Shown: in pieces, positions 1 to 64,000 of the stretch
How the letters are laid out: every line of letters begins with the position of its first letter
Position numbering within the stretch: the first letter of the stretch is position 1
Origin: Pontiella desulfatans
Lineage (GTDB): Bacteria > Verrucomicrobiota > Kiritimatiellia > Kiritimatiellales > Pontiellaceae
Assembly: GCF_900890425.1 (NCBI RefSeq)
Contig: NZ_CAAHFG010000001.1
Location: 2,480,001 to 2,544,000 of the forward strand
Reading direction: 5' to 3'
Length of the DNA: 64,000 nucleotides
Position numbers and translations under genes: made by a program
Notes under the pieces: model-generated
Told to the model about the DNA's origin: nothing
The model's database searches: none
Seen by the model: the letters and a program-made list of their open reading frames with translations, nothing else

Positions 1-224
1 CTACCCATATCCACATCGCAAAGCGCCACCATGTTCACATCATCGATCTGCCTGAACGACCCGCTCAAGCTCTCGCCGCGGCCGCCCAGCCCGATGAACG
101 CCAGGTTCACCTTTTCGTTCGCACCCACGAAGCTGGCCGTCTTTTTGGTGGCGCAGCCGGGAAGCAGTGCCATGGAAGTACCCGCCATCCCAATCTTGGA
201 AAACTGTCTTCTTGAAACCTTCAT
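1..224 (-). CDS. Gfo/Idh/MocA-family oxidoreductase, N-terminal part
   Basis: Only the first 74 codons are inside the window; the gene runs off the left edge. The start ATG is preceded by an AGGAGA Shine-Dalgarno. The N terminus has a twin-arginine-like export signal (SRRQFSKIGMAG) followed by LLPGC, which resembles a lipoprotein box. After it comes NLAFIGLGGRG, the dinucleotide-binding Rossmann glycine motif of NAD(P)-dependent sugar oxidoreductases, and VALCDVD. Exported members of this family are abundant in Planctomycetes, Verrucomicrobia and Kiritimatiellota and usually sit beside sugar-degradation genes. The substrate cannot be inferred. It lies 66 bp downstream of the GH71/99-like gene on the same strand, so the two may be co-transcribed. 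Confidence 0.8.
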   Translation of the reverse strand, partial: MKVSRRQFSKIGMAGTSMALLPGCATKKTASFVGANEKVNLAFIGLGGRGESLSGSFRQIDDVNMVALCDVDMG

Positions 225-264
225 GGTTGATTCTCCTATTCCTACTTGTTTTCACATGGAGCCC

Positions 265-283
265 GGGCAGACGGCGTCTGCCC
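265..283. repeat. Short GC-rich hairpin between two genes
   Basis: GGGCAGACG and CGTCTGCCC form a perfect 9-bp stem around a single central G. It lies in the 66-bp gap between the hydrolase stop and the oxidoreductase start. There is no T-run after it on the minus strand, so it is not a convincing intrinsic terminator. It may be a repeat or an mRNA-stabilising structure. Confidence 0.5.
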
Positions 284-290
284 CTCCACA

Positions 291-1574
291 TCAATCCGTC
301 CCCACCGGCACCTGCCCGGTCGGTTCAATTTCATCGCGCATCAACTCGCCGGCCTTACCGGCCACCTTCAGGTAAAAATCGGAGGGCAACCCTTCCATGT
401 CCAGGAACTTGCCCCCGTTCCCGGTTGGAGGGTTATCGGTGCATTTGAAGATGGCGGTGGCTTCATCCACCTCATCGAACATCGCGATGTAGAGCATGTC
501 CGCGCCCGCCTGCTTGTTCGCCACCACCTGCTCCCAGAGAAACTGCCCCTTGAGCCGCGGAATATGGGCAATCGGTGTTTCCCCGTTTTGGAGGTTGTGC
601 CAGCTGAACCCCGGGAAGACGACCGGCATGTAGTCCGTACCGTGTTGCTTCGCCCAGGCGATATCCTTGCTCCAATAGTGCTTGGCGTGGTGCGCCACGC
701 CCGGCAGATCCCTAAAGCGCCCTACGCTCCACGGGCTGATCACATCGGCTTCCAGCAACATTTCATGGAGCTCCCCGCGCGGGGAGGCATCGCGATCCTG
801 CGCCCGCCAACCGGTCGCGGTTCCCAGCATCACACTGCATCCGTCGGCCTTCAATTTCCGGATCAGTGTCCGGCATTCATCGAAGTCCGGCCGCCGCTTG
901 ATCTGCCCATTGAACCCAACGCCCCAGACCGCCACCAGCGGTTTACCGTTGTGGTGCTGATAGGCGGGATCTTCGGTAATACGCATCTTGTCACGCAGCA
1001 GGCGCCAGTCGTCGAACACCTTAACGATGTCTTCGTCCGGAATCCCGGTGAGGTCATACATCACCACATAGGTGCGCCCATAGCGGTTCGCCCCCTCGCG
1101 CGCGCTCGAGAGCACCTTGTCCTTATGGTAGCGCACGTCGCCCTCCTTGATGCCATTGGCGAACCGCTGGACAAACGCGCCATCGATCCCATAGTCGCGC
1201 ATCCATTTGAAATGGCGCAACACGGTTTGGCGGTTATGCGAACTGAAGACCTTCGCCACGGAACCATCTTCATGCCTGAAGCCGGTATCGTACAGCTCGT
1301 CTTCGCCATACTCCGAAACATCGGGCCATGCATCCACCGTAACTTCGCCGGGCTTGAAGCCCCTGCGCCCCCAATGCACCCAGCCGAGTTTCGCCCCATC
1401 GCCCGGGCAGTTGAACCAGCCCTGGTAGCCGGTCATCACCTTGCCGCTCAGCGTACTCGGATCGGCACCGCGAACCGAGGCTCCGTCGTAGGGCTTCAAC
1501 ACCTCCTCCCTCGGTTCGGCAAAAGTCCCCGCCACCATGAAGCCGGCCAGCATAACGATTGTTTTAATCGACAT
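291..1574 (-). CDS. Secreted glycoside hydrolase, GH71/GH99-like
   Basis: This 427-residue protein starts at an ATG with an AGGAAG ribosome site. Residues 1-19 form a signal peptide ending in GTFAE. The mature part begins with VMTGYQGWFNCPGDG and WVHWG, typical of the GH99/GH71-like TIM-barrel proteins ('xylosidase/arabinosidase'-type annotations). The later segment MRDYGIDGAFVQRF and the GKPLVAVWG strand also fit that fold. The family attacks alpha-mannan or alpha-glucan linkages in characterised members, but the exact substrate here is unknown. It probably acts in the periplasm or outside the cell. The downstream oxidoreductase on the same strand suggests a small sugar-processing operon. 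Confidence 0.75.
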   Translation of the reverse strand: MSIKTIVMLAGFMVAGTFAEPREEVLKPYDGASVRGADPSTLSGKVMTGYQGWFNCPGDGAKLGWVHWGRRGFKPGEVTVDAWPDVSEYGEDELYDTGFRHEDGSVAKVFSSHNRQTVLRHFKWMRDYGIDGAFVQRFANGIKEGDVRYHKDKVLSSAREGANRYGRTYVVMYDLTGIPDEDIVKVFDDWRLLRDKMRITEDPAYQHHNGKPLVAVWGVGFNGQIKRRPDFDECRTLIRKLKADGCSVMLGTATGWRAQDRDASPRGELHEMLLEADVISPWSVGRFRDLPGVAHHAKHYWSKDIAWAKQHGTDYMPVVFPGFSWHNLQNGETPIAHIPRLKGQFLWEQVVANKQAGADMLYIAMFDEVDEATAIFKCTDNPPTGNGGKFLDMEGLPSDFYLKVAGKAGELMRDEIEPTGQVPVGTD

Positions 1575-1879
1575 TGTACTTCCTGTTAAAAACCTATTTC
1601 CCCGAGGCCTGGGTTTCTTTCATGCCTGGAACCGACGTTACCGCATTGATCTTCGAATTAAACGTTTTTTCAGCAACATATTGGACACGCCCCGCCCATC
1701 CTTCTTTGTCTTGAATTCAGTGCGTTGCAAGCTTCTCGGGATACGCAGGTTGGGATTCGTGTATGTAGTGTATTTTGTGGTTCATTACCGTTTTAGGTTT
1801 AGCGGTTGCGGGCCGACGTCCCGTGTAGTCCATGAAAACCGCTCTGCACCTAGAGTTATTTTTGGAGAGGGGCATAAGA
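1575..1879. other. Intergenic region upstream of the hydrolase
   Basis: About 300 bases with no open reading frame that I can support on either strand. It must hold the promoter of the minus-strand hydrolase gene, whose Shine-Dalgarno is at its left edge. I could not assign a promoter or operator with confidence. Confidence 0.5.
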
Positions 1880-1914
1880 AAACCCCCGCCAGCGTTAACT
1901 GAACGGGGGTTTAA
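1877..1914 (-). terminator. Rho-independent terminator after tRNA (CAT)
   Basis: AAACCCCCG (1880-1888) pairs with CGGGGGTTT (1904-1912). On the minus strand the stem is followed by TTTTCTT, directly downstream of the tRNA that ends at 1917. It fits termination of the short tRNA transcript. Confidence 0.75.
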
Positions 1915-1916
1915 AA

Positions 1917-1992
1917 TGGTGGCTGTGAGTGGACTTGAACCACCGACAAGCGGATTATGATTCCGCTGCTCTGCCGACTGAGCTACACAGCC
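1917..1992 (-). tRNA. tRNA with CAT anticodon (Met, or Ile2)
   Basis: A complete cloverleaf can be drawn: the acceptor stem GGCTGTG pairs with CACAGCC, the D arm is GCTC..GAGC, the anticodon stem is GCGGA/TCCGC with loop ATCATAA, and the T arm carries GGTTCAAGTCC. Discriminator A is followed by an encoded CCA. CAT is shared by elongator tRNA-Met and the lysidine-modified tRNA-Ile2; the first acceptor pair is G-C, so it is not the initiator. The body does not let me choose firmly, though elongator Met is the default call. Confidence 0.93.
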
Positions 1993-2013
1993 TTTTGTTA
2001 AAAAGGAGTGCAG

Positions 2014-2042
2014 AAGATAGTTAAACCCCACCGTCTTGGCAA
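2014..2042 (-). promoter_or_regulatory. Sigma-70-like promoter of the CAT tRNA
   Basis: Reading the minus strand, TTGCCA (2042-2037) and TATCTT (2019-2014) are separated by 17 bases, about 20 bases upstream of the tRNA 5' end. Both boxes are close to the consensus. Confidence 0.6.
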
Positions 2043-2142
2043 GGCCAATTCTTCATCTTTTTTCACCTTCCGATTCCCGCTTCATCCCCCTCCTCCACAG
2101 GCCTGTGGAAGCGCGTCGGAAGCGGATAAAAATGTGAAAAAA

Positions 2143-2219
2143 TGGTGGGCGTTGACGGGCTCGAACCGCCGACCCCCTCGGTGTAAACGAGGTGCTCTAG
2201 CCAACTGAGCTAAACGCCC
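2143..2219 (-). tRNA. tRNA-Val (TAC anticodon)
   Basis: The cloverleaf is complete: acceptor GGGCGTT/AACGCCC, D arm GCTC..GAGC, anticodon stem CCTCG/CGAGG around TTTACAC, T arm with GGTTCGAGCC, discriminator A and encoded CCA. The anticodon TAC reads GUN valine codons. It is followed about 150 bp later by the CAT tRNA, which has its own promoter. Confidence 0.96.
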
Positions 2220-2239
2220 ATTTCCTCAAAGGAGCGCAC

Positions 2240-2267
2240 ATAGTACCCATTCCCTTTTTCGAGTCAA
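2240..2267 (-). promoter_or_regulatory. Strong sigma-70-like promoter of tRNA-Val
   Basis: On the minus strand TTGACT (2267-2262) and TACTAT (2245-2240) are separated by 16 bases and lie about 20 bases upstream of the tRNA 5' end. This is one of the closest matches to the housekeeping consensus in the window. Confidence 0.7.
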
Positions 2268-2329
2268 GTGGTGAAAAACAAAAAAGATCCCACCCCATGC
2301 GACCCTGCGCCCCGGCATGAACGGCATGC

Positions 2330-3421
2330 CTAGGCGAGGACGTCCTTCAAGGCATCGAGCGTGAACTGGTTTTGTTCCGGCGTTCCAATGGTGATGCGGA
2401 TGAAGTCGCCAAGGCCATAGGGATCCATCGGGCGCACAATGACCTTGCGCTTCTGCAGCTCCAGGAACACCTCGCGTCCGTTGCCGGTCTTGACGAGGAT
2501 GAAATTGGCGCCGGACGGAACGGTTTCAACCCCGATCTTCGGCAGCTCTTCCTCAAAGAACTTCAGTCCCTGGAAAACCATTTCGCGGGTTTCAACAATA
2601 TGGGGTATGTCGTCGAGCGCGGCCATGGCGGCGGCCTGCGCCATCAGATTGGCATTGAAGGGTTGGCGCACCTTGTTAAGCAGGTTGATGAGTTCGGGGT
2701 GGGCAACGGCATAGCCGATGCGCAGACCGGCCAGGCCATAGGCCTTGGAGAAGGTCCGCAGTACGAGCACGTTTTTCTTGCCGGCACGGATATGCTTGAG
2801 CACGTCGGGCTTCATGTCGTCGGGCATGACTTCGAAATAGGCTTCGTCGAAAACGGCAACCACGTGGTCGGGCAGTTTTTCAATGAAGGCGTCGATGGCG
2901 TCGGGGGCCACCATGGTGCCGGTCGGGTTGTTGGGATTGCAGATGCAAACCAAACGCGTTTCGGGGGTGATGGCCGCGAGCATGGCATCGAGGTCGTGCA
3001 CGTGTTCCGGCATGGGAACACGGATGGTTTCGCCCTGGTACATGGCGTTGGCGAGGAAATAGACCGCAAAGGCCTCCGCCCCCATCACCAGGTTTTTGCC
3101 CTGCTCCATGAAGACGTGGCAGAGGAATACGATCAGCTCGTTGCTGCCGCATCCGAACAGCAGGTTTTCCGGTGCGACGCCGAGGTTGCCGGCGAGCTTT
3201 TGCTTCAGGTAGAAAGCCCCTCCGTCGGGATAGCGATGCATTTCGGGAATGGCTTCCTGCATCGCTTCGATGGCCATCGGCGATGGCCCCAGTTCGTTTT
3301 CGTTCGATGCCACCTTGACGATTTCCGCGATGTCGTCGAAGCCGAGTTCGCGCGCCACTTCTTCAATCGGCTTGCCGGGTTCGTACACCCGCAGATCCGA
3401 AATCCATTCCTTTGCCTTCAT
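2330..3421 (-). CDS. hisC: Histidinol-phosphate aminotransferase
   Basis: This 363-residue PLP enzyme of aminotransferase class I/II would convert imidazole-acetol phosphate and glutamate to histidinol phosphate in cytoplasmic histidine synthesis. HisC-like enzymes can also accept aromatic 2-oxoacids. Visible motifs are SNENELGPSP near residue 40, RYPDGG near 63, NPNNPTG at 162-168, DEAY at 192-195, and the PLP lysine K226 in RTFSKAYGLAGLRIGYA. The length is normal for HisC. The start chosen here (MKAKEW) has AGGAGAT upstream; a frame continuing 88 codons further upstream lacks family similarity. The gene stands alone with no other his genes nearby, so it could be a paralogue. Confidence 0.88.
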   Translation of the reverse strand: MKAKEWISDLRVYEPGKPIEEVARELGFDDIAEIVKVASNENELGPSPMAIEAMQEAIPEMHRYPDGGAFYLKQKLAGNLGVAPENLLFGCGSNELIVFLCHVFMEQGKNLVMGAEAFAVYFLANAMYQGETIRVPMPEHVHDLDAMLAAITPETRLVCICNPNNPTGTMVAPDAIDAFIEKLPDHVVAVFDEAYFEVMPDDMKPDVLKHIRAGKKNVLVLRTFSKAYGLAGLRIGYAVAHPELINLLNKVRQPFNANLMAQAAAMAALDDIPHIVETREMVFQGLKFFEEELPKIGVETVPSGANFILVKTGNGREVFLELQKRKVIVRPMDPYGLGDFIRITIGTPEQNQFTLDALKDVLA

Positions 3422-3685
3422 CCCACAATCTCCTGCTAATGTTGAAAACGCGCATCGTAGCATTCCGCCAAGCCGGAGCAATCCCGTTTCTTCGGAATAC
3501 ATCAGGAATTTTGCCGATTGCGAATGAATTGGTGGAGGTTTGGCCATGCGCATCCATGGCGTTCCGTCCGTTTTCCCCACACCGGCATCGTGAACAAATA
3601 ATTCACAATTACGCATTGGCAACCCGCATTTTTTCGCGCTAACATATCGCATTCGTCGAAAAAGCAGCAACACAGGGGGATGCAT

Positions 3686-3862
3686 ATGTTAGGGATAGAA
3701 GATGGATGGGTGGCACTCGCCTACCTACTCTGCATAATCAGCGCACTGTTCTGCCTCGTTTGGGGCATCATCAAATGGAACAAGGATGATCCGGAAACCG
3801 AGTCCGAGGAGGAGATCCGCCATTGGGCGGAAGAGGAAGACCGGGTTGAGGAAGAACTGTAG
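3686..3862 (+). CDS. Symporter small accessory protein
   Basis: A 58-residue protein with one N-terminal membrane helix (roughly residues 6-31, rich in L, I and C) ending in WGIIKWN, followed by a strongly acidic tail (ETESEEEIRHWAEEEDRVEEEL). The start at 3686 has AGGGGG six bases upstream, better placed than the ATG at 3680. Small one-helix proteins of this design sit directly before sodium/solute symporter genes in many bacteria, and one follows here 118 bp downstream. Its role is inferred to be assembly or regulation of the symporter in the inner membrane. Confidence 0.8.
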   Translation: MLGIEDGWVALAYLLCIISALFCLVWGIIKWNKDDPETESEEEIRHWAEEEDRVEEEL

Positions 3863-3868
3863 AGCATT

Positions 3869-3962
3869 AAGAACGCAGATTTAAGAATGAAGAACACTCC
3901 TGCCGACACCCGCTCATCCAGGCCATCTGCACACCCTTCTTCATCCTGAAATCTGAATTCTT
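3869..3962. repeat. Imperfect inverted repeat between accessory protein and symporter
   Basis: The left arm (3869-3894, AAGAACGCAGATTT...) and the right arm (3937-3962) are complementary at 22 of 26 positions by hand count, around a 42-base loop. In the transcript it would form a long hairpin between the two co-oriented genes. It resembles a short palindromic intergenic repeat; it could also tune relative expression of the two cistrons. Confidence 0.6.
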
Positions 3963-3980
3963 CATTAAAGGAGAAACCAC

Positions 3981-5624
3981 ATGTCTATTTGGATGATTAT
4001 CATTGTCGTTGCATATCTATGCATTATCGCCTACCTCGGATTCCGGGGTTTCAAAAGCACCAAATCCGCCACCGACTACATGCTGGGCGGGCGCAAGGTC
4101 CACCCCTATGTGATGGCCATGTCGTACGGGGCAACCTTCATCAGCACCTCGGCCATTGTCGGCTTCGGCGGGGCGGCCGGAGTCTTCGGCATGGGGTTGC
4201 TCTGGCTCACCTTCATGAACATCTTCATCGGCATCTTCATTGCCTTCTGGGTGTTCGGCGGGCGAACCCGCAAAATGGGCCTTCGGCTCGATGCCCACAC
4301 CTTCCCGGAATTGTTGGGCAGAAGGTTCCAATCCAAATTCATCCAAGGGGCTTCCGCGGTGATCATCTTTCTGTTCATACCGCTGTATGCTTCGGCGGTG
4401 CTGACCGGCGCGGTCAAATACATCTCATCGCAACTGGGCATCGACTACAACGCCGCATTGCTCATGTTCTCCGTCATCATTGCCCTCTATGTGATCATGG
4501 GCGGAATCAAAGGCGTCATGTATACCGACGCCCTGCAAGGCACCATCATGCTGCTGGGCATGACCGCCCTGCTCATCCTGACCTACAACAAACTGGGCGG
4601 TTTGAGCGGTGCGCACCAGGCGTTGACCGACCTGACCCCCGAAGTTCCCGCCAGCTTGCAAAAGGGTGGGCACCAGGGCTGGACCAGCATGCCCAAGTTT
4701 GGCTCGCCGCTGTCGTGGACCTTGGTCAGCACCATCATCATGGGCGTCGGCATCGGCGTGCTGGCCCAACCGCAGCTGGCCGTACGCTACATGACGGTGA
4801 AAAGCGGCAAAGAGCTCAACCGCGCCATCCCGATCGGCGGTGTTTTTATCATGATGATGACCGGTGTGGCCTTCATCGTCGGCGCCCTATCCAATGTACA
4901 TTTCCACCAAACCATCGGCAAAGTCTCCATCGTTGCGGCAAAGGGCGATGTTGAGGCGATCATCCCCATGTACCTGCAAAGCGCGTTGCCGGAATGGTTC
5001 AGCATCCTCTTCATGCTCACACTCATCTCTGCGGCCATGAGCACGCTCAGCAGCCAGTTCCATGTGATGGGCACCTCGCTCGGACGCGACCTGGTTGAGG
5101 AATCCTTGGGCAAAAAGAAAGGGGGCGGCGGCATGCTTGCCACACGGATCGGTGTGCTTGGCGGCATTCTGATCTCGGTCTACCTCAGCTACATCATGGA
5201 GTTGAAATTCGGCAAAACCGGAACAGCCATCGTGGCGCGCGGTACCGCGATCTTCTTCGGACTTTGCGCCTGCGCCTTCCTGCCCATGTATGTCGGGGCC
5301 CTTTGGAGCCGCGCCATCACCAAGGCCGGCGCCATTGCCGGCCTGCTGGGCGGATCGCTCTCCAGCCTGTTCTGGATCTTTTTTGTGGAGCAGAAAGCCG
5401 CGACCGCGCTGCTACTCTGCAACAAACTGTTCGGAACCCGGTCGCTGGCCATATCCATGGTGGATGGCAAGGAGGTCTTCGCAACATCCGGGCCCGTGGT
5501 ATGGGCCTTTGTCGATCCACTGATCATCGGCCTGCCCATTGCGATCGTGGTTACCGTGGCCGTATCGCTCTTCACTAAGAAAATGTCGGATGCACACCTG
5601 GATAAGTGCATGGGAACCAAATAA
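3981..5624 (+). CDS. Sodium:solute symporter (SSS family)
   Basis: A 547-residue polytopic inner-membrane protein with about 13 hydrophobic segments, starting after AAAGGAG. The N-terminal part has the SSS hallmarks: a first helix with a YLGFRGFKS turn, SATDYMLGGRKV, and MSYGATFISTSAIVGFGG in helix 2. The segment IMGGIKGVMYTDALQG matches the conserved SSS core motif. It would import an organic solute with Na+. The substrate is unknown; transporters with this type of acidic small partner include pantothenate-, proline- and acetate-like carriers. It is followed after 17 bp by an outer-membrane porin, so the pair may carry the same solute through both membranes. Confidence 0.9.
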   Translation: MSIWMIIIVVAYLCIIAYLGFRGFKSTKSATDYMLGGRKVHPYVMAMSYGATFISTSAIVGFGGAAGVFGMGLLWLTFMNIFIGIFIAFWVFGGRTRKMGLRLDAHTFPELLGRRFQSKFIQGASAVIIFLFIPLYASAVLTGAVKYISSQLGIDYNAALLMFSVIIALYVIMGGIKGVMYTDALQGTIMLLGMTALLILTYNKLGGLSGAHQALTDLTPEVPASLQKGGHQGWTSMPKFGSPLSWTLVSTIIMGVGIGVLAQPQLAVRYMTVKSGKELNRAIPIGGVFIMMMTGVAFIVGALSNVHFHQTIGKVSIVAAKGDVEAIIPMYLQSALPEWFSILFMLTLISAAMSTLSSQFHVMGTSLGRDLVEESLGKKKGGGGMLATRIGVLGGILISVYLSYIMELKFGKTGTAIVARGTAIFFGLCACAFLPMYVGALWSRAITKAGAIAGLLGGSLSSLFWIFFVEQKAATALLLCNKLFGTRSLAISMVDGKEVFATSGPVVWAFVDPLIIGLPIAIVVTVAVSLFTKKMSDAHLDKCMGTK

Positions 5625-5641
5625 CAACATAGGGGTTGCAA

Positions 5642-6952
5642 ATGAAAATGAGATACACCGCAATACTACTGGCCACCGCATTCGCATGCGGCACAACCAT
5701 GGCAAAAGAATCGGCAGAGGAAACTCCGTCCGCCGTGGCGACCGTTTCGGCCGAGGAGATCCAAAAGGAAAGCCAATTCAAATGGGGTGGTGACTTCCGC
5801 TTCCGCACGGTCTACATGAACCATATACCAAACGAAACCGGAGCGGACAGCGGCGAGCGCAGCTTCCAACGCTACCGCACCCGCGTTTGGGGCGAATACC
5901 ACCAAAGCGACAATCTGTTTGTCAAAGGACGCCTTCTTAACGAATTCCGCACCGTCCAGAAACCCGATGGAAACAACCCATGGTCTGCCATGGATGAAAC
6001 CATCATCGACACCCTGTTCGTCGATTATCAGCAAGACCTGTTCGGGGTTAGGATCGGCCGCCAGGACATGATCTACGGCACGGGCAAGGTCATCCTCGAC
6101 GGCACTCCACTTGACGGCTCGCGCACGATCTACTTCGATGCCGCCAAGGCCACCTACAAAGGAATCGAGGACACCACCGTGGATGTCTTCGGCATGTATA
6201 CCCGCGCCAAGAACCAGCTTGCGCTTCACTCCCAGGATCGCAACCTGGTCGGTCTCGACCCCGCATATGACGGTGCGGAAGCGGGTGGCGGCGTTTATGT
6301 AAAAAACAATGCCGCCGAACAGCTTCCCTGGGAAACGTACTGGGTCACCAAGACCAAAGAACAGCACCTGACCGACCACTTCCACACCGTCGGCGGGCGC
6401 CTGATGCCGAAGTTTGGCGACCACCTCAGCGGCAACCTTGAAGTGGCCTACCAATCCAACAAAGACAATTCCGCTTACATGGTCGATGCGTTGCTCGACT
6501 GGCAGATGGCTGAAAGAATCAAGCTCGGACTTGGCTATTACCATCTCTCCGCAGATTGGAATCCGATGTTTGCGCGCTGGCCACAGTATTCCGAACTATA
6601 CGTTTATTCGTTCACACCCACCACGGCAGGAGGCGACGGCATCGGCTATTGGTCGAACGCCAGCATGCCGCATGTTGATCTATCAATCAGTCCGATTGAA
6701 AAGCTTAAGTGCGACCTGTTGCTCGGTTATATGTTTGCTCCGGGAAAGAGCGGCCCCGGAGACGGCCGCGAGCGCGGATGGCTCTTTACCTGGTGGAACA
6801 AATACACCCTGATGGAAAACCTGCTTAGCGATAAGGACAAACTGTTTGGACACGTCCTGATTGAACTCTTCGAACCCGGCGACTTCTATACCGAAGCACA
6901 GCAGGAAAACCTTGCGAGCTTTGTGCGCTTTGAACTGAGCTACTCATTCTAA
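5642..6952 (+). CDS. Outer-membrane porin, alginate-export-like
   Basis: Residues 1-21 are a signal peptide (MKMRYTAILLATAFACGTTMA). The mature protein has alternating aromatic beta-strand patterns (FKWGGDFRFRTVYMNH, RYRTRVWGEYH, VRIGRQDMIYG) and ends in FVRFELSYSF, with the terminal aromatic residue expected of an outer-membrane beta-barrel. RIGRQDMIYGTGKVI is similar to the alginate-export porin family (AlgE-like). The ATG at 5642 has AGGGG six bases upstream and is preferred to the TTG at 5636. It is the last gene of the accessory-symporter-porin unit and ends just before a strong terminator. Confidence 0.75.
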   Translation: MKMRYTAILLATAFACGTTMAKESAEETPSAVATVSAEEIQKESQFKWGGDFRFRTVYMNHIPNETGADSGERSFQRYRTRVWGEYHQSDNLFVKGRLLNEFRTVQKPDGNNPWSAMDETIIDTLFVDYQQDLFGVRIGRQDMIYGTGKVILDGTPLDGSRTIYFDAAKATYKGIEDTTVDVFGMYTRAKNQLALHSQDRNLVGLDPAYDGAEAGGGVYVKNNAAEQLPWETYWVTKTKEQHLTDHFHTVGGRLMPKFGDHLSGNLEVAYQSNKDNSAYMVDALLDWQMAERIKLGLGYYHLSADWNPMFARWPQYSELYVYSFTPTTAGGDGIGYWSNASMPHVDLSISPIEKLKCDLLLGYMFAPGKSGPGDGRERGWLFTWWNKYTLMENLLSDKDKLFGHVLIELFEPGDFYTEAQQENLASFVRFELSYSF

Positions 6953-6971
6953 GGCAAATCCATCGCAAATT

Positions 6972-7003
6972 GAAAAGCACCCGTCGCTGCGGGTGCTTTT
7001 TCA
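6972..7003 (+). terminator. Rho-independent terminator after the porin gene
   Basis: AGCACCCG (6976-6983) and CGGGTGCT (6990-6997) form a GC-rich stem with loop TCGCTG, followed by a T-run. An A-run on the other side lets it also serve the convergent thioesterase gene. Confidence 0.9.
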
Positions 7004-7008
7004 TTGCT

Positions 7009-7036
7009 GGAGGGCGACGCTCCGTCGGAGCCCTCC
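7009..7036. repeat. Short palindromic repeat shared with 32190-32210
   Basis: GGAGGGC...GCCCTCC forms a hairpin. The 21-base core GGGCGACGCTCCGTC... at 7012-7032 occurs again in inverted orientation at 32190-32210, identical at all 21 positions. It is therefore a dispersed repeat and not just a terminator. Confidence 0.6.
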
Positions 7037-7041
7037 GGATG

Positions 7042-7458
7042 TTATTCGCCGTCGGGTAGCGGGGCGCTGGTTTTGTAGACGGTGGCGTTGTAGACCGCGA
7101 TCTGATCGCCGACCGAGTTCGTTACCTTGATGCGGTAATGCGCGAGGCGCCGGCTGGCGGAAACTTCCTTGGCTTTGGCAATCAACGTATCGCCGAGCTG
7201 CGTGGCGTGGAACACCTGGATGTTGCCATTGGTCAGCAGCGCCACATTGCCATAGGAATTCGAAGCCGCCGCAAGCGCTATGTCGGCCAGCGCAAAAATG
7301 GACGCGCCGTGGGCGACGCCCGCCGCGTTGAGATGCTGCTTCTCGATCTTCAGCTCGGCATAGGCGCGCCCTTCGCTGACCTCGGTCAAATTAACACCCA
7401 ACAAGTTGCCCAGCTGGTCGTTCTCGCGAATCAGCTTCTTAATCTTTTCAGCACTCAT
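7042..7458 (-). CDS. PaaI-type hotdog thioesterase
   Basis: This 138-residue protein has the hotdog-fold signature NAAGVAHGASIFALADIA near residues 44-62 with the conserved catalytic-region Asp, and the strand pattern of PaaI-like acyl-CoA thioesterases (YAELKIEKQHLNAAG). HGA replaces the more common HGG. The family hydrolyses phenylacetyl-CoA and related aryl-CoA esters in the cytoplasm, which fits its position next to an indolepyruvate oxidoreductase and near two phenylacetate-CoA ligases. It lies downstream of iorB on the same strand, with an inverted-repeat element between them. Confidence 0.85.
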   Translation of the reverse strand: MSAEKIKKLIRENDQLGNLLGVNLTEVSEGRAYAELKIEKQHLNAAGVAHGASIFALADIALAAASNSYGNVALLTNGNIQVFHATQLGDTLIAKAKEVSASRRLAHYRIKVTNSVGDQIAVYNATVYKTSAPLPDGE

Positions 7459-7483
7459 GGCAAAACCTCCGGTTTGGAAACTC

Positions 7484-7600
7484 TAATTCCCAAGCACTAA
7501 ATCCGAAACAAACCCCAAACTTCAATGGCCAAATGCTTTAAACCTTGGCTTTTTCAAAATTCGTAATTGTTTCGGATTCCGATATTCGTGCTTAGGATTT
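7484..7600. repeat. Palindromic intergenic repeat between iorB and the thioesterase
   Basis: The left arm AATTCCCAAGCACTAAATCC (7484-7503, continuing GAAACAAA) and the right arm from 7567 (TTGTTTCGGATTCCGATATT, then CGTGCTTAGGATTT) are imperfect inverted copies around about 55 bases. Together they fill the whole gap between the two genes. It resembles a MITE-like or REP-like element. Confidence 0.6.
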
Positions 7601-7604
7601 CTTT

Positions 7605-8084
7605 TTAGTCCGCGCCTTCGCCGCGGCCCAAAAGGAACGCTTGTTCATTCACGTCCACCAGGCGCTCGGGGAACTGCGCACGGATGGCGTCCATCCACTG
7701 CTCCACGGTAAAGTCCATGTGCTTGCTCAACGCACCAAGCAGCGCCACGTTCAACGTCCGTTTGTTGCTCAGCTTATCGGCATCGAAATCGGACGGTTTC
7801 ACAAGAATCCCACCGGCCTTCATGTGGTGTTTGTTGACGTCGATCTGGTCATCGCCGAGTACAACTAAATAGTCGGCCGCGCCGACGGGAATCATCGGGC
7901 TGAGCACCTTTTCGCCGTAGCGCAGGTCGGAGGTAATCGCCCCGCCGCGCTGGCTCATGCCGTGCACTTCGGCCTTTTTCACGTCGTTGCCCAGATCGAA
8001 CACGACACGCCCCAGGATATCGGTGCAGGTCAGGATCCCCTGCCCGCCCAGCCCGGCAAATTTTACGTTTGTTACATTGCTCAT
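7605..8084 (-). CDS. iorB: Indolepyruvate oxidoreductase, beta subunit
   Basis: A 159-residue protein of the 2-oxoacid:ferredoxin oxidoreductase gamma-domain family. NVKFAGLGGQGILTC at the N terminus is the characteristic glycine-rich motif, followed by KKAEVHGMSQRGGAITSDLR. With IorA it decarboxylates aryl pyruvates (from Trp, Phe, Tyr) to aryl-acetyl-CoA, passing electrons to ferredoxin; the reverse reaction supports aromatic amino-acid synthesis from aryl acetates in some anaerobes. It is somewhat shorter than many IorB proteins. It is 92 bp downstream of iorA, and that gap is a repeat element. Confidence 0.9.
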   Translation of the reverse strand: MSNVTNVKFAGLGGQGILTCTDILGRVVFDLGNDVKKAEVHGMSQRGGAITSDLRYGEKVLSPMIPVGAADYLVVLGDDQIDVNKHHMKAGGILVKPSDFDADKLSNKRTLNVALLGALSKHMDFTVEQWMDAIRAQFPERLVDVNEQAFLLGRGEGAD

Positions 8085-8096
8085 AATAAAATCCTT

Positions 8097-8179
8097 TCGT
8101 ATTACGTATTTCGTACTGCGTATTGCGGCTCTTCCACCAGAGGATCAGTGGAATACGTAATACGCAGTACGTAGTACTA
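8097..8179. repeat. Inverted repeat of the ACGTACTACGTATT family
   Basis: The left arm around 8097-8128 contains TACGTATTTCGTACTGCGTA; the right arm 8152-8179 contains, on the opposite strand, TAGTACTACGTACTGCGTAT. Together they form a hairpin filling the iorA-iorB gap. Related copies lie at 9792-9823 and 23997-24027. The right arm runs into the iorA stop codon. Confidence 0.65.
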
Positions 8180-9772
8180 TCTCACCTTTTCGCCGCGTTC
8201 GAATTTGGCATCGCGCACGATGGCGAGGATGCAGGGGCGGCGGGCAATGACGATGGTGAGGTCGTTCGAGGCCATGGCATCCTTCATCGTCTGCTCGAAT
8301 TGTTCCATCTCGCGCGACGGATCGAGAATCACCACGCGATCGACGCCCATGGCCTCGCAGGTGGCTTCGAGCGAAACCGTCTTTTCGGTTGGATGATGGT
8401 CGAGCTTCTTGCCGGTTCCCGGATGCTCCTGCAGCCCGGTCATGGCCGTGGTGCCGTTGTCGAGGATGACGATCACATGGCCATACTTCGGGCGGTTGTA
8501 GACCATTTCCGCAACGCCGGTCAGCCCGCTATGCATGAAGGTGCCGTCGCCGATCACACTGACGACCTTGCGGGCCTGCTCTTCGGGCAGGACGTGGCGC
8601 ATGCCGAGGCCAATGCCGATGGAGCCGCCCATGCAGATGCAGGTATCCATGGTCTCGAACGGCGGCAACACGCTGAGGGTGTAGCAGCCGATGTCGCCAG
8701 TGATGGTGCATCCGATATTCTTCAGCAGCTGGAAGCTGGCGCGGTGCGGACAGCCATCGCACAGTTGCGGCGGCTTGCCTTTCGGCGGGGCGGCCTCTTC
8801 GGAATCGTCGCCGTCGATGATCCGCTTGACGCGGACGACGTCCAACTCGCCGTAGCGGTAGCGCTCCATGCGCGGGCGCACCTTGCCGCCGGCCGCCTGA
8901 ACCTCGGTCTGGATGAAGGGGTCGCCCTCTTCCACAATGATGCAGTCGTCGACCGAATCGATGAATTCAAGAATGGCCTTCATCGGCAGCGGATAGACCA
9001 TGCCGAGCTTCATGACCTTCGCATCCGGCGCGGCTTCCTGCGCGTGCAACGCGGAGACGCCGTTTGCAATGATGCCGAGCGAGGAATGGCCTCCGAACAT
9101 TTTGTTCGGGCCTTCCGAACAGTTCCACGCCTCCATTTCGGCCAGCTTGGCGCGCAGCTTCTTGTGCGCAGGGCGGGCATAGGCCGGAATCATGACGCGC
9201 TCCTTGATGTCGCGGACATAGTTGGCTTGGGGAACGTCGGTCGAGCTGCCGGGCACCACGATGGTCTTGGAATGGCAAACCCGCGTGCATAGACGCAGCA
9301 TGACCGGCTGGTTCCATCTTTCGGAAATCTCGAAGGCGAGCTTGGTCATTTCGTAGGCTTCCTGCGAGTCGGCGGGTTCAAGCATCGGGACGCCGGCGGC
9401 GCGCGCATAGTTGCGCGAATCCTGCTCGTTCTGCGAGGAGGCCATGCCGGGGTCGTCGGCCACGGCCAAGACCATGCCGCCGGTCACGCCGGTGTAGGCC
9501 ACCGTGAAGAGCGGATCGGCCGCAACATTCACACCCACGTGTTTCATGGTCACCAGCGTGCGGGTGCCGGCGAAGGCCACGCCGATACCGACTTCCAGCG
9601 CCACCTTTTCGTTGGGCGACCACTGGGCGCGGCAGCCCTCCAGCTTCGAATAGTTTTCCAGGATTTCGGTCGAGGGCGTACCGGGATACCCGACGCCCAG
9701 CGCGCAACCGGCGTGCATGGCGCCCAGCGCCACGGCCTCGTTGCCGCTCATCAGTTTTCGTTCACTGCTCAT
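8177..9772 (-). CDS. iorA: Indolepyruvate:ferredoxin oxidoreductase, alpha subunit, short form
   Basis: A 531-residue thiamine-diphosphate enzyme. The pyrimidine-binding domain begins LMSGNEAVALGA and carries GYPGTPSTEI; WSPNEKVALEVGIG follows. CDGCPHR is at 338-344, and the TPP motif GDGTFMHSG (408-416) ends with N439 in ILDNGTTAMTG. Typical IorA proteins are 600 or more residues with a C-terminal domain holding two [4Fe-4S] clusters. That domain is absent here: the protein ends IARRPCILAIVRDAKFERGEKVR-like, right after the TPP domain, with no cysteine cluster. Its stop codon lies inside a repeat element. The stand-alone ferredoxin at 14191 could supply the missing function. It forms an operon with the YbgC-like gene upstream and iorB downstream. 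Confidence 0.9.
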   Translation of the reverse strand: MSSERKLMSGNEAVALGAMHAGCALGVGYPGTPSTEILENYSKLEGCRAQWSPNEKVALEVGIGVAFAGTRTLVTMKHVGVNVAADPLFTVAYTGVTGGMVLAVADDPGMASSQNEQDSRNYARAAGVPMLEPADSQEAYEMTKLAFEISERWNQPVMLRLCTRVCHSKTIVVPGSSTDVPQANYVRDIKERVMIPAYARPAHKKLRAKLAEMEAWNCSEGPNKMFGGHSSLGIIANGVSALHAQEAAPDAKVMKLGMVYPLPMKAILEFIDSVDDCIIVEEGDPFIQTEVQAAGGKVRPRMERYRYGELDVVRVKRIIDGDDSEEAAPPKGKPPQLCDGCPHRASFQLLKNIGCTITGDIGCYTLSVLPPFETMDTCICMGGSIGIGLGMRHVLPEEQARKVVSVIGDGTFMHSGLTGVAEMVYNRPKYGHVIVILDNGTTAMTGLQEHPGTGKKLDHHPTEKTVSLEATCEAMGVDRVVILDPSREMEQFEQTMKDAMASNDLTIVIARRPCILAIVRDAKFERGEKVR

Positions 9773-9791
9773 GTCTCTCTCCGTTTACAAA

Positions 9792-9823
9792 TGCGTACTA
9801 CGTATCGCGTACTGCGTATTAAA
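9792..9823. repeat. Solo copy of the ACGTACTACGTATT repeat
   Basis: GCGTACTACGTATCGCGTAC followed by TGCGTATT lies between the iorA start and the stop of the upstream thioesterase gene. It is clearly related to the copies at 8097-8179 and 23997-24027. Confidence 0.6.
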
Positions 9824-9842
9824 AAATCATTTTGCCACAAAA

Positions 9843-10250
9843 TTATTCTGTCATATCTCCGAGCAATTCGTTCACCCACTGCGGAATGCGCAACGGCTTC
9901 CCTTCGGGGTTCGTGAGGGCGTGGATCGTAAATCCCTCGGCAACGGGCTGGCCCGTCTCCCCCTGCGTGATGACCGACTCGAATTTGATCCGAGCACGTC
10001 CCTCGCGTTCACACGATGTTTCAATATTCAGCAGGTCGTCGTATCCGGCCCGCCCCCGAAATTTAAGATTGGCCTCGACAATCGGCGCCATCACACCGCG
10101 CTTTTCCCATTCAACATAGGGAATCCCGGCGGCCCGCGTAAGCTCGGAACGCCCGACCTCCATCCACTCCAACAGGCGCGAATTATAGAATGTTCCCATT
10201 CGATCCGACTCGCTATAGCGTACCCTAAGTTGGTGTGTATGCCTGAACAC
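9843..10250 (-). CDS. YbgC/4-hydroxybenzoyl-CoA-type acyl-CoA thioesterase
   Basis: Taken from the GTG at 10250, which has GAGGGA five bases upstream, the protein is 135 residues, the usual size for this hotdog family; the frame extends further upstream without similarity. VRYSESDRMGTFYNSRLLEW near the N terminus matches the catalytic loop of 4HBT/YbgC thioesterases, with the active-site Asp kept, and MEVGRSEL follows. A second thioesterase of a different subfamily ends the same gene group, so the cluster has two ways to release free aryl or acyl acids from CoA. Confidence 0.83.
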   Translation of the reverse strand: MFRHTHQLRVRYSESDRMGTFYNSRLLEWMEVGRSELTRAAGIPYVEWEKRGVMAPIVEANLKFRGRAGYDDLLNIETSCEREGRARIKFESVITQGETGQPVAEGFTIHALTNPEGKPLRIPQWVNELLGDMTE

Positions 10251-10657
10251 AGATTCCCTCGAAGAAAATAAGCGTACATTTAAACCGGATTCTGCAACGG
10301 GTTTCAAGAGTGTTCGACACCGTTTAGGAGAATCCCGATGCGCCCAGCCCGCTGGTATCATACGCAATTAATCTGAATAGAATGGCATGTCCCTTTCTGC
10401 GGGAGAATGGATTGCCACGAAAAAGCACAAGAAACACAAAGACATCACCTTCTGGGTTTTCGTGCCTTTTGTGCCTCTTTGTGGCTATTGAATACAAGTC
10501 AGGTTAGTTTGGTATCAGTCCTAATCTGGGCAGTCCGCCGCGCCGCACCAAACTCGCCAGACACTACGACTCTTTATTACTCAGCATAAAACACTTAACG
10601 CCTTGCAGTGATTTTAAAACACCTCTATCCTCCTCCCCTTAACCAGGGAGTCAGATC
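10251..10657. other. Intergenic region between divergent genes
   Basis: About 400 bases between the minus-strand thioesterase and the plus-strand beta-helix gene. It holds the palindromic element at 10413-10485 and no gene that I can support. Promoters for both flanking genes must lie here, but I could not assign boxes with confidence. Confidence 0.6.
10413..10485. repeat. Solo palindromic element (CCACAAAG/GGCAC type)
   Basis: GCCACGAAAAAGCACAAGAA (10413-10432 onward) pairs imperfectly with the right arm ending CCTCTTTGTGGC (to 10485), around a loop of roughly 15 bases. The arms resemble the inverted repeats at 16039-16111, 16590-16652 and those that frame the GxxExxY gene at 22.7-23.15 kb. 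Confidence 0.65.
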
Positions 10658-13600
10658 ATGAAACGCACAACCATCGGCAGTCTGGCAGCGGTTATGTTAT
10701 TCACGGCTACGGTTTTCGCCGGAACCAACTATGTCTGGGACGCCAGTCCGCAGGACGGGCCCGGTACCGACTGGGCCACCGCCTTCCACGAAATCCAACC
10801 GGCCATCGATGCCGCCGATCCGGGCGATACGGTGCTCGTCACCAACGGCACTTACGCCACCGGCGGAACCATCGATCCCCACTCCATGAGCAACCGGGTG
10901 GTGCTGGCCGAAGCCATCACCGTGCAATCCGTCAACGGCCCCGACTTCACTTCCATCGTCGGCGAAGGCCCCTTGGGGCCGAATGCCATACGTTGCGCCT
11001 ATGTCACCGACGGAGCAGAACTGATCGGCTTCACCCTCACCAACGGGCATACCCGCACAGGAACAACGTCACCGGTATTGGATAGCGGCGGCGGGATCCT
11101 GCTGGATAATGGCGGCGCCGTTTCCAATTGCACCATCATCGGAAATTTCGCGGCCAACCGGGGTGGAGGAGTCGCTTTCCTGACCAACGGCATCCTCTCC
11201 CATTGCACGCTTGCCAACAACGTCGCGTGGGCCGGGGGCGCGGCCCATTGCCAATCCGGCGGAACGCTCAACCACTGCACGCTGAGCGGCAACTCGGCCG
11301 ATGCTGCCGCCGGCGGCATCTATTGCCACACCGGCGGATCGCTCAATCACTGCACCATCAGTTCGAATTCCACCGCAGCCACGGGCGGCGGGATTCGCTG
11401 CTACAAGGTTGGTAGCTCGTTCAACAACTGCCTCATCACCGGAAACTCGGCACTCGACGGCGGCGGGGTTGGCTTAAGCTCTGGTGGAACGTTCAACAAC
11501 TGCACCATCAGCGGAAACTCGGCAACCAACAATGGTGGAGGGGTAAACTCTTACGGCACCGGCTCGATACTCAACAACTGCATTGTATGGAGCAATACGG
11601 CAGCGAACGGCAGCGACTGCTTCAATAATGGCAGCAGCATGGCCTACACCCATTGCTGCAGCAGCCTGGCGCTCAACGACCTTGGTTCCGGCAACATTAC
11701 AAACTACCCGCAGTTTGTGGATGCACCCAACGGAAACTACCGCCTCCAACCCGCCTCCCCCTGCATCGACGCCGGAACCAACCAGATATGGATGGACGGT
11801 GCAACCGACCTCGGCGGAAACCCGCGTATTAATGGTGGAACGGTCGACATCGGAGCCTATGAATACTACGATGCCGCGGCGGTAAACATCACCAACGAGA
11901 ATGCCACCGTCGCCGGCGAAACCGAAACCTATACGATTAGCGGAACCAACAACGAGTGGACAGTCGGCAACCTCTGGTGGACCAACGAGGCTAATCATGC
12001 CTCCGGCTCTTTTCCAGTTTCAGGTTTCCAGTTTCAGGTTTCAGATATTCCGCTGGAGTTCTACGAAAACACTATCACGGTCTATGGAACCAATGTCGTA
12101 GGCGAAGTCACATCCGACAGCATCGTAATCACCCGCGACCCACAGCATTCCGGAAATTCCCCCACCCACTATGTCTCCCCCGAAGGCACCCACGTTTGGC
12201 CCTACACCACTTGGGCAACTGCGGCCACCAACATACAGGCCGCTGTCGATGCCGCCTCGGGAACAACCGACGACATCGTGCTGGTGGACGATGGAGCCTA
12301 CGAGCCCGGTCAACAAATCACCGTCCACAAGGCCATCACCGTCAAAAGCGAATATGGCCCCGACGTTACCATCCTAGATGGGCAGGACTCCCACCGCCTC
12401 TTCCATTTAAGCGATGGGGCGGTGATTGACGGCTTCACCATCCGGAATGGCAGCGCAGACAACGGTGGCGGCATCTATTGTACAGATACCACACCGCTCA
12501 TCACCAACTGCACGCTCTCAGGCAATTCGGCTGCGTACGGCGGCGGGAGCTACAACGGCACGCTGCACAATTGCACCATCACCGGCAACTCGGCAGACGG
12601 CTACGACTACTACTACGGCGACGGCGACGGCGGCGGCGGCGGGAGCTACTACGGCACGCTGCACAATTGCACCATCACCAGCAACTCGGCAACGGGCTAC
12701 AACGACTACGGCGGCGGCTTAGGGGGCAACGGCTACGGCGGCGGGAGCTACAACTGCACGCTGCACGATTGCACCATCTCCGGCAACTCGGCAACGGGCG
12801 GTGACGGCGGTGGCGGCTACGACGGCTTCGCGGGCAACGGCTACGGCGGCGGGAGCTGCTACGGCACGCTGCACGATTGCACCATCTCCGGCAACTCGGC
12901 AACGGGCGGTGACGGCGTCGGCGTCGACGACGACGGCTACGGATGCGGCGGAGGGAGCGTCGAAAGCACGCTGCACGATTGCACCATCATCGGAAACTCA
13001 GCCGACTACGGCGGCGGGGTCTCCTGTTACTACGGTGACACCGTTCAAAACTGCACCCTTTCCGGCAACTCTGCCTACACCAGCGGCGGCGGGGTCTACT
13101 GCTCCTGGGGCGGAACGGTGCAAGACTGCACCCTCTCCGGCAACTCAGCCGACTACGGCGGCGGGGTCTACTATGATGGCGGCGGCACCGTTCAAAACTG
13201 CACCCTCTCCGGCAACTCTGCCTACACCAGTGGCGGCGGGGTCTACTGCTCCTGGGGCGGAACGGTGCAAGACTGCACCCTCTCCGGCAACTCAGCCGAC
13301 TACGGCGGCGGGGTCTACTGTTACCTCGATGGCACCGTTCAAAACTGTATTTTGTGGAACAACTCGGCAACCGACAGCGGAAACAATTGGTACAACAACG
13401 ATACATTCATGTCCTACACCCATTGCTGCACGACGCCCACGAATGGCTTGCCCGGCGGCACGGGCTGCATCGATACCGATCCCAAACTGATCGACACCTA
13501 TCACCTGGCGTCGGATTCTCCCTGCATCGATGCCGGAATAGCAATTGCCGGTATCGTGGAAGATATTGACGGCACGCCGCGCCCCCTTGATGGCAATGCC

Positions 13601-14011
13601 GATGGAATAGCGATTCCCGACATTGGCGCATTCGAATATTTCAATCCCGCCGGGGATTCCGATGGAGACGGACTGACCGACGGATTCGAATCCGACACAC
13701 TCGGCACCAGTATCGTCAAGGCCAACACCGACGGCGATTCCTTTAGCGACTACGAGGAATTTGTGGCCGACACCGATCCGTTGAATAGCAACGAATGGTT
13801 CCGAATCACCGCCGCCGAAGGCCGCACCGTCAGCTTCCACTCCTCATCGAATCGGGTCTACACCCTCCTGTGGAGCCTTGATCTCAAGGCGGGTTATTGG
13901 TTTCCCGTCCGCCAGGAGTTCCGCATCCCCGGCAGTGGCGGCCTCGACTCCCTCACCGATCCCTACGACGACCCCGCCTGCTTCTACAAGGTGCAGGTCG
14001 AGATTCCGTAA
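10658..14011 (+). CDS. Large secreted right-handed beta-helix protein
   Basis: This 1117-residue protein starts after AGGGAG and has a signal peptide (residues 1-21). It has two beta-helix regions (about 30-400 and 500-960) built from repeats of the form NCTLSGNSA-x-GGGVY, as in pectate-lyase-like and chlamydial Pmp-like adhesins. SPCIDAG and GAYEYY/GAFEYF after each region match choice-of-anchor Q proteins. The middle (about 410-490) looks Ig-like. Near the C terminus DSDGDGLTDGFESD is a calcium-binding thrombospondin type-3-like repeat, followed by a roughly 90-residue end domain. It is probably surface-attached or released and may bind or cleave polysaccharide. The helix contains recent tandem DNA duplications. 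Confidence 0.8.
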   Translation: MKRTTIGSLAAVMLFTATVFAGTNYVWDASPQDGPGTDWATAFHEIQPAIDAADPGDTVLVTNGTYATGGTIDPHSMSNRVVLAEAITVQSVNGPDFTSIVGEGPLGPNAIRCAYVTDGAELIGFTLTNGHTRTGTTSPVLDSGGGILLDNGGAVSNCTIIGNFAANRGGGVAFLTNGILSHCTLANNVAWAGGAAHCQSGGTLNHCTLSGNSADAAAGGIYCHTGGSLNHCTISSNSTAATGGGIRCYKVGSSFNNCLITGNSALDGGGVGLSSGGTFNNCTISGNSATNNGGGVNSYGTGSILNNCIVWSNTAANGSDCFNNGSSMAYTHCCSSLALNDLGSGNITNYPQFVDAPNGNYRLQPASPCIDAGTNQIWMDGATDLGGNPRINGGTVDIGAYEYYDAAAVNITNENATVAGETETYTISGTNNEWTVGNLWWTNEANHASGSFPVSGFQFQVSDIPLEFYENTITVYGTNVVGEVTSDSIVITRDPQHSGNSPTHYVSPEGTHVWPYTTWATAATNIQAAVDAASGTTDDIVLVDDGAYEPGQQITVHKAITVKSEYGPDVTILDGQDSHRLFHLSDGAVIDGFTIRNGSADNGGGIYCTDTTPLITNCTLSGNSAAYGGGSYNGTLHNCTITGNSADGYDYYYGDGDGGGGGSYYGTLHNCTITSNSATGYNDYGGGLGGNGYGGGSYNCTLHDCTISGNSATGGDGGGGYDGFAGNGYGGGSCYGTLHDCTISGNSATGGDGVGVDDDGYGCGGGSVESTLHDCTIIGNSADYGGGVSCYYGDTVQNCTLSGNSAYTSGGGVYCSWGGTVQDCTLSGNSADYGGGVYYDGGGTVQNCTLSGNSAYTSGGGVYCSWGGTVQDCTLSGNSADYGGGVYCYLDGTVQNCILWNNSATDSGNNWYNNDTFMSYTHCCTTPTNGLPGGTGCIDTDPKLIDTYHLASDSPCIDAGIAIAGIVEDIDGTPRPLDGNADGIAIPDIGAFEYFNPAGDSDGDGLTDGFESDTLGTSIVKANTDGDSFSDYEEFVADTDPLNSNEWFRITAAEGRTVSFHSSSNRVYTLLWSLDLKAGYWFPVRQEFRIPGSGGLDSLTDPYDDPACFYKVQVEIP
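12540..12985 (+). repeat. Tandem coding repeats of about 96-108 bp in the beta-helix gene
   Basis: The block GGCGGCGGGAGCTAC...CACGCTGCAC...TTGCACCATC...GGCAACTCGGC recurs five times, beginning near 12540, 12636, 12738, 12846 and 12950. Units are very similar and differ mainly by in-frame Gly/Asp/Tyr-rich spacers of varying length. This indicates recent slippage or unequal recombination. Confidence 0.8.
13040..13345 (+). repeat. 147-bp tandem duplication in the beta-helix gene
   Basis: ACCGTTCAAAACTG starts at 13040, 13187 and 13334, exactly 147 bases (49 codons) apart. The two full units are nearly identical, including YTSGGGVYCSWGGTVQDC; the third is partial. The frame is kept. Confidence 0.9.
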
Positions 14012-14190
14012 AGAGGAAAAAGCATGTAGTCCCGCCTTTAGGCGGTCGGCGGGCTGGGCTTCGGTGCGGCGGGGATTCCTCGCGTCGATTCGGACAGGAA
14101 AGATTGACCTTTTTCTTTCCCGTGCCCTATCCTATCGAATTGAAGTAAAGATATACCGAAATATAAACCTAAGCACACAAGGGAGAAAAC

Positions 14191-14379
14191 ATGAAATTCA
14201 CAGTAGACAAGGATCTTTGCGTCGGTTGCGAAGCGTGCAATGGCATCGCCCCGGAAGTTTTTGAATTCCCGGATGGCTATTCCAAGGTAAAGATCGACCC
14301 CGTCCCCGAGGCACTGCAGGAAAGCGCCCTCAAGGCCGAAGCGAACTGCCCGGCCCAGGCCATCTCCCATCAGGAGTGA
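14191..14379 (+). CDS. Small [4Fe-4S] ferredoxin
   Basis: A 62-residue protein with GGGAG upstream of its ATG. Cys10, Cys13, Cys16 (CVGCEAC) and Cys53 in ANCPAQAI supply ligands for one [4Fe-4S] cluster, as in Thermotoga- and Desulfovibrio-type monocluster ferredoxins. It is a cytoplasmic electron carrier. It lies between iorA and the phenylacetate-CoA ligases, and IorA here lacks its usual ferredoxin domain, so this protein is a natural candidate for its electron acceptor. That link is inferred from context. Confidence 0.92.
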   Translation: MKFTVDKDLCVGCEACNGIAPEVFEFPDGYSKVKIDPVPEALQESALKAEANCPAQAISHQE

Positions 14380-14704
14380 ATCCAGGCTTAGAGCAATTCA
14401 CCAATATTAATGCCGTCAAAACAATGGAGGGTCGGGTTCCACCCCGACCTATCCGGAACGTGCGGCGGCTCGGGTGACGCGCAGCGAGGCCACTGCCTCA
14501 CCCGAGCCCTCCACTACCGTATGTCAACTGATATGTGCCCTAGCCAATGGATTAATTAAAACGGGTGCGGGATTCTTCCCTCGCCCGTTTTTGCCGTCGG
14601 GATCTCGATATCCGGCTTGATTTCCGCAGGCACGGCCTTGCCTCAAATGCTTATCTTTAGTAAATGTATTCAGTTCGTTTAAAACTCTAGAGAAAGGCAT
14701 GACC
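14380..14704. other. Structured intergenic region after the ferredoxin
   Basis: No gene is seen. GGTCGGG...CCCGACC (about 14430-14450) and GGCTCGGGTGA...TCACCCGAGCC (about 14467-14508) can both form stems, enclosed by GGAGGG/CCCTCC. This arrangement resembles a dispersed palindromic element. A terminator-like hairpin follows at 14557. Confidence 0.55.
14557..14593 (+). terminator. Probable rho-independent terminator after the ferredoxin
   Basis: AAAACGGG...GCGGGA pairs with TCCC...GCCCGTTTT, ending in a T-run on the plus strand. It would separate ferredoxin transcription from the ligase operon. The stem has small bulges. Confidence 0.6.
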
Positions 14705-16036
14705 ATGCACGCACAATGGAACGACCGGGAGAGCCTGGTACATCCGGCTTCGGCCCCCGACTACATGCGCGAGGAACAGCTCCGCGCCCTTCAGCTCCAG
14801 CGCCTCCGGGCCATCACCCGGCACGCCTACGACAACCAGGCGCTTTTCCGCGAACGCATGGACGAGCGCGGCGTGAAACCGGAGGATATCAAATCCCTGG
14901 AAGACATCCGCAAGCTGCCCTTCACCCAGAAGACCGACCTGCGCGACACCTATCCCTACGGCCTCTTCGCCGTTCCGATGAACGAGGTGGTTCGCCTGCA
15001 TGCCTCGTCCGGCACCACCGGCAAGCCGATCGTGGTGGCCTACACCGAGGAAGACATCGAGGTTTGGAAGGAGGCCATGGTGCGCACGTTCGCCTGCGCC
15101 GGGCTGCATAGCGGCGACATTATCCAGAACGCCTACGGCTACGGCCTGTTCACCGGCGGCCTCGGCGCGCACTATGGCGCGGAAGCGCTCGGCGCCACCG
15201 TCATCCCGATCTCCGGCGGAAACTCCGAACGGCAGATCATGGTGATGCGCGACTTCGGCACCACCGCCATCTGCGCCACGCCGAGCTATTTCCTGCACCT
15301 GATCGAATATGCCGAGGAGATGGGCATCAACTGGGACGACCTTCCGCTGCGCGTCGGCGTCTTCGGCGCCGAGCCGTGGACGGACGAGATGCGCGAATAC
15401 ATTGAAGGTAAAACCGGCATCAAGGCCTTCGATATCTATGGCCTCTCCGAAATCATTGGTCCCGGCGTTGGCATGGCCTGCGAAAAGCAGCAAGGCCTGC
15501 ATATCTTCGAAGACCATTTCATGATCGAAATCGTCGATCCGGTCACCGACGAGCCGATGCCCGACGGCGAGGAGGGCGAACTGATCATCACGACGCTGAG
15601 CAAAAAAGCGATGCCGGTCATGCGCTACCGTACGCACGACATCACCAGCATCATTGCCGAAAAATGCGAGTGCGGCCGCACCATCCGCCGCATCAACCGC
15701 ATTGCGCGGCGCTCCGACGACATGTTCATCATCCGCGGCGTCAATGTTTTCCCGTCCCAGGTCGAGGCCGCCCTGCTGAAGGTGGAGGAAACCCTGCCGC
15801 ACTACCAGATCGTGCTGAGCCGCCACGGCGGGATGGATCAGATGGAAGTGCAGGTGGAGGTGACCGCCAACGTGTTCACCGACACCGTCCGCGGGGTCGA
15901 GGCCGTGCACAAGCAACTGTCCGACGCCATTGCCCACATTCTCGGCATCCGCGTCAAGCTCACCCTCGTCCAGCCCAACACCATCGAACGCTCGATGGGA
16001 AAAGCCAAGCGCGTCATCGACAACCGGAACAAATAA
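14705..16036 (+). CDS. paaK: Phenylacetate-CoA ligase (first copy)
   Basis: A 443-residue adenylate-forming enzyme that would activate aryl acids with ATP and CoA to aryl-CoA in the cytoplasm. The P-loop SSGTTGKP is at about 101-108; AYGYGLFTGGLGAHYG, GAEPWTDEMR, YGLSEIIGPGV and YRTHDIT are PaaK-family motifs, and CECGRT and RSDDMFIIRGVNVFPSQ mark the C-terminal lid. The ATG at 14705 has AAAGG seven bases upstream and is preferred to the ATG at 14699. In archaea and anaerobes such ligases work with indolepyruvate oxidoreductase, either activating aryl acetates for amino-acid synthesis or running backward to save ATP. A solo repeat follows directly. Confidence 0.92.
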   Translation: MHAQWNDRESLVHPASAPDYMREEQLRALQLQRLRAITRHAYDNQALFRERMDERGVKPEDIKSLEDIRKLPFTQKTDLRDTYPYGLFAVPMNEVVRLHASSGTTGKPIVVAYTEEDIEVWKEAMVRTFACAGLHSGDIIQNAYGYGLFTGGLGAHYGAEALGATVIPISGGNSERQIMVMRDFGTTAICATPSYFLHLIEYAEEMGINWDDLPLRVGVFGAEPWTDEMREYIEGKTGIKAFDIYGLSEIIGPGVGMACEKQQGLHIFEDHFMIEIVDPVTDEPMPDGEEGELIITTLSKKAMPVMRYRTHDITSIIAEKCECGRTIRRINRIARRSDDMFIIRGVNVFPSQVEAALLKVEETLPHYQIVLSRHGGMDQMEVQVEVTANVFTDTVRGVEAVHKQLSDAIAHILGIRVKLTLVQPNTIERSMGKAKRVIDNRNK

Positions 16037-16038
16037 TT

Positions 16039-16111
16039 AACCACAAAGGCACAAAGAACACCAAGTACGCCACCAAGCAATGGTCTTAGTGAACCTCGTG
16101 CCTTCGTGGTT
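16039..16111. repeat. Solo palindromic element after paaK
   Basis: AACCACAAAGGCACAAAGAAC (16039-16059) is inverted as GAACCTCGTGCCTTCGTGGTT (16091-16111) with few mismatches. The core ACCACAAAGGCAC belongs to the same broad family as the elements at 10413 and 16590. Confidence 0.75.
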
Positions 16112-16132
16112 GAAATAACAGGAGCAAAGAAG

Positions 16133-16573
16133 ATGAAACTAAAGCAACTGTCCGTATTCTTAGAGAACAAACCCGGCCGCTTGCGCGAGCTTTGCGGACT
16201 GTTGGCGGAAAACGGCATCAACATTATTACGCTTTCGCTGGCCGATACGGAGCAGTTCGGCATCCTGCGCCTGATCGTGAAGGACTACGACGAAGCCAAG
16301 GCGCTGCTGGTTGAAAACGGCTTTGTCGCCAAGCTGACCGATGTGGTTGCCGTGGAAGTGAACGACCAGCCCGGTGGCCTGAGCAAGATCCTCGAGATTG
16401 AGCAGGAGTCCGGCATCAGCGTTGAATACATGTATGCCTTCACCATCAAAAGCGGCGAAAACGCGGTGTTGCTGTTCCGTTTCGACGACAACGACAAAGC
16501 GGTTGAGGCCCTCCAGAAGGCCAACCTCAACATTCTGGACTGCGTCGAGCTCTACCAGCGCGCCGAAGCGTAA
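16133..16573 (+). CDS. Tandem ACT-domain protein
   Basis: A 146-residue protein with AGGAG upstream of the ATG at 16133. It contains two ACT modules: residues 1-65 (LKQLSVFLENKPGRLRELCGLLAENGINI) and 70-140 (VEVNDQPGGLSKILEIEQESGISVEYMYAF). ACT domains bind amino acids and regulate metabolism. Proteins of this size are often encoded next to phenylacetate-CoA ligase and indolepyruvate oxidoreductase genes, so it probably senses an aromatic amino acid and adjusts one of these enzymes. It is flanked on both sides by palindromic repeats. Confidence 0.88.
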   Translation: MKLKQLSVFLENKPGRLRELCGLLAENGINIITLSLADTEQFGILRLIVKDYDEAKALLVENGFVAKLTDVVAVEVNDQPGGLSKILEIEQESGISVEYMYAFTIKSGENAVLLFRFDDNDKAVEALQKANLNILDCVELYQRAEA

Positions 16574-16589
16574 ACTCAATATCTCTTTC

Positions 16590-16652
16590 TGACCGCAAAG
16601 ACGCGAAGGCACAAGGGAATCCCTTCTTTGCTTCTTAGCGTCTTCGCGGTCA
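16590..16652. repeat. Solo palindromic element between ACT gene and second ligase
   Basis: TGACCGCAAAGACGCGAAGG (from 16590) is inverted as CTTAGCGTCTTCGCGGTCA (ending 16652), giving a hairpin with a nearly complete stem. The arm sequence CCGCAAAG-CGCGAAGG is essentially that of the repeats flanking the GxxExxY gene at 22683 and 23125. Confidence 0.8.
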
Positions 16653-16674
16653 TACAAATTTTTTGTAACCTAGC

Positions 16675-17994
16675 ATGAGTAAATTTGTTGTCGAAAACCG
16701 CATTTGGGACCAGGAAGAGGCGTTGCCACGCGACCAGTTGGCGGCGCTGCAGGGCGCGAAGCTAAAGGAGACGGTGGAGCGCGTCCAGCATGTTCCCTTT
16801 TATAAGGAGGCGTTTGCCGCATCCGGCATAACGCCCGGCACGATCCAATCGCTGGATGATCTTCAGCGCCTGCCCTTCACCACCAAGGCCGATCTCCGCG
16901 AAGAATATCCGGTACGCATGCTGGCGGTGGACCGCTCGGAGGTGGCGCGCTACCATGGTTCGTCCGGCACCACCGGAACCCCAACCATGGTGGCCTACAC
17001 CCATAACGACCTGAAGGTGTGGGCAAACCTGTGCGCACGATTCCTGACCGGCGGCGGCCTGCTGCCGCAACACACGGTTCAGATTGCGTTCGGCTATGGC
17101 CTGTTCACCGGCGGATTCGGACTGCACTATGGCATCGAGCATGTCGGGGCGGCGGTCATTCCGGCGGCGGCGGGTAACACCCCGAAACAGATCATGCTGA
17201 TGATGGACATGCAGGTGGACGCGCTGGTCTGCACACCGAGCTATGCGCTGAACATTTCCGAGTTCATTCTCCAAAACGACATCCCCCGCTCCGCCCTGAA
17301 TTTAAAGTATGCCCACTTTGGCGGGGAGCCGTGGACGGAGGACATGCGCACCCGCATCGAAGATGAAATGGGCATCCTCTGTTTCAACAACTATGGCCTG
17401 AGCGAAGTCATCGGCCCCGGCGTCAGCGGCGAGTGCGCCGTGCGCGACGGCATGCATATTTCCGAGGATGCCTTCATCGTCGAATGCATCCATCCCGAGA
17501 CCCTCGAACCGGTCGGTCCAGGCGAGGAAGGCGAGCTGGTTTTCACCTCCTTGTGCAAGGAAGCGATGCCGATCATCCGCTACCGCACCCGCGACATTGC
17601 CTCGCTCAACCCCGAACCATGCGCCTGCGGCCGCACCACCGTGCGCATGAGCCGCGTGACCGGACGCAGCGACGACATGCTGATCATCAAGGGCGTGAAC
17701 GTCTATCCCTCGCAGATCGAACAGGCGTTGCTGCGCGTCGAAGGCACCGCCCCCCACTATCTGATCGAAGTCGACCGGCCCGACCGCAAGGACGTGGCTA
17801 CGGTCAAGGTGGAGATGACCGAGAAATCCTTTAGCTCCAGCATGAAGCAGATGCAGGAGCTCAAGGATAAGATCGACCGCGCCATCCAGGGCACCACCGG
17901 CCTGCGCATGAACATCGAACTGGTTTCGCCCAGCTCGCTCGATCGCTTCGTTGGCAAGGCCCAGCGCGTGATCGACCGGCGGAAGAAGGTTTGA
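16675..17994 (+). CDS. paaK: Phenylacetate-CoA ligase (second copy)
   Basis: A 439-residue paralogue of the ligase at 14705, with the same landmarks: SSGTTGTP at 96-103, FGYGLFTGGFGLHYG, GGEPWTEDMR, YGLSEVIGPGV, YRTRDIA, CACGRT and RSDDMLIIKGVNVYPSQ. Two copies in one cluster suggest two aryl-acid substrates, for example phenylacetate and indoleacetate; the sequence alone does not assign them. No clear Shine-Dalgarno precedes the ATG; the upstream 60 bases are a palindromic element. Confidence 0.92.
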   Translation: MSKFVVENRIWDQEEALPRDQLAALQGAKLKETVERVQHVPFYKEAFAASGITPGTIQSLDDLQRLPFTTKADLREEYPVRMLAVDRSEVARYHGSSGTTGTPTMVAYTHNDLKVWANLCARFLTGGGLLPQHTVQIAFGYGLFTGGFGLHYGIEHVGAAVIPAAAGNTPKQIMLMMDMQVDALVCTPSYALNISEFILQNDIPRSALNLKYAHFGGEPWTEDMRTRIEDEMGILCFNNYGLSEVIGPGVSGECAVRDGMHISEDAFIVECIHPETLEPVGPGEEGELVFTSLCKEAMPIIRYRTRDIASLNPEPCACGRTTVRMSRVTGRSDDMLIIKGVNVYPSQIEQALLRVEGTAPHYLIEVDRPDRKDVATVKVEMTEKSFSSSMKQMQELKDKIDRAIQGTTGLRMNIELVSPSSLDRFVGKAQRVIDRRKKV

Positions 17995-17998
17995 TCCC

Positions 17999-18862
17999 GT
18001 GCAGCCCATCCCCCCAGATTCCTTCAGGGAAACCTATGGGCTGACGCGCGGCACCAAGGCGATGTTCATTTTCGGGGTGGTTTTCTTTTCCGTGGGTTTG
18101 CTCGCGAGTATCGCACTCTACTTCACCCCCAAACTGAGCGACAATTCCGCGCCCCGCTGGACCTGGATTGCGTGCGCCGCCTGCTATGCCCTCTTCGTCC
18201 TGTTCTGCGCAGCAACCAGCAAAATGCGGAACGACCATGTGGACGTCACGGAAGAAGGAATCACATCGCACGCGGCCAAGGGAACCACAACGCTCCAGTG
18301 GGCCGAAATCGCCGAAGTCGCGGAATCGACTCAACGCGGATGCCTCATGTTGAAAGCAAACGACGGCAGGAAAATCCGCCTCGAGTTCCAATTCGAAAAC
18401 TTCGGAAACCTGCTGGATCTAGTGAGCCTTCAGCTTGCCGCCCATGGCAGCAACGCAAAGCAGGGCATTTACCGAAAGCATATTGGGTTTCACATCATGC
18501 ATCTGCTGCTGTTGGCCTTTTTCGGAAGCCTTGCGGCTTGGTCGTGCATGCATGGCCTCTACTGGGGTGCGGCCTTCCTTCTCTTCCCCCTGCTCTCCCT
18601 CAAGTCGGCCATCACCGAACCGCTCAAGGTGGAACTTCATCCAAATCGCATCCGCATTTCCTCGCTGATCAAGCGCCGAACCATTGAAATGAACACGATC
18701 CGCGACATCCGCCTGCACCCGCCCCTCCACGGAAAAGGCGGACTCTTCATCGAAATCTCCGAACGCGGAAGCGATCAAACAACCAAGCTGTTCTTCTTCA
18801 CGGGTGTTTTCCAGCTCTACCAGGAGGCAAGAGACCACTTGGAGTTGGCTTTGCCCAACTAG
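17999..18862 (+). CDS. Membrane protein with PH-like segments, unknown function
   Basis: A 287-residue protein with a GTG start four bases after the ligase stop. Four hydrophobic helices occur in two pairs (about 21-43 and 53-74; about 160-180 and 185-205). After each pair comes a soluble beta-rich block (HVDVTEEGITSHAAKGTTTLQWAEI-like, and KVELHPNRIRISSLI...). The repetition suggests two copies of a two-helix plus bacterial-PH-like module. I do not recognise a specific family. Close spacing to the ligase implies co-transcription, but a role in aryl-acid metabolism is unproven. Confidence 0.65.
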   Translation: MQPIPPDSFRETYGLTRGTKAMFIFGVVFFSVGLLASIALYFTPKLSDNSAPRWTWIACAACYALFVLFCAATSKMRNDHVDVTEEGITSHAAKGTTTLQWAEIAEVAESTQRGCLMLKANDGRKIRLEFQFENFGNLLDLVSLQLAAHGSNAKQGIYRKHIGFHIMHLLLLAFFGSLAAWSCMHGLYWGAAFLLFPLLSLKSAITEPLKVELHPNRIRISSLIKRRTIEMNTIRDIRLHPPLHGKGGLFIEISERGSDQTTKLFFFTGVFQLYQEARDHLELALPN

Positions 18863-18922
18863 AGGTTGAAAAAAAATGGCCTCTTGTGATTCGAGGTTCC
18901 TTGTTCGACATTCTGCCGTTCG

Positions 18923-21358
18923 CTACTCCTCAACGACGATGCGCCAGAAGGTTTGCGGTGCTTCGCCAACCACACCCGTGTAGGTGTTTTCGGGAGGCGT
19001 CACCAGAATGTTGCTTTCCACCACATGGAAGCCTTCGAGCAAGTTCGTGGAGGCCTCCACGGAATAGCTGTTGTTGACGATGCTTGACCAGCTGATTTCA
19101 ACATCGCCGTTCCCCTGGACCGAGTAGCCTGTGATGGTCGGCGTTTCATCGACATCGAAGACATCGATGAGCCAGGGCAGCTCATACCAGAGCCCGGTGC
19201 TGTCGGTCGTCCGGATACGGATCGTCGGCGAGCTGGCCTGCTCGAAGTCCAGCATTTCCGCCGTAAAGAGCTGGTCGCCGGCAATCATGAACCGGTGGTT
19301 GTCGGCATCGCCCAGACCAGGCACGAGCGTATAGACAAAGGTGTCTCCCAGGTTTTCATCCTCGGACTGCAGCGTGCCGACCCACGTGCCCACGGGCGAA
19401 TTTTCCTCCACGAAACCGGCATCGACCGATAGCCCGTAAGGGGCCGAGTTCGAAGGTTCGGCGGTGCTCCACCATAGGTCGTAGCTGTTGCCGGCGGCAA
19501 CGCCGTATCCATACACCCGGACATAATAGTCGCCGGGAACCACTTCGGCATCGATCGATTCGGTATCGCCGGAAGAGGTTGAACTTTCAATCACCGCGGA
19601 GGCATCGTGAAGCTCAATATCAATATCCCCCGCCACATGGGTAAATTGGCATTCAACCAGGATGCGCTGCGTGGAACCGGTCACGGTAACCATGAACCAG
19701 TCATCGTCGAGCATCACGGCTTCCCCCAGCAGATCCGAGAGCCAGGCATCCTTGTTGTTCACCAACGAATAGGCCTCCGCCAAGGAATCATTCTCCTCGT
19801 AGGCATCATCGGTTTGCACCAGCGGCGCATCCAGGTCGTCCCACTTCAGGTCGTAGCTATTGCCGGCATCGCCATAATTCACGAGCAGGTAGTAGGTGCC
19901 CGGGGCCGGAACGCTCGTGGTGATCGACTCGTTGTCGTCTGTCGATGTGGACGAGTCCACCTCATAACCTCCGGAATCGAACAACACAAGGTCAATATCG
20001 CCCTCCGCATGGCTGAATACGCAGTCGGCCTGCACCCACAAAAAACCGGGAGTCACTTCGATTTCATACCAATCGTCATTGGCCTGGATCGCCGGGCCCT
20101 GGAGGGTTGAAAGCCAGGTGTTTTCCTGGGTAAAGGGATGGGCGCTTGATAGGGAGTCGTTCGCTTCATATTCGTCGTCCAACGGGATTGCGGCCGCCAT
20201 ATCGTCCCACCACAGATCGTAGGAGTTGTTTTTCACTAGTCCGCCCGCCCCATTCACGACAATGTGGTAGGTGCCCGCGGCGGTTACCGGGAAGAGGATA
20301 TATTCGTTGTCCGTCGCACTGGTTGCATTGGTCAGCAGTTGACCCAGCGTGCCGTACAGCGCGACATCCAGATCGCCTGCGGCGTTGGTGAACTGGCAAT
20401 CGACCTCGACATACGCCGTGCCGGGCGAAACCTCGATGGCATACCAATCCTGATCGAGTTGGATGCCACGGCCCTGAAAGGTGGAGAGCCAGGTCTTCTC
20501 CTTCGAAAAAGCAAAGGCACTCCCCTGATCGTCATTGGTTTCGTATTCATCATCATCCGTTCCAACCACGGCAAAGTCATCCCACCATAGGTCGTAGGCA
20601 TTGTCGGTGGCGCCGCCATAGCCAACCACTTGGATATAATAGGTGCCCGCGCCGGAGACGATCGCCGTAATACTCTCGTTGTCGGTTCCGGTTAAGGAGC
20701 TGGTGATCGGAGAACCTGCTGCATCGAGCAGATAGAGGTCGATGTCACCGTCGGCCTGGGAGAAAAGGCATTGTATCGAAACGGTTTCATATCCGGGCGA
20801 AACCTCGATCCGGAAATAATCCTCGTCGGCCTGCACGCCGGTGCCCAGCAGATCGGAAAGCCAGGTGCTCTCCGGCAACGGATACGCACTGGAAGTGTCA
20901 TCGTTGTTTTCATATTCATCATCTCCCGCCCCCGATGGAGCAGGCGCCAACGCCGACCACATGAGGTTGTAGGTGTTGCCGATGTCTGACGGGCCATATG
21001 GGAACACCTTGATATAGTAGGTCCCCGCCGCCGGCACGATGTAATCGATGGATTCATTGTCGTCAACTGATGCTGAAGATGCCAGCGGCGTGCCCGTGCC
21101 ATCAATCAGCTCCAGGTCGAGATCCCCCAGCCCGGAAAGGAAGAGGCAATCGACCGTCACCCGCTCATATCCAGCGGGCACAACAATCTCGAACCAATCA
21201 TCGTCCTCCGCGCTGCCGAGCCCAAGGAGGTCGCCCAACCACACATCCGGAGCCAGCACAAAGGCCTCGGCCAGGGTGTTGTTGGGTTCATAGGCATCGT
21301 CGGCAAAAACGCCGAAAGCCGCCATGAGAAAGAATAGGACACCACCAATTTTTTTCAT
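18923..21358 (-). CDS. Secreted protein with five PPC-like repeats
   Basis: An 811-residue protein starting at the ATG at 21358, which has a perfect AGGAGG. Residues 1-19 form a signal peptide. Five repeats of about 120 residues follow (roughly 20-150, 155-275, 280-400, 405-515, 520-645), each starting DDEYE-x-NDS, with WLSDLLG or LQG, DDWYEIEV-PG, GDIDLYLLD, DNESI, GTYYI-V and ending YDLWWDD, the pattern of bacterial pre-peptidase C-terminal (PPC) domains. A cadherin-like domain (VEENSPVGTWVGTL..) and a short C-terminal domain (SYSVEASTNLLEGF) complete it. No catalytic domain is visible, so it is probably a binding or adhesion protein at the surface. Confidence 0.85.
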   Translation of the reverse strand: MKKIGGVLFFLMAAFGVFADDAYEPNNTLAEAFVLAPDVWLGDLLGLGSAEDDDWFEIVVPAGYERVTVDCLFLSGLGDLDLELIDGTGTPLASSASVDDNESIDYIVPAAGTYYIKVFPYGPSDIGNTYNLMWSALAPAPSGAGDDEYENNDDTSSAYPLPESTWLSDLLGTGVQADEDYFRIEVSPGYETVSIQCLFSQADGDIDLYLLDAAGSPITSSLTGTDNESITAIVSGAGTYYIQVVGYGGATDNAYDLWWDDFAVVGTDDDEYETNDDQGSAFAFSKEKTWLSTFQGRGIQLDQDWYAIEVSPGTAYVEVDCQFTNAAGDLDVALYGTLGQLLTNATSATDNEYILFPVTAAGTYHIVVNGAGGLVKNNSYDLWWDDMAAAIPLDDEYEANDSLSSAHPFTQENTWLSTLQGPAIQANDDWYEIEVTPGFLWVQADCVFSHAEGDIDLVLFDSGGYEVDSSTSTDDNESITTSVPAPGTYYLLVNYGDAGNSYDLKWDDLDAPLVQTDDAYEENDSLAEAYSLVNNKDAWLSDLLGEAVMLDDDWFMVTVTGSTQRILVECQFTHVAGDIDIELHDASAVIESSTSSGDTESIDAEVVPGDYYVRVYGYGVAAGNSYDLWWSTAEPSNSAPYGLSVDAGFVEENSPVGTWVGTLQSEDENLGDTFVYTLVPGLGDADNHRFMIAGDQLFTAEMLDFEQASSPTIRIRTTDSTGLWYELPWLIDVFDVDETPTITGYSVQGNGDVEISWSSIVNNSYSVEASTNLLEGFHVVESNILVTPPENTYTGVVGEAPQTFWRIVVEE

Positions 21359-21496
21359 TGTTCCTCCTTGCCAAACGGCATGCTTAAGCACCGTTGCTAG
21401 AAACGACAACTTAGCAACGGCAACTGCGGAAGAAAAATAAAAACAACGTTAAAGATTCGTAAGCTTTAGGCTGACCGAGTGGTGGGCACGCCCACA

Positions 21497-22663
21497 TTAA
21501 TCCTCGGCAAAGGGCGAAAGCTCGCGTAGACGCCTGATGATCGGAGGCAGCTTTTCAAGGACATAGTCGATATCCTCATCCGTGTTGTAGCGGCTGAGGC
21601 TGAAGCGGATCGAGCCGTGCAGCATCGAGCGCGGCACGTCCATGGCCCGCAACACATGCGAGGGTTCCAACGACCCCGAGGCACAGGCCGAACCGGTCGA
21701 GGCACAGATGCCGATATCGTCGAGCATCAGCAGAATGGCTTCGCCCTCGACATATTCAAAACTAATGTTGCTCGTGTTGGGCAGTCGCTCCGTGCCCGCG
21801 CCATTCACACTGGCCCCCTTGCAGGTGGCGAGGATGCCGGCCTCCAGGCGGTCGCGTAGCTTGCGCTCGTGCATGGCATCCTTCTGCATCCGCTCCATGG
21901 CCAGCTCGCAGGCCGTTCCAAGCCCGACAATATACGGCACGTTTTCGGTGCCGGCGCGGCGGCCGCGCTCCTGGTGCCCCCCCATGATGTGCGGGGTGAT
22001 CTTGGTGCCGCGACGGGCATACAACGCCCCGATGCCTTTCGGCGCATGGAGCTTATGCCCCGAAATGGAGAGCAGGTCGATCGGCGTATCCTTGACGGAG
22101 ATCGGCAGTTTCCCGGCAATCTGAACCGCATCGGTGTGGAAGATGCCCCCGCCCTGCTTCACAATGCTGCCAATGGCCGGAACCGGGAAGATGACACCGG
22201 TCTCGTTGTTTGCCCACATGATGGAGGCAACGGTTTTTTTGCCGGATATTGAAAACTCGTGCACCTTGTTCAGGTCGAGGTTGCCCTTTTCATCCACTTC
22301 GAGCGTGGAGAGGCGGAAGCCTTTGTCTTCGAGATAGTGGCACGGGCCAAGGACTGCCGCGTGCTCCACCCGGGTCGTAATCAGGTGCGGATGCCCACCC
22401 ATGGCATCGACCGCACCGCGGATCGCCATGTTGTCGGATTCCGAACCGCAGCTCGTGAAAATGATTTCGTTGGGATGCTCGGCGCCAAGCAAGGCGGCCA
22501 CCTTTTCGCGCGCGGCGTCCAGCGCCTTCTTAACGCCGCCGCCGAAGGTATGCATGCTTGAAGGGTTCCCCCACTGCTCCGTGAAGTAAGGAAGCATCGC
22601 CTCCGTAACTTCCGGCGCAACGGCGGTGGTCGCATTGTTGTCTACATAAACTGAACTTTTCAT
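21497..22663 (-). CDS. nifS: Cysteine desulfurase NifS-type
   Basis: This 388-residue PLP enzyme removes sulfur from cysteine for Fe-S cluster assembly in the cytoplasm. YVDNNATTAVAPEV opens the protein; HTDAVQ is near 176-181, the PLP lysine is K204 in SGHKLHAPKG, and the persulfide cysteine is C327 in STGSACASG, in the short-loop context of the NifS/IscS class. Its partner nifU is upstream on the same strand but separated by the repeat-framed GxxExxY gene. The downstream user may include the Fe-S enzyme quinolinate synthase encoded just beyond nifU. Confidence 0.95.
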   Translation of the reverse strand: MKSSVYVDNNATTAVAPEVTEAMLPYFTEQWGNPSSMHTFGGGVKKALDAAREKVAALLGAEHPNEIIFTSCGSESDNMAIRGAVDAMGGHPHLITTRVEHAAVLGPCHYLEDKGFRLSTLEVDEKGNLDLNKVHEFSISGKKTVASIMWANNETGVIFPVPAIGSIVKQGGGIFHTDAVQIAGKLPISVKDTPIDLLSISGHKLHAPKGIGALYARRGTKITPHIMGGHQERGRRAGTENVPYIVGLGTACELAMERMQKDAMHERKLRDRLEAGILATCKGASVNGAGTERLPNTSNISFEYVEGEAILLMLDDIGICASTGSACASGSLEPSHVLRAMDVPRSMLHGSIRFSLSRYNTDEDIDYVLEKLPPIIRRLRELSPFAED

Positions 22664-22682
22664 TTCCTGTCCTCAGATTTTT

Positions 22683-22709
22683 TACAGAAGGCCGCAAAGG
22701 GCGCGAAGG
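22683..22709. repeat. Left inverted repeat framing the GxxExxY gene
   Basis: ACAGAAGGCCGCAAAGGGCG, continuing CGAAGG, matches the reverse complement of 23125-23151 at 23 of 27 positions by hand count. It starts 20 bp from the nifS start codon and ends 3 bp from the GxxExxY stop. Confidence 0.85.
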
Positions 22710-22712
22710 GGG

Positions 22713-23114
22713 TTATTGATCGGCTCCCTGCAGGATCATTCTTGAGATGCCGTTCTTGAGAATAGGTTCGTGATGATTGATTACCAACCCGAGAGGTATA
22801 TTCATTAACTTCATGTAAGCTAGCAACTTGGCTTTATGAGCAGGCATTACCACCTCAACGGACTTGAGTTCCAGAATTAGACAATCGTCTACAATGACAT
22901 CAAGCCGCAAGGGTTCTTCAAAGGCATAGCCTTTGTATTCAACAGGAACCACAACTTGATTCTTGGCAGGAATTCCCTGAAGTTCCAATTCCCTCATCAG
23001 GCATTTTTCATAGATTGCTTCGTATAAGCCACTACCCATTTCCTTATGAACCTCAAGCGCTGCTCCGATAACCTTGTAGCTGAGTGCATTTGCTTTTTCA
23101 TAAAGTGGGTGCAT
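22713..23114 (-). CDS. GxxExxY protein (PD-(D/E)XK nuclease-like)
   Basis: A 133-residue protein of the GxxExxY family: GSGLYEAIYEKCL at about 27-39 carries the name motif. RLDVIVDD...LELKS (D72, then E82-x-K84) has the D-(x)n-ExK spacing of PD-(D/E)XK nucleases, and LLAYMKLMNIPLGLVINH (about 97-114) fits the later conserved helix and strand. The biological role of the family is not settled. The gene is visibly AT-richer than its neighbours and is packed between inverted repeats only 3 and 10 bp from its ends, in the middle of the nifU-nifS operon. This suggests it arrived with, or depends on, that element. Confidence 0.88.
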   Translation of the reverse strand: MHPLYEKANALSYKVIGAALEVHKEMGSGLYEAIYEKCLMRELELQGIPAKNQVVVPVEYKGYAFEEPLRLDVIVDDCLILELKSVEVVMPAHKAKLLAYMKLMNIPLGLVINHHEPILKNGISRMILQGADQ

Positions 23115-23124
23115 TGCGGATCTT

Positions 23125-23151
23125 CCTTCGCGTCCTTTGCGATCTTCTGTT
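23125..23151. repeat. Right inverted repeat framing the GxxExxY gene
   Basis: CCTTCGCGTCCTTTGCGATC, continuing TTCTGTT, is the inverted partner of 22683-22709. It lies 10 bp before the GxxExxY start and 8 bp after the nifU stop codon. Confidence 0.85.
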
Positions 23152-23158
23152 GTAAAAA

Positions 23159-23989
23159 CTAAACCGCTTCCACAACGATGTCGTCGGAGATGGCTTCGCG
23201 GAGCTGGGTTTCGACCACATCCTTCAGCGTAACGGACGAGACCGGGCAGCTGACGCAGGCGCCGACAAACTTGACCAGCACATGGTCGCCGTCGACATCG
23301 TGCAGTTCGAGATCGCCCCCGTCGCGGCGCAGGATCGGGCGGACTTGCCGGTCGATCGTCTCCTCAATGAGTTTAATCTTCTGGAGCTGGGTGAGCCTGG
23401 GCCTCTCTTCAGTCTTGGCTTTTTCCTCCCCTATCACGCGGTTGATGATTTCCTCGATCTCGGGAATGCACTGGCCGCACCCACCGCCGGCCTTGCAGGC
23501 GTTGGTGACCTCTTCCGCAGTGGTCAGGTTTTGTTCGCGCGCCACCTTCTCGATTTCCTTGTCCGTTGCCCCGAAGCAGTGGCAGACCACCTCGCCATCG
23601 ATCTTGCGGTCGAGGGTCTTGCCGGTGCGGTAGTTGTAGATCGCGGCTTCGAGAGCCTCGCGGCCCATCACGGAACAGTGCACCTTTTGCTTCGGCAGAT
23701 CGCCGAGATATTCGATGATCTCCTTGTTGGTGATCTGTTCGGCCTCTTCGATCGTCTTGCCGATCAGCATTACGGTGAGCGCCGAGGAAGAGGCAATCGC
23801 ACTGGCGCAACCAAACGTCTGGAACTTGGCCTCGCAAATCTTCTTTTCACCGTCGAGCTTGAAGGTCAGCCGCAACGCGTCGCCGCAGGCCAGCGAACCG
23901 GCCAGGCCATCGCCATCGGGGTTTTCCACCGCGCCGACATTGCGCGGGTTCTTGAAATGATCGTTAACCTTGTCCGTGTATTCCCACAT
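23159..23989 (-). CDS. nifU: Fe-S cluster scaffold NifU
   Basis: A 276-residue protein with the full three-part NifU design. An IscU-like N domain has Cys35, Cys61 and Cys105. A BFD-like [2Fe-2S] domain has Cys136, Cys138, Cys171 and Cys174 (CHCFG...CGQC). A C-terminal NifU domain has CVSC at 245-248. It would assemble clusters from sulfur supplied by NifS. Full-length NifU is found in nitrogen fixers but also as a general system in epsilonproteobacteria and PVC anaerobes; no nif structural genes are seen here. It probably forms an operon with nifS. Confidence 0.95.
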   Translation of the reverse strand: MWEYTDKVNDHFKNPRNVGAVENPDGDGLAGSLACGDALRLTFKLDGEKKICEAKFQTFGCASAIASSSALTVMLIGKTIEEAEQITNKEIIEYLGDLPKQKVHCSVMGREALEAAIYNYRTGKTLDRKIDGEVVCHCFGATDKEIEKVAREQNLTTAEEVTNACKAGGGCGQCIPEIEEIINRVIGEEKAKTEERPRLTQLQKIKLIEETIDRQVRPILRRDGGDLELHDVDGDHVLVKFVGACVSCPVSSVTLKDVVETQLREAISDDIVVEAV

Positions 23990-23996
23990 AATTTTA

Positions 23997-24027
23997 CCTA
24001 TTACGTACTACGTATTTCGTATTGCCC
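23997..24027. repeat. Third copy of the ACGTACTACGTATT repeat
   Basis: TTACGTACTACGTATTTCGT with flanking bases lies between nadA and nifU, matching the copies near iorA (8097-8179, 9792-9823). Confidence 0.65.
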
Positions 24028-24045
24028 GAACAGAGGCCAGCAGGC

Positions 24046-24083
24046 ACCCTTCAGGTTTCACGTTTCAAATTTCAGGTTTCAAC
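24046..24083. repeat. TTTCAGGTTTCA simple-motif repeat
   Basis: CAGGTTTCACGTTTCAAATT continuing TCAGGTTTCA is a degenerate run of a GTTTCA(G) unit before the nadA stop. A run of the same kind lies inside the beta-helix coding region at 12015-12047. Confidence 0.55.
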
Positions 24084-24989
24084 CTAACTCAGTTCCAGCA
24101 TGCTCTCGATCGACCGGCGCGCCTTGTTGGCGGTCTCTTCGGGGACGGTAACGCGGTGCTGCATGTCCTCGAGCGACCAAAGTATCTTTTCCAGATCGAT
24201 CTTTTTCATGTTCGGACAAAGAGCGCGGTCGCTAACCGAATAAAACTTCTTTTCCGGGTTTTCGTTACGCAGGCGATAGAGCAGCCCCATTTCGGTGGCA
24301 ACAATGAACTCGTTTTCGTCCGACTCCTTGGCATGCGTACACATTTGCCCGGTCGATAGCAGATAGTCGGCCAAGTCGCGGATCGGCAATGGGCACTCGG
24401 GGTGCGCCATCACCTTGGCGTTCGGGTGGTCCGCCAGCTCGCGCTTGATGTCGATGTCGCGGATGCGCGAGTGCGTCGGGCAGTAGCCGTCCCAGATAAT
24501 CATCTCCCGCCCGAGCTCTTTCTGGATGTAGTGGCCGAGGTGCGTGTCGGGCACAAAAATGATTTCCCGGTCGGCCGGAACGGAGGCAACGATGGCCGTG
24601 GCATTCGACGACGTGCAGCAGAGGTCGCACTCGGCCTTCACGGCGGCGGAACTGTTGACATAGCAAATGACCACCGCCCCCGGATGCTCGGCTTTCTTCG
24701 CCCGAAGCTGTTCGGCGGTAATCATATCCGCCATCGGGCACCCGGCAAACCGGTCCGGTAGCAGGATGGTCTTTTCCGGACTCAGGATCGCGGCGGTCTC
24801 GGCCATGAAGTGCACCCCGCAAAAGACAATCACGTCCTCCTCCAGCTCGGCGGCCTTGCGGCTGAGTTCCAGCGAGTCGCCGGTAAAGTCGGCGATGGCC
24901 TGCACCTCGTCGGGCTGGTAGTTGTGGGCGATGATGATGGCACCGCGCTCGCGCTTCAGTTGCTGGATTTTCTCTTCAATCGATTGCAT
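24084..24989 (-). CDS. nadA: Quinolinate synthase
   Basis: A 301-residue cytoplasmic [4Fe-4S] enzyme that condenses iminoaspartate with dihydroxyacetone phosphate in NAD synthesis. AHNYQPDEVQ (21-30), FCGVHFMAETA (57-66), the cluster cysteines C84 (AGCPMAD), C170 (GYCPTH) and C258 (ALCPNM), and AHPECP at 195-200 all match NadA; the positions agree with archaeal NadA. It lies upstream of nifU and nifS on the same strand, separated by two kinds of short repeats, and plausibly depends on that pair for its cluster. No nadB or nadC is seen in the window. Confidence 0.96.
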   Translation of the reverse strand: MQSIEEKIQQLKRERGAIIIAHNYQPDEVQAIADFTGDSLELSRKAAELEEDVIVFCGVHFMAETAAILSPEKTILLPDRFAGCPMADMITAEQLRAKKAEHPGAVVICYVNSSAAVKAECDLCCTSSNATAIVASVPADREIIFVPDTHLGHYIQKELGREMIIWDGYCPTHSRIRDIDIKRELADHPNAKVMAHPECPLPIRDLADYLLSTGQMCTHAKESDENEFIVATEMGLLYRLRNENPEKKFYSVSDRALCPNMKKIDLEKILWSLEDMQHRVTVPEETANKARRSIESMLELS

Positions 24990-25167
24990 GGTTTTCCCTC
25001 AAAAAGGCGCGTATATAAAACGAACACCGGCCTAAAAACAAAACAAAAAGGATAACAGATCGGTACCATTGGCCCGGCCCATTTCGACATTGTTGTAGGA
25101 AACAAGGCATCCCCGGCAATTTTCGTCGGAAAAACCAGCGCCGCCCCAGCCCGGCATCTCCAACGTA

Positions 25168-25203
25168 TTAAATCCAGATTGACGATCGTCAATCTGGATT
25201 TAA
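25168..25203. repeat. 36-bp perfect palindrome
   Basis: TTAAATCCAGATTGACGA followed by its exact reverse complement gives an 18-bp perfect inverted repeat with no spacer. It is 35 bp downstream of the 40-residue Cys/Lys-rich gene and upstream of nadA. It could act as a terminator-like hairpin or a dimeric-protein binding site. Confidence 0.85.
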
Positions 25204-25238
25204 CATCAAGCCTACGAAAGGAACGGGAGCCACGACAC

Positions 25239-25361
25239 CTATTCCTTAAGCTTCTTGGGCTTGCAGACCTTGTCTTTCTTCTTCACAACGGCGCCGCACT
25301 TCGAACACTCGAACTTGCCGTCCTTGTTCTTTTTATTCGGTTTGTCTTTCTTGCATCCCAT
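25239..25361 (-). CDS. Tiny Cys/Lys-rich zinc-ribbon-like protein
   Basis: A 40-codon reading frame starts at an ATG preceded by GGAGG at an ideal distance. The protein is MGCKKDKPNKKNKDGKFECS followed by KCGAVVKKKDKVCKPKKLKE. Cys19 and Cys22 (CSKCG) and the flanking Cys3 and Cys33 could bind zinc, and about 17 of the 40 residues are lysine. Small proteins of this type (often with a GCKK start) occur in Deltaproteobacteria and PVC genomes with no assigned function. The strong ribosome site and biased composition support that it is real. It lies 58 bp downstream of pfkA on the same strand and may share its transcript. Confidence 0.72.
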   Translation of the reverse strand: MGCKKDKPNKKNKDGKFECSKCGAVVKKKDKVCKPKKLKE

Positions 25362-25418
25362 GGGTTTGTCCTCCGGACCTTATGGATTGATGAACAGAAG
25401 CCCACCTCCACCAATTCC

Positions 25419-26525
25419 TCATTCCATCCGATTAAGCTCATCGCCCAGGCAGGTATCCACCAGGGCGGCGGCCTTTAGCCAAGGATGGTTGGGCGGAATC
25501 ACCTTGGTCAATCCAGCCACCTCGGCGAGCGGCACGGCCACGCAGTGCTCCCCCTTCAACCCCACCATCACATTATAGATTCCATCCTGCAACAGCTCGC
25601 CGGCCTTGGTCCCGAAGCGGGTGGAGAGCAAACGGTCCGTCGCCGTGGGCGTCCCGCCGCGCTGGACATGCCCCAACGAGGTGTAGCGGACCTCGATTCC
25701 CGCCGCCTGCTGGATTTCCCGCGCAATACGGTTGGCCACCGGTTCCGCGATCAAGCCCTCGATCTCTTCATCCGACGCCATGTTTTTCTTTTTCCGGCCG
25801 TCCTGGTCTTCTTGCTTGGAAATCGCCCCCTCGGCAACGGCGATGATGGAGAAGCGTTTGTTATGGTGGCGACGCTCCAGCAAATGCCCAACCACATGAT
25901 CCATGTCGTACGGGATTTCCGGGAGCAGGATCACATCCGCCCCGCCGGCAATCCCGGCGCCCAAGGCCAGCCAACCGGCCTTGTTCCCCATGATTTCGCA
26001 AACGATGGCGCGATGGTGGCTGCTCGCCGTGGTATGCAACCGGTCGATGGCCTCGGTGGCGATCGCCATCGACGAATCGAACCCGAAGGTGATGTCGGTG
26101 CCGGCCACATCGTTATCGATGGTTTTTGGCAACGTGATGACGTTCAACCCCGCCTCGTGCAGCCGCATCGCGTTTTTCTGGGTGCCGTTGCCTCCCAGGC
26201 AAATCAGGCAGTCGATGTGGTTCTTTTGGGCATTCGATACCGCCACCTCGGTCATATCGAGCACCTTGCCGCCCATCGGCATCCGGTGCGGCTTGTCGCG
26301 GCTCGACCCCAGGAAGGTGCCGCCATGGGTCAGGATGCCGCTGACATCGCCGTCCTCCAGCGCACGCATCCGGTTTTCCACCAGGCCGCGGAAGCCATCC
26401 TTGATGCCGATCACCTTGGTGCCCTGTCCCAGTGCGGCCTTCGCCACCCCGCGGATCGCCGCGTTCAGCCCCGGACAATCCCCGCCCGACGTTAAAATTC
26501 CGATGCATTTCGTTTTGCTTGGCAT
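25419..26525 (-). CDS. pfkA: 6-phosphofructokinase
   Basis: A 368-residue glycolytic enzyme phosphorylating fructose 6-phosphate. The start at 26525 (MPSKTK) has AGGAGA upstream. GILTSGGDCPGLNAAIRG (8-26), GGNGTQ (111-116), PKTIDND (133-139), TFGFDSS and GHVQRGG are PFK-A family motifs. The donor signature is mixed: Gly in GGNG, at the position numbered 104 in the E. coli enzyme, favours ATP, while Lys in PKTIDND (124) is otherwise seen in pyrophosphate enzymes. Group III actinobacterial-type PFKs with Gly/Lys use ATP, so ATP is more likely here, but pyrophosphate use cannot be excluded. Confidence 0.93.
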   Translation of the reverse strand: MPSKTKCIGILTSGGDCPGLNAAIRGVAKAALGQGTKVIGIKDGFRGLVENRMRALEDGDVSGILTHGGTFLGSSRDKPHRMPMGGKVLDMTEVAVSNAQKNHIDCLICLGGNGTQKNAMRLHEAGLNVITLPKTIDNDVAGTDITFGFDSSMAIATEAIDRLHTTASSHHRAIVCEIMGNKAGWLALGAGIAGGADVILLPEIPYDMDHVVGHLLERRHHNKRFSIIAVAEGAISKQEDQDGRKKKNMASDEEIEGLIAEPVANRIAREIQQAAGIEVRYTSLGHVQRGGTPTATDRLLSTRFGTKAGELLQDGIYNVMVGLKGEHCVAVPLAEVAGLTKVIPPNHPWLKAAALVDTCLGDELNRME

Positions 26526-26623
26526 AGTGAAAATTCTCCTATGCGTGGTTTGTAGCCCACCTTCGATGGCATCTCTAGTCCAATCATTGGAAAATGAAAT
26601 GTACTCCACTTTAAAGCGGGCGG

Positions 26624-27706
26624 TTACGGCAGTGCGAGGGCGCGATAGAAGCGTTGGGAGGATTCGCTTGTGTCGGGCTCAGTGAAGGTAAACGGTGCGA
26701 AGTTGGTTTGCACCGGAACCCATTCGGACTCCGTTAGATTGGTCGAGGATTGAACGACATACGGTTGTCCAGTGCTGCCGGTCAATGCACATTGGAATTC
26801 TCCGGCGGAATACACTGGGTGTCCCAGCACGGCTTGAAGCGGTGGCTCGACAGAGGGCAACGGAAGCGCAAAGTCGCGAACCACGGCCATATGCTGCATG
26901 TTGACAGCTCCCGAGTCACCGGCAGCCACGGGATAAACTTCGGACAAGGGGGTATGGATGCGGGAATCAAAAACGAGTCCGTTGGCGTAGGTGCGCGACG
27001 GCATTTCGACGGGCACCTGCGTGTGGGCCATGGACGGGCTGAAATAGATGCGGTCGTAGCGGCGCGAACGACTGGAGTTGGTTCCGGTGTCACCGTTCTT
27101 GTCGGCCGGCACCGGCGAATCCGACAGGAAGGATTCGAGCGTGGTGACCGCCGCTTCGGTCTCGGAATAGATGTTGAAGTCTCCGGCGAGCACAATCCAT
27201 GCGTGGCCCGGGAAGTTGGCCTGGATGAGGCTTTTGAGCTGGGAGGCCTCCAATCCGCGGCGCGCGGCGTCGGAACTGCTGGCCTTGAAATGGACGCTGA
27301 CCACATAGAGGTCGTTGGTGCCGGGAACATCGATCCGTGCCCAGGCAAAACCGCGGTTGGACATATTGCTGTCGTCCCACGAACCGCTTTCGAGGATTGG
27401 ATAGCGGCTGATGATGCCGTTGGGGATGTCGTAGCCGCTTTCGCTTTCACGGAAATAGTCGAACTCCTCGCCGAAGGCGTCATCGACCATGTCGCGGTAG
27501 GAACCCGCATAGTTGAATTCCTGCACCGCGACGATGTCGGGCCTGAGCCCCTTGAAGATGTTGAGCCCCGGCGACTCGTAGCGCTGGTAGTTTCCGCTCG
27601 TGGTATTCGCCGCCATCACGCGGACAACCACGTTGCTGTCCGCCCAGGCGGCCGGGAACAAACCTGCTGCCCAGAGGACAAACAGCGAGAGGGTCACTTT
27701 TTTCAT
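26624..27706 (-). CDS. Secreted endonuclease/exonuclease/phosphatase-family protein
   Basis: A 360-residue protein starting at 27706 after AAAGGAAA. Residues 1-22 are a signal peptide (MKKVTLSLFVLWAAGLFPAAWA). RVMAANTTSGNYQRYE near the N terminus, VAVQEFNY with the metal-binding Glu, VHFKASSS, VLAGDFNIYSE (the D-x-N motif), RRYDRIYFS and a C-terminal MQHMAVVRDFALP (in place of SDHxxV) are EEP-fold landmarks; the final His is shifted. A C-terminal domain of about 80 residues (YVVQSSTNLTESEWVPVQ) resembles those of other secreted PVC proteins. It probably hydrolyses extracellular nucleic acids or phosphodiesters; the substrate is not fixed by sequence. Confidence 0.83.
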   Translation of the reverse strand: MKKVTLSLFVLWAAGLFPAAWADSNVVVRVMAANTTSGNYQRYESPGLNIFKGLRPDIVAVQEFNYAGSYRDMVDDAFGEEFDYFRESESGYDIPNGIISRYPILESGSWDDSNMSNRGFAWARIDVPGTNDLYVVSVHFKASSSDAARRGLEASQLKSLIQANFPGHAWIVLAGDFNIYSETEAAVTTLESFLSDSPVPADKNGDTGTNSSRSRRYDRIYFSPSMAHTQVPVEMPSRTYANGLVFDSRIHTPLSEVYPVAAGDSGAVNMQHMAVVRDFALPLPSVEPPLQAVLGHPVYSAGEFQCALTGSTGQPYVVQSSTNLTESEWVPVQTNFAPFTFTEPDTSESSQRFYRALALP

Positions 27707-27723
27707 GATTTCCTTTAATACAC

Positions 27724-27752
27724 AAAGACGCCCCGCGAACGGGGCGTCTCTG
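27724..27752 (-). terminator. Hairpin terminator after the 1438-residue nucleotidase gene
   Basis: AGACGCCCCG (27726-27735) and CGGGGCGTCT (27740-27749) form a perfect 10-bp stem with a 4-base loop. On the minus strand TTTGTGTATT follows, 30 bp after the stop codon at 27778. Confidence 0.75.
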
Positions 27753-27777
27753 GTTTTTCTTACGGTTGGACTGCCGG

Positions 27778-30700
27778 TTACTCGGCGATCTGGATGCGGT
27801 AGAAGCCGGCCTCGCCGCGGTCTGTGGCGTCGTCGAGGACGATCGTGCCATCGATGGCGGCCGCGCTGCCCACCGGCGTCCAAACTTCCTGGTTCAGGTT
27901 GGTGGCAAACAGCACCTGGTATTCGACTCCGGACATACCTGCCCATCCCAGTTGGCGCTCGCCGGTGGCGGCATCGACCCCGATGCTGCCGCCCGTGGCG
28001 GCAAACATCGTGTCGGCCTGACTGGTGAGGTAGATGATGCGGGTGTCTTCCTCAATCGGCGTTTCGGCCATGGCATAGGCTGTTCCGTTGGTCGGGTAGA
28101 AGGCGGCCAGATACTCGGCCAAGGCATCCTGCTCACCGCCCGGGGCGGTAAAGGTTGCCGTTCCGGCAGCCAGACCGGCATCCGCCAGATCCACGCGATC
28201 AACGAAGAAGGCATCCGCCGCTTCATAATCATCGAACGGATAGTTGTCGCCGCCGAAGTTCACCAGGAAATCCAGCGTCACGATGCGGATCGGGCGCTGC
28301 GGGTCGCCAACCATCTGGCCGGCGGCCACGATCGCATTGGTTGCCGAGCCGGAAGCATCGGTCAGCGCGAGCGACTGCACACGGCTGTAGGCCGGGGCAC
28401 TCGGGTCGAAGGTGAAGGCAATGCCGGCAAACTGGCCGAACTGGCCCGGCGTGGCGCCGTCTGCGGTGGCTGCCACCGCGTGTTCAACCACATACCAGAG
28501 CTGCGTGGCCGTCAGGTTCATCAGCGTCAGGCCGTTGTTGAAGCGCAGCGAGTTTTCGATGTCGAGCTGCGAAATCTGCCCTTCGAGCTTGCCGGAGAGT
28601 GCGTTCGCCTGTGGCGGCAGCAGTTCACCGGTGTAGCCGTCGATCGCGCCGATCTCGGCGCGGATACCGCCGCCGTTCTTGATGGAAACGGCAACCGTCG
28701 GGTCGGCCAGTTGCGCCATCCAGAGGTTGGCGTCGGCGCTGAGATCGCCCAGGGTGGTTTCCTCCGTGCGCACAAACTCGCGGCGGCCTTCGATGAAGAC
28801 CGACGTGTGGCCGAAGACGTTGCTGTCCTTGGCGATCACGACACCCTCAACCCCATCGGTGATTTCTTTGACGCGATCCGCTTTGCCGTCAGCGTAGTAG
28901 GCGGCCGCGACGGAACCCCAGAGATTGCTCACGCCCTGGTCGTCGGTGGCGTAGGCGCCGTTGACCGTGCTGTCCAGATTGGTGGTGACGATCTGTCCAT
29001 CAACCGTGAAGTCCACCACCAGTCGACCGACATAGCTATACTCGCCATCCGTGCTGACGATCAGCGCAGGTTCACCATCTTTGGTGACAGCTGTTCGCGG
29101 ATACGTATCATCTGCAACATCACCGGCACGCAGATAGTCATCCCCGTCCGCCAGGAGCGTATCCGACCCACCGGCTACGGCAATGTCAACACCGCTCAGC
29201 AACGGCAGCAGTTCGGTTTCAAGCGCGAGCTGCTGCAGATGCGTGACCAGAACGATCTTGTTCACACCGGCAACCGTCAGGCGGTCGATCTGCGGCTGCA
29301 GGATTTCCGCGAGATCTGCCATATCGTTGGAACCGGCGCCCGGATCTTTTACCGCCACATCGCCCGGAGAAGAGATGGAGGCAAGAATCGGTGTGGTACC
29401 CCCGACGACCCCTACCCGCTCGCCACCGACATTGATGATGGTGAGCGGTGCGATTTTCGGCACGGCATTGGTCAGGGTGCTGGAGGTGGAAGCGAACGCA
29501 GCGCTTTCCAGCAGGCTGTCCGTAAACAGGCCGCCCAGACTAGCGTCGGCGCTGAAGTCCAGGTTGGCGCTGAGGTACGGAAACTGGGCGCCCGGCCAGC
29601 GGACGTCGTTGAGCGTGCCGCCGCGCAGATCCTGGCCGATGATCTCGGCCGCCGCGCTGGTGCCGGCATCGAACTCGTGGTTTCCGAAACAGGAGGCGTC
29701 GAAACCGATCAGGTTCATGATGGTGATGTCGGCGCGTCCACCGCCCTCACGCACGTTGTCCAGGCCGGCCACATCGAAGAAATTCGAGTAGGAAGACTGG
29801 AACACGGAGCGCATGGAGTAGTCGCCGGATGCGGAGAAGAACGGCCCCGGGATATAGTTGTCCCCAGCCGAAAGCAGGACGCTTCCAATGCCCCGTCCCG
29901 CGGCATCGTTCTCGAGCGCTTCCACCACGGCCGCAAAGTTGGGCGCGTTGTCGATCGCATCCACGCTGCCCTCGAGGTCGGAGGCATGCAGGAACTGCAG
30001 GCCCAGGCCGGTTGCATCGGTTTCGATTCCGTAGACGGTCAGCGTGTTGCTGTCTTCGTTGGCGACCAGCAGGAGCGGTTTGCCGCTCGGGCTGTTGGTT
30101 GCCGCAACAAACTCCATGCCTTCCGGCGCGGCGTCGGTGTAGAGCCGGGCAAACTGAACGAACTCAGGGCTGGCGGGGTTGGAAACGTTGTACACCATGA
30201 TGCCGCCAACACGTTCCAATCCGATGAAGGCATAGATGACGCCGTCGACCACGCCGACTTCCACCGCTTCGGGCTCGCAGCCCTTGTCGTCGGAACGCTT
30301 ATCGAACTCGCCCGGGTCGCCATCGTCGATGTTGAACAGCTGCGGGCGCTCGGTGGCGAGGTAGGTTTCGAAGGCGTCGGCGGAGTCGTAGACCATGGTG
30401 CCGTTTTCATCCAGGATGGAGAAGGAGCGGCCGCCGTAGGCATAGACCACGTCGAAGTCGCCGTCGCCGTCGGTGTCGGCATCAACCAAAGAAACCTTCA
30501 GGCGGCCGGCCCAGTCGCGGCTCTGCAGCATGGCCGCGTTCGGGAAGGCGTTGGTGTCGAGCGTCACATCCTCCAGGCGGGTTTCGTCCACATCCAGATA
30601 GTCGCGTGAGTCCCCTTCGTTGGCGATGACGTAGTAGGTTGCGCCGCCCACTTCGAAGGAAACCACGGTGTCGGGCATGTACATGCCGAAGAAGGGATAG

Positions 30701-32094
30701 TTGGTCATGTTGATGCCGGCGTCCTTGTCGCCGGCGTCGAGCGTATTTTCCGGCAGGCTCCAGTCCTTGAGGCCGAGCGGAGCAATGCCCGTGATGGCCG
30801 GTACGGTGAGGTCGACCACCGCCATGGCGTTGGCTTCCTGCAAGGTCACAAAGGCCTGCGTGCTGTCCGGGGAGACCGCAACGAACTCCGGCTCGAAGTC
30901 CTGCGAAGGCAGGCAGCCCGGGAAGATGCGGACACCGGCGGCACGCAGTTCGTTGGTTAGGCTGTCGAACGCCTCGAAGCCAAGGTTGGTGACGGTTGCG
31001 GAAGCGACTCCCGCAGAAAGATCGATCACGCTGATCGAACCTGCGCCGTAGTCGGCATGGTCGCCGGTTTCGGCTTCGTTGGCGGTCAGTGCCATCAGCC
31101 CGTTTGGCGAGAAGACCACGTTGTCCGGCAGAATGCCGACCACGACGCGGTTGGTTTCTGCGCCGGTTGCGGCGTCGAGGAAGACCACTGCGCCCGGGGC
31201 GCTGGAACCGCTCTCCACGGCAACAGCCACCAGACCGTCATGAACAGCAACGCTGTTGATCAGCTCGTTGGTCAGCAGGGAGCCGATATGCAGCGGGGCG
31301 GTCGGATCGGAAAGGTCGATGATTGCAAGCCCGTCCGCCGGCGTGGTGACAAACGCAGTAGCCGTGTTCTCGTCGAAGGCGACGATTTCCGCGCCTTCAG
31401 CCAGCTCGATCGTGCCAGCCGGCACGAGGGCAATGCTGCTTGCGGTGGCGGCCTCGAAGAGGTGTGCTCCCGGATCAGTTGCGGCCGCAATGCCTGCTGC
31501 CCCAACTCCGTCGAGGATGTTCGCGCCGCCGAAGGTCCACTCGCTGAGCGTAAACGTGCTGTTCGGTGCCGTGATAGCGGAATTGCGGTACGCGTAACTG
31601 TCCATGTATTCCCATGGTTCGCCGCTTCCATCTGTTCCGAGAACCCCGAAGACATCGACAATGTCGTCCTGAACCACAGCAGCATTACCTCCAGGGTAGC
31701 CGTTGGTGTTGAACAGGATGATGACATCATCTCCGTTAAAGAAGGAGCTCTGATCATAGTTGTCGGGCTCGAACCCGTAAACATCCAGGAACGTATTGGT
31801 ACCCGGCACATCGCCGCTCTCATAGGAAAGAACATAGGAGTCGCCGGCGGCCAGATCAACATCAGGCAACGTGTAGGACGCATAGCTGGAACTCGTGGCA
31901 CCATTGTTAAAATTGGCGATTCCGAAACTGGAAAGATTGACCGGGGTTTCCCCCACATTCGTTAACTCGACAAATTTCGGCAAACCGCCGCTTTCCGTCG
32001 CATCGACAATTTCTGAAATGATAAGCGATTGACCGCAAACGGCTCCAGTCATCGCAACTCCTGCCAGCAGCAGGCCCAACATTTTAGTCTTCAT
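27778..32094 (-). CDS. Secreted choice-of-anchor I / 5'-nucleotidase fusion
   Basis: A 1438-residue protein with AAGGAG before the ATG at 32094 and a signal peptide (to about residue 21). Residues 22-170 form a lamin-tail-like domain (SLIISEIVDATESGG..KFVELTN). About 180-690 is a beta-propeller of the choice-of-anchor I type (DPTAPLHIGSLL, GDSRDY, DKGCEPEAVEVG). From about 700 a 5'-nucleotidase/metallophosphatase domain follows: FLHASDLEG (in place of HTNDxHG), LSAGDNYIPGP, GNHEFD near 800, and the nucleotide-binding half with NGGGIRAEIG near 1138 and NSLRFNNGLTLMNLT. It should remove phosphate from nucleotides or sugar phosphates outside the cytoplasm. Neighbouring secreted phosphoesterases support that role. 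Confidence 0.88.
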   Translation of the reverse strand: MKTKMLGLLLAGVAMTGAVCGQSLIISEIVDATESGGLPKFVELTNVGETPVNLSSFGIANFNNGATSSSYASYTLPDVDLAAGDSYVLSYESGDVPGTNTFLDVYGFEPDNYDQSSFFNGDDVIILFNTNGYPGGNAAVVQDDIVDVFGVLGTDGSGEPWEYMDSYAYRNSAITAPNSTFTLSEWTFGGANILDGVGAAGIAAATDPGAHLFEAATASSIALVPAGTIELAEGAEIVAFDENTATAFVTTPADGLAIIDLSDPTAPLHIGSLLTNELINSVAVHDGLVAVAVESGSSAPGAVVFLDAATGAETNRVVVGILPDNVVFSPNGLMALTANEAETGDHADYGAGSISVIDLSAGVASATVTNLGFEAFDSLTNELRAAGVRIFPGCLPSQDFEPEFVAVSPDSTQAFVTLQEANAMAVVDLTVPAITGIAPLGLKDWSLPENTLDAGDKDAGINMTNYPFFGMYMPDTVVSFEVGGATYYVIANEGDSRDYLDVDETRLEDVTLDTNAFPNAAMLQSRDWAGRLKVSLVDADTDGDGDFDVVYAYGGRSFSILDENGTMVYDSADAFETYLATERPQLFNIDDGDPGEFDKRSDDKGCEPEAVEVGVVDGVIYAFIGLERVGGIMVYNVSNPASPEFVQFARLYTDAAPEGMEFVAATNSPSGKPLLLVANEDSNTLTVYGIETDATGLGLQFLHASDLEGSVDAIDNAPNFAAVVEALENDAAGRGIGSVLLSAGDNYIPGPFFSASGDYSMRSVFQSSYSNFFDVAGLDNVREGGGRADITIMNLIGFDASCFGNHEFDAGTSAAAEIIGQDLRGGTLNDVRWPGAQFPYLSANLDFSADASLGGLFTDSLLESAAFASTSSTLTNAVPKIAPLTIINVGGERVGVVGGTTPILASISSPGDVAVKDPGAGSNDMADLAEILQPQIDRLTVAGVNKIVLVTHLQQLALETELLPLLSGVDIAVAGGSDTLLADGDDYLRAGDVADDTYPRTAVTKDGEPALIVSTDGEYSYVGRLVVDFTVDGQIVTTNLDSTVNGAYATDDQGVSNLWGSVAAAYYADGKADRVKEITDGVEGVVIAKDSNVFGHTSVFIEGRREFVRTEETTLGDLSADANLWMAQLADPTVAVSIKNGGGIRAEIGAIDGYTGELLPPQANALSGKLEGQISQLDIENSLRFNNGLTLMNLTATQLWYVVEHAVAATADGATPGQFGQFAGIAFTFDPSAPAYSRVQSLALTDASGSATNAIVAAGQMVGDPQRPIRIVTLDFLVNFGGDNYPFDDYEAADAFFVDRVDLADAGLAAGTATFTAPGGEQDALAEYLAAFYPTNGTAYAMAETPIEEDTRIIYLTSQADTMFAATGGSIGVDAATGERQLGWAGMSGVEYQVLFATNLNQEVWTPVGSAAAIDGTIVLDDATDRGEAGFYRIQIAE

Positions 32095-32189
32095 CTTGTC
32101 ATCTCCTTGAATTTTGCGTCCGGACCACCCGGATTCATGAAATACATGTTCTGGTTGAAATGGAGGGTGGGTGCCGTCCGAGCCGTGAT

Positions 32190-32210
32190 GGCTCCGACGG
32201 AGCGTCGCCC
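32190..32210. repeat. Second copy of the 21-bp repeat at 7012-7032
   Basis: This sequence is the exact reverse complement of 7012-7032 (21 of 21 positions). It lies in the gap between the nucleotidase fusion gene and the PEP-CTERM gene. Confidence 0.7.
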
Positions 32211-32221
32211 CCCGGCCTGGT

Positions 32222-32878
32222 CTATCCCATCGAGAACAGGCGGCGCACAAACAGCAGCCCGCCGCCGAACAACGCGATGAAGGAAAGCGTCATCGGTTCG
32301 GGAATAGCGTAGGTGCCGAAGGGAACCGTGGCACCATGCCCTGCGGCATCCAGCCCGTCTACCCCACCCAAGCTGATGTCCCAATTGGATTCGGCGAATG
32401 TGCCATCAGGGCCGGTGCCGTCATCGCGATAAGCGAAGCCATCGGTGTATTCCCAGCTCTGCCCGCTACCGTCCACACCAGCCGCACCATAGTAATCGAC
32501 CAGCACATCGGATGAGGTGGCAATGCCGACACGGTCGTCGCCGTTGTGGGCAATTGAAGCAACAATAAGTACGTTTGCGAAATCGCCGGAGGAACCGAAG
32601 CAGCTCGCGAATTCATCATCGTTGTCGGTATCCACCAAATAGACGAATTCATCGGTATAGGTTCCGCTCAGGGTAGAACTGAAGCTCCACGAAGTTCCAG
32701 CGTTCTGCTGGTAAGCAAACTTGTAGTTGGCAAGGTCTTCCGTGCCGTCCACATACAGTTCCACGACTTTTGGGGTGCCTCCGGAGAGGTCGCCATCCAG
32801 CACGCCCGTCAAAATGATTCCTGCATTGGCGCCTACCGCAAACCCCAACACCAATATGATTCCCCACACCTTCTTCAT
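32222..32878 (-). CDS. PEP-CTERM secreted protein with lamin-tail-like domain
   Basis: A 218-residue protein starting at 32878 after AGGAGA. Signal peptide 1-19 (MKKVWGIILVLGFAVGANA). The body (IILTGVLDGDLSGGTPKVVELYVDG ... DDRVGIATSSDVLVDYYG ... GSGQSWEYTDGFAYRDDG) is close in pattern to the N-terminal lamin-tail-like domain of the downstream nucleotidase. The C terminus IPEPMTLSFIALFGGGLLFV followed by RR is a PEP-CTERM sorting tag: PEP, one helix, basic end. In other bacteria such tags are processed by exosortase during export, often with exopolysaccharide. No exosortase gene is in the window. Confidence 0.87.
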   Translation of the reverse strand: MKKVWGIILVLGFAVGANAGIILTGVLDGDLSGGTPKVVELYVDGTEDLANYKFAYQQNAGTSWSFSSTLSGTYTDEFVYLVDTDNDDEFASCFGSSGDFANVLIVASIAHNGDDRVGIATSSDVLVDYYGAAGVDGSGQSWEYTDGFAYRDDGTGPDGTFAESNWDISLGGVDGLDAAGHGATVPFGTYAIPEPMTLSFIALFGGGLLFVRRLFSMG

Positions 32879-33061
32879 TTTATTTCTCCTGTACTGCTTT
32901 GGTTTTCCTGCCTGATTTCCAGATTGCTTCATCAGCTTCCGCCGATGCCGTCTGCATCAACCCCGCCACTTTCGACCATCCGTGTTAGTGGAGTGCGTAG
33001 GCCGCGCTTGGGATTGCCTTGTTTCGGATTAGCGTTCCCTGAGGAATTCGCTTGCCCATCG

Positions 33062-33298
33062 TTAGCCGCTCCGCCCCTCCCGTTTTTGGCCGACCCGGGG
33101 GAGCGTGTAGGTGAAGCCCCAACCCCAGTCCGGTACCTCCTTGTCTGTTTCGCATCCGGCTTCCTTCATTCTTTGCAGCCACAGGCGCGCCTGGGCCTTG
33201 GCGTGGAACTCCTTCACAATGGTCCAATCCGATGGATTTCCATGTCCGATCCGCTCGCGTCTTGGATGATCGGTCAATCCGGCGTATGTTCTTTTCAT
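33062..33298 (-). CDS. Hypothetical 78-residue protein
   Basis: A short frame between the PEP-CTERM gene and the large nucleotidase, same strand, starting 19 bp after the nucleotidase stop. The sequence begins MKRTYAGLTDHPRRERIGHG and contains a helical EFHAKAQARLWLQRMKEAG stretch, then DWGWGFTYTL. It has no signal peptide and no recognised domain. The Shine-Dalgarno is weak (TTGAG). It could be a small DNA- or RNA-binding protein or not expressed at all. Confidence 0.45.
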   Translation of the reverse strand: MKRTYAGLTDHPRRERIGHGNPSDWTIVKEFHAKAQARLWLQRMKEAGCETDKEVPDWGWGFTYTLPRVGQKREGRSG

Positions 33299-33316
33299 TG
33301 CTCAAGAATCAATCGT

Positions 33317-36300
33317 CTATTCCACCAGTCCGGCTTCGAGTTTGAAGAAGGCGTTGGTGGGTTGTGTTTCGGTGCGGAACCATGCGCAACCGTCGGGGGC
33401 GCCGTTGGTCGGCAGGACGGTCAGTGTCCAGTCGATCAGGTTTGTGGAGCCGAGCACCGCCACATCGACGTACGGCAGGGTGGCAACGTCCTGCGCCGGG
33501 GTTTCGACGACGGGCTTTCCGTCCACCAGCCTGATGCCCAGCATCAGACCGTTCTGGGCGTTGGTGCCAAAGGCGTATTCAAATGCGTTGGGCACGCCGT
33601 TGCTGTTGTTGTCCATTGCAAGGAACGCGGCCAGGTCGCCTGCATAGCCCATTTCATTTGCCCAGAGGGCAAAGCCTTCGTAGTGCGGCATCCAGAGCAC
33701 CTGGTCGAGCCAACCGCAGTCTTCGCCGGTCGAAAGGGTGCTGTCCTTGTAGTATTCCCAGCGCAGGACGTGGGAAGCATTGTCCTCGATCTGGTAGGAG
33801 GCTTCCGTCCAATCCACTTCGCCGTTGAGAACCAGTTCGTCATTCCCGTCCACCATGAATGCCAGACCATCGAAGCGATCCTCGCTCGAAACCTTCCATT
33901 GGAAGGTCAGGGTTCCGGGGCCGGCCACCGAGGTTTCCAGCCAGCTGGTTTCCTTGTCGGCAATGGAACCGCTTCGGGCGGCATCTACGCCATCGCCGGT
34001 GTCAACGGTTTGCACGAACCAGTTCGACGATCCGCCGGTGGTCCAATCCAGGTGGTTGTCGAGCGCCTCGGCAAAACCGATGGCCGAGGGATCGAACGTG
34101 AAAAGGACGCGGGCATCGGCGAAGCGCGGCATGGGTTCCTCGTTGCCGGTGTTGTCGGTGGCCACGGAGAAGAATTCATACCAGCCATCGCCTTCGGGGT
34201 AGACGAACGAAAGGTTCCATGGGGCCACCGAGGCGGTTCCAGCGATCGTCCATTCGGTCCATGCGCTGCCGTCGATCGAGTGGCGGTAGTAGAAATCGAC
34301 GCTTGCCACGCTGCCGCCGGTTACGACGGGTTCTGCATAGTCGATCTTCAGGAAGGGGCCTTTGGCGCCGCCGTTGTATTCCTTGGCATCGAAGACCAAG
34401 TTGTTGGCGGTTGCCGCGTCTTCGACCGCGGCCTTGACCACCAGGCTGACCGCGGCATCGCCGGAACGCTCGCTTTCCACGAAGGAGGTCACGTCCCACC
34501 CATACCATTTGTAGCTCTCGGTGGAGAGGGTGGCCATGTCCAGCGATGCTCCGAACAGCGGCTGGTTGCTCCATGTGATGGAATCTTCGCTCCAGCTGTC
34601 ATCGGTCGCACCGTGGACATCCACATCCATTTCACTGGTCGCGTTGTATGTGCCGTAGCAATAGAGTTCGAGGGCGGCGGAACCGATGACGGCTCCGGCG
34701 GGTATTCCGCTGAGATCGAACCGGGTCCAGATGCGCTCGTTCCCGTAGGGCGAGGAGGCCGAGGACTGGAGGTAGAGGTTTGGGCTGCTTCCGCTGTTGC
34801 GGCCCTGGTCGCCGGACTCGACGTGCGCATCGTCGGTCGGCAGCAGGATGGAAAGGGATTCCTCAGTGGAATCGGAGGCTGAGGCCGCAAGGATGAGAGG
34901 GGAATCGCCCTGTTGAACCGGCACAATCGCATCCACCAAGGAAAAGGGAAGGTAATCGATATCGACCGGGGCGCTTTCGACCACATAGGCTTCGGCGCAG
35001 CGGAAGCGGCGCTCGTCGTAGCGCATGGTTTGCACGCCGGCCAGCTCCAGGTGGTCGCCGATGTCCCCGGGCAACGCCATGAGGTCGTAGCCGCCTTCGG
35101 TATAGACCGAAAGGGTCTGGCCCATGCGGTCCGTGATTTTGTGGCTGCCCGTTTTTTCGCCCTCGAAGGCAACATAGCGGTTTTCGTGGTATTCGTCCCA
35201 GAACTCCGAAATGGAACCCTTGAAGTCCGGCAGGGCCAGCGCAGTGTTGGTTCCGACGATGCGGAACTCGACGCCGTCGGCCACGATGCCTTTTTGGTCG
35301 ACGAACTGCGGGTTGCCGGCATGGAAGCCGAACTCCCCTTCGATGTCGATCAGCATGCCGTTGGTCAGCGCGCCCTCCTCAAAGCCGAGGTAGGAACGGT
35401 AGAGCATGACTTCCGCCAGGCGGTTGGTCGCGTTGATGGAACCGTCGGCATTCACCAGGTTTGCATCCACATAACCGCCGCGGCGGGCAACCGTGTCGTC
35501 GGTCGCGCTGAGCAGGCGGACATAGGCACTTTCGAAGTAGGGTTCGGAGTTGGCGTCGTCCACCATGGTGACCACCGCACGGAAGCGCCCGGCCGAACCG
35601 GTGTTGAGCACATAGCGGTCGCTGGCCACCTGCATCGGGTTGTTGCTCGTGAACTGGGAGGTGTAGTCGATCATGGTCTGGCGGATCGAATAGTCGTACT
35701 CGACCGGGGTCGGGTCGCCCCAGCCGCCGGTCGCGAAATCGTTGTCGTGGGCATACATGTATTTGCTGACCGCCACATTGAAGGTGTCGGTCGGGTTGAT
35801 CGGCACGCCGCCCTTTTCGATCTTGTAGATCACACCGTCATCGGCGAAAACCTGCCAGCCCCGGGAGATGGAGGTGCCGCAGTGGTCTTCTTCGATGAAG
35901 TCCCAGATTTCCTGCCCCGTGGCTTCAATCAACACCATATTGTCGTCCTGCCACGGATAGGTTTCGTAGAGTTCGAGATAGGTGATCTCGCCGGCGGCGT
36001 TGTCGCGGCGGACGCCGCCACCGGACTGCAGGGCCAGATCACAGCTGTCGGGCGTCTGGGTGTCGATGTACCACTGCATGGAATCGGACACCCAAGCCCC
36101 GGCGGCATTGTCGCCCGCCCACGGGAACTCGGAGTGCGTAAACCATTTGTCCTTGTTGAGACGCAGGTCGACCGCGCTGTAGCCGATCACCTGGTCGAGC
36201 GCGTAGGCCACGTTGGTGTCGCCGTATTTGGTGTGCGGGTTCAGGGCATATTCCGTTTTCAGGTCTTCGACCACCTGGGCCACATCCGGATCCGGCGTGA

Positions 36301-38170
36301 TGTCGGCGCAGCGCACCACATTCTTCCATGAATCGATATACGATCCGTCGTCCGCCAATTCAATCTCGCCCACGTACTGGCAATAGGATGCGGCTTCGGC
36401 AATGATGGTTTTGTGGTTGATGTCGGAAGGCTGCCAAACGGTTTCGGTCATGGTGTGCCAGTGGCCGCCGACCACGACGTCCGGCGGTTCGGTTTGGCCG
36501 TCGTCTTCGACCAACTGCCATTTGCCGTCGGAATCGCTGGCAACGCGGCTATGGCCGACGTGGACCAGCAGCAGCACCATGTCGCACTGCTCCACGTTGC
36601 GCAGGTGGTCGACATAGCCCTTGATCTGTATGTCACTGGCATTGTTGTTCCAGGAGCAGGTCAGCACGTCAATCACGGGTTCGGTGGTTTCCTCGAGGTG
36701 CGAGGAGGTGTCGGTGGTGTAGCCGAGAATACCGACCTTCTTGCCGTCGGCCACGACCGTTACATACGGGTCGAAATAGGGCGTCGTGGTTCCCTCGTGT
36801 ACAATATTCATGGAGATGAACGGAAAGTTGGCGAGGTTCTTCATGTTGTTGAGCATGTCGATGTGGCGCACGTCGTGGTTGCCGACCACCGAAGCGTCGA
36901 GTCCGCGCCCGCGCTGCAGTTTCAGTTTGCGGTCAAGCTCGTTGTAGAACTGGATCAGGCCGCGGTTGCCGTCGATGTCGCCCAGCACGTTCCCTTCCGA
37001 AACGTCCCCGGCATCCACGATCACCGACCCCGGTTCCGCAGTGGCCAGCTCCAGCATCTTGGCGGCCATGTAGGCCGCGCCGCCCACCTTCTCCAGCACC
37101 GGGACATCATTCGTGCCCGTGATGTCGTAATCGTGCGTGGTCAGGCGGGAGTGGACATCGTTCACATGGATCACGTGGATGCCCTCGTTGTATTCGCTGG
37201 CCAGGCCGTTGACCGTCACGCCGGATGAATAGTTCGTTTCCGAATCGACCGACCAAATGCGGAAATAGTATTCCCCGTCTTCTTCCAGCCCGGCGTTCAT
37301 GACCACAAATCCCGAACCGTTGAAGATGACTTCACCGCCACCCGGAACCGTGTCCACATAGGAGAAGGCTGTTCCTTTGGCCGGGATGCCGAACACGTTG
37401 TTTGTACTACGGGCGATAAGCACATCGTCGGCATTGGCGTTGGGGCTCCAGTAAACATTGACCTGCCCCGCTCCGCCCGGCTCAGCGGAAACATCCTGGG
37501 GATTCTCCACGAACACCGCCCCCGTGCCGTAGCCCGAAAGGGTTACGTTGTCGAACGCAATATCCTCATCGCCCGAATCGAGGTGCAGGCTAATCCGCAA
37601 ATCGAGCGCCGCCCCCGTGCCCGGGATGCTTTTTTCGAAGAGCGTGAAGGCATCGGTCAGTGCCGCATCGTCCCCGATACCGTCAAAATCCGTATCTTCA
37701 TACGCTTTCGAATTATATTGGGCACCATCGTTTTCAAACCACAGGAGGTTGTTCCAACCGCCCCCGTCGATCCGGTATTCAACGTGGGCAAAATCCGCCG
37801 CGTCCCAGTCATCGTCCCCGTTGTAGCCGACGTCTTCGGCAAACAGGGCGGAAAACACCAAGCCGGTCATGCCGAAGATGTCGAGGCCGTTCCATGAGAG
37901 CGTTGCTTCGCCCCCCGGCGCACCGGGATCGGCATCCATGTCCTGCCCGCCGAAATAACCATTGCCATGCAGGTTCGTGTAAACCACATACGAACCCACC
38001 GAAATCCCGTCGGAGGCAACCCGCCCGAAATAGTCCCCTTCCCCATCGGAGAGTTCCGCGATCGATGGCACGTAGCCAACCGTTGGGTCTTCAAAATCCT
38101 CGTAGAGCAGATTCGTTTGAGCCTGTGCGGCAAGAAGGGAAAGACAAAAAAACGCGGCGATTTTTTTCAC
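33317..38170 (-). CDS. Giant secreted 5'-nucleotidase with carbohydrate-binding-like modules
   Basis: A 1617-residue protein with a GTG start and AGGAGT nine bases upstream. Signal peptide 1-17 (MKKIAAFFCLSLLAAQA). About 20-215 is a beta-sandwich domain (FDNVTLSGYG), then a fibronectin-like segment. From about 335 lies a metallophosphatase domain: IHVIHVNDVHSR, VDAGDVSEGN, GNHDVRH near 432, GGHWHTMTE. The nucleotidase C-terminal domain has LQSGGGVRRD near 712 and YPWQDDNMVLIEATG. Residues about 900-1090 include an OB-like block, 1110-1230 a DNRLRE domain (WTRFDLSGIPAG), and the C terminus a PVC-type repeat (VLGSTNLIDWTLTV). Probably a surface or released nucleotidase, with extra modules binding glycan or matrix. 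Confidence 0.85.
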   Translation of the reverse strand: MKKIAAFFCLSLLAAQAQTNLLYEDFEDPTVGYVPSIAELSDGEGDYFGRVASDGISVGSYVVYTNLHGNGYFGGQDMDADPGAPGGEATLSWNGLDIFGMTGLVFSALFAEDVGYNGDDDWDAADFAHVEYRIDGGGWNNLLWFENDGAQYNSKAYEDTDFDGIGDDAALTDAFTLFEKSIPGTGAALDLRISLHLDSGDEDIAFDNVTLSGYGTGAVFVENPQDVSAEPGGAGQVNVYWSPNANADDVLIARSTNNVFGIPAKGTAFSYVDTVPGGGEVIFNGSGFVVMNAGLEEDGEYYFRIWSVDSETNYSSGVTVNGLASEYNEGIHVIHVNDVHSRLTTHDYDITGTNDVPVLEKVGGAAYMAAKMLELATAEPGSVIVDAGDVSEGNVLGDIDGNRGLIQFYNELDRKLKLQRGRGLDASVVGNHDVRHIDMLNNMKNLANFPFISMNIVHEGTTTPYFDPYVTVVADGKKVGILGYTTDTSSHLEETTEPVIDVLTCSWNNNASDIQIKGYVDHLRNVEQCDMVLLLVHVGHSRVASDSDGKWQLVEDDGQTEPPDVVVGGHWHTMTETVWQPSDINHKTIIAEAASYCQYVGEIELADDGSYIDSWKNVVRCADITPDPDVAQVVEDLKTEYALNPHTKYGDTNVAYALDQVIGYSAVDLRLNKDKWFTHSEFPWAGDNAAGAWVSDSMQWYIDTQTPDSCDLALQSGGGVRRDNAAGEITYLELYETYPWQDDNMVLIEATGQEIWDFIEEDHCGTSISRGWQVFADDGVIYKIEKGGVPINPTDTFNVAVSKYMYAHDNDFATGGWGDPTPVEYDYSIRQTMIDYTSQFTSNNPMQVASDRYVLNTGSAGRFRAVVTMVDDANSEPYFESAYVRLLSATDDTVARRGGYVDANLVNADGSINATNRLAEVMLYRSYLGFEEGALTNGMLIDIEGEFGFHAGNPQFVDQKGIVADGVEFRIVGTNTALALPDFKGSISEFWDEYHENRYVAFEGEKTGSHKITDRMGQTLSVYTEGGYDLMALPGDIGDHLELAGVQTMRYDERRFRCAEAYVVESAPVDIDYLPFSLVDAIVPVQQGDSPLILAASASDSTEESLSILLPTDDAHVESGDQGRNSGSSPNLYLQSSASSPYGNERIWTRFDLSGIPAGAVIGSAALELYCYGTYNATSEMDVDVHGATDDSWSEDSITWSNQPLFGASLDMATLSTESYKWYGWDVTSFVESERSGDAAVSLVVKAAVEDAATANNLVFDAKEYNGGAKGPFLKIDYAEPVVTGGSVASVDFYYRHSIDGSAWTEWTIAGTASVAPWNLSFVYPEGDGWYEFFSVATDNTGNEEPMPRFADARVLFTFDPSAIGFAEALDNHLDWTTGGSSNWFVQTVDTGDGVDAARSGSIADKETSWLETSVAGPGTLTFQWKVSSEDRFDGLAFMVDGNDELVLNGEVDWTEASYQIEDNASHVLRWEYYKDSTLSTGEDCGWLDQVLWMPHYEGFALWANEMGYAGDLAAFLAMDNNSNGVPNAFEYAFGTNAQNGLMLGIRLVDGKPVVETPAQDVATLPYVDVAVLGSTNLIDWTLTVLPTNGAPDGCAWFRTETQPTNAFFKLEAGLVE

Positions 38171-38547
38171 GGTGAACGACTCCTTGGGGTAAAAGTTGCG
38201 CCAAGGTTCGTTCCGGAGTGTTAGCGGAATATCCTGTAAATGCTAAATCGCCGCTCGCATCGCACTAGCGATGGTTGAGCACTCCATTCAGGTATTGTTA
38301 TTCGCCTTTAGTTTCCGGTCGATGCGGCTCGAACCGGGAGCGGCGGTTCTTCTTCGCAACTTCCACGGCTTCGCAGGATTGGCGGTAGAGCACTTCCTGG
38401 CTACGGACTTTTTCCCCGCCCTTCCTGGCCTCCGCGAATATATCCGACCGCTTTTGCTCCAATTAAGGCATCTTATCGCTAGCCAAAAGGTTGAAAAAGA
38501 GATCAGAGCATCTTTAGGAATGCCTGCCCTCTCTTTCGGATGACGGA
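38171..38547. other. Intergenic region with a ppk remnant
   Basis: About 375 bases between the giant nucleotidase start and the TIR gene stop. The part at 38298-38435 is a diverged copy of the ppk1 3' end (separate entry). The rest holds the promoter of the nucleotidase gene and nothing else I can recognise. Confidence 0.6.
38298..38435 (-). pseudogene. Fragment of the ppk1 3' end
   Basis: Read on the minus strand this is an open frame of 45 codons with a stop but no start, encoding GGEKVRSQEVLYRQSCEAVE, then VAKKNRRSRFEPHRPETKGE. By hand it matches the last residues of the intact polyphosphate kinase (43916-46015; GGKKIRSQEILYNQACEAVE) at 30 of 41 positions. The two DNA copies share the exact 17-mer TTCCACGGCTTCGCAGG (38361-38377 and 43973-43989). 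Upstream of it no further similarity to ppk remains. It marks the far side of the TIR operon. Confidence 0.85.
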
Positions 38548-40269
38548 CTAATAGGTTTTGTAATTTGGAAGGCCGAAGATGTCGATGTGGCTGGCGAGGG
38601 ATTTGCCGGCACGTTTTTCCTGGATTGATCCCGGCTCACGCATCTTGATCGCGAACCCGTCCAGCGGTAGCACTTGCTTGATCCGCTCAAGCATGTCCGC
38701 AGCCGCCGGATCGTAGTAGACGGTTCCATCATCCGGGGAATGGAGCACCAGAAGGGTGTTGCCAAGATAGAGATTGAAGTAGCCCGCTGTGCCCTGCAAC
38801 TGAACCATGTTTTGGTGAACACTGTTTACAAAGCCCGCACCACGCAATGTTTCAAGAGCCTTCTTCGCATTTCGGGGAACCGTTTGGTTCGAGCCCTTTT
38901 GATAGATCTGGATCTCGATCTTCGCCGGATCGGTGATGGGCGCCACCGGTGCATTCGATGTTTTTGGCAACGGCGGCGGTGCCACCGAGGGGTATTGCTT
39001 CGATGCGGGAAGCCCCACAATGTCGATGCGCTTCGTCAGGTCACCCATGAACCGGGACTGCATCGAATCCTTTGGGCGCGGGATCATACGGTGCTTCGCA
39101 TCCAGGGGGATGATCGACCGGAGCTTTTCCACCGCCGGTTGAGCTGCGGAATCGTAGTACACCGACTGCGCTTGGGAACGTATGAGGGAATCGATCGAAT
39201 CGTTGCCCAGATGCAGCTCATGGTAGTCGGCTTGCTGCTGAACGAATCGTTTCCGGTGCACATATACGAATGGATAGCGATGGAGCGCCAGGACCCCCAA
39301 CATTTTTTCCAGGGCGCTTTCCGCCATCCCGCTTGAACCAAAATACCAAACATGGATTTCCAGGTCGTCCGGAGTCAATGCCGCAAGCTCCACCTCCACA
39401 ACCTGTCCATCAGGCTTGGCAGGCAAGGAATCCTCTTTCACCACCGGCTCATCATTCTCCGGCACCTTCTCTTTTTCATCGGTCAACGAAGCGAGCTGCT
39501 CAAGCTTTTGAATCCGATCCCGTTCCACCTGGCGCTTCACTTTCTCGGCGGCCTCCTGCTCGGCAAGCTTTGCAAGCCGCTCCACCTCGGTCTCCAAATC
39601 CTCGATGGTCTGGCTTTCGTCGCCTACCCAGGTGGCCGGATCCATCGTGTCCGGCTGCGCCTCGGTATATTCGGGAGGTGCCGGGGCGTCCACCGGAGCC
39701 ATGGGTGGCCTCGATTTCCACACCAGCACGCCGCACAACCCCACCACGAGCAACAATAGTAACCAGACCATCTTGCTCTTTTGCGAACGAACCACCACGC
39801 GGTTCGGTGTCCAGCCCTCCGGCTGTACCGTTGCCCGCCCCTCTTCCAATAGTTTGCCGACCTGCTCGACAATGGCCGGGTGGTAGGACTCGAAGGGTTT
39901 CGGGAATGCATCGATCCACTGGACGTGGCTGAGATAGTAGGCCATGTTCTTGGTGAGCGTGAATTCCTCCACACGTACCGGCAGGATCTGCATGTTGCGC
40001 CCAATGGCGTGGTTCACCTCGCGCAGCACGTGCGGCGATTCCGCCGAACGGCGCGTCAGCAGCAACAGCATCACCGAGCACTGTTCGAGCCCATTAATGA
40101 TCTGTTCCGCAAAGTCCGCCCCGCCGCCAATCTCCCGCGGCGCAAACCAGCACAGGAATCCCCGCGCCTCCAGCACCTCGACCAGTTTCCCCGCAACCGC
40201 CGCATCCTCCGACGCATGGCTAATGAATGTCTTGTGTTTCTCCACGATCTGATTCCCCACTTCGTTCAT
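38548..40269 (-). CDS. TIR-domain membrane protein with coiled coil and duplicated C-terminal domain
   Basis: A 573-residue protein. TIR domain at about 11-140 (TFISHASEDAAVAGKLVEVL, WFAPREI, MLLLLTRRSAESPHVLREVN); E84 in HVLREVNHA sits where the NADase glutamate lies in bacterial TIRs. One helix at 167-184 (MVWLLLLLVVGLCGVLVW), a Pro-rich linker, and a coiled coil at about 220-262 follow. Residues 303-430 and 447-569 are two copies of one unrecognised domain (both contain YFG/IYQKGS-like starts, YHELHLGN or YFNLYLGN, VYYD and IDI-GLP). The topology suggests the TIR domain is in the cytosol and the repeats outside the membrane. Its ATG overlaps the stop of the upstream TIR gene (ATGA), so the two are translationally coupled. 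Confidence 0.85.
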   Translation of the reverse strand: MNEVGNQIVEKHKTFISHASEDAAVAGKLVEVLEARGFLCWFAPREIGGGADFAEQIINGLEQCSVMLLLLTRRSAESPHVLREVNHAIGRNMQILPVRVEEFTLTKNMAYYLSHVQWIDAFPKPFESYHPAIVEQVGKLLEEGRATVQPEGWTPNRVVVRSQKSKMVWLLLLLVVGLCGVLVWKSRPPMAPVDAPAPPEYTEAQPDTMDPATWVGDESQTIEDLETEVERLAKLAEQEAAEKVKRQVERDRIQKLEQLASLTDEKEKVPENDEPVVKEDSLPAKPDGQVVEVELAALTPDDLEIHVWYFGSSGMAESALEKMLGVLALHRYPFVYVHRKRFVQQQADYHELHLGNDSIDSLIRSQAQSVYYDSAAQPAVEKLRSIIPLDAKHRMIPRPKDSMQSRFMGDLTKRIDIVGLPASKQYPSVAPPPLPKTSNAPVAPITDPAKIEIQIYQKGSNQTVPRNAKKALETLRGAGFVNSVHQNMVQLQGTAGYFNLYLGNTLLVLHSPDDGTVYYDPAAADMLERIKQVLPLDGFAIKMREPGSIQEKRAGKSLASHIDIFGLPNYKTY

Positions 40270-43200
40270 TCACTCTTGGTTTCGGCCTTCACCCAGTGCT
40301 GATAGGATGCCGCCACCTGTCTAAGCGGCTCCCACGCCGGCAGCAAGTTGTGCACGTAGCCAATCCCCATTTTGCCGGCGGGAAACTCCGCTCTGAAAAA
40401 CCGCGCTTCCGTTGGACGGTAGAAGACCACTGCTCGACCTGCGTTTTCCGTGCGAGTCAATTCGCCACGGAACCCCCAAGGTTCCAGCGAAATATTCCAT
40501 TCGCCCACCGCCACAAAAACATCACCGGGTTTCACCCCAGACCGTGCGCCGGGCGAGTTTGGCAACACCCGGTTGCAACCGTAGACCATGGGCATCGGCT
40601 TGTTTTTTTCGTTATAAAATAGTTCACGCATCATAACGTTGCGTTCACTGAACGTGCGGGAAAAACGCGAAAATCCCTCGCGGCACAGACACGCGTTGCC
40701 GTCCACGCCAAAGAACGCACGCTCCACCATGTTTCCACGGATGTCGTAAAGCGCAGTACTGTGGGCAATCCCCCCTTGGTCGGCACAGGGCTGGCCATCT
40801 TTTCCGAAATGACGCCACGCAATCCTGCGCCCCCGCCCATCGTATTCCATCTCGATCCGGGCAAATCCCGTTGCCCCCGGGGAAGGCTTTCCATCAACAC
40901 CGAAATAGTGCTCCACCAGCACATTGCCCCGGGCATCGTAATCCTGTTCCATCCGGGCATAGCCCCCATTGTGCAGGCACGGCCTACCATCCGCACCATA
41001 GTATGCCCATGCGATGCAATTGCCGAGATCATCGTATTTCTTCACGAAACGGGCAATGCCGTCCTGTTGTGCACAAGGCTTTCCATCCATACCGAAATAG
41101 GACATGGCCACCACGTTCCCCCTGTCGTCGTATTCCCTCTCTTTGCGCGCATACCCTTCCTTGTGCATGACCGGCAACCCATCCACTCCCCAATAGGATT
41201 CCGCCGTCAAATTCCCCCGCTCGCCATACTCCCGTGTCATACGGGCATAGCCCTCCGGACTCAGGCATAGGGCCCCATCAACACCGAAGCACCGTTTTTC
41301 AACCGCATGGCCCCGTTGGTTGTAGCGCGTCTCCACCCCGGCAACCCCATTCCCGGCCAGGCATGGCTGGCCATCCACGCCAAAGCAACGCTCCGACTCC
41401 ACATGGCCGCGCTCGTCGTATGCCTTCTCGATACGCGCAAAGCCCTCCGCCCCCAGGCAGGGTTTGCCATAGAGACCGAATAGCGATTTCCCGACCATGT
41501 TTCCGCGCCCGTCGAACTCCTGAACCGAGCGCGCATGGCTTCCCCCGAAAAGCGCCGGTTGGCCTTCCGCATCGAAATAGCGCCACTCGATCAAGTTGCC
41601 GCTTGCATCATATTTCATCTTAGCCCGACTGCATCCATTGGCGGCGATGCAGGGTAGGCCGTCCCGACCGAAGTAGGTTTCCTCAAGCACGTTGCCGAAC
41701 TCGTCGTGCTCCGACGTCAAGCGCGCGTAACCCTCCTTGTGCAAGCAAGGTTTCCCGTCCTCATTGAAATAGGCCCATTCGATCACATTGCCGCGCCCAT
41801 CGTAGGAACGCGTTATCCGGGCAATGCCAGCGCGATGCAGGCAAGGCGTTCCATCCATTCCAAAGAACGACTGCTCGACCAGGTTTCCATGCTCATCGAA
41901 GGCCTGTGCATAACCGGCCGTATGCTCGTTGTTCAATGTGGGATTTCCCTCGGTGTCCCAGTAGTGGCGCTCCACCAAATCCCCGGCTTCGTTGTAGACG
42001 GATGTCAACCGACCGTAGCCATCGCGGTTCAGACAGGGTTTACCGTTCATGTCCCGAAACGAGACTGCAACAACATTGCCCCGATTGTCCCACGAAGCCT
42101 CGCCGAGGGCATAGCCACCGCGTTGCAGGCAGGGATTGCCCTCGCAATCGAAATAGGCCTCCTCCACCGGATAGCCCTTTGCATTATGCTTCATGGCGAT
42201 GGTCGCATAGCCGCCCTTACCGATGCAGGGTTGCCCATCGAGTCCCGCGAACCGGCCCTCGATCTGATTGCCATGCGTATCGTATTCCAAAGACAGTCGA
42301 GCAAACCCCTCTCGCACCACGCACGGCTTCCCGGCGACATCCTCGTAGGTTTCCGCGACCGCGTTCCCCCACTCATCGTATCTCCGGATGCTGCAGGCAC
42401 TTTGGTTTTCGTTCAGCACAGGATGCCCATCCGCATCCACCCACGCAATACGCAACCGGTTCGCGTTTGAATCGTAATCATAACGCCGACCAGCCACGCC
42501 GGTTCTAGTTGGACACGGTTTGCCATCCACCCCAAGGTATTGAACCGAAACCACCTGTCCGTTTGGCGCATATTCGAAGTGCAGGCCGGCAACACCCGAC
42601 GCATCGGTGCAGGGGGATTTGTTGCTGTTCAGGTAAAGGCGTTGCACCACCCGCCCCGCTTCATCATAGACCAACTCCCATGCGGCAATCCGGGAGCGGT
42701 GCCGACCAAAGACCATTCCGCCCCGACTATGTATTCCCGCCGTCTCCGTGGCGAGATGAACGGCCTTGGTCTGGTGGCGCCCTTCGCCGGTATCGCGAAA
42801 CTCCACCACCGACATATCCGGCGTGTAGAACCAGCGCTTGAGTTTCCGTCCATTGGTGGAGTATTCCTGCGCCCACTCCAAGGAACCATCAGCACGATAG
42901 TGGAATTCGCGATCGACCGGGCGGTCAGCGGTTTCGGTATCGACCGCCGCCCAAACGGAATCCGACCCGTTGACGGAGGACACCCGGCGCACCCGGCCTC
43001 GGCTTTTTTCAAACCGCCACGACACATGACGGTGTCCGGCCTGCTCTTTACAGAGTTTTTGAATACCCTCGGGCAGCCCGTTCTCTTCCACATAATCGAC
43101 ATAGTGGTGGATCTTCGTGCGGTTGAAGTCCCAAAGTCCGACCCCACCTGCAACTGCTCCCAGCAGCACCGCCGCACCGCACGCCGCAGCCACGGCAACA

Positions 43201-43751
43201 GTGCGCTTCTTTCTGCGACCATGCCGATCCCACAGCATGTCGAACCTTAAATTGAGGATACGGGCAACGATTTTGATAAAGGCTTTTTCCCGGCCCAACT
43301 CGGGAATGCTCGCACCCAGCAACGCATCTTCAGCCAGTTTTTTCAACGCGGGGCAAAAACATTCTTTCCCCGGAACCACCGCATCCACTTCGCCATCGAC
43401 AATGATCGGAATGATCCGGTCGGTTCGCCCCAGTTGGACAAAGCTTTCCACCTCGTGGTTCACATAGTGTTTCCCATCGGCATTCGGAATCGCGGAATTC
43501 GGGGAACAGACGACAATCAGGAATTGCGAGTCTTTCAACTCGCGGCGCAGCTCATCGGTCAGCACGCCGATGCCGAGGTCGGTCTGGTCGCGGAAAACAG
43601 GACGCACATGCTTTGGCAGGTGCGGCGCCTCCTTGCGAATGACGCTGGGCAAACGGTAGGTTTCGAGCCTGTGCTGCAACCACTTGGCCCATGCCTCGTC
43701 CCGATGGGAATAACTTATAAACGCATAGTGCCGATAACTGACGTCCCCCAT
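40266..43751 (-). CDS. TIR-domain membrane protein with 21 tandem 32-residue repeats and PDZ-like end
   Basis: Taken from the ATG at 43751 (AAAGG seven bases upstream), the protein has 1161 residues. TIR domain at about 8-170: YAFISYSHRDEAWAKWL, VFRDQTDLG, FLIVVCSPNSA, and HYVNHEVESF with E100 as candidate NADase glutamate. A membrane helix lies at about 184-206. Residues 374-1045 are exactly 21 units of 32 residues with consensus FG-x-DG-x-PC...GYAR...YD-x-RGN-x-x-E-x-Y, similar in style to RHS/WG-type repeats. The end (about 1046-1115, RVLPNSPGARSGVKPGDVFVAVG) is PDZ-like. It is probably a membrane receptor with its repeats outside and the TIR effector inside. The operon partner overlaps its stop. 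Confidence 0.85.
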   Translation of the reverse strand: MGDVSYRHYAFISYSHRDEAWAKWLQHRLETYRLPSVIRKEAPHLPKHVRPVFRDQTDLGIGVLTDELRRELKDSQFLIVVCSPNSAIPNADGKHYVNHEVESFVQLGRTDRIIPIIVDGEVDAVVPGKECFCPALKKLAEDALLGASIPELGREKAFIKIVARILNLRFDMLWDRHGRRKKRTVAVAAACGAAVLLGAVAGGVGLWDFNRTKIHHYVDYVEENGLPEGIQKLCKEQAGHRHVSWRFEKSRGRVRRVSSVNGSDSVWAAVDTETADRPVDREFHYRADGSLEWAQEYSTNGRKLKRWFYTPDMSVVEFRDTGEGRHQTKAVHLATETAGIHSRGGMVFGRHRSRIAAWELVYDEAGRVVQRLYLNSNKSPCTDASGVAGLHFEYAPNGQVVSVQYLGVDGKPCPTRTGVAGRRYDYDSNANRLRIAWVDADGHPVLNENQSACSIRRYDEWGNAVAETYEDVAGKPCVVREGFARLSLEYDTHGNQIEGRFAGLDGQPCIGKGGYATIAMKHNAKGYPVEEAYFDCEGNPCLQRGGYALGEASWDNRGNVVAVSFRDMNGKPCLNRDGYGRLTSVYNEAGDLVERHYWDTEGNPTLNNEHTAGYAQAFDEHGNLVEQSFFGMDGTPCLHRAGIARITRSYDGRGNVIEWAYFNEDGKPCLHKEGYARLTSEHDEFGNVLEETYFGRDGLPCIAANGCSRAKMKYDASGNLIEWRYFDAEGQPALFGGSHARSVQEFDGRGNMVGKSLFGLYGKPCLGAEGFARIEKAYDERGHVESERCFGVDGQPCLAGNGVAGVETRYNQRGHAVEKRCFGVDGALCLSPEGYARMTREYGERGNLTAESYWGVDGLPVMHKEGYARKEREYDDRGNVVAMSYFGMDGKPCAQQDGIARFVKKYDDLGNCIAWAYYGADGRPCLHNGGYARMEQDYDARGNVLVEHYFGVDGKPSPGATGFARIEMEYDGRGRRIAWRHFGKDGQPCADQGGIAHSTALYDIRGNMVERAFFGVDGNACLCREGFSRFSRTFSERNVMMRELFYNEKNKPMPMVYGCNRVLPNSPGARSGVKPGDVFVAVGEWNISLEPWGFRGELTRTENAGRAVVFYRPTEARFFRAEFPAGKMGIGYVHNLLPAWEPLRQVAASYQHWVKAETKSE
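40617..42632 (-). repeat. 21 tandem coding repeats of 96 bp
   Basis: These are the DNA units for the 32-residue repeats of the TIR protein. The period is constant at 96 bases over 2016 bases, with no spacer changes. Individual units are strongly diverged, so they are old protein repeats under selection and not recent slippage products. Confidence 0.85.
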
Positions 43752-43915
43752 ACCCCTGCCTTTCCCTTGAACCCCACAACACACCATTCATTCACTTAAA
43801 AAGTATGAATGCAGAAGAAATAATGCACACGCGCGACAGATTCAATAGAAATGCGCATCGAACCACATCCTGCATTCCAGCAGGACGGGCCACGGAAACG
43901 AGCTTCGCCCTCCCC

Positions 43916-46015
43916 TTATTTTGATTCCGGGCGATGCGGCTCGAACTGGGTTCGGCGATTCTTTTTCGCGGTTTCCACGGCTTCGCAGGCCTGGTTGTAG
44001 AGGATTTCCTGGGAGCGGATCTTTTTCCCACCCTTTTTGGGCGCAACGCGCCGGTAGGAACCGTCGGCCATCAGCAACCAGCTGCTCTGGTTGTCGGCCA
44101 TGTGGAGTTCCAGGGCTTGAATGAGCCGGTCGCGGCAGGCCTTGTCTTCAACGGGCACCATCAGCTCCAGGCGCTTGTCGAGGTTGCGCGGCATCCAGTC
44201 GGCACTGGCGATGTAGACGCGGGGCTTTCCATCGTGGTGGAAATGGATGATGCGCGCATGTTCGAGGTAGCGGTCGATGATGCTGACGACTTCGATATTC
44301 TTTGTCGGCTTGAGGCAGCATATGCCGCGGATGTTGAGCTTGATCTTCACCCCGGCCCGGGCCGCCTCATGGAGTTTTTCGGAAAGCGCCACGTCCACGA
44401 GCGAGTTGACCTTGGCGTTGATGACGGCCTTCCTGCCTCCCTTGGCGCGCTCGATTTCGAAGTCGATCAACTCCAGTAGTTTATTGCGCATGCCGATGGG
44501 CGCCATGCTGATGAGGTTGAAGCCGGCGGGCTGGGCGTAGCCGCATAGGGCATTGAAGAAGGCGGAGGCATCGGCCCCGAGCTCCGCGTTGCAGGTCATG
44601 TAGGAGATGTCGCCGTAAAGCTTGGCGGTCGATTCGTTGTAGTTGCCGGTGCCGAAGTGGCAATACCGCACGATGCCGGTCGATTCGCGCCGGACCACGA
44701 AACAGACCTTGGCGTGGGTCTTGTAGCCCTTGACGCCATAGATGACCTGGACGCCGCATTGTTCGAGGTCGCGCGCCCAGCCGATGTTGCGGGCTTCGTC
44801 GAAGCGCGCCTTGAGTTCCATCAGGACGGTCACGTTGATTCCGTTTTCGGCGGCGCGCTTGAGGGCGGCGATGATGGCGCTGTCGGAACTCGTCCGGTAG
44901 AGCACCATCTTGATGGCCATGGTGTCGGGGTCGACTGCGGCTTCCTCGATGAAGCGGATGACCGGGTCGAATGTTTCGTAGGGATGGTAGAACAGGATGT
45001 CGCGCTGCGCAATCTGGCCGAACATGGGTTCGTTGGGAATCACATCCGGCGAGGGTTGCGGGGGCCAGGCCTCGGTTTTAAGTTCATCGAATCCCTCGAG
45101 GAACGCCATCGGCATGAAATCCTTCAAGTTGAGCATACCTTCGATCGGATAGATGTTTTCGTCCGCCACCAGCAACTTCCTGCAGAGGAATTTCAAGAGC
45201 CCCGCGGAGATCCCGCGGTCGACCTCAAGGCGGATGCAGTCGCCGGTCTTGCGCTCCTCCAGCACATCCTCCATGCCGGAGAGCAGATCCGGCGCCTCGT
45301 TTTCCTGGACGGCGAAATCGGCATTGCGGGTAATGCGGAATGCCGCGCACTCCTTCACCTCGTAGCCGGGGAACCAGTTGGCGGCATATTTGCGAACCAC
45401 CTCTTCGCGCAGCACATATGCATAGCCCGCTTCCGCCGGCAGCTGCACGATGCGCCCCCCCGCGCGGTCCAGCGACAGGACGGCATAGCGCTCTTCCGGC
45501 TCCTTCGTTCCCTTGGCCTGCAACCGAACCAGCAGGAGGAGCGCAAGGTTGGGTATGCGCGGGAAGGTTTTGCCCTCCACCGCAACCGGTGTGATGACCG
45601 GGAAAAGTTCATCGATGAACAGTTCGTAGATGGTGGATTCCTGTTCCGACGAGAGCGCGGCGATATCGGCATGGCGGATGCCGCCGGCGGCCAAGGCGGG
45701 CGAGACGACCTCGTTGAAGCACCCGTGCAAATCGTTCATCATGGCATGTGCGCGCGCGTTGATTTCGCGCAGCTGCGCGAGCGGGGTCAACCCGGCGGGG
45801 TCCTTTTTCCTGCGGCCGGCCTTGCGCGCCATGTGCAGCCCCCCAAAGCGCACCATGAAAAACTCGTCGAGGTTCGAGGCCGTGATGGCCAGGAACTTGA
45901 GCCGCTCAAGCATCGGGTTTTCCGGGGCCTTGGCCTCTTCCAGCACGCGCTGGTTAAATTCGAGCCAGCTGAGTTCGCGGTTGAAATAGCGTGGGATTTC
46001 CTTCTTCGCTGCCAT
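43916..46015 (-). CDS. ppk1: Polyphosphate kinase 1
   Basis: A 699-residue enzyme that polymerises the gamma-phosphate of ATP into polyphosphate. The ATG is preceded by AGGAA. RYFNRELSWLEFNQRVLEEA is the N domain; DEFFMVRFGGL, PYETFDPVIRFIEEAA, KMVLYRTSSDSAI, the first PLD-like motif in GYKTHAKVCFVVRRE and the autophosphorylated histidine H453 in CHFGTGNYNESTAKLYGD are diagnostic. The C terminus is RTQFEPHRPESK. It follows ppx on the same strand. Downstream lies the TIR operon, and a diverged copy of its 3' end appears 5.6 kb further on. It may be co-transcribed with ppx. Confidence 0.96.
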   Translation of the reverse strand: MAAKKEIPRYFNRELSWLEFNQRVLEEAKAPENPMLERLKFLAITASNLDEFFMVRFGGLHMARKAGRRKKDPAGLTPLAQLREINARAHAMMNDLHGCFNEVVSPALAAGGIRHADIAALSSEQESTIYELFIDELFPVITPVAVEGKTFPRIPNLALLLLVRLQAKGTKEPEERYAVLSLDRAGGRIVQLPAEAGYAYVLREEVVRKYAANWFPGYEVKECAAFRITRNADFAVQENEAPDLLSGMEDVLEERKTGDCIRLEVDRGISAGLLKFLCRKLLVADENIYPIEGMLNLKDFMPMAFLEGFDELKTEAWPPQPSPDVIPNEPMFGQIAQRDILFYHPYETFDPVIRFIEEAAVDPDTMAIKMVLYRTSSDSAIIAALKRAAENGINVTVLMELKARFDEARNIGWARDLEQCGVQVIYGVKGYKTHAKVCFVVRRESTGIVRYCHFGTGNYNESTAKLYGDISYMTCNAELGADASAFFNALCGYAQPAGFNLISMAPIGMRNKLLELIDFEIERAKGGRKAVINAKVNSLVDVALSEKLHEAARAGVKIKLNIRGICCLKPTKNIEVVSIIDRYLEHARIIHFHHDGKPRVYIASADWMPRNLDKRLELMVPVEDKACRDRLIQALELHMADNQSSWLLMADGSYRRVAPKKGGKKIRSQEILYNQACEAVETAKKNRRTQFEPHRPESK

Positions 46016-46063
46016 GATTCCTGCCTTCTTATTACTGAACTAAACCAATCGGTATTGATTTGC

Positions 46064-46141
46064 ACAGGACTATTGATAACAGGACTATTCGACAGCCCAT
46101 GATCGTGATTTTAAAAATAGTCCTTTTCTCAATCGTCCTGT
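46064..46141. repeat. Inverted repeat between ppx and ppk1
   Basis: ACAGGACTATTGATAACAGG (from 46064 to 46089 with ACTATT) is inverted at 46116-46141 with about 22 of 26 positions matching, around a 26-base loop. The motif AGGACTATT is also repeated directly inside the left arm. It fills most of the ppx-ppk gap. Confidence 0.7.
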
Positions 46142-46176
46142 GAACTTCTTCGCACAAAGCCGCGCAAGCATTCATA

Positions 46177-47751
46177 TCACCTGCGTTTCGCGCGTAGCGC
46201 AACCGTGCGCCCGTAAACCTGCTCGAACATTTTCCCCTTGCTCACCAAGGCCCTCTTTTCGGCGGCATATTCACCGGGGCGTTCCGCCTCCAGGATCACC
46301 TGTCCCTCGCCCAACACCACCTTCACCCCCCGGATCGCCTGGGTGTGCGAACGGTCGAGCGCGTCGGCGGCGCGCAGCATGGCGGCCAGCTTATTCACCA
46401 CCAGGCGTTGCTCGCGCGAGAGCGAATCGTATCCGGGATGGCTGCCGCGCGGAACGGCCCCGCGGTGATAGCGCGCAACCAAGGCCGTCAACGCAACATC
46501 CTCTTCGCCCAGCCCAAACAAATCGCTGTATTCAATGATGTATTTGGCATGCTTGTGGTGGCTGCTGGTGCCGATGAATACACCAACGTCGTGCAGCAGC
46601 GCCGCCACGGTCAGGATCACCTCGTAGCGATATCCCAGCCGATGCTCATTCTGCATCGCATGGAAAATGGCCAACGCGTTGCCCTTCACGCATTCCGCAT
46701 GCGCTTCGTCGAGTTGATATCTTCGCCCCACTTCCCGCACCGAATTGAGGATTTGTTCAACAAAGTCTTCCGTCCAGGCCGTCCCCAAGGCGGCCTCGGC
46801 CAAAAGACCGTCGCGCAGGGTGACATCGCAGACATGCACCTTCTTCAGGCCAAAGACCTCGGCGAGCCGGACATAGGCCAACAGCGCCGTGCCCAGCGTC
46901 TGGGCATCCTTGAACGGAAGGTGGTACTTGCGCGCCACTTTCTCCACGTCCATCCCCAGCACCTTCTCGGCCAGCCGGGCCAGCTCCACCACCTTCAATG
47001 CCGACAGCGAACCCTTGCCCCGCTCTTTATGGAGAACATTCGCCGCCGTCCGGGCTTCGCCGCCCATCAGCAACAGCACGTGCTTGCCTGACTCCTGCGC
47101 CACCGCATCGCGGCACTGGCGCACCCCGACATCGATCTCCATTTTCAGCAGTTCCAGACGGCGGGCTTCGGACCCCAGCTGCGCATCCATGTTTTCCCGC
47201 AGGCGGAAGGCCCCCATCCGGTAGGTATGGGCAAATTCCACGCGCCCGTCCTCCAGCCCCAGGAACTCGGTGCTGCCCCCCCCCACCTCAAACACCAGCA
47301 GGTTGCCCGAACGCAACGACGCATTGGTTTTTAGCAACGGACGGATGCCAAGGAAGGTCAACCGGTTAACCTCCGCCCCCTCGATCACCTCCACGTTGAT
47401 GTCCGTGGCCATGTAGATGCGGTCGAGGAATTCATCGCGGTTGCGGGCCTCGCGGACGGCGCTCGTCGCAACGGCGCGGACGCCTGAACGCAGATCGATG
47501 TTATACTCCTTCAATACCATCGAAAAACTGCGCATCACCTTCACGCAGTCTTCGATCGTGCTCCGCGCGATGCTCCCCCGGGTGAAGGAATCGCTGCCGA
47601 TCGCCACGCTTTGGTTGAGCGTATCGAGCGTTTGGAAGGTGCCATCCGGATGAATCTGCGCCACCACCATGCGGATCGAGGTCGAGCCAATGTCGACCAC
47701 CGCCTTGAGTTCATAATCCGGGTTTGTGTTCGGTGTTTCCGTTTTCGCCAT
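46177..47751 (-). CDS. ppx: Exopolyphosphatase / guanosine pentaphosphate phosphatase family with HD domain
   Basis: A 524-residue protein starting at 47751 after GAGGAT. The N-terminal half is the ASKHA-fold Ppx/GppA domain: AVVDIGSTSIRMVVAQ, VRAVATSAVREARN, FEVGGGSTEF and MGGEARTAANV. The C-terminal half (about 330-520) is the HD-type domain seen in long Ppx proteins: LLHDVGVFIGTSSHHKHAKY. It would degrade polyphosphate from its ends or hydrolyse pppGpp, in the cytoplasm. Pairing with ppk1 favours polyphosphate. A 737-bp region without genes separates it from mutS, which is transcribed in the opposite direction. Confidence 0.92.
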   Translation of the reverse strand: MAKTETPNTNPDYELKAVVDIGSTSIRMVVAQIHPDGTFQTLDTLNQSVAIGSDSFTRGSIARSTIEDCVKVMRSFSMVLKEYNIDLRSGVRAVATSAVREARNRDEFLDRIYMATDINVEVIEGAEVNRLTFLGIRPLLKTNASLRSGNLLVFEVGGGSTEFLGLEDGRVEFAHTYRMGAFRLRENMDAQLGSEARRLELLKMEIDVGVRQCRDAVAQESGKHVLLLMGGEARTAANVLHKERGKGSLSALKVVELARLAEKVLGMDVEKVARKYHLPFKDAQTLGTALLAYVRLAEVFGLKKVHVCDVTLRDGLLAEAALGTAWTEDFVEQILNSVREVGRRYQLDEAHAECVKGNALAIFHAMQNEHRLGYRYEVILTVAALLHDVGVFIGTSSHHKHAKYIIEYSDLFGLGEEDVALTALVARYHRGAVPRGSHPGYDSLSREQRLVVNKLAAMLRAADALDRSHTQAIRGVKVVLGEGQVILEAERPGEYAAEKRALVSKGKMFEQVYGRTVALRAKRR

Positions 47752-48488
47752 AGTTGATCCTCGAAAGCTCAAGATACGATACGCGCCGCGCCAAGGAAAC
47801 GCAATCCATGTTAGCGTTTCGTTAGGGAAGCGAGACCTCGACGCGAAAAAAGGCCGAGGTGGTTGCTCGCGGTCGAGACGTGAAGCGCATTCGATTTCAA
47901 TGCCGACCGAATTGGTGTCGGCGGCGGATCTTCATCGATATTGCTCCATTGCTGGTAGAGCTTTTATGTTGCAGTTATACTGACGGCCGTCAGCATAACT
48001 GCAACATCTGTGGGTTCTTTTCCCGCTTAGGTGAAACAAAACGGCGCGGAGCAGCGTTCCTCGGCCGACGCCGGTAGACGCGAATGCCGCGTGCCCGGCG
48101 ACGTGCGTTTCGTGGTTGAAAGTTGCGCTTTGCCTAGAACGATACCTGAAGAGGGTCTGCGCACGGTTCGCACCTCCGTGAAGAACCGGTTTTTTTTCTG
48201 TCGAACGGAATCCCGGCAGACGGGAACTCGCATCGGATATGCGAGCTACGGCTTGGCATCGGCTGCCGAAGGCCTTTTGTTTCAAGCGCAGCCCAGGAAA
48301 AAACCTAGTTTCTTTTCGTTTGAAGCATGCAAGGCTTATTTCGACTCTGTTGGACCCTCCACTGCGTCTGCAACCGAAATCAGCCGAAGGACGCCATGGA
48401 GGTTGCCAAATCCTGCATTCCATGGCTAATGTTTCTTGAAACCATCCGCCCACTGGATAAACTGTGCGCTTTGATTTCTGGGAGACGT
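47752..48488. other. Long intergenic region between ppx and mutS
   Basis: About 740 bases with no coding region I can support. It contains the 42-bp palindrome at 47966-48007, GC-rich segments of no clear structure, and presumably divergent promoters. A frame open from 48327 leads into mutS but lacks family similarity before 48489. Confidence 0.6.
47966..48007. repeat. 42-bp near-perfect palindrome
   Basis: ATGTTGCAGTTAT and ATAACTGCAACAT surround CTGACGGCCGTCAG, itself palindromic; only one base pair (A against C) is unpaired. With no loop it looks more like a binding site for a dimeric regulator or a cruciform than a terminator. It lies between divergent ppx and mutS. Confidence 0.85.
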
Positions 48489-50993
48489 ATGGCGGAGAAG
48501 AAAGAAACACCGATGATGGCGCAGTACCGGTCGATCCGGCGCGAGTTGCCGGAAGACACCATTCTTTTTTTCCGCCTGGGCGACTTTTATGAAATGTTTT
48601 TCGACGATGCCAAGACGGCGTCGGACATTCTCGGCATTACCCTGACGAAGCGCCACAATACGCCGATGTGCGGTATCCCCTACCATGCCTCCGCCGGCTA
48701 TCTGGAACGGCTGGTCAAGGCGGGCGTGAAGGTGGCGGTTTGCGAGCAGATCGAGGATCCGGCCACCGCCAAAGGGTGCGTGAAGCGTGCCGTTACCCGC
48801 ATCGTGACGCCGGGCACGATCCTCGACGAGGTGGCGCTCGACGGCAACCAAAACAATTTCCTGGCCGGCCTCTACAAAGGGAAGAACCGGTTCGGCATGG
48901 CGATGCTCGATCTTTCGACGGGCGAATTCTGGATTGAGGAAAGCGGCGATGTTTCGAGCGTTCAGGCGAACCTTGCGCGCTATGCGCCGGCGGAGTGCGT
49001 CGTGGCCGAGGAGCAGATGCACGACCCGTCGTTCAAGGAACTGACGCTGGAGGCCACCAATACGCTGCTGACGGCGTGCGAAGACTGGACGTTCGAGGCG
49101 AGCTCGGCCAACGATTTCCTGCAGCGCCATTTCGACGTCCATTCGCTGGAAGGGTTCGGATGCAGCTCGATGGCGGCGGCCCTGGGAGCGGCGGGCGGCG
49201 TGCTTTATTATGTTAAAACCGAACTGCGCCGCAACCTTTCGCACGTGCGCAACATCCGCGTCAAGAACCCGCAGGACTACATGCTGGTGGACGAAACAAC
49301 GGCCACCAACCTGGAGCTGGTGGCCCCCATCAACTCCAACCGCCAGGCCTACAAGGCCACCCTGCTGAATGTGCTCGACTCCACCAAGACGGCCATGGGC
49401 GGCCGCCTGCTGCGCGAATGGCTGCTGCGCCCGCTCAACAACCTCGTCCAGATCAATGCGCGCCACGATGCGGTTGAACTGATGGTCCACAACCAGACCT
49501 ACCTGCGCTCGCTGCGCGACATCCTGGGCGACATCAAGGACGTGGAGCGCCTTATTTCCAGGATCGGATCGACCAGCGGCAACCCGCGCGACGTGCGCGC
49601 CATGGGCGTTTCGCTCGAGCAGATGCCGATGGTGAAGGCGCTGCTTGCAGGCAAGGGCACGATGCTCGAAACGCTGGGTGAAGAGATTACCTCCCTGCCG
49701 GAGCTGGTTGCGCTGATCGATACGGCCATCGTCGACGAACCCCCGCTCAACCTGAAGGACGGGGGCGTCATCCGCCCCGGCTACCACGATGAATTGGACG
49801 AGCTCCGGGATGCGGCGACCCAAGGCCGGAAATGGCTGGCGGAGTTCCAGGCCTCGGAGATCGAGCGCACCGGCATCAAGAGCCTGAAGGTTCGGCACAA
49901 CAAGGTGTTCGGCTACTATATCGAAATCAGCAAGAGCTATCTGGCGGACGTGCCGGAAAGCTATGTGCGCAAGCAGACGCTGGTGAATGCGGAGCGCTTC
50001 ATTACGCCGGAGCTCAAGGAATACGAAAACAAGATTTTCGGCGCGCAGGAGCGGTCGATCGGCCTGGAGCAGGAAATCTTCAACGAAGTGCGCCGCCAGG
50101 CCGTTGAACACCTGGAAACCATCCAGAAAAACGCGCTGGCGATCGGCCAGGTGGATGTGCTGGCCAGCTTTGCGGAGCGCGCGCTTTCGAACAACTATGC
50201 GCGCCCGGCCATGGGCGACGACGGGCGGCTCGACATCCACGACGGCCGCCACGCGGTGGTGGAGCAGATGCCGGATGCCGAACGCTTTGTGCCGAACGAT
50301 ACCAGGCTCGACCGGGAAACGCATCAGCTCATCATCATCACCGGCCCGAACATGGCGGGTAAATCGACCTATATCCGGCAGGTGGCGCTGATCACGATCA
50401 TGGCGCACATGGGGTGCTTCGTTCCGGCGGCGAAAGCGGAGATTGGACTCGTCGACCGCGTCTTCACCCGCGTTGGTGCGAGCGACGACCTGGCGCGCGG
50501 CCGCTCGACCTTCATGGTGGAGATGCAGGAAACGGCCAACATCCTCAACAACGCCACGCCGAAAAGCCTGATCGTGCTCGACGAGATCGGACGCGGCACG
50601 AGTACGTTCGACGGCATCAGCATTGCGTGGTCGGTGGCGGAATTTCTCTGCAAAAACAAGGATATGCAGGCGAAAACCCTCTTTGCCACGCACTACCACG
50701 AGCTGACCGACCTGGCGCTGATCCTGCCCAATGTGCAGAACTTCAGCGTGCTCGTGAAGGAAAAGGGCCACACCATCACCTTCCTGCGCAAGATTGTTCC
50801 GGGCGCGGCGGACAAGAGCTACGGCATCCAGGTGGCGCGACTGGCCGGCCTGCCCGACGAGGTGATCAGCCGCGCCAACGACATCCTGACCAACCTGGAG
50901 GAAGGCGAGTTTGGCGACACCGGCCAACCCAAGATCGCAAAGAAGCGCCCGCACAAGCTAAAAGCCAATGTATCTCAGCTTGACCTCTTCTGA
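48489..50993 (+). CDS. mutS: DNA mismatch repair protein MutS
   Basis: An 834-residue protein starting at 48489 ([13 protein letters not shown]) after GGGAG. The mismatch-binding Phe-x-Glu occurs in [15 protein letters not shown]; the connector, core and clamp domains follow. The ATPase has Walker [10 protein letters not shown] at 619-627, STFMVEM, Walker [17 protein letters not shown] and FATHYHEL. The C terminus ends VSQLDLF, resembling a beta-clamp-binding peptide (QLDLF). It recognises replication mismatches and works with MutL, which is not in the window. It is the only gene of its transcript that I can see before the polytopic membrane protein. Confidence 0.97.
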
Positions 50994-51067
50994 TTTAGAA
51001 ACAAACACAACTTGCATTGTAATTGTCATTCGCTTTAGCCTGTTCTTTAACTAACAAGGGAGATGTT

Positions 51068-53026
51068 ATGAGTAAGAAGCCGTTGGGGGAAACCCTGTTT
51101 GTAATCCTTGGACTTCTATTCATTGCCTTAATTGGCTTGCGTACCATAAGCACACCGGAGCTATGGTCCCATTTGGCCCTGGGCCAAAGCGGGGCACCCA
51201 TATCCTTTCTTGAAGCCGACCATGCGGTCAACACCACCTGGCTCTACGACAAGCTGAGCTACATGATGTGGAATATCGGGGGCGCTCCGTTGCTCATCAT
51301 CCTCAACGTCGTGGCCCTCGTAGGCGCCTTTGCCCTGCTGTTGCAGGTTTCGAAAAAATGGGGAGGCCCGCTCAGCCAGGGCTTTGCGTTGCTGATCGCC
51401 GGGCACCTGATGTTCCAGACCCTGGATGTCGGCCCGCAGGTGGCCATGATGCTGTTCATTGCCCTGTTCCTCTACCTGCTCACATCCATCAAGAGCCCGG
51501 CGGTGTTGTTCGGGGTCTTGATCCCGCTCCAATTGGTTTGGACGAACATGCACGACTCCTTCCTTTACGGCCCTATCATTGCAGGCTTGGCTATTGCCCA
51601 GGCGAACCAGCAAAACAAAGGTTCGGGACGGAAGAAGAACCAATCCACATCTTCGGGCATCTATGGAATTCTCGCGATTGCCCTATTGGTGGCGACCGTT
51701 GCCAATCCCGCGTTCCTGAAACTCCATGCGCAGGTGTTCGCCAACGTCAAGTCGCCGTCGCCGGTCTACTGGTCGTCGCTCTTCATTGAATATTTCCAGA
51801 TTCCGGCACTCAAACCGCTGATCCTGTTTACCATGATCCTCGGCGCGGGCGGACTGATTACGCTCAAGAAAAAACTACCGGTCATGCTGACGACCATCGC
51901 CATCTACGGCGCCTTCCTCGTGTGGACGTCCCCGCACCACGTATTGCTCTTCGCCATCCTAGCCTACCCGTTCCTCGTGCTCAGCCTCACCTCCATCAGT
52001 GAATATATCCACAACTCCCTTGAACAGATGCTCGGCAAACAGGCCAAGGTCGTTCCGATGGTAACCGGGGCCGTTTTCGTTTTACTGATTGTTGGATCGC
52101 TTGTTCCGGTGGTAACGAGTTGCGCCTACGTTAAAACCGGGAGCGCCTCCAAGTTCGGCCTCGGTGTCGAAGAACAGCTCTACCCTGCCGATTGCGAAGC
52201 CATCCTCAACCATCCGGCCTTCCCGGCAAAAGCCATCAACCTGGCGGCGGACGGGGGCTACCTTGCCTTTAAATATGGACGCAAGTGCTTCATCGACTAT
52301 CGCCCCGGGCGCTATGACCGCGTGCTGCTGGACAACGTCAACAATATGATGCTGGGCAACCGCCAGGCGTATGACGACCTCTATGTCGAATATCGCCCCG
52401 AGGCCCTGATCATCAACACCCTCTCGCCCACGGCCGCCCAGGGCATCGTTACCCTGCTTGGAAAACGAATCTGGAAGCTGGCCTACTTTGATGGAACAAC
52501 CGTCATCCTGCTCAAGGACAAGGAGGAATTTGGCGACCTCCTCAACAACGCCGAAATCCAGCAAGCCGGTCTCGCCAAGTTGGAGGCGGCCCGAGCGGCC
52601 TATGCGGAAAGAGGCGGTGCCTGCGGGGCCGGCAACCCCGCCGAACTGATTGGTTCCGGCAAGATTTTCCTGGCCTTCAACCGCCCGAAAGAATCGAAAG
52701 CCATCTTCTCGCTTCTGCTGCAAGGGAACGGCCGGATTCCCGGCGCATGGATCGGACTGGGCAACAGCCAGTTGCTGTTGAAGGAGTTCGATGCGGCCGT
52801 TCAATCGCTGAAGATTTCCACCGAGCAGGCCCCGAACAGCCTGCTCGCATGGGCCAGCTATGCAACGGCGTGCAAATATGCAGGCCTGACCGAGGAATCA
52901 AAACAAGCCATTGAAAAGGCCAAGAAAATTGCCGAACGGAATAAGCCAGAGGAAGTGAACGCTCCCAAGAAGGAAGACGTCGAGGTGAAGGAACAATCGC
53001 TCGAGGAACTCAGCATTCCCGATTAG
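51068..53026 (+). CDS. Polytopic membrane protein with C-terminal TPR, unknown function
   Basis: A 652-residue protein from the ATG at 51068, with AAGGGAG six bases upstream. About 10 membrane helices cover residues 15-375. The first periplasmic loop has TPELWSHLALGQ...VNTTWLYDKLSYMMW, a pattern like the GT-C-fold membrane proteins (D/E-x-W-x-HL...) of PVC bacteria. A soluble domain with INLAADGGYLAFKYGRKCFIDYRPGRYDR follows, then at least two TPR units (GNGRIPGAWIGLGNSQLLLKEFDAAVQSL). A charged coiled tail ends the protein. It may be a glycosyltransferase-like protein, but I see no firm catalytic residue. Confidence 0.7.
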   Translation: MSKKPLGETLFVILGLLFIALIGLRTISTPELWSHLALGQSGAPISFLEADHAVNTTWLYDKLSYMMWNIGGAPLLIILNVVALVGAFALLLQVSKKWGGPLSQGFALLIAGHLMFQTLDVGPQVAMMLFIALFLYLLTSIKSPAVLFGVLIPLQLVWTNMHDSFLYGPIIAGLAIAQANQQNKGSGRKKNQSTSSGIYGILAIALLVATVANPAFLKLHAQVFANVKSPSPVYWSSLFIEYFQIPALKPLILFTMILGAGGLITLKKKLPVMLTTIAIYGAFLVWTSPHHVLLFAILAYPFLVLSLTSISEYIHNSLEQMLGKQAKVVPMVTGAVFVLLIVGSLVPVVTSCAYVKTGSASKFGLGVEEQLYPADCEAILNHPAFPAKAINLAADGGYLAFKYGRKCFIDYRPGRYDRVLLDNVNNMMLGNRQAYDDLYVEYRPEALIINTLSPTAAQGIVTLLGKRIWKLAYFDGTTVILLKDKEEFGDLLNNAEIQQAGLAKLEAARAAYAERGGACGAGNPAELIGSGKIFLAFNRPKESKAIFSLLLQGNGRIPGAWIGLGNSQLLLKEFDAAVQSLKISTEQAPNSLLAWASYATACKYAGLTEESKQAIEKAKKIAERNKPEEVNAPKKEDVEVKEQSLEELSIPD

Positions 53027-53472
53027 CGTCTTCCGCAACATATACTTTTCACGTCCGCCATCGGTTTTGTTCATCATAAGCCAAAAAAATAGTTAGCTCC
53101 TTTTGGATCGCCTGAACCATGGATCCTAGATCCGGGAATGGAATCACCACGAAACACAGGAAGTATTTTTTTGATTGTTAAAATATAGGTGTGTGATCTC
53201 CACGTCCGGCCCGTATAGGCTGGACTTTTCAGACCAATGAAAGAAGACCACACAATGGATAACGTATCACTGATCGACCGCCTGACCCGCCGAGTCCATA
53301 TCCTCAAAACCAACGATGAAATCTTCAGGCTGCAGGATTCAATTCACCGCCGAGGACAGCGGCAGAAAGCGAAGAAATCACAGTGAAAACTGATACTCGC
53401 AAGGAAGCGGGGTAATTAACGGGAAAGCGTTGCATTTTTGGTTCGCCGCCCGCTGCACGTTTCAACCGGCGT
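53027..53472. other. Intergenic region with a transposase remnant
   Basis: About 445 bases between the membrane protein and the rhamnosidase operon. It holds a possible IS21 IstB fragment at 53237-53386. No terminator with a clear stem and T-run is seen after either convergent gene. Confidence 0.55.
53237..53386 (+). pseudogene. Remnant of an IS21-family IstB helper (C-terminal end)
   Basis: A 49-codon frame reads MDNVSLIDRLTRRVHILKTN after a short lead, then DEIFRLQDSIHRRGQ and a basic end. DRLTHR-H(I/V)L...S-RL is the usual C-terminal end of IstB ATP-binding proteins of IS21 elements. No Walker motifs or IstA partner are present nearby, so it is a leftover of an old insertion. The call rests on pattern memory of the family and not on a database search. 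Confidence 0.5.
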
Positions 53473-56139
53473 TTACAATTCCGCACGCAACGTATTCATC
53501 TCGACCGCGATTTCAAAACCCAGATGACTTTCATTGGATTTCATTTCGACCTTTGTATTTTTTGGTGCCGAGATGTTGATCTGGAGCGTATCGCCCTTGA
53601 TCTTCCAATCTACGTGCACCGCACCTTTCGGTGTTGCGGTTGAACCGGAGGCATGTTTGAGACCGGAGATCCATGGGCTGATTTCGAAGGCCTTACCGCC
53701 GGGTTGGGTTTGGCGGATGCCGAGGACAATGCGGTTGAGGAACCAGATGGGGCTCGAAGCCCAGGCGTGGCAGTGACTGCGCGTCGGAAAGCCGTGCGTA
53801 TCAAAATCACTTCCTGCAAACATCTCCCAGACCGTGCTGGCACCCGCATCGATCATGGGCTGAAACTTGGAGCGGATGGAATCGATTGTCGCGTCGTATT
53901 CCCCATTCTTTTCCAGGGTCTCATACATGAACTGCATGGCGAAGGGTGAACCGATCGTGGTCATGCTTTCCGGTGGATTCAACAGGTTGCTTAGTGCCGT
54001 CTGCCGGATTTGGGGAGTGGCAACGCCGCACATGATCGAGAGCATGGAGGTGTGCTGACAGACCTTAGAACTCGGCTTGCCGGACTTATCCAGCAGCGCA
54101 TCGGGATAGCTCCCCTTCCCCTCATCCCAGAATGAATTGATGGCACGGATAAGTTTCTTGCGGCGGGCGCACATTTTTTTCCGGGCGGCAGCTTTACCGA
54201 GCACTTCTGCACAGTTTTCAGCCGCCTGGAGAGCGCCGACCCACAGCATACTGTTGTGCAGGACGGTTTCGTTATCGTGATCGATCGGCGCCCATTCCAG
54301 CAGGTTCCACAAAGGCCCGCTGAATAGACCGCGCTCATCGACAAATTGTTCTGCCCCTTCCAGGTTTTTCAGGACAGCGGGCCACAGTTTTTTCAGGAAA
54401 CGTTTGTCGCCACTGTGGAAATAATGTTCCCAGACGTGCATCCCCCACAGGAAACTCCAGGCCGGCAACTGGCACTCCCACGACGAAGGAACCTGGCATC
54501 CAACCATTGGAAATTTTTCGAGCGACTGGGCCCCCAGCTCCAGGCTGCGCGCAGACACATCATAGTTGCCGTAGGCCGTAAATGCGTAGAGTGCTTCGTT
54601 ACGGGCATCACCGATCCAGAGCGTCTGCTCGTAGAGCGGGCAGTCGGTAAACGTATCCTCCATGCATAGCTTCAGCGTGCGCTCGGACATCTTCCAAATC
54701 TGATTCAATGCCGGGTCGCTCGATTTGAAAACCTCGACCTGCATGACCGGTGCCGTTGATTCCATGATCCGTACCGACCTGATTTCAACCGGCGACTCCG
54801 CATTGCGGATGGTCACAAACAAGTATTGCCCGGCGCGGCGTTTCAGCGAAGTAAAACGGTTAACACCCCTCTTCGTGATGTAGCGCATGCCGTTGCGGTT
54901 GAACGGGAGCGTATGCTGAATGGTTCCATCAGACGCGATGTATTCGACCATGTTCAGATCCACCATCACACCGTCATCGGCCTTGATGGTAAAATCGAAA
55001 TAGCCACAGGTTTGCTCACCAAAATCAAAGCAGTATTCGGTATCGCCACGGGCGGCAGGTTGCCTCGCAGCGAACTCCGCCGCTACGTCTTCCATGAAGA
55101 TCTGCTCTTCCGGAACATCGCAAATTTCGAACCCCCAGGGATAGACCTCGATGGCTTTAAGCCACCGCCGCTCCACCTGCTTTGCGGCTTTGTTTTCAAA
55201 GGTAAGCCACCGCACATCCGAGTCGCGGAAAAGGCACGTTGCAGCCATGGAAACCGTCCATTCACCCCACCCCTTCAGGTTGAGCCAGGTGAATGCAATT
55301 TCTTTGTTATGGCCGTAGAAGCTATTGCAGAAAAAGACGACGTTGTGCCTGCCGGAAACCAACGTGATTTTACCCGTCTTGAGCAACCGACCATTGACCG
55401 CCACCTTCCAATCATTGGAACCAAAGTTATACTGCTGTTTCTTGCGTACCGTTAACGTGGAGCTGAGCGACACCGGGCGACTGGTATGGAAATTGGCCTC
55501 AATAGTTTCTCCATGCGCCAATTGCGTGACGGGAACGCACCAATGGGGTTCGCTTTTTTTAACGTATGCGACGCTCGGATCACCGTTGGGTCGCCGCAGT
55601 TTTTTAGTCAGCAACTGAGTATTTCGGCACAACAGCCTGCCCGGCCGCTTAACCTCAACCGCCGGTTGCCAATCGAGCACGGTTGAGAGGCGCGCGTCAT
55701 ATTCCTCGAACGGCTCCATCTGGATCGAAATTTTCGGCGTCCATTGTTTCCAAGCCTTGGAAGGCGAGGCCTGCCAGGAAGCATCCGTCCCGACCACTTC
55801 GCCGTCAACCAGCAACGCAGCGCGCAAGCCGGCCTGTTGCGGAATCTGGTGGAAGGTGCCGATGCCGAAGTAGCGGGCAATGACTTCGATTTTGTTTATA
55901 CCCGACTTAAGTACGCCAGAAACATCGTGCTCGTCATACTGGTAATGCTCGGGATAGCCCCGCGCCGGCCCATCGTGGATCCACTTGCCGTTCACGGAAA
56001 CCCGATACCAGCTGTCGGCCGTGATTTGCAGCAGCGCGTGTTCCGGGTTTAAGACATGGATCTCTTTCCTGAACAGTACCGTCTGGTTGTATTCGCGCAA
56101 CTCATTGTGCGCACACCAGATCCATTTTGATTTTTTCAT
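53473..56139 (-). CDS. GH78-like alpha-L-rhamnosidase
   Basis: An 888-residue protein without an obvious signal peptide, with weak AAAG before the ATG. It begins SKWIWCAHNELREYNQTVLF, the beta-sandwich opening of GH78 enzymes (WIW...FRKEI). DGPARGYPEHYQYDEHDV is the conserved D(G)P-x-R loop. The (alpha/alpha)6 catalytic domain has FTDCPLYEQTLWIGDARNEA, where GH78 usually reads DCPQRDERLGWTGDA; the acidic residues E and D are kept but RDE is changed. WNLLEWAPIDHDNETVLHN and WEMFAG follow, and a C-terminal beta domain closes it. It probably removes terminal rhamnose from oligosaccharides imported by the sugar symporter encoded upstream, whose stop codon it overlaps by four bases. Confidence 0.88.
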   Translation of the reverse strand: MKKSKWIWCAHNELREYNQTVLFRKEIHVLNPEHALLQITADSWYRVSVNGKWIHDGPARGYPEHYQYDEHDVSGVLKSGINKIEVIARYFGIGTFHQIPQQAGLRAALLVDGEVVGTDASWQASPSKAWKQWTPKISIQMEPFEEYDARLSTVLDWQPAVEVKRPGRLLCRNTQLLTKKLRRPNGDPSVAYVKKSEPHWCVPVTQLAHGETIEANFHTSRPVSLSSTLTVRKKQQYNFGSNDWKVAVNGRLLKTGKITLVSGRHNVVFFCNSFYGHNKEIAFTWLNLKGWGEWTVSMAATCLFRDSDVRWLTFENKAAKQVERRWLKAIEVYPWGFEICDVPEEQIFMEDVAAEFAARQPAARGDTEYCFDFGEQTCGYFDFTIKADDGVMVDLNMVEYIASDGTIQHTLPFNRNGMRYITKRGVNRFTSLKRRAGQYLFVTIRNAESPVEIRSVRIMESTAPVMQVEVFKSSDPALNQIWKMSERTLKLCMEDTFTDCPLYEQTLWIGDARNEALYAFTAYGNYDVSARSLELGAQSLEKFPMVGCQVPSSWECQLPAWSFLWGMHVWEHYFHSGDKRFLKKLWPAVLKNLEGAEQFVDERGLFSGPLWNLLEWAPIDHDNETVLHNSMLWVGALQAAENCAEVLGKAAARKKMCARRKKLIRAINSFWDEGKGSYPDALLDKSGKPSSKVCQHTSMLSIMCGVATPQIRQTALSNLLNPPESMTTIGSPFAMQFMYETLEKNGEYDATIDSIRSKFQPMIDAGASTVWEMFAGSDFDTHGFPTRSHCHAWASSPIWFLNRIVLGIRQTQPGGKAFEISPWISGLKHASGSTATPKGAVHVDWKIKGDTLQINISAPKNTKVEMKSNESHLGFEIAVEMNTLRAEL

Positions 56140-57512
56140 GATGCTTTATTCAGTTCTGTTTGAATTTCGCCCATGCGCTCGCGGGTCAACGGAAACTTGA
56201 CCGTAAGGGAGATCGCGATGGCCAGGAACAGCAAGGGCGTCACGGCAAAAAAGAATCGAAGGAAGCTGACGGTGGATGCCGATTGCGTAGCAATTTCTGC
56301 ATCGAAGCCCGACCATTGGATGATCAGACCGCTCACAGCCATCACCCCCGCCAAGCCGAATTTTACCAGCAGGCCGAAAGCGGCACCGAACATGCCTTCA
56401 CGCCGAAGGCCGGTGGTCAGCTCATCTTCATCCGTCACGTCCGCCAGCATGGAGGATGTCAACACCCACACGCACGAAAGGCCGGGCGATGCGAGTATGG
56501 CAATCACCAGTTGGAGATAGGGTAGACGGGCGCTGAACAACAACGGGCTCAGCGCAAACGCGGCAGCAACCATCGACAGCCCAGCAATCAGGGTGTGCCG
56601 CTTGCCGAACTTGCGGCTGAGCAGATTGATCACGGGAACCGCAACAATTCCGAGCGCACCATAGACCGTGTTATAGGTGCCGTTCATCATGGCGAACGAT
56701 TCCTTGGCCGCGTCCACGCCCTGCCCGGCAAAGACAATCGCGAGGTTGATATACATCATCAGCGGGAAGGCCAGGAAAATGGCCATCAGGATGCAGAACA
56801 CAATACCGGCCACCATCAGAAAACTTTTATTCTTAAAGGTATATTTCAGCGCCGGAAGCAACTTGATCTTTTCCTGATCCTGCGACGCGGCGCGTTCGCG
56901 GCACAGGATGGCGGGCAACAGGCCGAACACAAAGATCAGCACACCAATAATAATACCGACCACCTTTGCCCCTTGCAGAATGGTGCCCCCGAATGCCGGG
57001 ATGAAACACATTTTATACACCCAGGGCAGGAAGAGCGTTGAGCCGATGTTCATGACGAACGTCTTGTATGACATGACGCTGGTGCGCTCGTCATAGTCCG
57101 GCGTCATCTCGAATCCAAGCGCATTATAGGGCACCGAAAAAACGGTGTAGGCCGTGAAAAACAGAATGGAGATGATGAGGAAATAAATAAAATGGCCGTT
57201 TCCGGTGAGCGCCTCCGGCGGCATCCACATCAGGGCGCAAAAGATTCCGGCCAACAGCGACCCGAGCGCCAGCCAGGGACGACGCCGACCAAACCGACTG
57301 CGGGTGTTGTCGGAAATGTTGCCCATGAAGGGATCAGTAAACGCATCCCAGAGCCGCGGCAACGAAATGGCCAACCCGATCAGCGCCGCGTTGACCTTCA
57401 GTTCAATGTTATAGATCGGCATGGCGAGCTGGAAAATAATGTTCGCCATGATGACGTCCGAAACCGCCCCCAAACCGTAGAATAGCTTGTCCTTAACCTG
57501 CAGTTTTTCCAT
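56136..57512 (-). CDS. GPH-family sugar:cation symporter
   Basis: A 458-residue inner-membrane protein with 12 predicted helices. The N terminus (KDKLFYGLGAVSDVIMANIIF) and the motif LPRLWDAFTDPFMGNISDNT followed by RSRFGRRRPWL are hallmarks of the glycoside-pentoside-hexuronide symporters (MelB/XylP-like). The first Asp-rich motif (DAFTDP) binds the coupling cation. It would bring depolymerised oligosaccharides or sugars from the periplasm to cytoplasmic enzymes such as the GH78-like protein encoded immediately after it (4-bp ATGA overlap). It starts 5 bp after the stop of the preceding putative hydrolase. Confidence 0.92.
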   Translation of the reverse strand: MEKLQVKDKLFYGLGAVSDVIMANIIFQLAMPIYNIELKVNAALIGLAISLPRLWDAFTDPFMGNISDNTRSRFGRRRPWLALGSLLAGIFCALMWMPPEALTGNGHFIYFLIISILFFTAYTVFSVPYNALGFEMTPDYDERTSVMSYKTFVMNIGSTLFLPWVYKMCFIPAFGGTILQGAKVVGIIIGVLIFVFGLLPAILCRERAASQDQEKIKLLPALKYTFKNKSFLMVAGIVFCILMAIFLAFPLMMYINLAIVFAGQGVDAAKESFAMMNGTYNTVYGALGIVAVPVINLLSRKFGKRHTLIAGLSMVAAAFALSPLLFSARLPYLQLVIAILASPGLSCVWVLTSSMLADVTDEDELTTGLRREGMFGAAFGLLVKFGLAGVMAVSGLIIQWSGFDAEIATQSASTVSFLRFFFAVTPLLFLAIAISLTVKFPLTRERMGEIQTELNKAS

Positions 57513-57517
57513 ATCTA

Positions 57518-58762
57518 CTATTCCCGATTATGTTCCTTGATGACCTCGTGCACCGCTTCGATAATCTGGTCGCCGTTTTCCTTCTCCATGATGGCCGACC
57601 AGTTGTAGAAGGTCAGGTAGCGGCAGTTCCTGTGAAACAGCGTGCTCTTGAACGCGCGTATCCATGGTTCCTTCTTAAATTCAAAGCGGAACAACCACTC
57701 CACCGCCGCCCAGTATTCCGCATCGCTTTCGCGGATGCCGCGATTGATTCCCGAATCATCCTGCATCCGATGCGAATACCAGTAGCAGCTCCAGCCCGGA
57801 CATGAATAGCGATTGACGGCGGCGTCATACAGGGCCTCTCCATCCTCGTTGCCCCAGCCGTGCGTGAAGATCCGACTGCGTGGTAGCCCGGCCTTGCGCA
57901 GCACCCTGGAGAGATCCTCCAAATGGCGCTGAACAATTTTGACCTGATCTTCGTATTCAAGCGTCCCGGACTTCCTGATTCCACCGGTATACGCCGCTGC
58001 ATAGCCTTGCGTCTTGCCGCCCCGGTTGAGCAATTGCGAACGGTCTTTCTTAAAGCGCGGGTCATCCTTGGCCTGAAGGTCAAGATAGTCATCGCCCTCT
58101 TTTGGATAAAAATGGTTCACTCCAATCGCGCTTTCCCAACCCACTTCCACGCCAACGAGCAGATCCCTCTTTTCCTTCGGCAACGACCGCTGCCAATCCA
58201 TGATGATGGCAAGCAACGGTTCCAAAGCCTCGTGGCAGGCCTTGCGGTATGCCGGACTCATCAGGTTGGGTGGCGGGCGCACACGAATCTGTCTGCCCCA
58301 GTCGCGCCAGGCAGACTTCAGGGCATACTCCGGCCCCCACCCCGTCCACTCGACATTCGAGACATTATCGGGATCATATCCAGGCAGGTCAGGATCCCAC
58401 CAGTTCCATAAATCCGGCCGCGCATCCCACCATTGCTCACCATCCAGCTTTACGGTTATCGGAGTGTCGGTCTCTTCCGCGGCCTGCAGATAATTGCGCA
58501 ATGACTGCTGAACCGTTTCGGGACGATACTTGAAATAGGAAAAGATACATGAGAGCCCCACCCGCACGCCGTCGTCAGGAAGGCCGTCAAAGTGCTGCAT
58601 AATTTTTTCAACATTCGCGGCGGAAAATCCGTCGGGTTTCCCGGCCTCGAAACCATCCGACGGCCCGGTCATGAAGAAGATAAAACGATCATGGTCTTCC
58701 GCAGCCAAAGAACCATTCAGCAACAGGCCGCAAAAAAGAGGAACGAGAAACCGGAATGCCAC
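57518..58762 (-). CDS. Secreted putative glycoside hydrolase, family not recognised (copy 1)
   Basis: A 414-residue protein with a GTG start 2 bp after the stop of its paralogue; GGGGA six bases upstream supports it. Residues 1-20 are a signal peptide. The mature protein has many Trp and acidic residues and a TIM-barrel-like alternation: VGLSCIFSYFKYR, VKLDGEQWWDARPDLWNWWD, WRDWGRQIRVRPPPNLMSP, VGVEVGWES, FTHGWGNEDGE, and WIRAFKSTLFHRNCRYLTFYNW. E and D in GEQWWD and GWES are candidates for catalysis. I do not recognise a CAZy family. Its neighbours (sulfatase, GH38-like, GH78-like) point to carbohydrate hydrolysis. Confidence 0.75.
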   Translation of the reverse strand: MAFRFLVPLFCGLLLNGSLAAEDHDRFIFFMTGPSDGFEAGKPDGFSAANVEKIMQHFDGLPDDGVRVGLSCIFSYFKYRPETVQQSLRNYLQAAEETDTPITVKLDGEQWWDARPDLWNWWDPDLPGYDPDNVSNVEWTGWGPEYALKSAWRDWGRQIRVRPPPNLMSPAYRKACHEALEPLLAIIMDWQRSLPKEKRDLLVGVEVGWESAIGVNHFYPKEGDDYLDLQAKDDPRFKKDRSQLLNRGGKTQGYAAAYTGGIRKSGTLEYEDQVKIVQRHLEDLSRVLRKAGLPRSRIFTHGWGNEDGEALYDAAVNRYSCPGWSCYWYSHRMQDDSGINRGIRESDAEYWAAVEWLFRFEFKKEPWIRAFKSTLFHRNCRYLTFYNWSAIMEKENGDQIIEAVHEVIKEHNRE

Positions 58763-58764
58763 TT

Positions 58765-60072
58765 CTATTCCCCATCCATGTCATAAAGGCTGCTGATCGG
58801 TGCGCCCGTCCATTCCGGGAGTTCCTGCGGGCTGAGTCCTTCATCGAGCACTTTATTTGTCATGCGAATGACTTCACTACTCGGCGTATCGACAATTTCC
58901 CAGTTATAGATACACATCATGTTGAGCCCCGGTGCATTGATGGTGTTTTTAATGGCGGTGTACCACAGCTGCCCCTTCTCAACGGGATAGAGCAGCAGCC
59001 ATTCAACCGAACCCCATTGCCGAACACCCGGCCGGTGCAGGTTTCGCAAAACCCCCTTGTTTTTCATGATGTCGGTCGAGTTCCAGTATTCGCTCCAGCC
59101 GGGCAGGGCCAGATCATTCACCGCCGCGTCATAAAGTTTCTCGCCCTTCTCATTGCCGAACGTGTGCGTATACAGCTTGTCTTTCGGAATACCGAGTTCC
59201 CGCGCCTTTTTCGACAGGTCGAGCAAGTGCAGGCGGATGACTTCGACCAGATCGTCTTCCGTAATGTCGCCGCTCGACCGCAGCCCGGCCGAAGAAACCG
59301 CGGCATAGCCAATCTGCTGATGCCCCCGGCTCAGCACATCCAGATTCACCGTCGAACCGCCGGGCGGATCGTTTGCCTCGGGTTGGCCGAGCAGTTCATT
59401 TCCATTGGGATGATAGTAGGAGCTTGTTCCAACCCCGCTCTCCCAGCCCACATTCAGCCCGACAAACAGTCCCTTTTTCTGACGCGGCAGCCGGTTGTAC
59501 CAATCAGCCACAATCGGCACCAGCCGATCCATTGCTCCATGGCATGCCTCGCGATAGGTCGGGCTCATTAAGTTAGGCGGTGGGAGGATGCGGATCTGGC
59601 GTCCCCAATCGCGCCACGCAATCTTCAGCGCATATTCCTCCGACCAATGCGAGCGCTCCACATTCTTCACATTCGCCGGATCGTAGCCGGGCTTGGTCGG
59701 ATCCCACCAGTTCCAGAGGTCGGGGCGGTTTTCCCACCATTGCTCGCCGTCCAGCTTGATCCACACCGGGACATTCGCCTTTTCCGATGCCTTGAGAAAT
59801 CGCTTCAAAGACTCTTCAACCGTATCCAGGTCGTGATGCAAGTAGGAAAAGATACACCCCACCCCGACGCTGATTTCGTTTGTATGGCTGTATTCAGGGA
59901 AATGCCTAGCGATGTCCTTGAGCGCATCCGTGGTAAAAGTGGCCGGGTTGCCTTCGTTCAGCACCTTGCCGTGCGTACGCATAAACACCAACGAACGCTG
60001 CCCGGGCGGCTCTGCCGCCACAGATCCAGCCCCAACCATTCCACAAAGGATAGTGATGATAATCCGCTTCAT
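58765..60072 (-). CDS. Secreted putative glycoside hydrolase, family not recognised (copy 2)
   Basis: A 435-residue paralogue of the next gene. Signal peptide 1-20 (MKRIIITILCGMVGAGSVAA). Shared signatures are VGCIFSYLHHD, IKLDGEQWWENRPDLWNWWD, WRDWGRQIRILPPPNLMSP, VGLNVGWESG, YTHTFGNEKGE, LPGWSEYWNS and YTAIKNTINAPGLNMMCIYNW. The pair clearly arose by tandem duplication but has diverged a good deal, so the two may act on different linkages. It starts 9 bp after the GH38-like gene stop and ends 2 bp before copy 1. Confidence 0.75.
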   Translation of the reverse strand: MKRIIITILCGMVGAGSVAAEPPGQRSLVFMRTHGKVLNEGNPATFTTDALKDIARHFPEYSHTNEISVGVGCIFSYLHHDLDTVEESLKRFLKASEKANVPVWIKLDGEQWWENRPDLWNWWDPTKPGYDPANVKNVERSHWSEEYALKIAWRDWGRQIRILPPPNLMSPTYREACHGAMDRLVPIVADWYNRLPRQKKGLFVGLNVGWESGVGTSSYYHPNGNELLGQPEANDPPGGSTVNLDVLSRGHQQIGYAAVSSAGLRSSGDITEDDLVEVIRLHLLDLSKKARELGIPKDKLYTHTFGNEKGEKLYDAAVNDLALPGWSEYWNSTDIMKNKGVLRNLHRPGVRQWGSVEWLLLYPVEKGQLWYTAIKNTINAPGLNMMCIYNWEIVDTPSSEVIRMTNKVLDEGLSPQELPEWTGAPISSLYDMDGE

Positions 60073-60081
60073 TCGAAAACC

Positions 60082-62943
60082 TTAACTCTTAAGCAGCAGA
60101 TTAACAATTTCGCCCTTACCAACTTTGAGCGATACCGCTCCGTCGGAGATCTCGAGCATTCCAATGCTTTTCTCTTCCAACGTTATCTGTTCTGCGCTGG
60201 TGATGTTTTCAGGCAATGAGATGGAAAGATCCATATCTTCGCGGGTTGGATTATAGCCGCGCAGCACCATGCCCTCTTCATATTCCGCCTTTTTCAATGC
60301 CGATAGCTGGAACTGATCGTTATCGACGCTGAAGAGCGATTCGGTTTGCGGCAACGTGCCCGCATGGGGCGTACATTCGGCCACACGCAACGGCGCATTG
60401 AACTGTAATGCTTCGGTCGCCACAGCACCTTCCTGCCAATCACCGCTGTGCGGTTGAACGGCATACTTGAAGGTGTAGGTTCCCAGGCATTGGGCCAGCA
60501 GTTGATCCTGATGCGTTTCGCTTGGGTTGCCCGCAGTACCGAAACAACGCAGCAACGTCAGCGCAATGGCGCGCTGTTTGTTGTCGGTCACTTCATATTC
60601 AGACAATCCCATATGCATTACCGCCAAACCGTTCTGCCCGTCGCTCACGTCCACGAACGAAGCCGTCGGCATCGTTTTGGCGGCTTCTTCATACCAGCCG
60701 GTCGAATCGGGAATTGCAATCCCGCGCTCCACCACATCGTAGGGCGAGTCCACATGGCAGACCATGGCATCGCTGCGCCCGCTCGGGAAGAGTACGCGCA
60801 GACGGTGATCCTTCACCGTGTTTTCAACGACGGTCGAAAACTCCAACCGCCTGCTGCCTTTGCGCAACGTGATTTCGGTCGTGACCGCCACGGCCTTCTT
60901 AACCGCAGAACGTTTGGTTGCTCCATAGTCGATCCACTCCGCGCCATGCGGCACATGCACCTTACGTTCGGCTCCGAGACTTTCCGGGAGCATCCAGGTG
61001 CGTTCGATGCGGATAGTCGATGAGAGCGGCCCGTTCCGAACCAGCGCAACATCCGCCGGCTGGTCGATGGTTGTATACAGCCCCGGTTCTTCCGGTTTCA
61101 CATGGGCCAGCGGGCCGCCGCATTCGCCTTCGTCTTCAAACGTATTCAAACCGCAGTAGATTTCGCCGGTCTGTTTATCCAGCAGGTTGACTGATCCGTC
61201 GCCATGCACCATCGCCTTGAGATATTCATTTTCCAGCACATTGGGTTCTGTACTGATCAGATCCACCGGGCGGGACGACGCCTGCTTCGGCACCACCTTA
61301 TAGGAGTTCCAGCCCATGGAAGGAACCTCGGCATCGATCGCGACCTTGATGCGGGAAGAGTCAAAGTTGAAAGCCGAACCATACTTCAGATAGGCATACA
61401 TCGAATCGTCCTCAACGCTGCAAACCTGTGCTCGCACGGCATTGCCCTCGACATCAAACACCTCCACCATGATCGGCACTTTATAGTGATGCCCGGGAAT
61501 CTTGCGCATGCCCCACGAGTGCGGCACATCAACAATGAATTCAACGATTTCCTTCCGGGCCATGAGAGCCGAGTTGAAAACCGTGACCCCAATCTCCCTG
61601 TCGCCCAGGTTTGAAAAGTCGATTTCCGCCGTCAACGCCTTCAGCGCATCGCGGGTGACCGCCTCGGAAATATCGTTGGCCTCGCGGTAGCGTTCTTCCA
61701 TCGCCAACTGGATGCGGTCAACATGGCAGCCGCCAATCCCGTCGTGCTGCTGGTTCTGGAGGATGTTTTTCCAGGCCATCTGCAACACGGTGCCCGGATA
61801 TTCGCCGCCGAGCAGGTTGTGCCAGCACGCAGCGGGCTCAGCCCATTTTTCGAGGCGGTACTGCGCCTCGTCATTCATCAGCTTAAGCGGCATACGGGCA
61901 GAGAACACGCCGTTGTAAAGCGGCGCAAAGGCATCGCCGTTGCTTTCCACGCTGAGCATTTCGCCCTTCATGGTAACGAGATCCTTGTCCTTGCCGGTCG
62001 CTACAAGTTCATCGCGCACCTTCTGCACATAGTCCGGGAGGCTGCTGATATGGATTTTTCCGTAGTCAATGCGCTCATTGATCTGGTCGATCAGATCCGG
62101 AACACAAGGGTCGGGGTTCTCCTGATCAAACCCCTGAAGGAACAACAGGTTGCTGGTCGATGACACCTCCTTCACGCTGTCGAGCAGCGTTTCCATCCCC
62201 GCCATCGCGGCGTCAATGCTGTTGGACTTCGGCTGGTTGATGGTGTGGAAATTAATGTCGTCCTTGCTGTATTCATCGCCCATGTGCACCAGCACGCCGC
62301 CGCCATCGCGGATGCTGTCGATGCTGAAGCTGCCGCTTGACGGCGATCCTTCCTGCGCCAGGCCTTTAATATACGGGCCGTACACATAAACCCAGAAGTT
62401 GAGGCGGTGGTAGGAGCCGAACGTATGCCCCATTGCCCGCGAACCGTCGGGCGCTTCCCACCAGAATTCCAGCTTGTCGAGTTTCGACTGGTCGATGCCG
62501 CGGTAGAAGAGGATCGTGTCCATGCCGAACTGGCGGTAGATCTGCGGGAGCTGGCTGACCTGCCCCCACGAAAAAATATTGTAGGCGCATTTCATCACGC
62601 CGCCCATATCGCCTGCAATGCGGTGGCCCATCAGCAGGTTGCGCGTCAAGGCCTCGCCGCTGACCAGGAATTCGGCCGGCAGCGTATACCACGGCCCCGC
62701 CAGGATCCGCCCTTCGGAAACCAGCTTATGGGCCCGCTCCTTGTTTTCCGGGCGCAGTTCCAAGTAATCCTCCAGGAACGAAGCCTGCGAGTCGGGGTGG
62801 AAATATTTAAAGCGCGGATCCTTTTCCATCGTGTCGATGAGAATATCGCCCGCTTCCATCAGGCGCATTTGGGTTTCGCGGAACGACCAACGGTATTCGC
62901 GATCCCAATGCGTGTTCATAATTAAATGCATGTCGTATTTCAT
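60082..62943 (-). CDS. GH38-like alpha-mannosidase with altered active site
   Basis: A 953-residue protein without signal peptide; AGAGG precedes the ATG. The Zn-binding NTHWDREYRWSF opens the protein, as HTHWDRE in GH38 enzymes, and the later NQQHDGIGGCHVDRI keeps the zinc histidine. FWWEAPDGSR also fits the family. The nucleophile position is different: where GH38 enzymes read PDSFGHxxQLPQI, this one reads IFSWGQVSQLPQI, so the nucleophilic and Zn-binding Asp appears to be Phe. It may act by another mechanism, on another substrate, or be inactive. It starts 26 bp after the sulfatase and is the second gene of the operon within the window. Confidence 0.85.
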   Translation of the reverse strand: MKYDMHLIMNTHWDREYRWSFRETQMRLMEAGDILIDTMEKDPRFKYFHPDSQASFLEDYLELRPENKERAHKLVSEGRILAGPWYTLPAEFLVSGEALTRNLLMGHRIAGDMGGVMKCAYNIFSWGQVSQLPQIYRQFGMDTILFYRGIDQSKLDKLEFWWEAPDGSRAMGHTFGSYHRLNFWVYVYGPYIKGLAQEGSPSSGSFSIDSIRDGGGVLVHMGDEYSKDDINFHTINQPKSNSIDAAMAGMETLLDSVKEVSSTSNLLFLQGFDQENPDPCVPDLIDQINERIDYGKIHISSLPDYVQKVRDELVATGKDKDLVTMKGEMLSVESNGDAFAPLYNGVFSARMPLKLMNDEAQYRLEKWAEPAACWHNLLGGEYPGTVLQMAWKNILQNQQHDGIGGCHVDRIQLAMEERYREANDISEAVTRDALKALTAEIDFSNLGDREIGVTVFNSALMARKEIVEFIVDVPHSWGMRKIPGHHYKVPIMVEVFDVEGNAVRAQVCSVEDDSMYAYLKYGSAFNFDSSRIKVAIDAEVPSMGWNSYKVVPKQASSRPVDLISTEPNVLENEYLKAMVHGDGSVNLLDKQTGEIYCGLNTFEDEGECGGPLAHVKPEEPGLYTTIDQPADVALVRNGPLSSTIRIERTWMLPESLGAERKVHVPHGAEWIDYGATKRSAVKKAVAVTTEITLRKGSRRLEFSTVVENTVKDHRLRVLFPSGRSDAMVCHVDSPYDVVERGIAIPDSTGWYEEAAKTMPTASFVDVSDGQNGLAVMHMGLSEYEVTDNKQRAIALTLLRCFGTAGNPSETHQDQLLAQCLGTYTFKYAVQPHSGDWQEGAVATEALQFNAPLRVAECTPHAGTLPQTESLFSVDNDQFQLSALKKAEYEEGMVLRGYNPTREDMDLSISLPENITSAEQITLEEKSIGMLEISDGAVSLKVGKGEIVNLLLKS

Positions 62944-62968
62944 AAAAACCTCTGTGTTGCCCGAAGGG

Positions 62969-64000
62969 TTACTTCCCTACGATCAATGTTCCTTCTAAAT
63001 TTCTGTATGCCAGACCGGACACCCCGGCCGCTTTTAAATCATCCGCCCGGTAGGTTCCGTTTGGCAACTTCACCATGCCTCCGTTTTCGCCCGGCATGGA
63101 GACTTCGGCAAACCGAAGGGTCTCTTTCAGTGCGAGCATGGGCATCCGGGATGAATTCCTGCTTTCAAAATTGAGCCCGGCTTTAGGAAACGCCGTCGCG
63201 AAGTCAACATCGAGCGCCACTTCGTCAGCCGCGGAATCGGACAGAACGAAGGTTCCCGTGTAGCCTTGGTCGGCTCCGCTGATGATCACCGATGTCCCCG
63301 CTTGCTGGAATGCGGAAAGGCTCAGATCTCCCTCGCCGGACAGCCCTGCTTTCAGCTCAAGGCTACCGTCAATGTTCAGGATTTTCGATGGGGCATCCAC
63401 CCGCACCCGGCCAAGCAGCACGGCATTGCGGCCGGAATAGCGATTCTGGATCTGTCCGCCGTCGAGAATGAGTTGTCCCTTTCCAAGCATTCCGCCGCCG
63501 GTCAGCCAGATCGAAGCATCGTTCTTCAGCGTGAGGGTTTTTCCGGGAAACGGCCCGTTGGTGCCAAGAGCCAGCAGCCACACATCCTTCTGATCATGAA
63601 CATAGTGGTTTCCAGACATTGGAACCTGCGCTGGATTTCCCCACACCGCATTATTCCAACTCACGGGTGCTTTCTTGGTAGCATTGGAGCTGGTTGAGAA
63701 CGTTGATCCATCACCCGGCGGGGTTTTCGGCGGGCCGATAAGTGCATCGAGCCGGGCCTTCATGGCGGAGATGCGCTCCGGATTCTGGCCGTAGACATTG
63801 GTGGTTTGCCCGGGGTCGCTCTTCACATTATAAAGCTGCGCTCCCGGCGCATTGGCTCTGAGCGTTCCATCGGCATGGTGGTCGCTGTTAGTCATCCCCG
63901 TGCTTTTATACGACTGTCCCCAGACTTGCGTCGGATGGGCGGTCATCCCCCCGGAACCCTGGAAGGGATAGTAGACCCATCCTTTGTAGTAAAGCCCCTG
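62969..64000 (-). CDS. Sulfatase C-terminal part fused to a beta-solenoid-like domain
   Basis: Only the last 343 codons are in the window; the gene continues past the right edge. The first part (LYYKGWVYYPFQGSGGMTAHPTQ ... QLYNVKSDPGQTTNVYGQNP) is the typical end of a formylglycine-dependent sulfatase, with the LYN-x-x-DPGQ-x-xN motif. After about residue 105 of the visible part it continues for some 240 residues as a beta-rich domain (LTLKNDASIWLTGGGMLGKG, LILDGGQIQN, GRVRVDAPSKIL, LSGEGDLSLSAF), similar to passenger-domain repeats. It probably cleaves sulfate esters from a polysaccharide before the GH enzymes of this operon act. The catalytic Cys/Ser is outside the window. Confidence 0.82.
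   Translation of the reverse strand, partial: QGLYYKGWVYYPFQGSGGMTAHPTQVWGQSYKSTGMTNSDHHADGTLRANAPGAQLYNVKSDPGQTTNVYGQNPERISAMKARLDALIGPPKTPPGDGSTFSTSSNATKKAPVSWNNAVWGNPAQVPMSGNHYVHDQKDVWLLALGTNGPFPGKTLTLKNDASIWLTGGGMLGKGQLILDGGQIQNRYSGRNAVLLGRVRVDAPSKILNIDGSLELKAGLSGEGDLSLSAFQQAGTSVIISGADQGYTGTFVLSDSAADEVALDVDFATAFPKAGLNFESRNSSRMPMLALKETLRFAEVSMPGENGGMVKLPNGTYRADDLKAAGVSGLAYRNLEGTLIVGK

Follow-up and report, generated by a model that had tools for sequence, protein, structure and literature searches.

A GxxExxY nuclease-like gene between inverted word arrays in a nifU-nifS operon: a probable counterpart of REP/RAYT elements

The closest described systems are the REP and REPIN repeats with their RAYT genes (Nunvar 2010, PMC2817692; Bertels and Rainey 2011, PMC3116915), where the repeats are reported to be abundant in accordance with the presence of their cognate gene. 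In the 2009 annotation of Geobacter metallireducens, paired tandem arrays were taken, in the part of the text available, as possible sites of a global regulator of the IHF/HU type and put into class 2 (PMC2700814). Intervening sequences of 23S rRNA make a third group, and in Coxiella heptameric repeats stand ahead of the S23p ORF (PMC4990558).

The element described here lies in a stretch of 64,000 nucleotides of Pontiella desulfatans DNA, the whole of which is called the window. It is about 470 bp long and comprises one gene, predicted to encode a PD-(D/E)XK nuclease, between two head-to-head arrays of short words. With the REP/RAYT systems, as portrayed in the available portions of PMC2817692 and PMC3116915, it shares a small gene between two inverted repeats, coevolution of repeat and protein, many gene-less copies and an intergenic placement. 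Nevertheless, the GxxExxY protein is a PD-(D/E)XK nuclease where RAYT is a Y1/HUH tyrosine transposase, and its repeat is built from 7-nt words in tandem, separated by free linkers, where REP is a GTAG-tagged stem-loop. The class 2 sites of G. metallireducens are similar in having three tandem copies of TCTCCGTS(Y) in opposite-strand pairs at a variable distance, the other strand giving a CACGGAG word, however the available text reports them as regulatory and without a linked gene family (PMC2700814). The intervening sequences likewise have a small ORF between inverted ends with heptameric repeats before it (PMC4990558), and four-helix-bundle genes located elsewhere have tandem-word arms, but the protein is different, the stem of an intervening sequence is nearly fully complementary, and the window element is inserted between nifU and nifS instead of in 23S rRNA. 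In the library of papers searched, none connects GxxExxY genes with such arrays, although this absence is no proof of novelty. The reading proposed below would give a concrete role to a widespread and unexplained family of small proteins, and would account for many intergenic tandem-word hairpins, some of which have been annotated as regulatory sites.

The nifU-nifS locus and its protein

The features of the locus are as follows.
21497..22663, minus strand: nifS-like cysteine desulfurase gene, the downstream neighbour on the same strand, used as an anchor in the locus comparison
22684..22709, plus strand: 3' arm, inverted, ACAGAAG-gc-CGCAAAG-gg-CGCGAAG-g (ACAGAAG 22684-22690, CGCAAAG 22693-22699, CGCGAAG 22702-22708)
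22713..23114, minus strand: gene of the GxxExxY protein, 133 aa, predicted PD-(D/E)XK fold (TIGR04256 and PF13366 matches, structure model, covariation)
23125..23150, minus strand: 5' arm in gene orientation, ACAGAAG-at-CGCAAAG-ga-CGCGAAG-g, three words with a 9-nt period (ACAGAAG 23144-23150, CGCAAAG 23135-23141, CGCGAAG 23126-23132)
23159..23989, minus strand: nifU-like gene, the upstream neighbour on the same strand, recovered in relatives

The first-pass annotation had placed the arms 3 and 10 bp outside the ORF, 20 bp from the start of nifS (22663) and 8 bp from the stop of nifU (23159), and had called the ORF AT-richer than its surroundings; these distances were reproduced, and the G+C content is 0.44 against 0.56 for the locus. 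The arms are indeed inverted, however their length was given as 27 bases with 23 of 27 matched, and alignment yields 26 nt with 88% complementarity. The own-arm score of the element (37) exceeds every cross-locus pairing (rank 0 of 53). Beside nifS, an 828-aa ORF at window positions 18923-21409 contains several similar repeats (DDEYE.ND... DDWYEIEV).

The protein is a full-length member of both families that it matches, TIGR04256 (E 1e-37, 129 bits, cut-off 35) and PF13366 or PDDEXK_3 (E 4.4e-36, 124.2 bits, cut-off 22). As only the PDDEXK_3 and GxxExxY profiles match, it does not belong with the Y1/HUH tyrosine transposases. The structure model is confident (pLDDT 94.5), and the closest folds are those of Cas4 SSO0001 (Foldseek E 1.1e-3, Z 8.9) and lambda exonuclease (E 1.1e-2), with restriction-enzyme folds lower in the list of matches. 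The first GxxExxY alignment shows no variation at E32, Y35, D72, E82, K84, Y100 and N113, and the nuclease motifs noticed at first reading, D72 and E82-x-K84, hold across the family, these catalytic residues being unchanged in 48 of 48 aligned proteins. The D...ExK motif together with the core fold of the model points to a PD-(D/E)XK protein. Within the family Q96 is nearly invariant and Y100 invariant. The pattern of D, ExK and Q..Y recalls Cas4 and lambda exonuclease, to whose folds the model is closest; nevertheless, the window protein has just 133 aa and is flanked by word arrays, and no Cas- or Red-type partner genes were recognised at the nifU-nifS locus. The QxxxY motif of the RecB/Cas4 type is absent from the window protein, and because lysine replaces the nearly invariant Gln96 in this copy as well as in its orthologue in genome G016, the catalytic state of the window copy is uncertain. 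In a separate subfamily (L010, L349, L352, L359) the C-terminal part is longer, with open frames of about 264-284 aa and a weak second match to the domain, and the words are of the AACGAATG type.

Word arrays around GxxExxY genes

The suspected link of GxxExxY genes to flanking inverted repeats was studied with a motif-free test, in which the upstream flank of each locus was aligned to reverse-complemented downstream flanks, both its own and those of the other loci, the threshold being the cross-locus 95th percentile. It was exceeded by 41 of 43 GxxExxY loci in the first set and by 137 of 180 in a larger one, against 1 of 144 neighbouring ORFs, and the link is thus strongly supported. Related and distant genes alike are mostly flanked (own genome 12/13, relatives 56/68, the phylum 21/25, other phyla 48/74). 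Among the named loci clear arms were seen at 9 of 10 in Planctomycetota, 18 of 20 in Pseudomonadota and 9 of 20 in Bacteroidota, and in further groups too; they are missing at some GxxExxY loci, notably at 11 of the 20 from Bacteroidota. The first family alignment was too diverse for the collection scan, which was redone with closer sequences. The source genome holds 14-15 GxxExxY paralogues, most with arms of their own that differ in sequence from one to another. Nor are such structures a random coincidence: 464 kb of the source genome contain 36 short hairpins, of which 31 have tandem words, whereas shuffling the sequence leaves 0-1.

Each arm consists of 2-4 copies of a 7-nt word at a spacing of 8-11 nt, with the consensus CRCnRAK (for example CACAGAG, CGCAAAG, CACGAAG, CACTAAT, CGCAGAT). 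Positions 2, 5 and 7 of the word agree within an element at 0.93, 0.87 and 0.99, and between elements at 0.54, 0.52 and 0.72; within an element, agreement is lower at position 4 (0.64) and in the linker (0.42). For 11 CACTAAT elements, each arm of which has three exact words, the agreement between facing linkers is 0.23, as compared with 0.37 for random linkers. Because the linkers are free to this degree, what is conserved is the set of words, and neither a stem nor a terminal repeat that has been copied. The pattern of words and linkers suggests protein-binding sites about one helical turn apart. The gene-less hairpins had at first been called MITE-like relics, but the arms are arrays of short predicted protein-binding words, with linkers that mismatch between arms, and do not resemble the terminal repeats of a MITE; a DDE/IS-type transposon or MITE was rejected for the same mismatch and for the lack of a target-site duplication signal, none being found above the cross-locus background.

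The free linkers also bear on a possible role in RNA, where the arms would form a stem in the operon transcript and the unit would be cut out like the 23S rRNA intervening sequences with their S23p/four-helix-bundle ORFs. It fits that the genes are co-directional within operons, that four-helix-bundle genes also come with arrays, and that heptameric repeats precede the S23p ORF in Coxiella (PMC4990558). However, random linkers match more often than those that a stem would bring face to face, on which ground selection for an RNA stem was rejected, words and not the stem are conserved, and single unpaired arrays occur; such a role is therefore regarded as highly improbable.

The position of the elements is characteristic. 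Of the 93 elements that have a close neighbour on each side, 71 are enclosed by co-directional genes and share their direction, and 1 is directed against two such genes (p 3e-20), the median gaps to the neighbours being 5 and 10 bp. The simplest reading is that these elements, occupying stop-start gaps in operons, are probably expressed by read-through.

Covariation of a protein residue with the word

Ser12 of the window protein lies in helix 1 of the model, directly ahead of the xKIIGAA stretch, and its alignment column covaries with position 5 of the word. Throughout the 142 elements, Thr in this column goes with G in 65 cases and with A in 0, whereas the other residues go with G in 14 and with A in 63 (Fisher 6e-27). 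The prediction that Thr implies G and other residues mostly A was fixed before 60 new loci were fetched; words could be called in 26 new elements, where Thr was found with G in 10 of 10 and non-Thr with A in 14 of 16 (Fisher 1.2e-5). The rule is valid within both the ...AG and the ...AT word clades, and the window copy, with Ser12 and words having A at position 5 (CGCAAAG, CGCGAAG), fits it.

Close relatives share both protein and word, as would also be expected if protein and arms were associated merely by descent, with no recognition. Against this, about 25 changes at position 5 are counted along the protein tree and the residue in the Ser12 column changes with them, and the linkers of the same arms are not kept; co-inheritance is for that reason given hardly any credence. 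The 25 independent pairs give 17.5 for the association of Thr with G and 0 against, which is by far the best of all columns; they were taken from a tree built without the covarying columns and over all branches of the best tree, because the protein tree (117 columns) is poorly supported and its 5 starred-branch pairs were too few to test. For position 2 no clear determinant was found among the alignment columns, and for position 7 there was no clean one, since that position changes once on the tree and any column of that clade fits. It is thus strongly supported, by comparison of sequences, that the GxxExxY protein recognises its words. If it both reads and cuts them, the family would be one of compact (~130 aa) sequence-specific nucleases, with natural variation that shows the pairing of residue and base.

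Gene-less arrays, site histories and mobility

The similar arms that had been noticed as solo hairpins in the window are four in number.
3866..3965, unstranded: solo array pair, words of about period 7/8 in AATGAAGAA/CAGATTT style, no gene assigned
8098..8177, unstranded: solo array pair, period-7 words TATTACG/TATTGCG in the style of the four-helix-bundle gene L052
16590..16652, unstranded: solo array pair, CGCAAAG/CGCGAAG type; junction empty in eight related species, other words in three
46063..46142, unstranded: solo array pair, ACAGGACTATT type, with the words of the arms of GxxExxY copy L014

They are present as described, but the words are not all those of the window element: the pairs at 3866 and 8098 have the four-helix-bundle style, and that at 46063 belongs with another GxxExxY copy, L014, its type having about ten dispersed copies in the source genome.

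Double words of each type were counted across 66 genomes, and those of a given type are commonest in genomes where a gene with the same word was found. CACTAAT reaches 10-56 copies in gene-bearing genomes against a median of 0 (p 2e-5), and in the top CACTAAT genome, G156 with 104 copies, a CACTAAT-flanked gene was found once more genes had been fetched. For CGCAGAT the top four genomes (225, 65, 20 and 15 copies) all carry such a gene (p 3e-5), and for CACGAAT the association of solo arrays with the cognate gene has p 7e-4. With swapped words no significant excess was seen in the same genome sets, and the reversed pattern gave 0-1 matches per strand in each genome. Removal of the elements' own arms made the result weaker, yet it was kept (p 3e-5, 0.007 and 0.013 in the CACTAAT, CGCAGAT and CACGAAT tests). 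Since the gene lists of other genomes were fetched non-exhaustively, the test is conservative. GxxExxY elements thus have both a gene between two inverted repeats and cognate gene-less repeats dispersed in the genome, as in the REP/RAYT type. Pairing is not general: in genome G045 many gene-less arrays are single three-word arms (L321, L403-L422) that start with GATCCGCAGAT and are not inverted pairs, and the expectation that all were paired was dropped, most of those fetched being single three-word arrays. Where solo arrays lie with respect to genes could be scored only crudely, as spurious ORFs overlap the arrays.

At the junction of the solo pair 16590-16652, classified by eye, four species have four different solo arrays and eight are empty, with stop and start codons that overlap or nearly touch; the site of 46063-46142 is short or empty in several relatives. 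The nifU-nifS loci of relatives were compared for empty sites, as had been recommended. The element is present in three species, including orthologues in G016 and G013 (similar proteins, same strand, same arm type), apparent end remnants only are left in two (G012, G006), four have nothing, and other word arrays stand there in three. Presence is therefore polymorphic with clean empty sites, as in a mobile element. G045 has an intact unit flanked by two shortened copies, in which both arms and the beginning of the gene are retained and most of the gene is missing; such copies could have come from transposition or from tandem duplication. The idea of a small mobile element with relics is borne out by the gene-less copies, the empty sites and the internally deleted copies, but not for the nifU-nifS copy as a recent insertion: given the orthologues in G016 and G013 and the remnants in G012 and G006, it is old, conserved and vertically inherited, while solo arrays turn over between species. 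No dS could be estimated for the nifU-nifS orthologues, hence they are given without a dN/dS value. Mobility of GxxExxY elements is likely, however no recent burst was caught, because none of the 13 other paralogues exceeds 53% identity with the window protein and the copies are mostly old.

A selfish gene of homing or restriction type could produce junctions like these, its nuclease cutting foreign DNA or junctions that lack the element, with the arrays as marks or protection of the resident locus. In its favour are a nuclease fold that is nearest to Cas4 and lambda exonuclease, restriction enzymes following lower in the list, and the fact that the same operon junctions hold different elements in different species. 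Yet the junctions of insertion have no single conserved target sequence, and hundreds of gene-less arrays would need a separate explanation, so that it appears very improbable. Unlikely, though less so, is a regulator or chromosome organiser, which would read the words, with the solo arrays as its sites, the flanking arrays serving autoregulation and mobility being incidental. Conserved words, free linkers and covariation suit any specific DNA binder, and the TCTCCGTS(Y) arrays, in three tandem copies and opposite-strand pairs, have been described as sites predicted to serve a global regulator (PMC2700814, in the available text). On the other hand, the catalytic residues D72, E82 and K84 do not vary among the 48 aligned proteins, the same junction differs between close species and is empty in others, the arrays are located in stop-start gaps within operons and not at promoters, and the unit as a whole also occurs in internally deleted form.

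The GxxExxY element is on balance best taken as a REP/RAYT-like selfish element, probably with a PD-(D/E)XK protein that reads its own arrays. The encoded protein would recognise its words directly in double-stranded DNA, positions 2, 5 and 7 of CRCnRAK being the element-specific part, and the residue in the Ser12 column would help to read position 5, Thr selecting G, and Ser, Ala or Gly usually A. Cognate gene-less arrays would be further targets, and the protein, presumably through nuclease activity on the arrays, would spread or maintain both the gene and the solo arrays, much as RAYT transposases are thought to serve REP/REPIN repeats. That the nuclease itself causes the spreading is plausible; confidence in nuclease-driven mobility is moderate, mainly because genes for a non-nuclease four-helix-bundle protein have a similar architecture.

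These genes (PF05635, 23S_rRNA_IVP; L045-L052, L148-L177), although outside rRNA, have inverted arrays, for example of GATGCTT, TATTGCG or AGGAGTC. The layout is the same, with words of period 7-8, and 30 of 36 exceed the cross-locus 95th percentile, which argues that the layout needs no nuclease and that something shared could move both classes. It may be, and this is put forward tentatively at somewhat under even chances, that GxxExxY elements represent a bacteria-wide kind of selfish DNA, in which a lone PD-(D/E)XK nuclease mobilises the element and reads arrays of 7-nt words by a simple residue-to-base code, the four-helix-bundle genes forming a second class that follows the same plan with an unrelated protein. 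The shared layout is also relevant to the question, still unsolved, of where 23S rRNA intervening sequences come from.

Several minor observations were made. Two four-helix-bundle genes about 7 kb apart (L051, L053, L054, L057; G000:C1 ~918.8-919.4 kb and 926.1-926.7 kb) are apparently split at the same profile position (~50) by a GIY-YIG nuclease-like ORF. Loop-less palindromes with arms meeting at ACGG/CCGT (several TGACGG), which are not word arrays, recur at positions 47966-48007 of the window and in the loci L071 (14185-14228), L064 (17205-17242) and L077 (3278-3317). Inverted repeats of GGGGC type (TTGTGTTGCCCC, ACAATTTAGCCCGGGGC) are clustered in one stretch at L076 10726-12012 (G000:C4 ~1,090.7-1,092.0 kb).

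Follow-up and report, generated by a model that had tools for sequence, protein, structure and literature searches.

The window, a 64,000-nucleotide stretch of DNA from Pontiella desulfatans, harbors on its minus strand a gene (40266..43751) for a protein of 1161 residues in which a TIR domain, a transmembrane (TM) segment, a juxtamembrane domain, 21 repeats of 32 amino acids and a PDZ-like end follow one another, and which, with moderate probability, acts as an extracytoplasmic receptor whose TIR domain makes an NAD-derived signal (or depletes NAD) that is read by effectors in trans. The corresponding reading frame is open over 40266-43787 (1173 residues counted from the first possible start); the ATG at 43751, which the initial annotation had proposed, is the better-supported start, because homologues begin approximately ten residues before their AFISY motif and the sequence 'aaggcagggg' lies just upstream. 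That annotation had also described a single protein carrying a TIR domain, a membrane helix, the repeats and a PDZ-like end, and all of these were found, in that order, within the one frame; what it had overlooked was the juxtamembrane domain between the helix and the repeats. A PDB sequence search with the receptor returned no significant match.

The repeat array (40653..42668, minus strand; residues 362 to 1033) is made up of 21 units, each of the 20 intervals from one unit to the next being exactly 32 residues, and displays an identity of 0.33 at lag 32, versus a maximum of approximately 0.10 among 1000 shuffled sequences (best lag between 10 and 69), which together confirm the perfect periodicity claimed for it at the outset. 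The DGxPC and GYAR motifs are present as had been reported, and are accompanied by YDxxGN. Two profiles of the YD/RHS type score above their cut-offs (RHS_repeat of Pfam, 27.4 bits versus 22; YD_repeat_2x of NCBIfam, 32.7 versus 15.8), and an AlphaFold model of the repeats, with pLDDT above 90 over their length, predicts two beta strands per unit and is closest in structure to the cores of RHS proteins and the YD shells of teneurins (Z up to 12.2). Judged from these profiles and the model, the repeats form the known YD/RHS ribbon in a variant with a unit of 32 residues, and the long beta-rich ectodomain that had been expected is thus predicted to be a beta-ribbon of the RHS/teneurin type. One cysteine per unit, at position 20, is found in 16/21 units of the window protein and in 70% of 471 family units, and falls in the part predicted to be extracytoplasmic; a disulfide ladder built from these residues was considered and set aside, the spacing of the units making pairing between neighbours unlikely. 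Positive selection on the repeats was looked for and not found, with dN/dS mostly at 0.15-0.3 and with high dS values that arise in part from the alignment of non-equivalent units.

The receptor contains one hydrophobic segment, 19 residues long (residues 185-203; 43143..43199, minus strand), which lies within a modelled helix spanning residues 170-210 and is flanked by six lysine or arginine residues on its N-terminal side and two on its C-terminal side. The same asymmetry, counted over the 15 residues before and the 15 after the segment, was observed in 20/20 proteins, and this positive-inside pattern places the TIR domain inside and the repeats outside. Repeat-only proteins of related genomes further begin with segments that resemble signal peptides, as judged by eye. 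Between the helix and the ribbon lies a conserved extracytoplasmic domain (42762..43130, minus strand; YYADYVExxGVPxGI...), modelled as beta-rich with pLDDT mostly about 90, which the alignments mark as the hallmark of the receptor family. The positive-inside pattern, the signal-peptide-like starts, the modelled YD ribbon and the exchange of effectors described below together provide good support for the arrangement first suggested, that of a membrane sensor with its TIR domain in the cytoplasm and a beta-rich ectodomain outside. At the far end of the protein, the degenerate PDZ-like domain (40329..40592, minus strand) was upheld only in part: homologues and a fold match to the PDZ domains of GRASP and RseP argue for it, at Z scores of 6-8 that are also the range of common arrangements and in a region modelled at pLDDT of approximately 45-85, while PDZ_6 reaches 19.7 bits (7e-4) against a Pfam cut-off of 27, and 21-23 bits, likewise below the cut-off, in the homologues.

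The cytoplasmic TIR domain (residues 8-145; 43317..43730, minus strand) is matched by Pfam TIR_2 above its cut-off (1.5e-11), and weakly by PADLOC models. In an N-terminal AlphaFold model (mean pLDDT 84), its nearest solved structures are the TIR domains of SPARTA and SARM1 (Z 13-15, with 15 for SPARTA), and MyD88, TLR and SEFIR domains score close behind. The SPARTA and SARM1 domains are NADases, and the same fold is also found in TIR domains devoid of that activity. The putative catalytic glutamate E100 (codon at 43452..43454, minus strand), which had been assigned to the usual NADase position, does align there and is unchanged in 20/20 aligned proteins; its equivalence to SARM1 E642 is drawn from the WVxxE motif and the TIR fold match rather than from a printed structural alignment. 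The invariant glutamate and a modelled fold nearest to that of NADase TIRs lend indirect support to the view that the domain is likely catalytic.

The family to which this protein belongs was delineated by scanning 84,980 species genomes with a four-row repeat alignment, the fourth row of which was edited to widen the pattern and represents a search device rather than a natural sequence; matches were confirmed by tblastn using the unedited window row. Queries of genome and viral collections with the full-length protein had returned nothing, the peptides chosen being too specific. The scan identified 21 loci, all from metagenome-assembled genomes (MAGs), of Akkermansia and other Verrucomicrobiales, of Thermoguttaceae and other Planctomycetota, of Hydrogenedentota, and of Bacteroidales/Rikenellaceae/Alistipes/Phocaeicola. 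Two loci from rabbit samples are labelled Clostridia and Acetatifactor, and are perhaps misbinned, given sequences very close to the Akkermansia copies; two others (L036 and L068, genome G234, Akkermansia sp. RGIG4751) are identical in sequence. The search for the same architecture that had been proposed earlier was thereby rewarded, as the TIR, TM, juxtamembrane and 32-residue repeat order is encoded by nearly every locus whose 5' end is intact, and the PDZ-like end by some of them as well. The 19 homologous N-terminal regions share 27-41% identity with the window protein, and E100, the AFISY motif and residues P227/G229 of the juxtamembrane domain are invariant among them. The number of repeats varies from 4 to 34 in the stretches examined and their spacing is nearly always 32.

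The receptor family is rare but real, and extends across several phyla. A juxtamembrane profile found matches in 2/388 genomes of the window's phylum, Verrucomicrobiota in the broad sense, which also includes Akkermansia sp. RGIG4751. Within a single order around a Rikenellaceae genome the count was 4/393, and within the phylum to which a Thermoguttaceae genome belongs it was 2/392, a scattered occurrence that suggests horizontal transfer. No relative was found in viral contigs; plasmid records gave TIR matches only, and phage records a single weak match to the repeats and none to the TIR-TM-juxtamembrane portion, so that these plasmid and phage records carry no sign of mobile carriage. Proteins with an N-terminal TM segment and diverged 32-residue repeats but no TIR domain (L044-L049) occur widely in one genus that shares its phylum with Akkermansia. 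A literature search returned no report of a TIR domain joined to YD/RHS repeats or to a periplasmic sensor, although a prior description may exist.

The ectodomain is a transferable sensor module. The juxtamembrane domain and repeats are found on a Ser/Thr kinase at one locus (L107; Pkinase 1.5e-44), on an nSTAND1 NTPase at another where the 5' end is missing (L059; 5.5e-28), and at a third on membrane segments with no recognised effector (L105); such constancy outside the membrane and exchange within is the behaviour expected of a receptor's sensor. Tandem paralogues display the effector half homogenised and the ectodomains differing, as judged from their alignment: those at L065 are 100% identical over approximately 420 bp of TIR-TM sequence and approximately 70% identical in the repeats, and the L053/L055 pair follows the same trend. 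The kinase-bearing form, in a genome of the order Bacteroidales (L107:5049-14155), lies among FHA-like and PP2C-like genes. At a further locus (L056:2597-8921) a full-length receptor gene is followed by a TIR-less copy and then a repeat-only fragment, a run that resembles either a reserve of repeat cassettes or decay.

In the window itself, the receptor gene is adjoined only by a second TIR-TM gene (38548..40269, minus strand; TIR_2 2.8e-21), the start of which overlaps the receptor's stop by 4 bp (ATGA), and by no RyR gene or other recognisable effector. The second protein resembles the TIR part of the NCBIfam model Thoeris_type3_ThcB4 at 39 bits, far below the cut-off of 220, and its C-terminal half contains two similar stretches of approximately 115 residues that have no Pfam match. 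Upstream of the receptor gene are a polyphosphate kinase gene and an exopolyphosphatase-like gene, neither of which is seen beside the relatives. A TIR-TM-TPR paralogue, approximately 40% identical in its TIR domain, lies elsewhere in the same genome between hypD-like and hypE-like hydrogenase maturation genes (L003:6374-8797; G000:C2, ~44.4-46.8 kb).

Among the relatives, RyR-domain (PF02026) genes lie within a few kilobases of the receptor gene at L060, L061, L063, L064 and L106, and genes for TM-TrkA/RCK proteins, some ending in an RyR or RyR-like stretch, are found near it at L059, L061, L064 and L106; the RyR protein at L063 additionally matches SLATT, weakly and under the cut-off (0.0056). 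Further neighbours are TIR-TM-WD40 and TIR-TM-TPR proteins and a protein that resembles a cyclase at a score under the cut-off. The RyR, RCK-RyR, nSTAND and other TIR genes found near relatives are of the kind associated with conflict systems. RyR genes are present in 9/18 host genomes (the window genome and 8/17 others) versus 12/241 and 9/101 in background sets (5-9%), an enrichment with a Fisher p of ~6e-7 that serves as a guide only, because the genomes are not independent and the background phyla are only partly matched; about half of the host genomes, which as MAGs are perhaps incomplete, carry no detectable RyR gene. TIR proteins make 2'/3'cADPR, which phage proteins with RyR domains bind or cleave (PMC13232231). 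Of the RyR domains from host genomes, 13/13 have histidine, tryptophan and aspartate spaced as H75, W78 and D117 of that study and 8/13 have the H100 position, these assignments being made by spacing only. The RyR-domain neighbours of the relatives point to a signal of the cyclic-ADPR type read by other proteins, rather than to NAD depletion.

The compact L106 cluster (L106:2037-11255) contains, with its receptor, an RyR gene, a PrsW-like gene, an M48-like peptidase gene, a TM-RCK gene and a second RyR gene; genes of the M48, PrsW-like and zinc-ribbon types are likewise found around L060/L093. In the window genome, two RyR genes lie on a separate contig beside a different TIR gene, which makes a reader acting in trans possible there. 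A run of genes in that region (L073:8408-16292; G000:C4) codes for an nSTAND1-ankyrin protein, for a TIR-TM protein whose end is PDZ-like and for a TM-RCK-RyR protein, and a small RyR gene is close by; the first residues of the nSTAND1-ankyrin protein, which lack a Pfam match, we take to resemble DUF4062.

According to the reading that we favor, the receptor would be a single-pass membrane protein projecting outside the inner membrane a YD ribbon of approximately 42 strands, set on the juxtamembrane domain and tipped by the PDZ-like end. The ribbon would recognise a ligand or a state of the envelope, and the signal would cross the one TM helix to the TIR domain, which would oligomerise and, as E100 and the fold suggest, convert NAD+. 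The most likely output would be a nucleotide of the ADP-ribose type, to be read by effectors with genes at other sites, which in the relatives would commonly be RyR-domain and TM-RCK-RyR membrane proteins; NAD+ depletion would be the alternative output. The product of the overlapping second TIR-TM gene would probably form a complex with the receptor. The computations themselves show the architecture, the topology pattern, the conservation of E100, the predicted fold, the modularity and the association with RyR genes in relatives, whereas we infer that NAD+ is cleaved, what kind of signal and ligand are involved, and that the receptor may serve in phage defence. The RyR pathway is hardest to apply to the window locus because no RyR gene is adjacent to it.

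The lack of an effector gene beside the window gene, together with a TIR fold closest to that of SPARTA, a depleting NADase, would fit a receptor whose clustered TIR domains simply destroy NAD+, as in SPARTA or TIR-STING, with no need of messenger or partner; the repeated occurrence of RyR and RCK-RyR genes near relatives suggests instead a signal with a reader, and a second TIR gene, frequent as it is, would then have no evident use, so that we regard such a suicide mechanism as rather unlikely. Much the same low probability attaches to a receptor unrelated to defence, sensing envelope state or mediating cell-cell adhesion with its TIR domain as a scaffold or mild signal source: the YD ribbons of teneurins are adhesion ectodomains, the repeats are under purifying selection (as the dN/dS values above indicate), and the same ectodomain is carried by a kinase beside FHA and PP2C-like genes, yet the sporadic distribution, the conflict-type neighbours and the invariant catalytic glutamate speak against it. 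The match of the repeats to RHS cores might also recall a polymorphic toxin or surface effector in which they form a delivery or shell module. That reading we consider highly improbable and have rejected, as the TIR domain is N-terminal, precedes the TM segment and faces the cytoplasm, the TIR end is the conserved part, and the C-terminus is PDZ-like and matches no toxin profile.

A more specific form of the favored reading, in which the ribbon senses an outside ligand, the TIR domain makes a cyclic-ADPR-type messenger and the response comes from an RCK membrane protein with an RyR domain, perhaps an ion channel, is put forward tentatively, as a possibility somewhat doubtful in its full extent. 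To our knowledge, the bacterial TIR immune proteins described so far detect infection from within the cell; a TIR receptor whose ribbon lies outside would, if this pathway exists, give bacteria a compact system shaped like that of the Toll-like receptors, and would provide a natural setting for studying how RyR domains handle cyclic ADP-ribose signals, a question that concerns animal ryanodine receptors as well.

The comparison with animal Toll-like receptors extends to a repeat ectodomain, one TM helix and a cytoplasmic TIR domain. Those proteins are of type I, with an N-terminal LRR ectodomain and a C-terminal TIR domain, whereas here the order is reversed, a YD ribbon replaces the LRRs and the TIR domain is likely enzymatic; the likeness of architecture provides no evidence of common descent. 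With RHS proteins and teneurins the receptor shares a ribbon of two-stranded units and the YDxxGN motif, but has a strict 32-residue unit with an added DGxPC....GYA part and no toxin end. SPARTA TIR-APAZ and SARM1 share its TIR fold and the position of the catalytic glutamate, but sense nucleic acid or NMN/NAD, in contrast to the extracytoplasmic ectodomain found here. The RyR genes beside its relatives keep the ligand-residue spacing of the phage RyDEP/RyR-domain proteins (PMC13232231), but are chromosomal, lie beside TIR receptors and are in some cases fused to TM-RCK proteins, and so are probably effectors or regulators rather than viral countermeasures. Thoeris, finally, likewise employs a TIR protein that makes, as is likely here, an ADPR-type signal for a partner. 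The ThsB_TIR profile of Pfam matches the window protein weakly (20.2 bits versus a cut-off of 21.2), some homologues do pass that cut-off, and PADLOC gave no ThsB match for the window protein. Unlike Thoeris, the TIR domain here belongs to a protein that crosses the membrane once and carries a long ectodomain, the operon contains a second TIR-TM gene and no adjacent ThsA-type effector, and the partners found in relatives are of the RyR and RCK-RyR types; the receptor may thus work in the manner of Thoeris, with its sensor placed outside.
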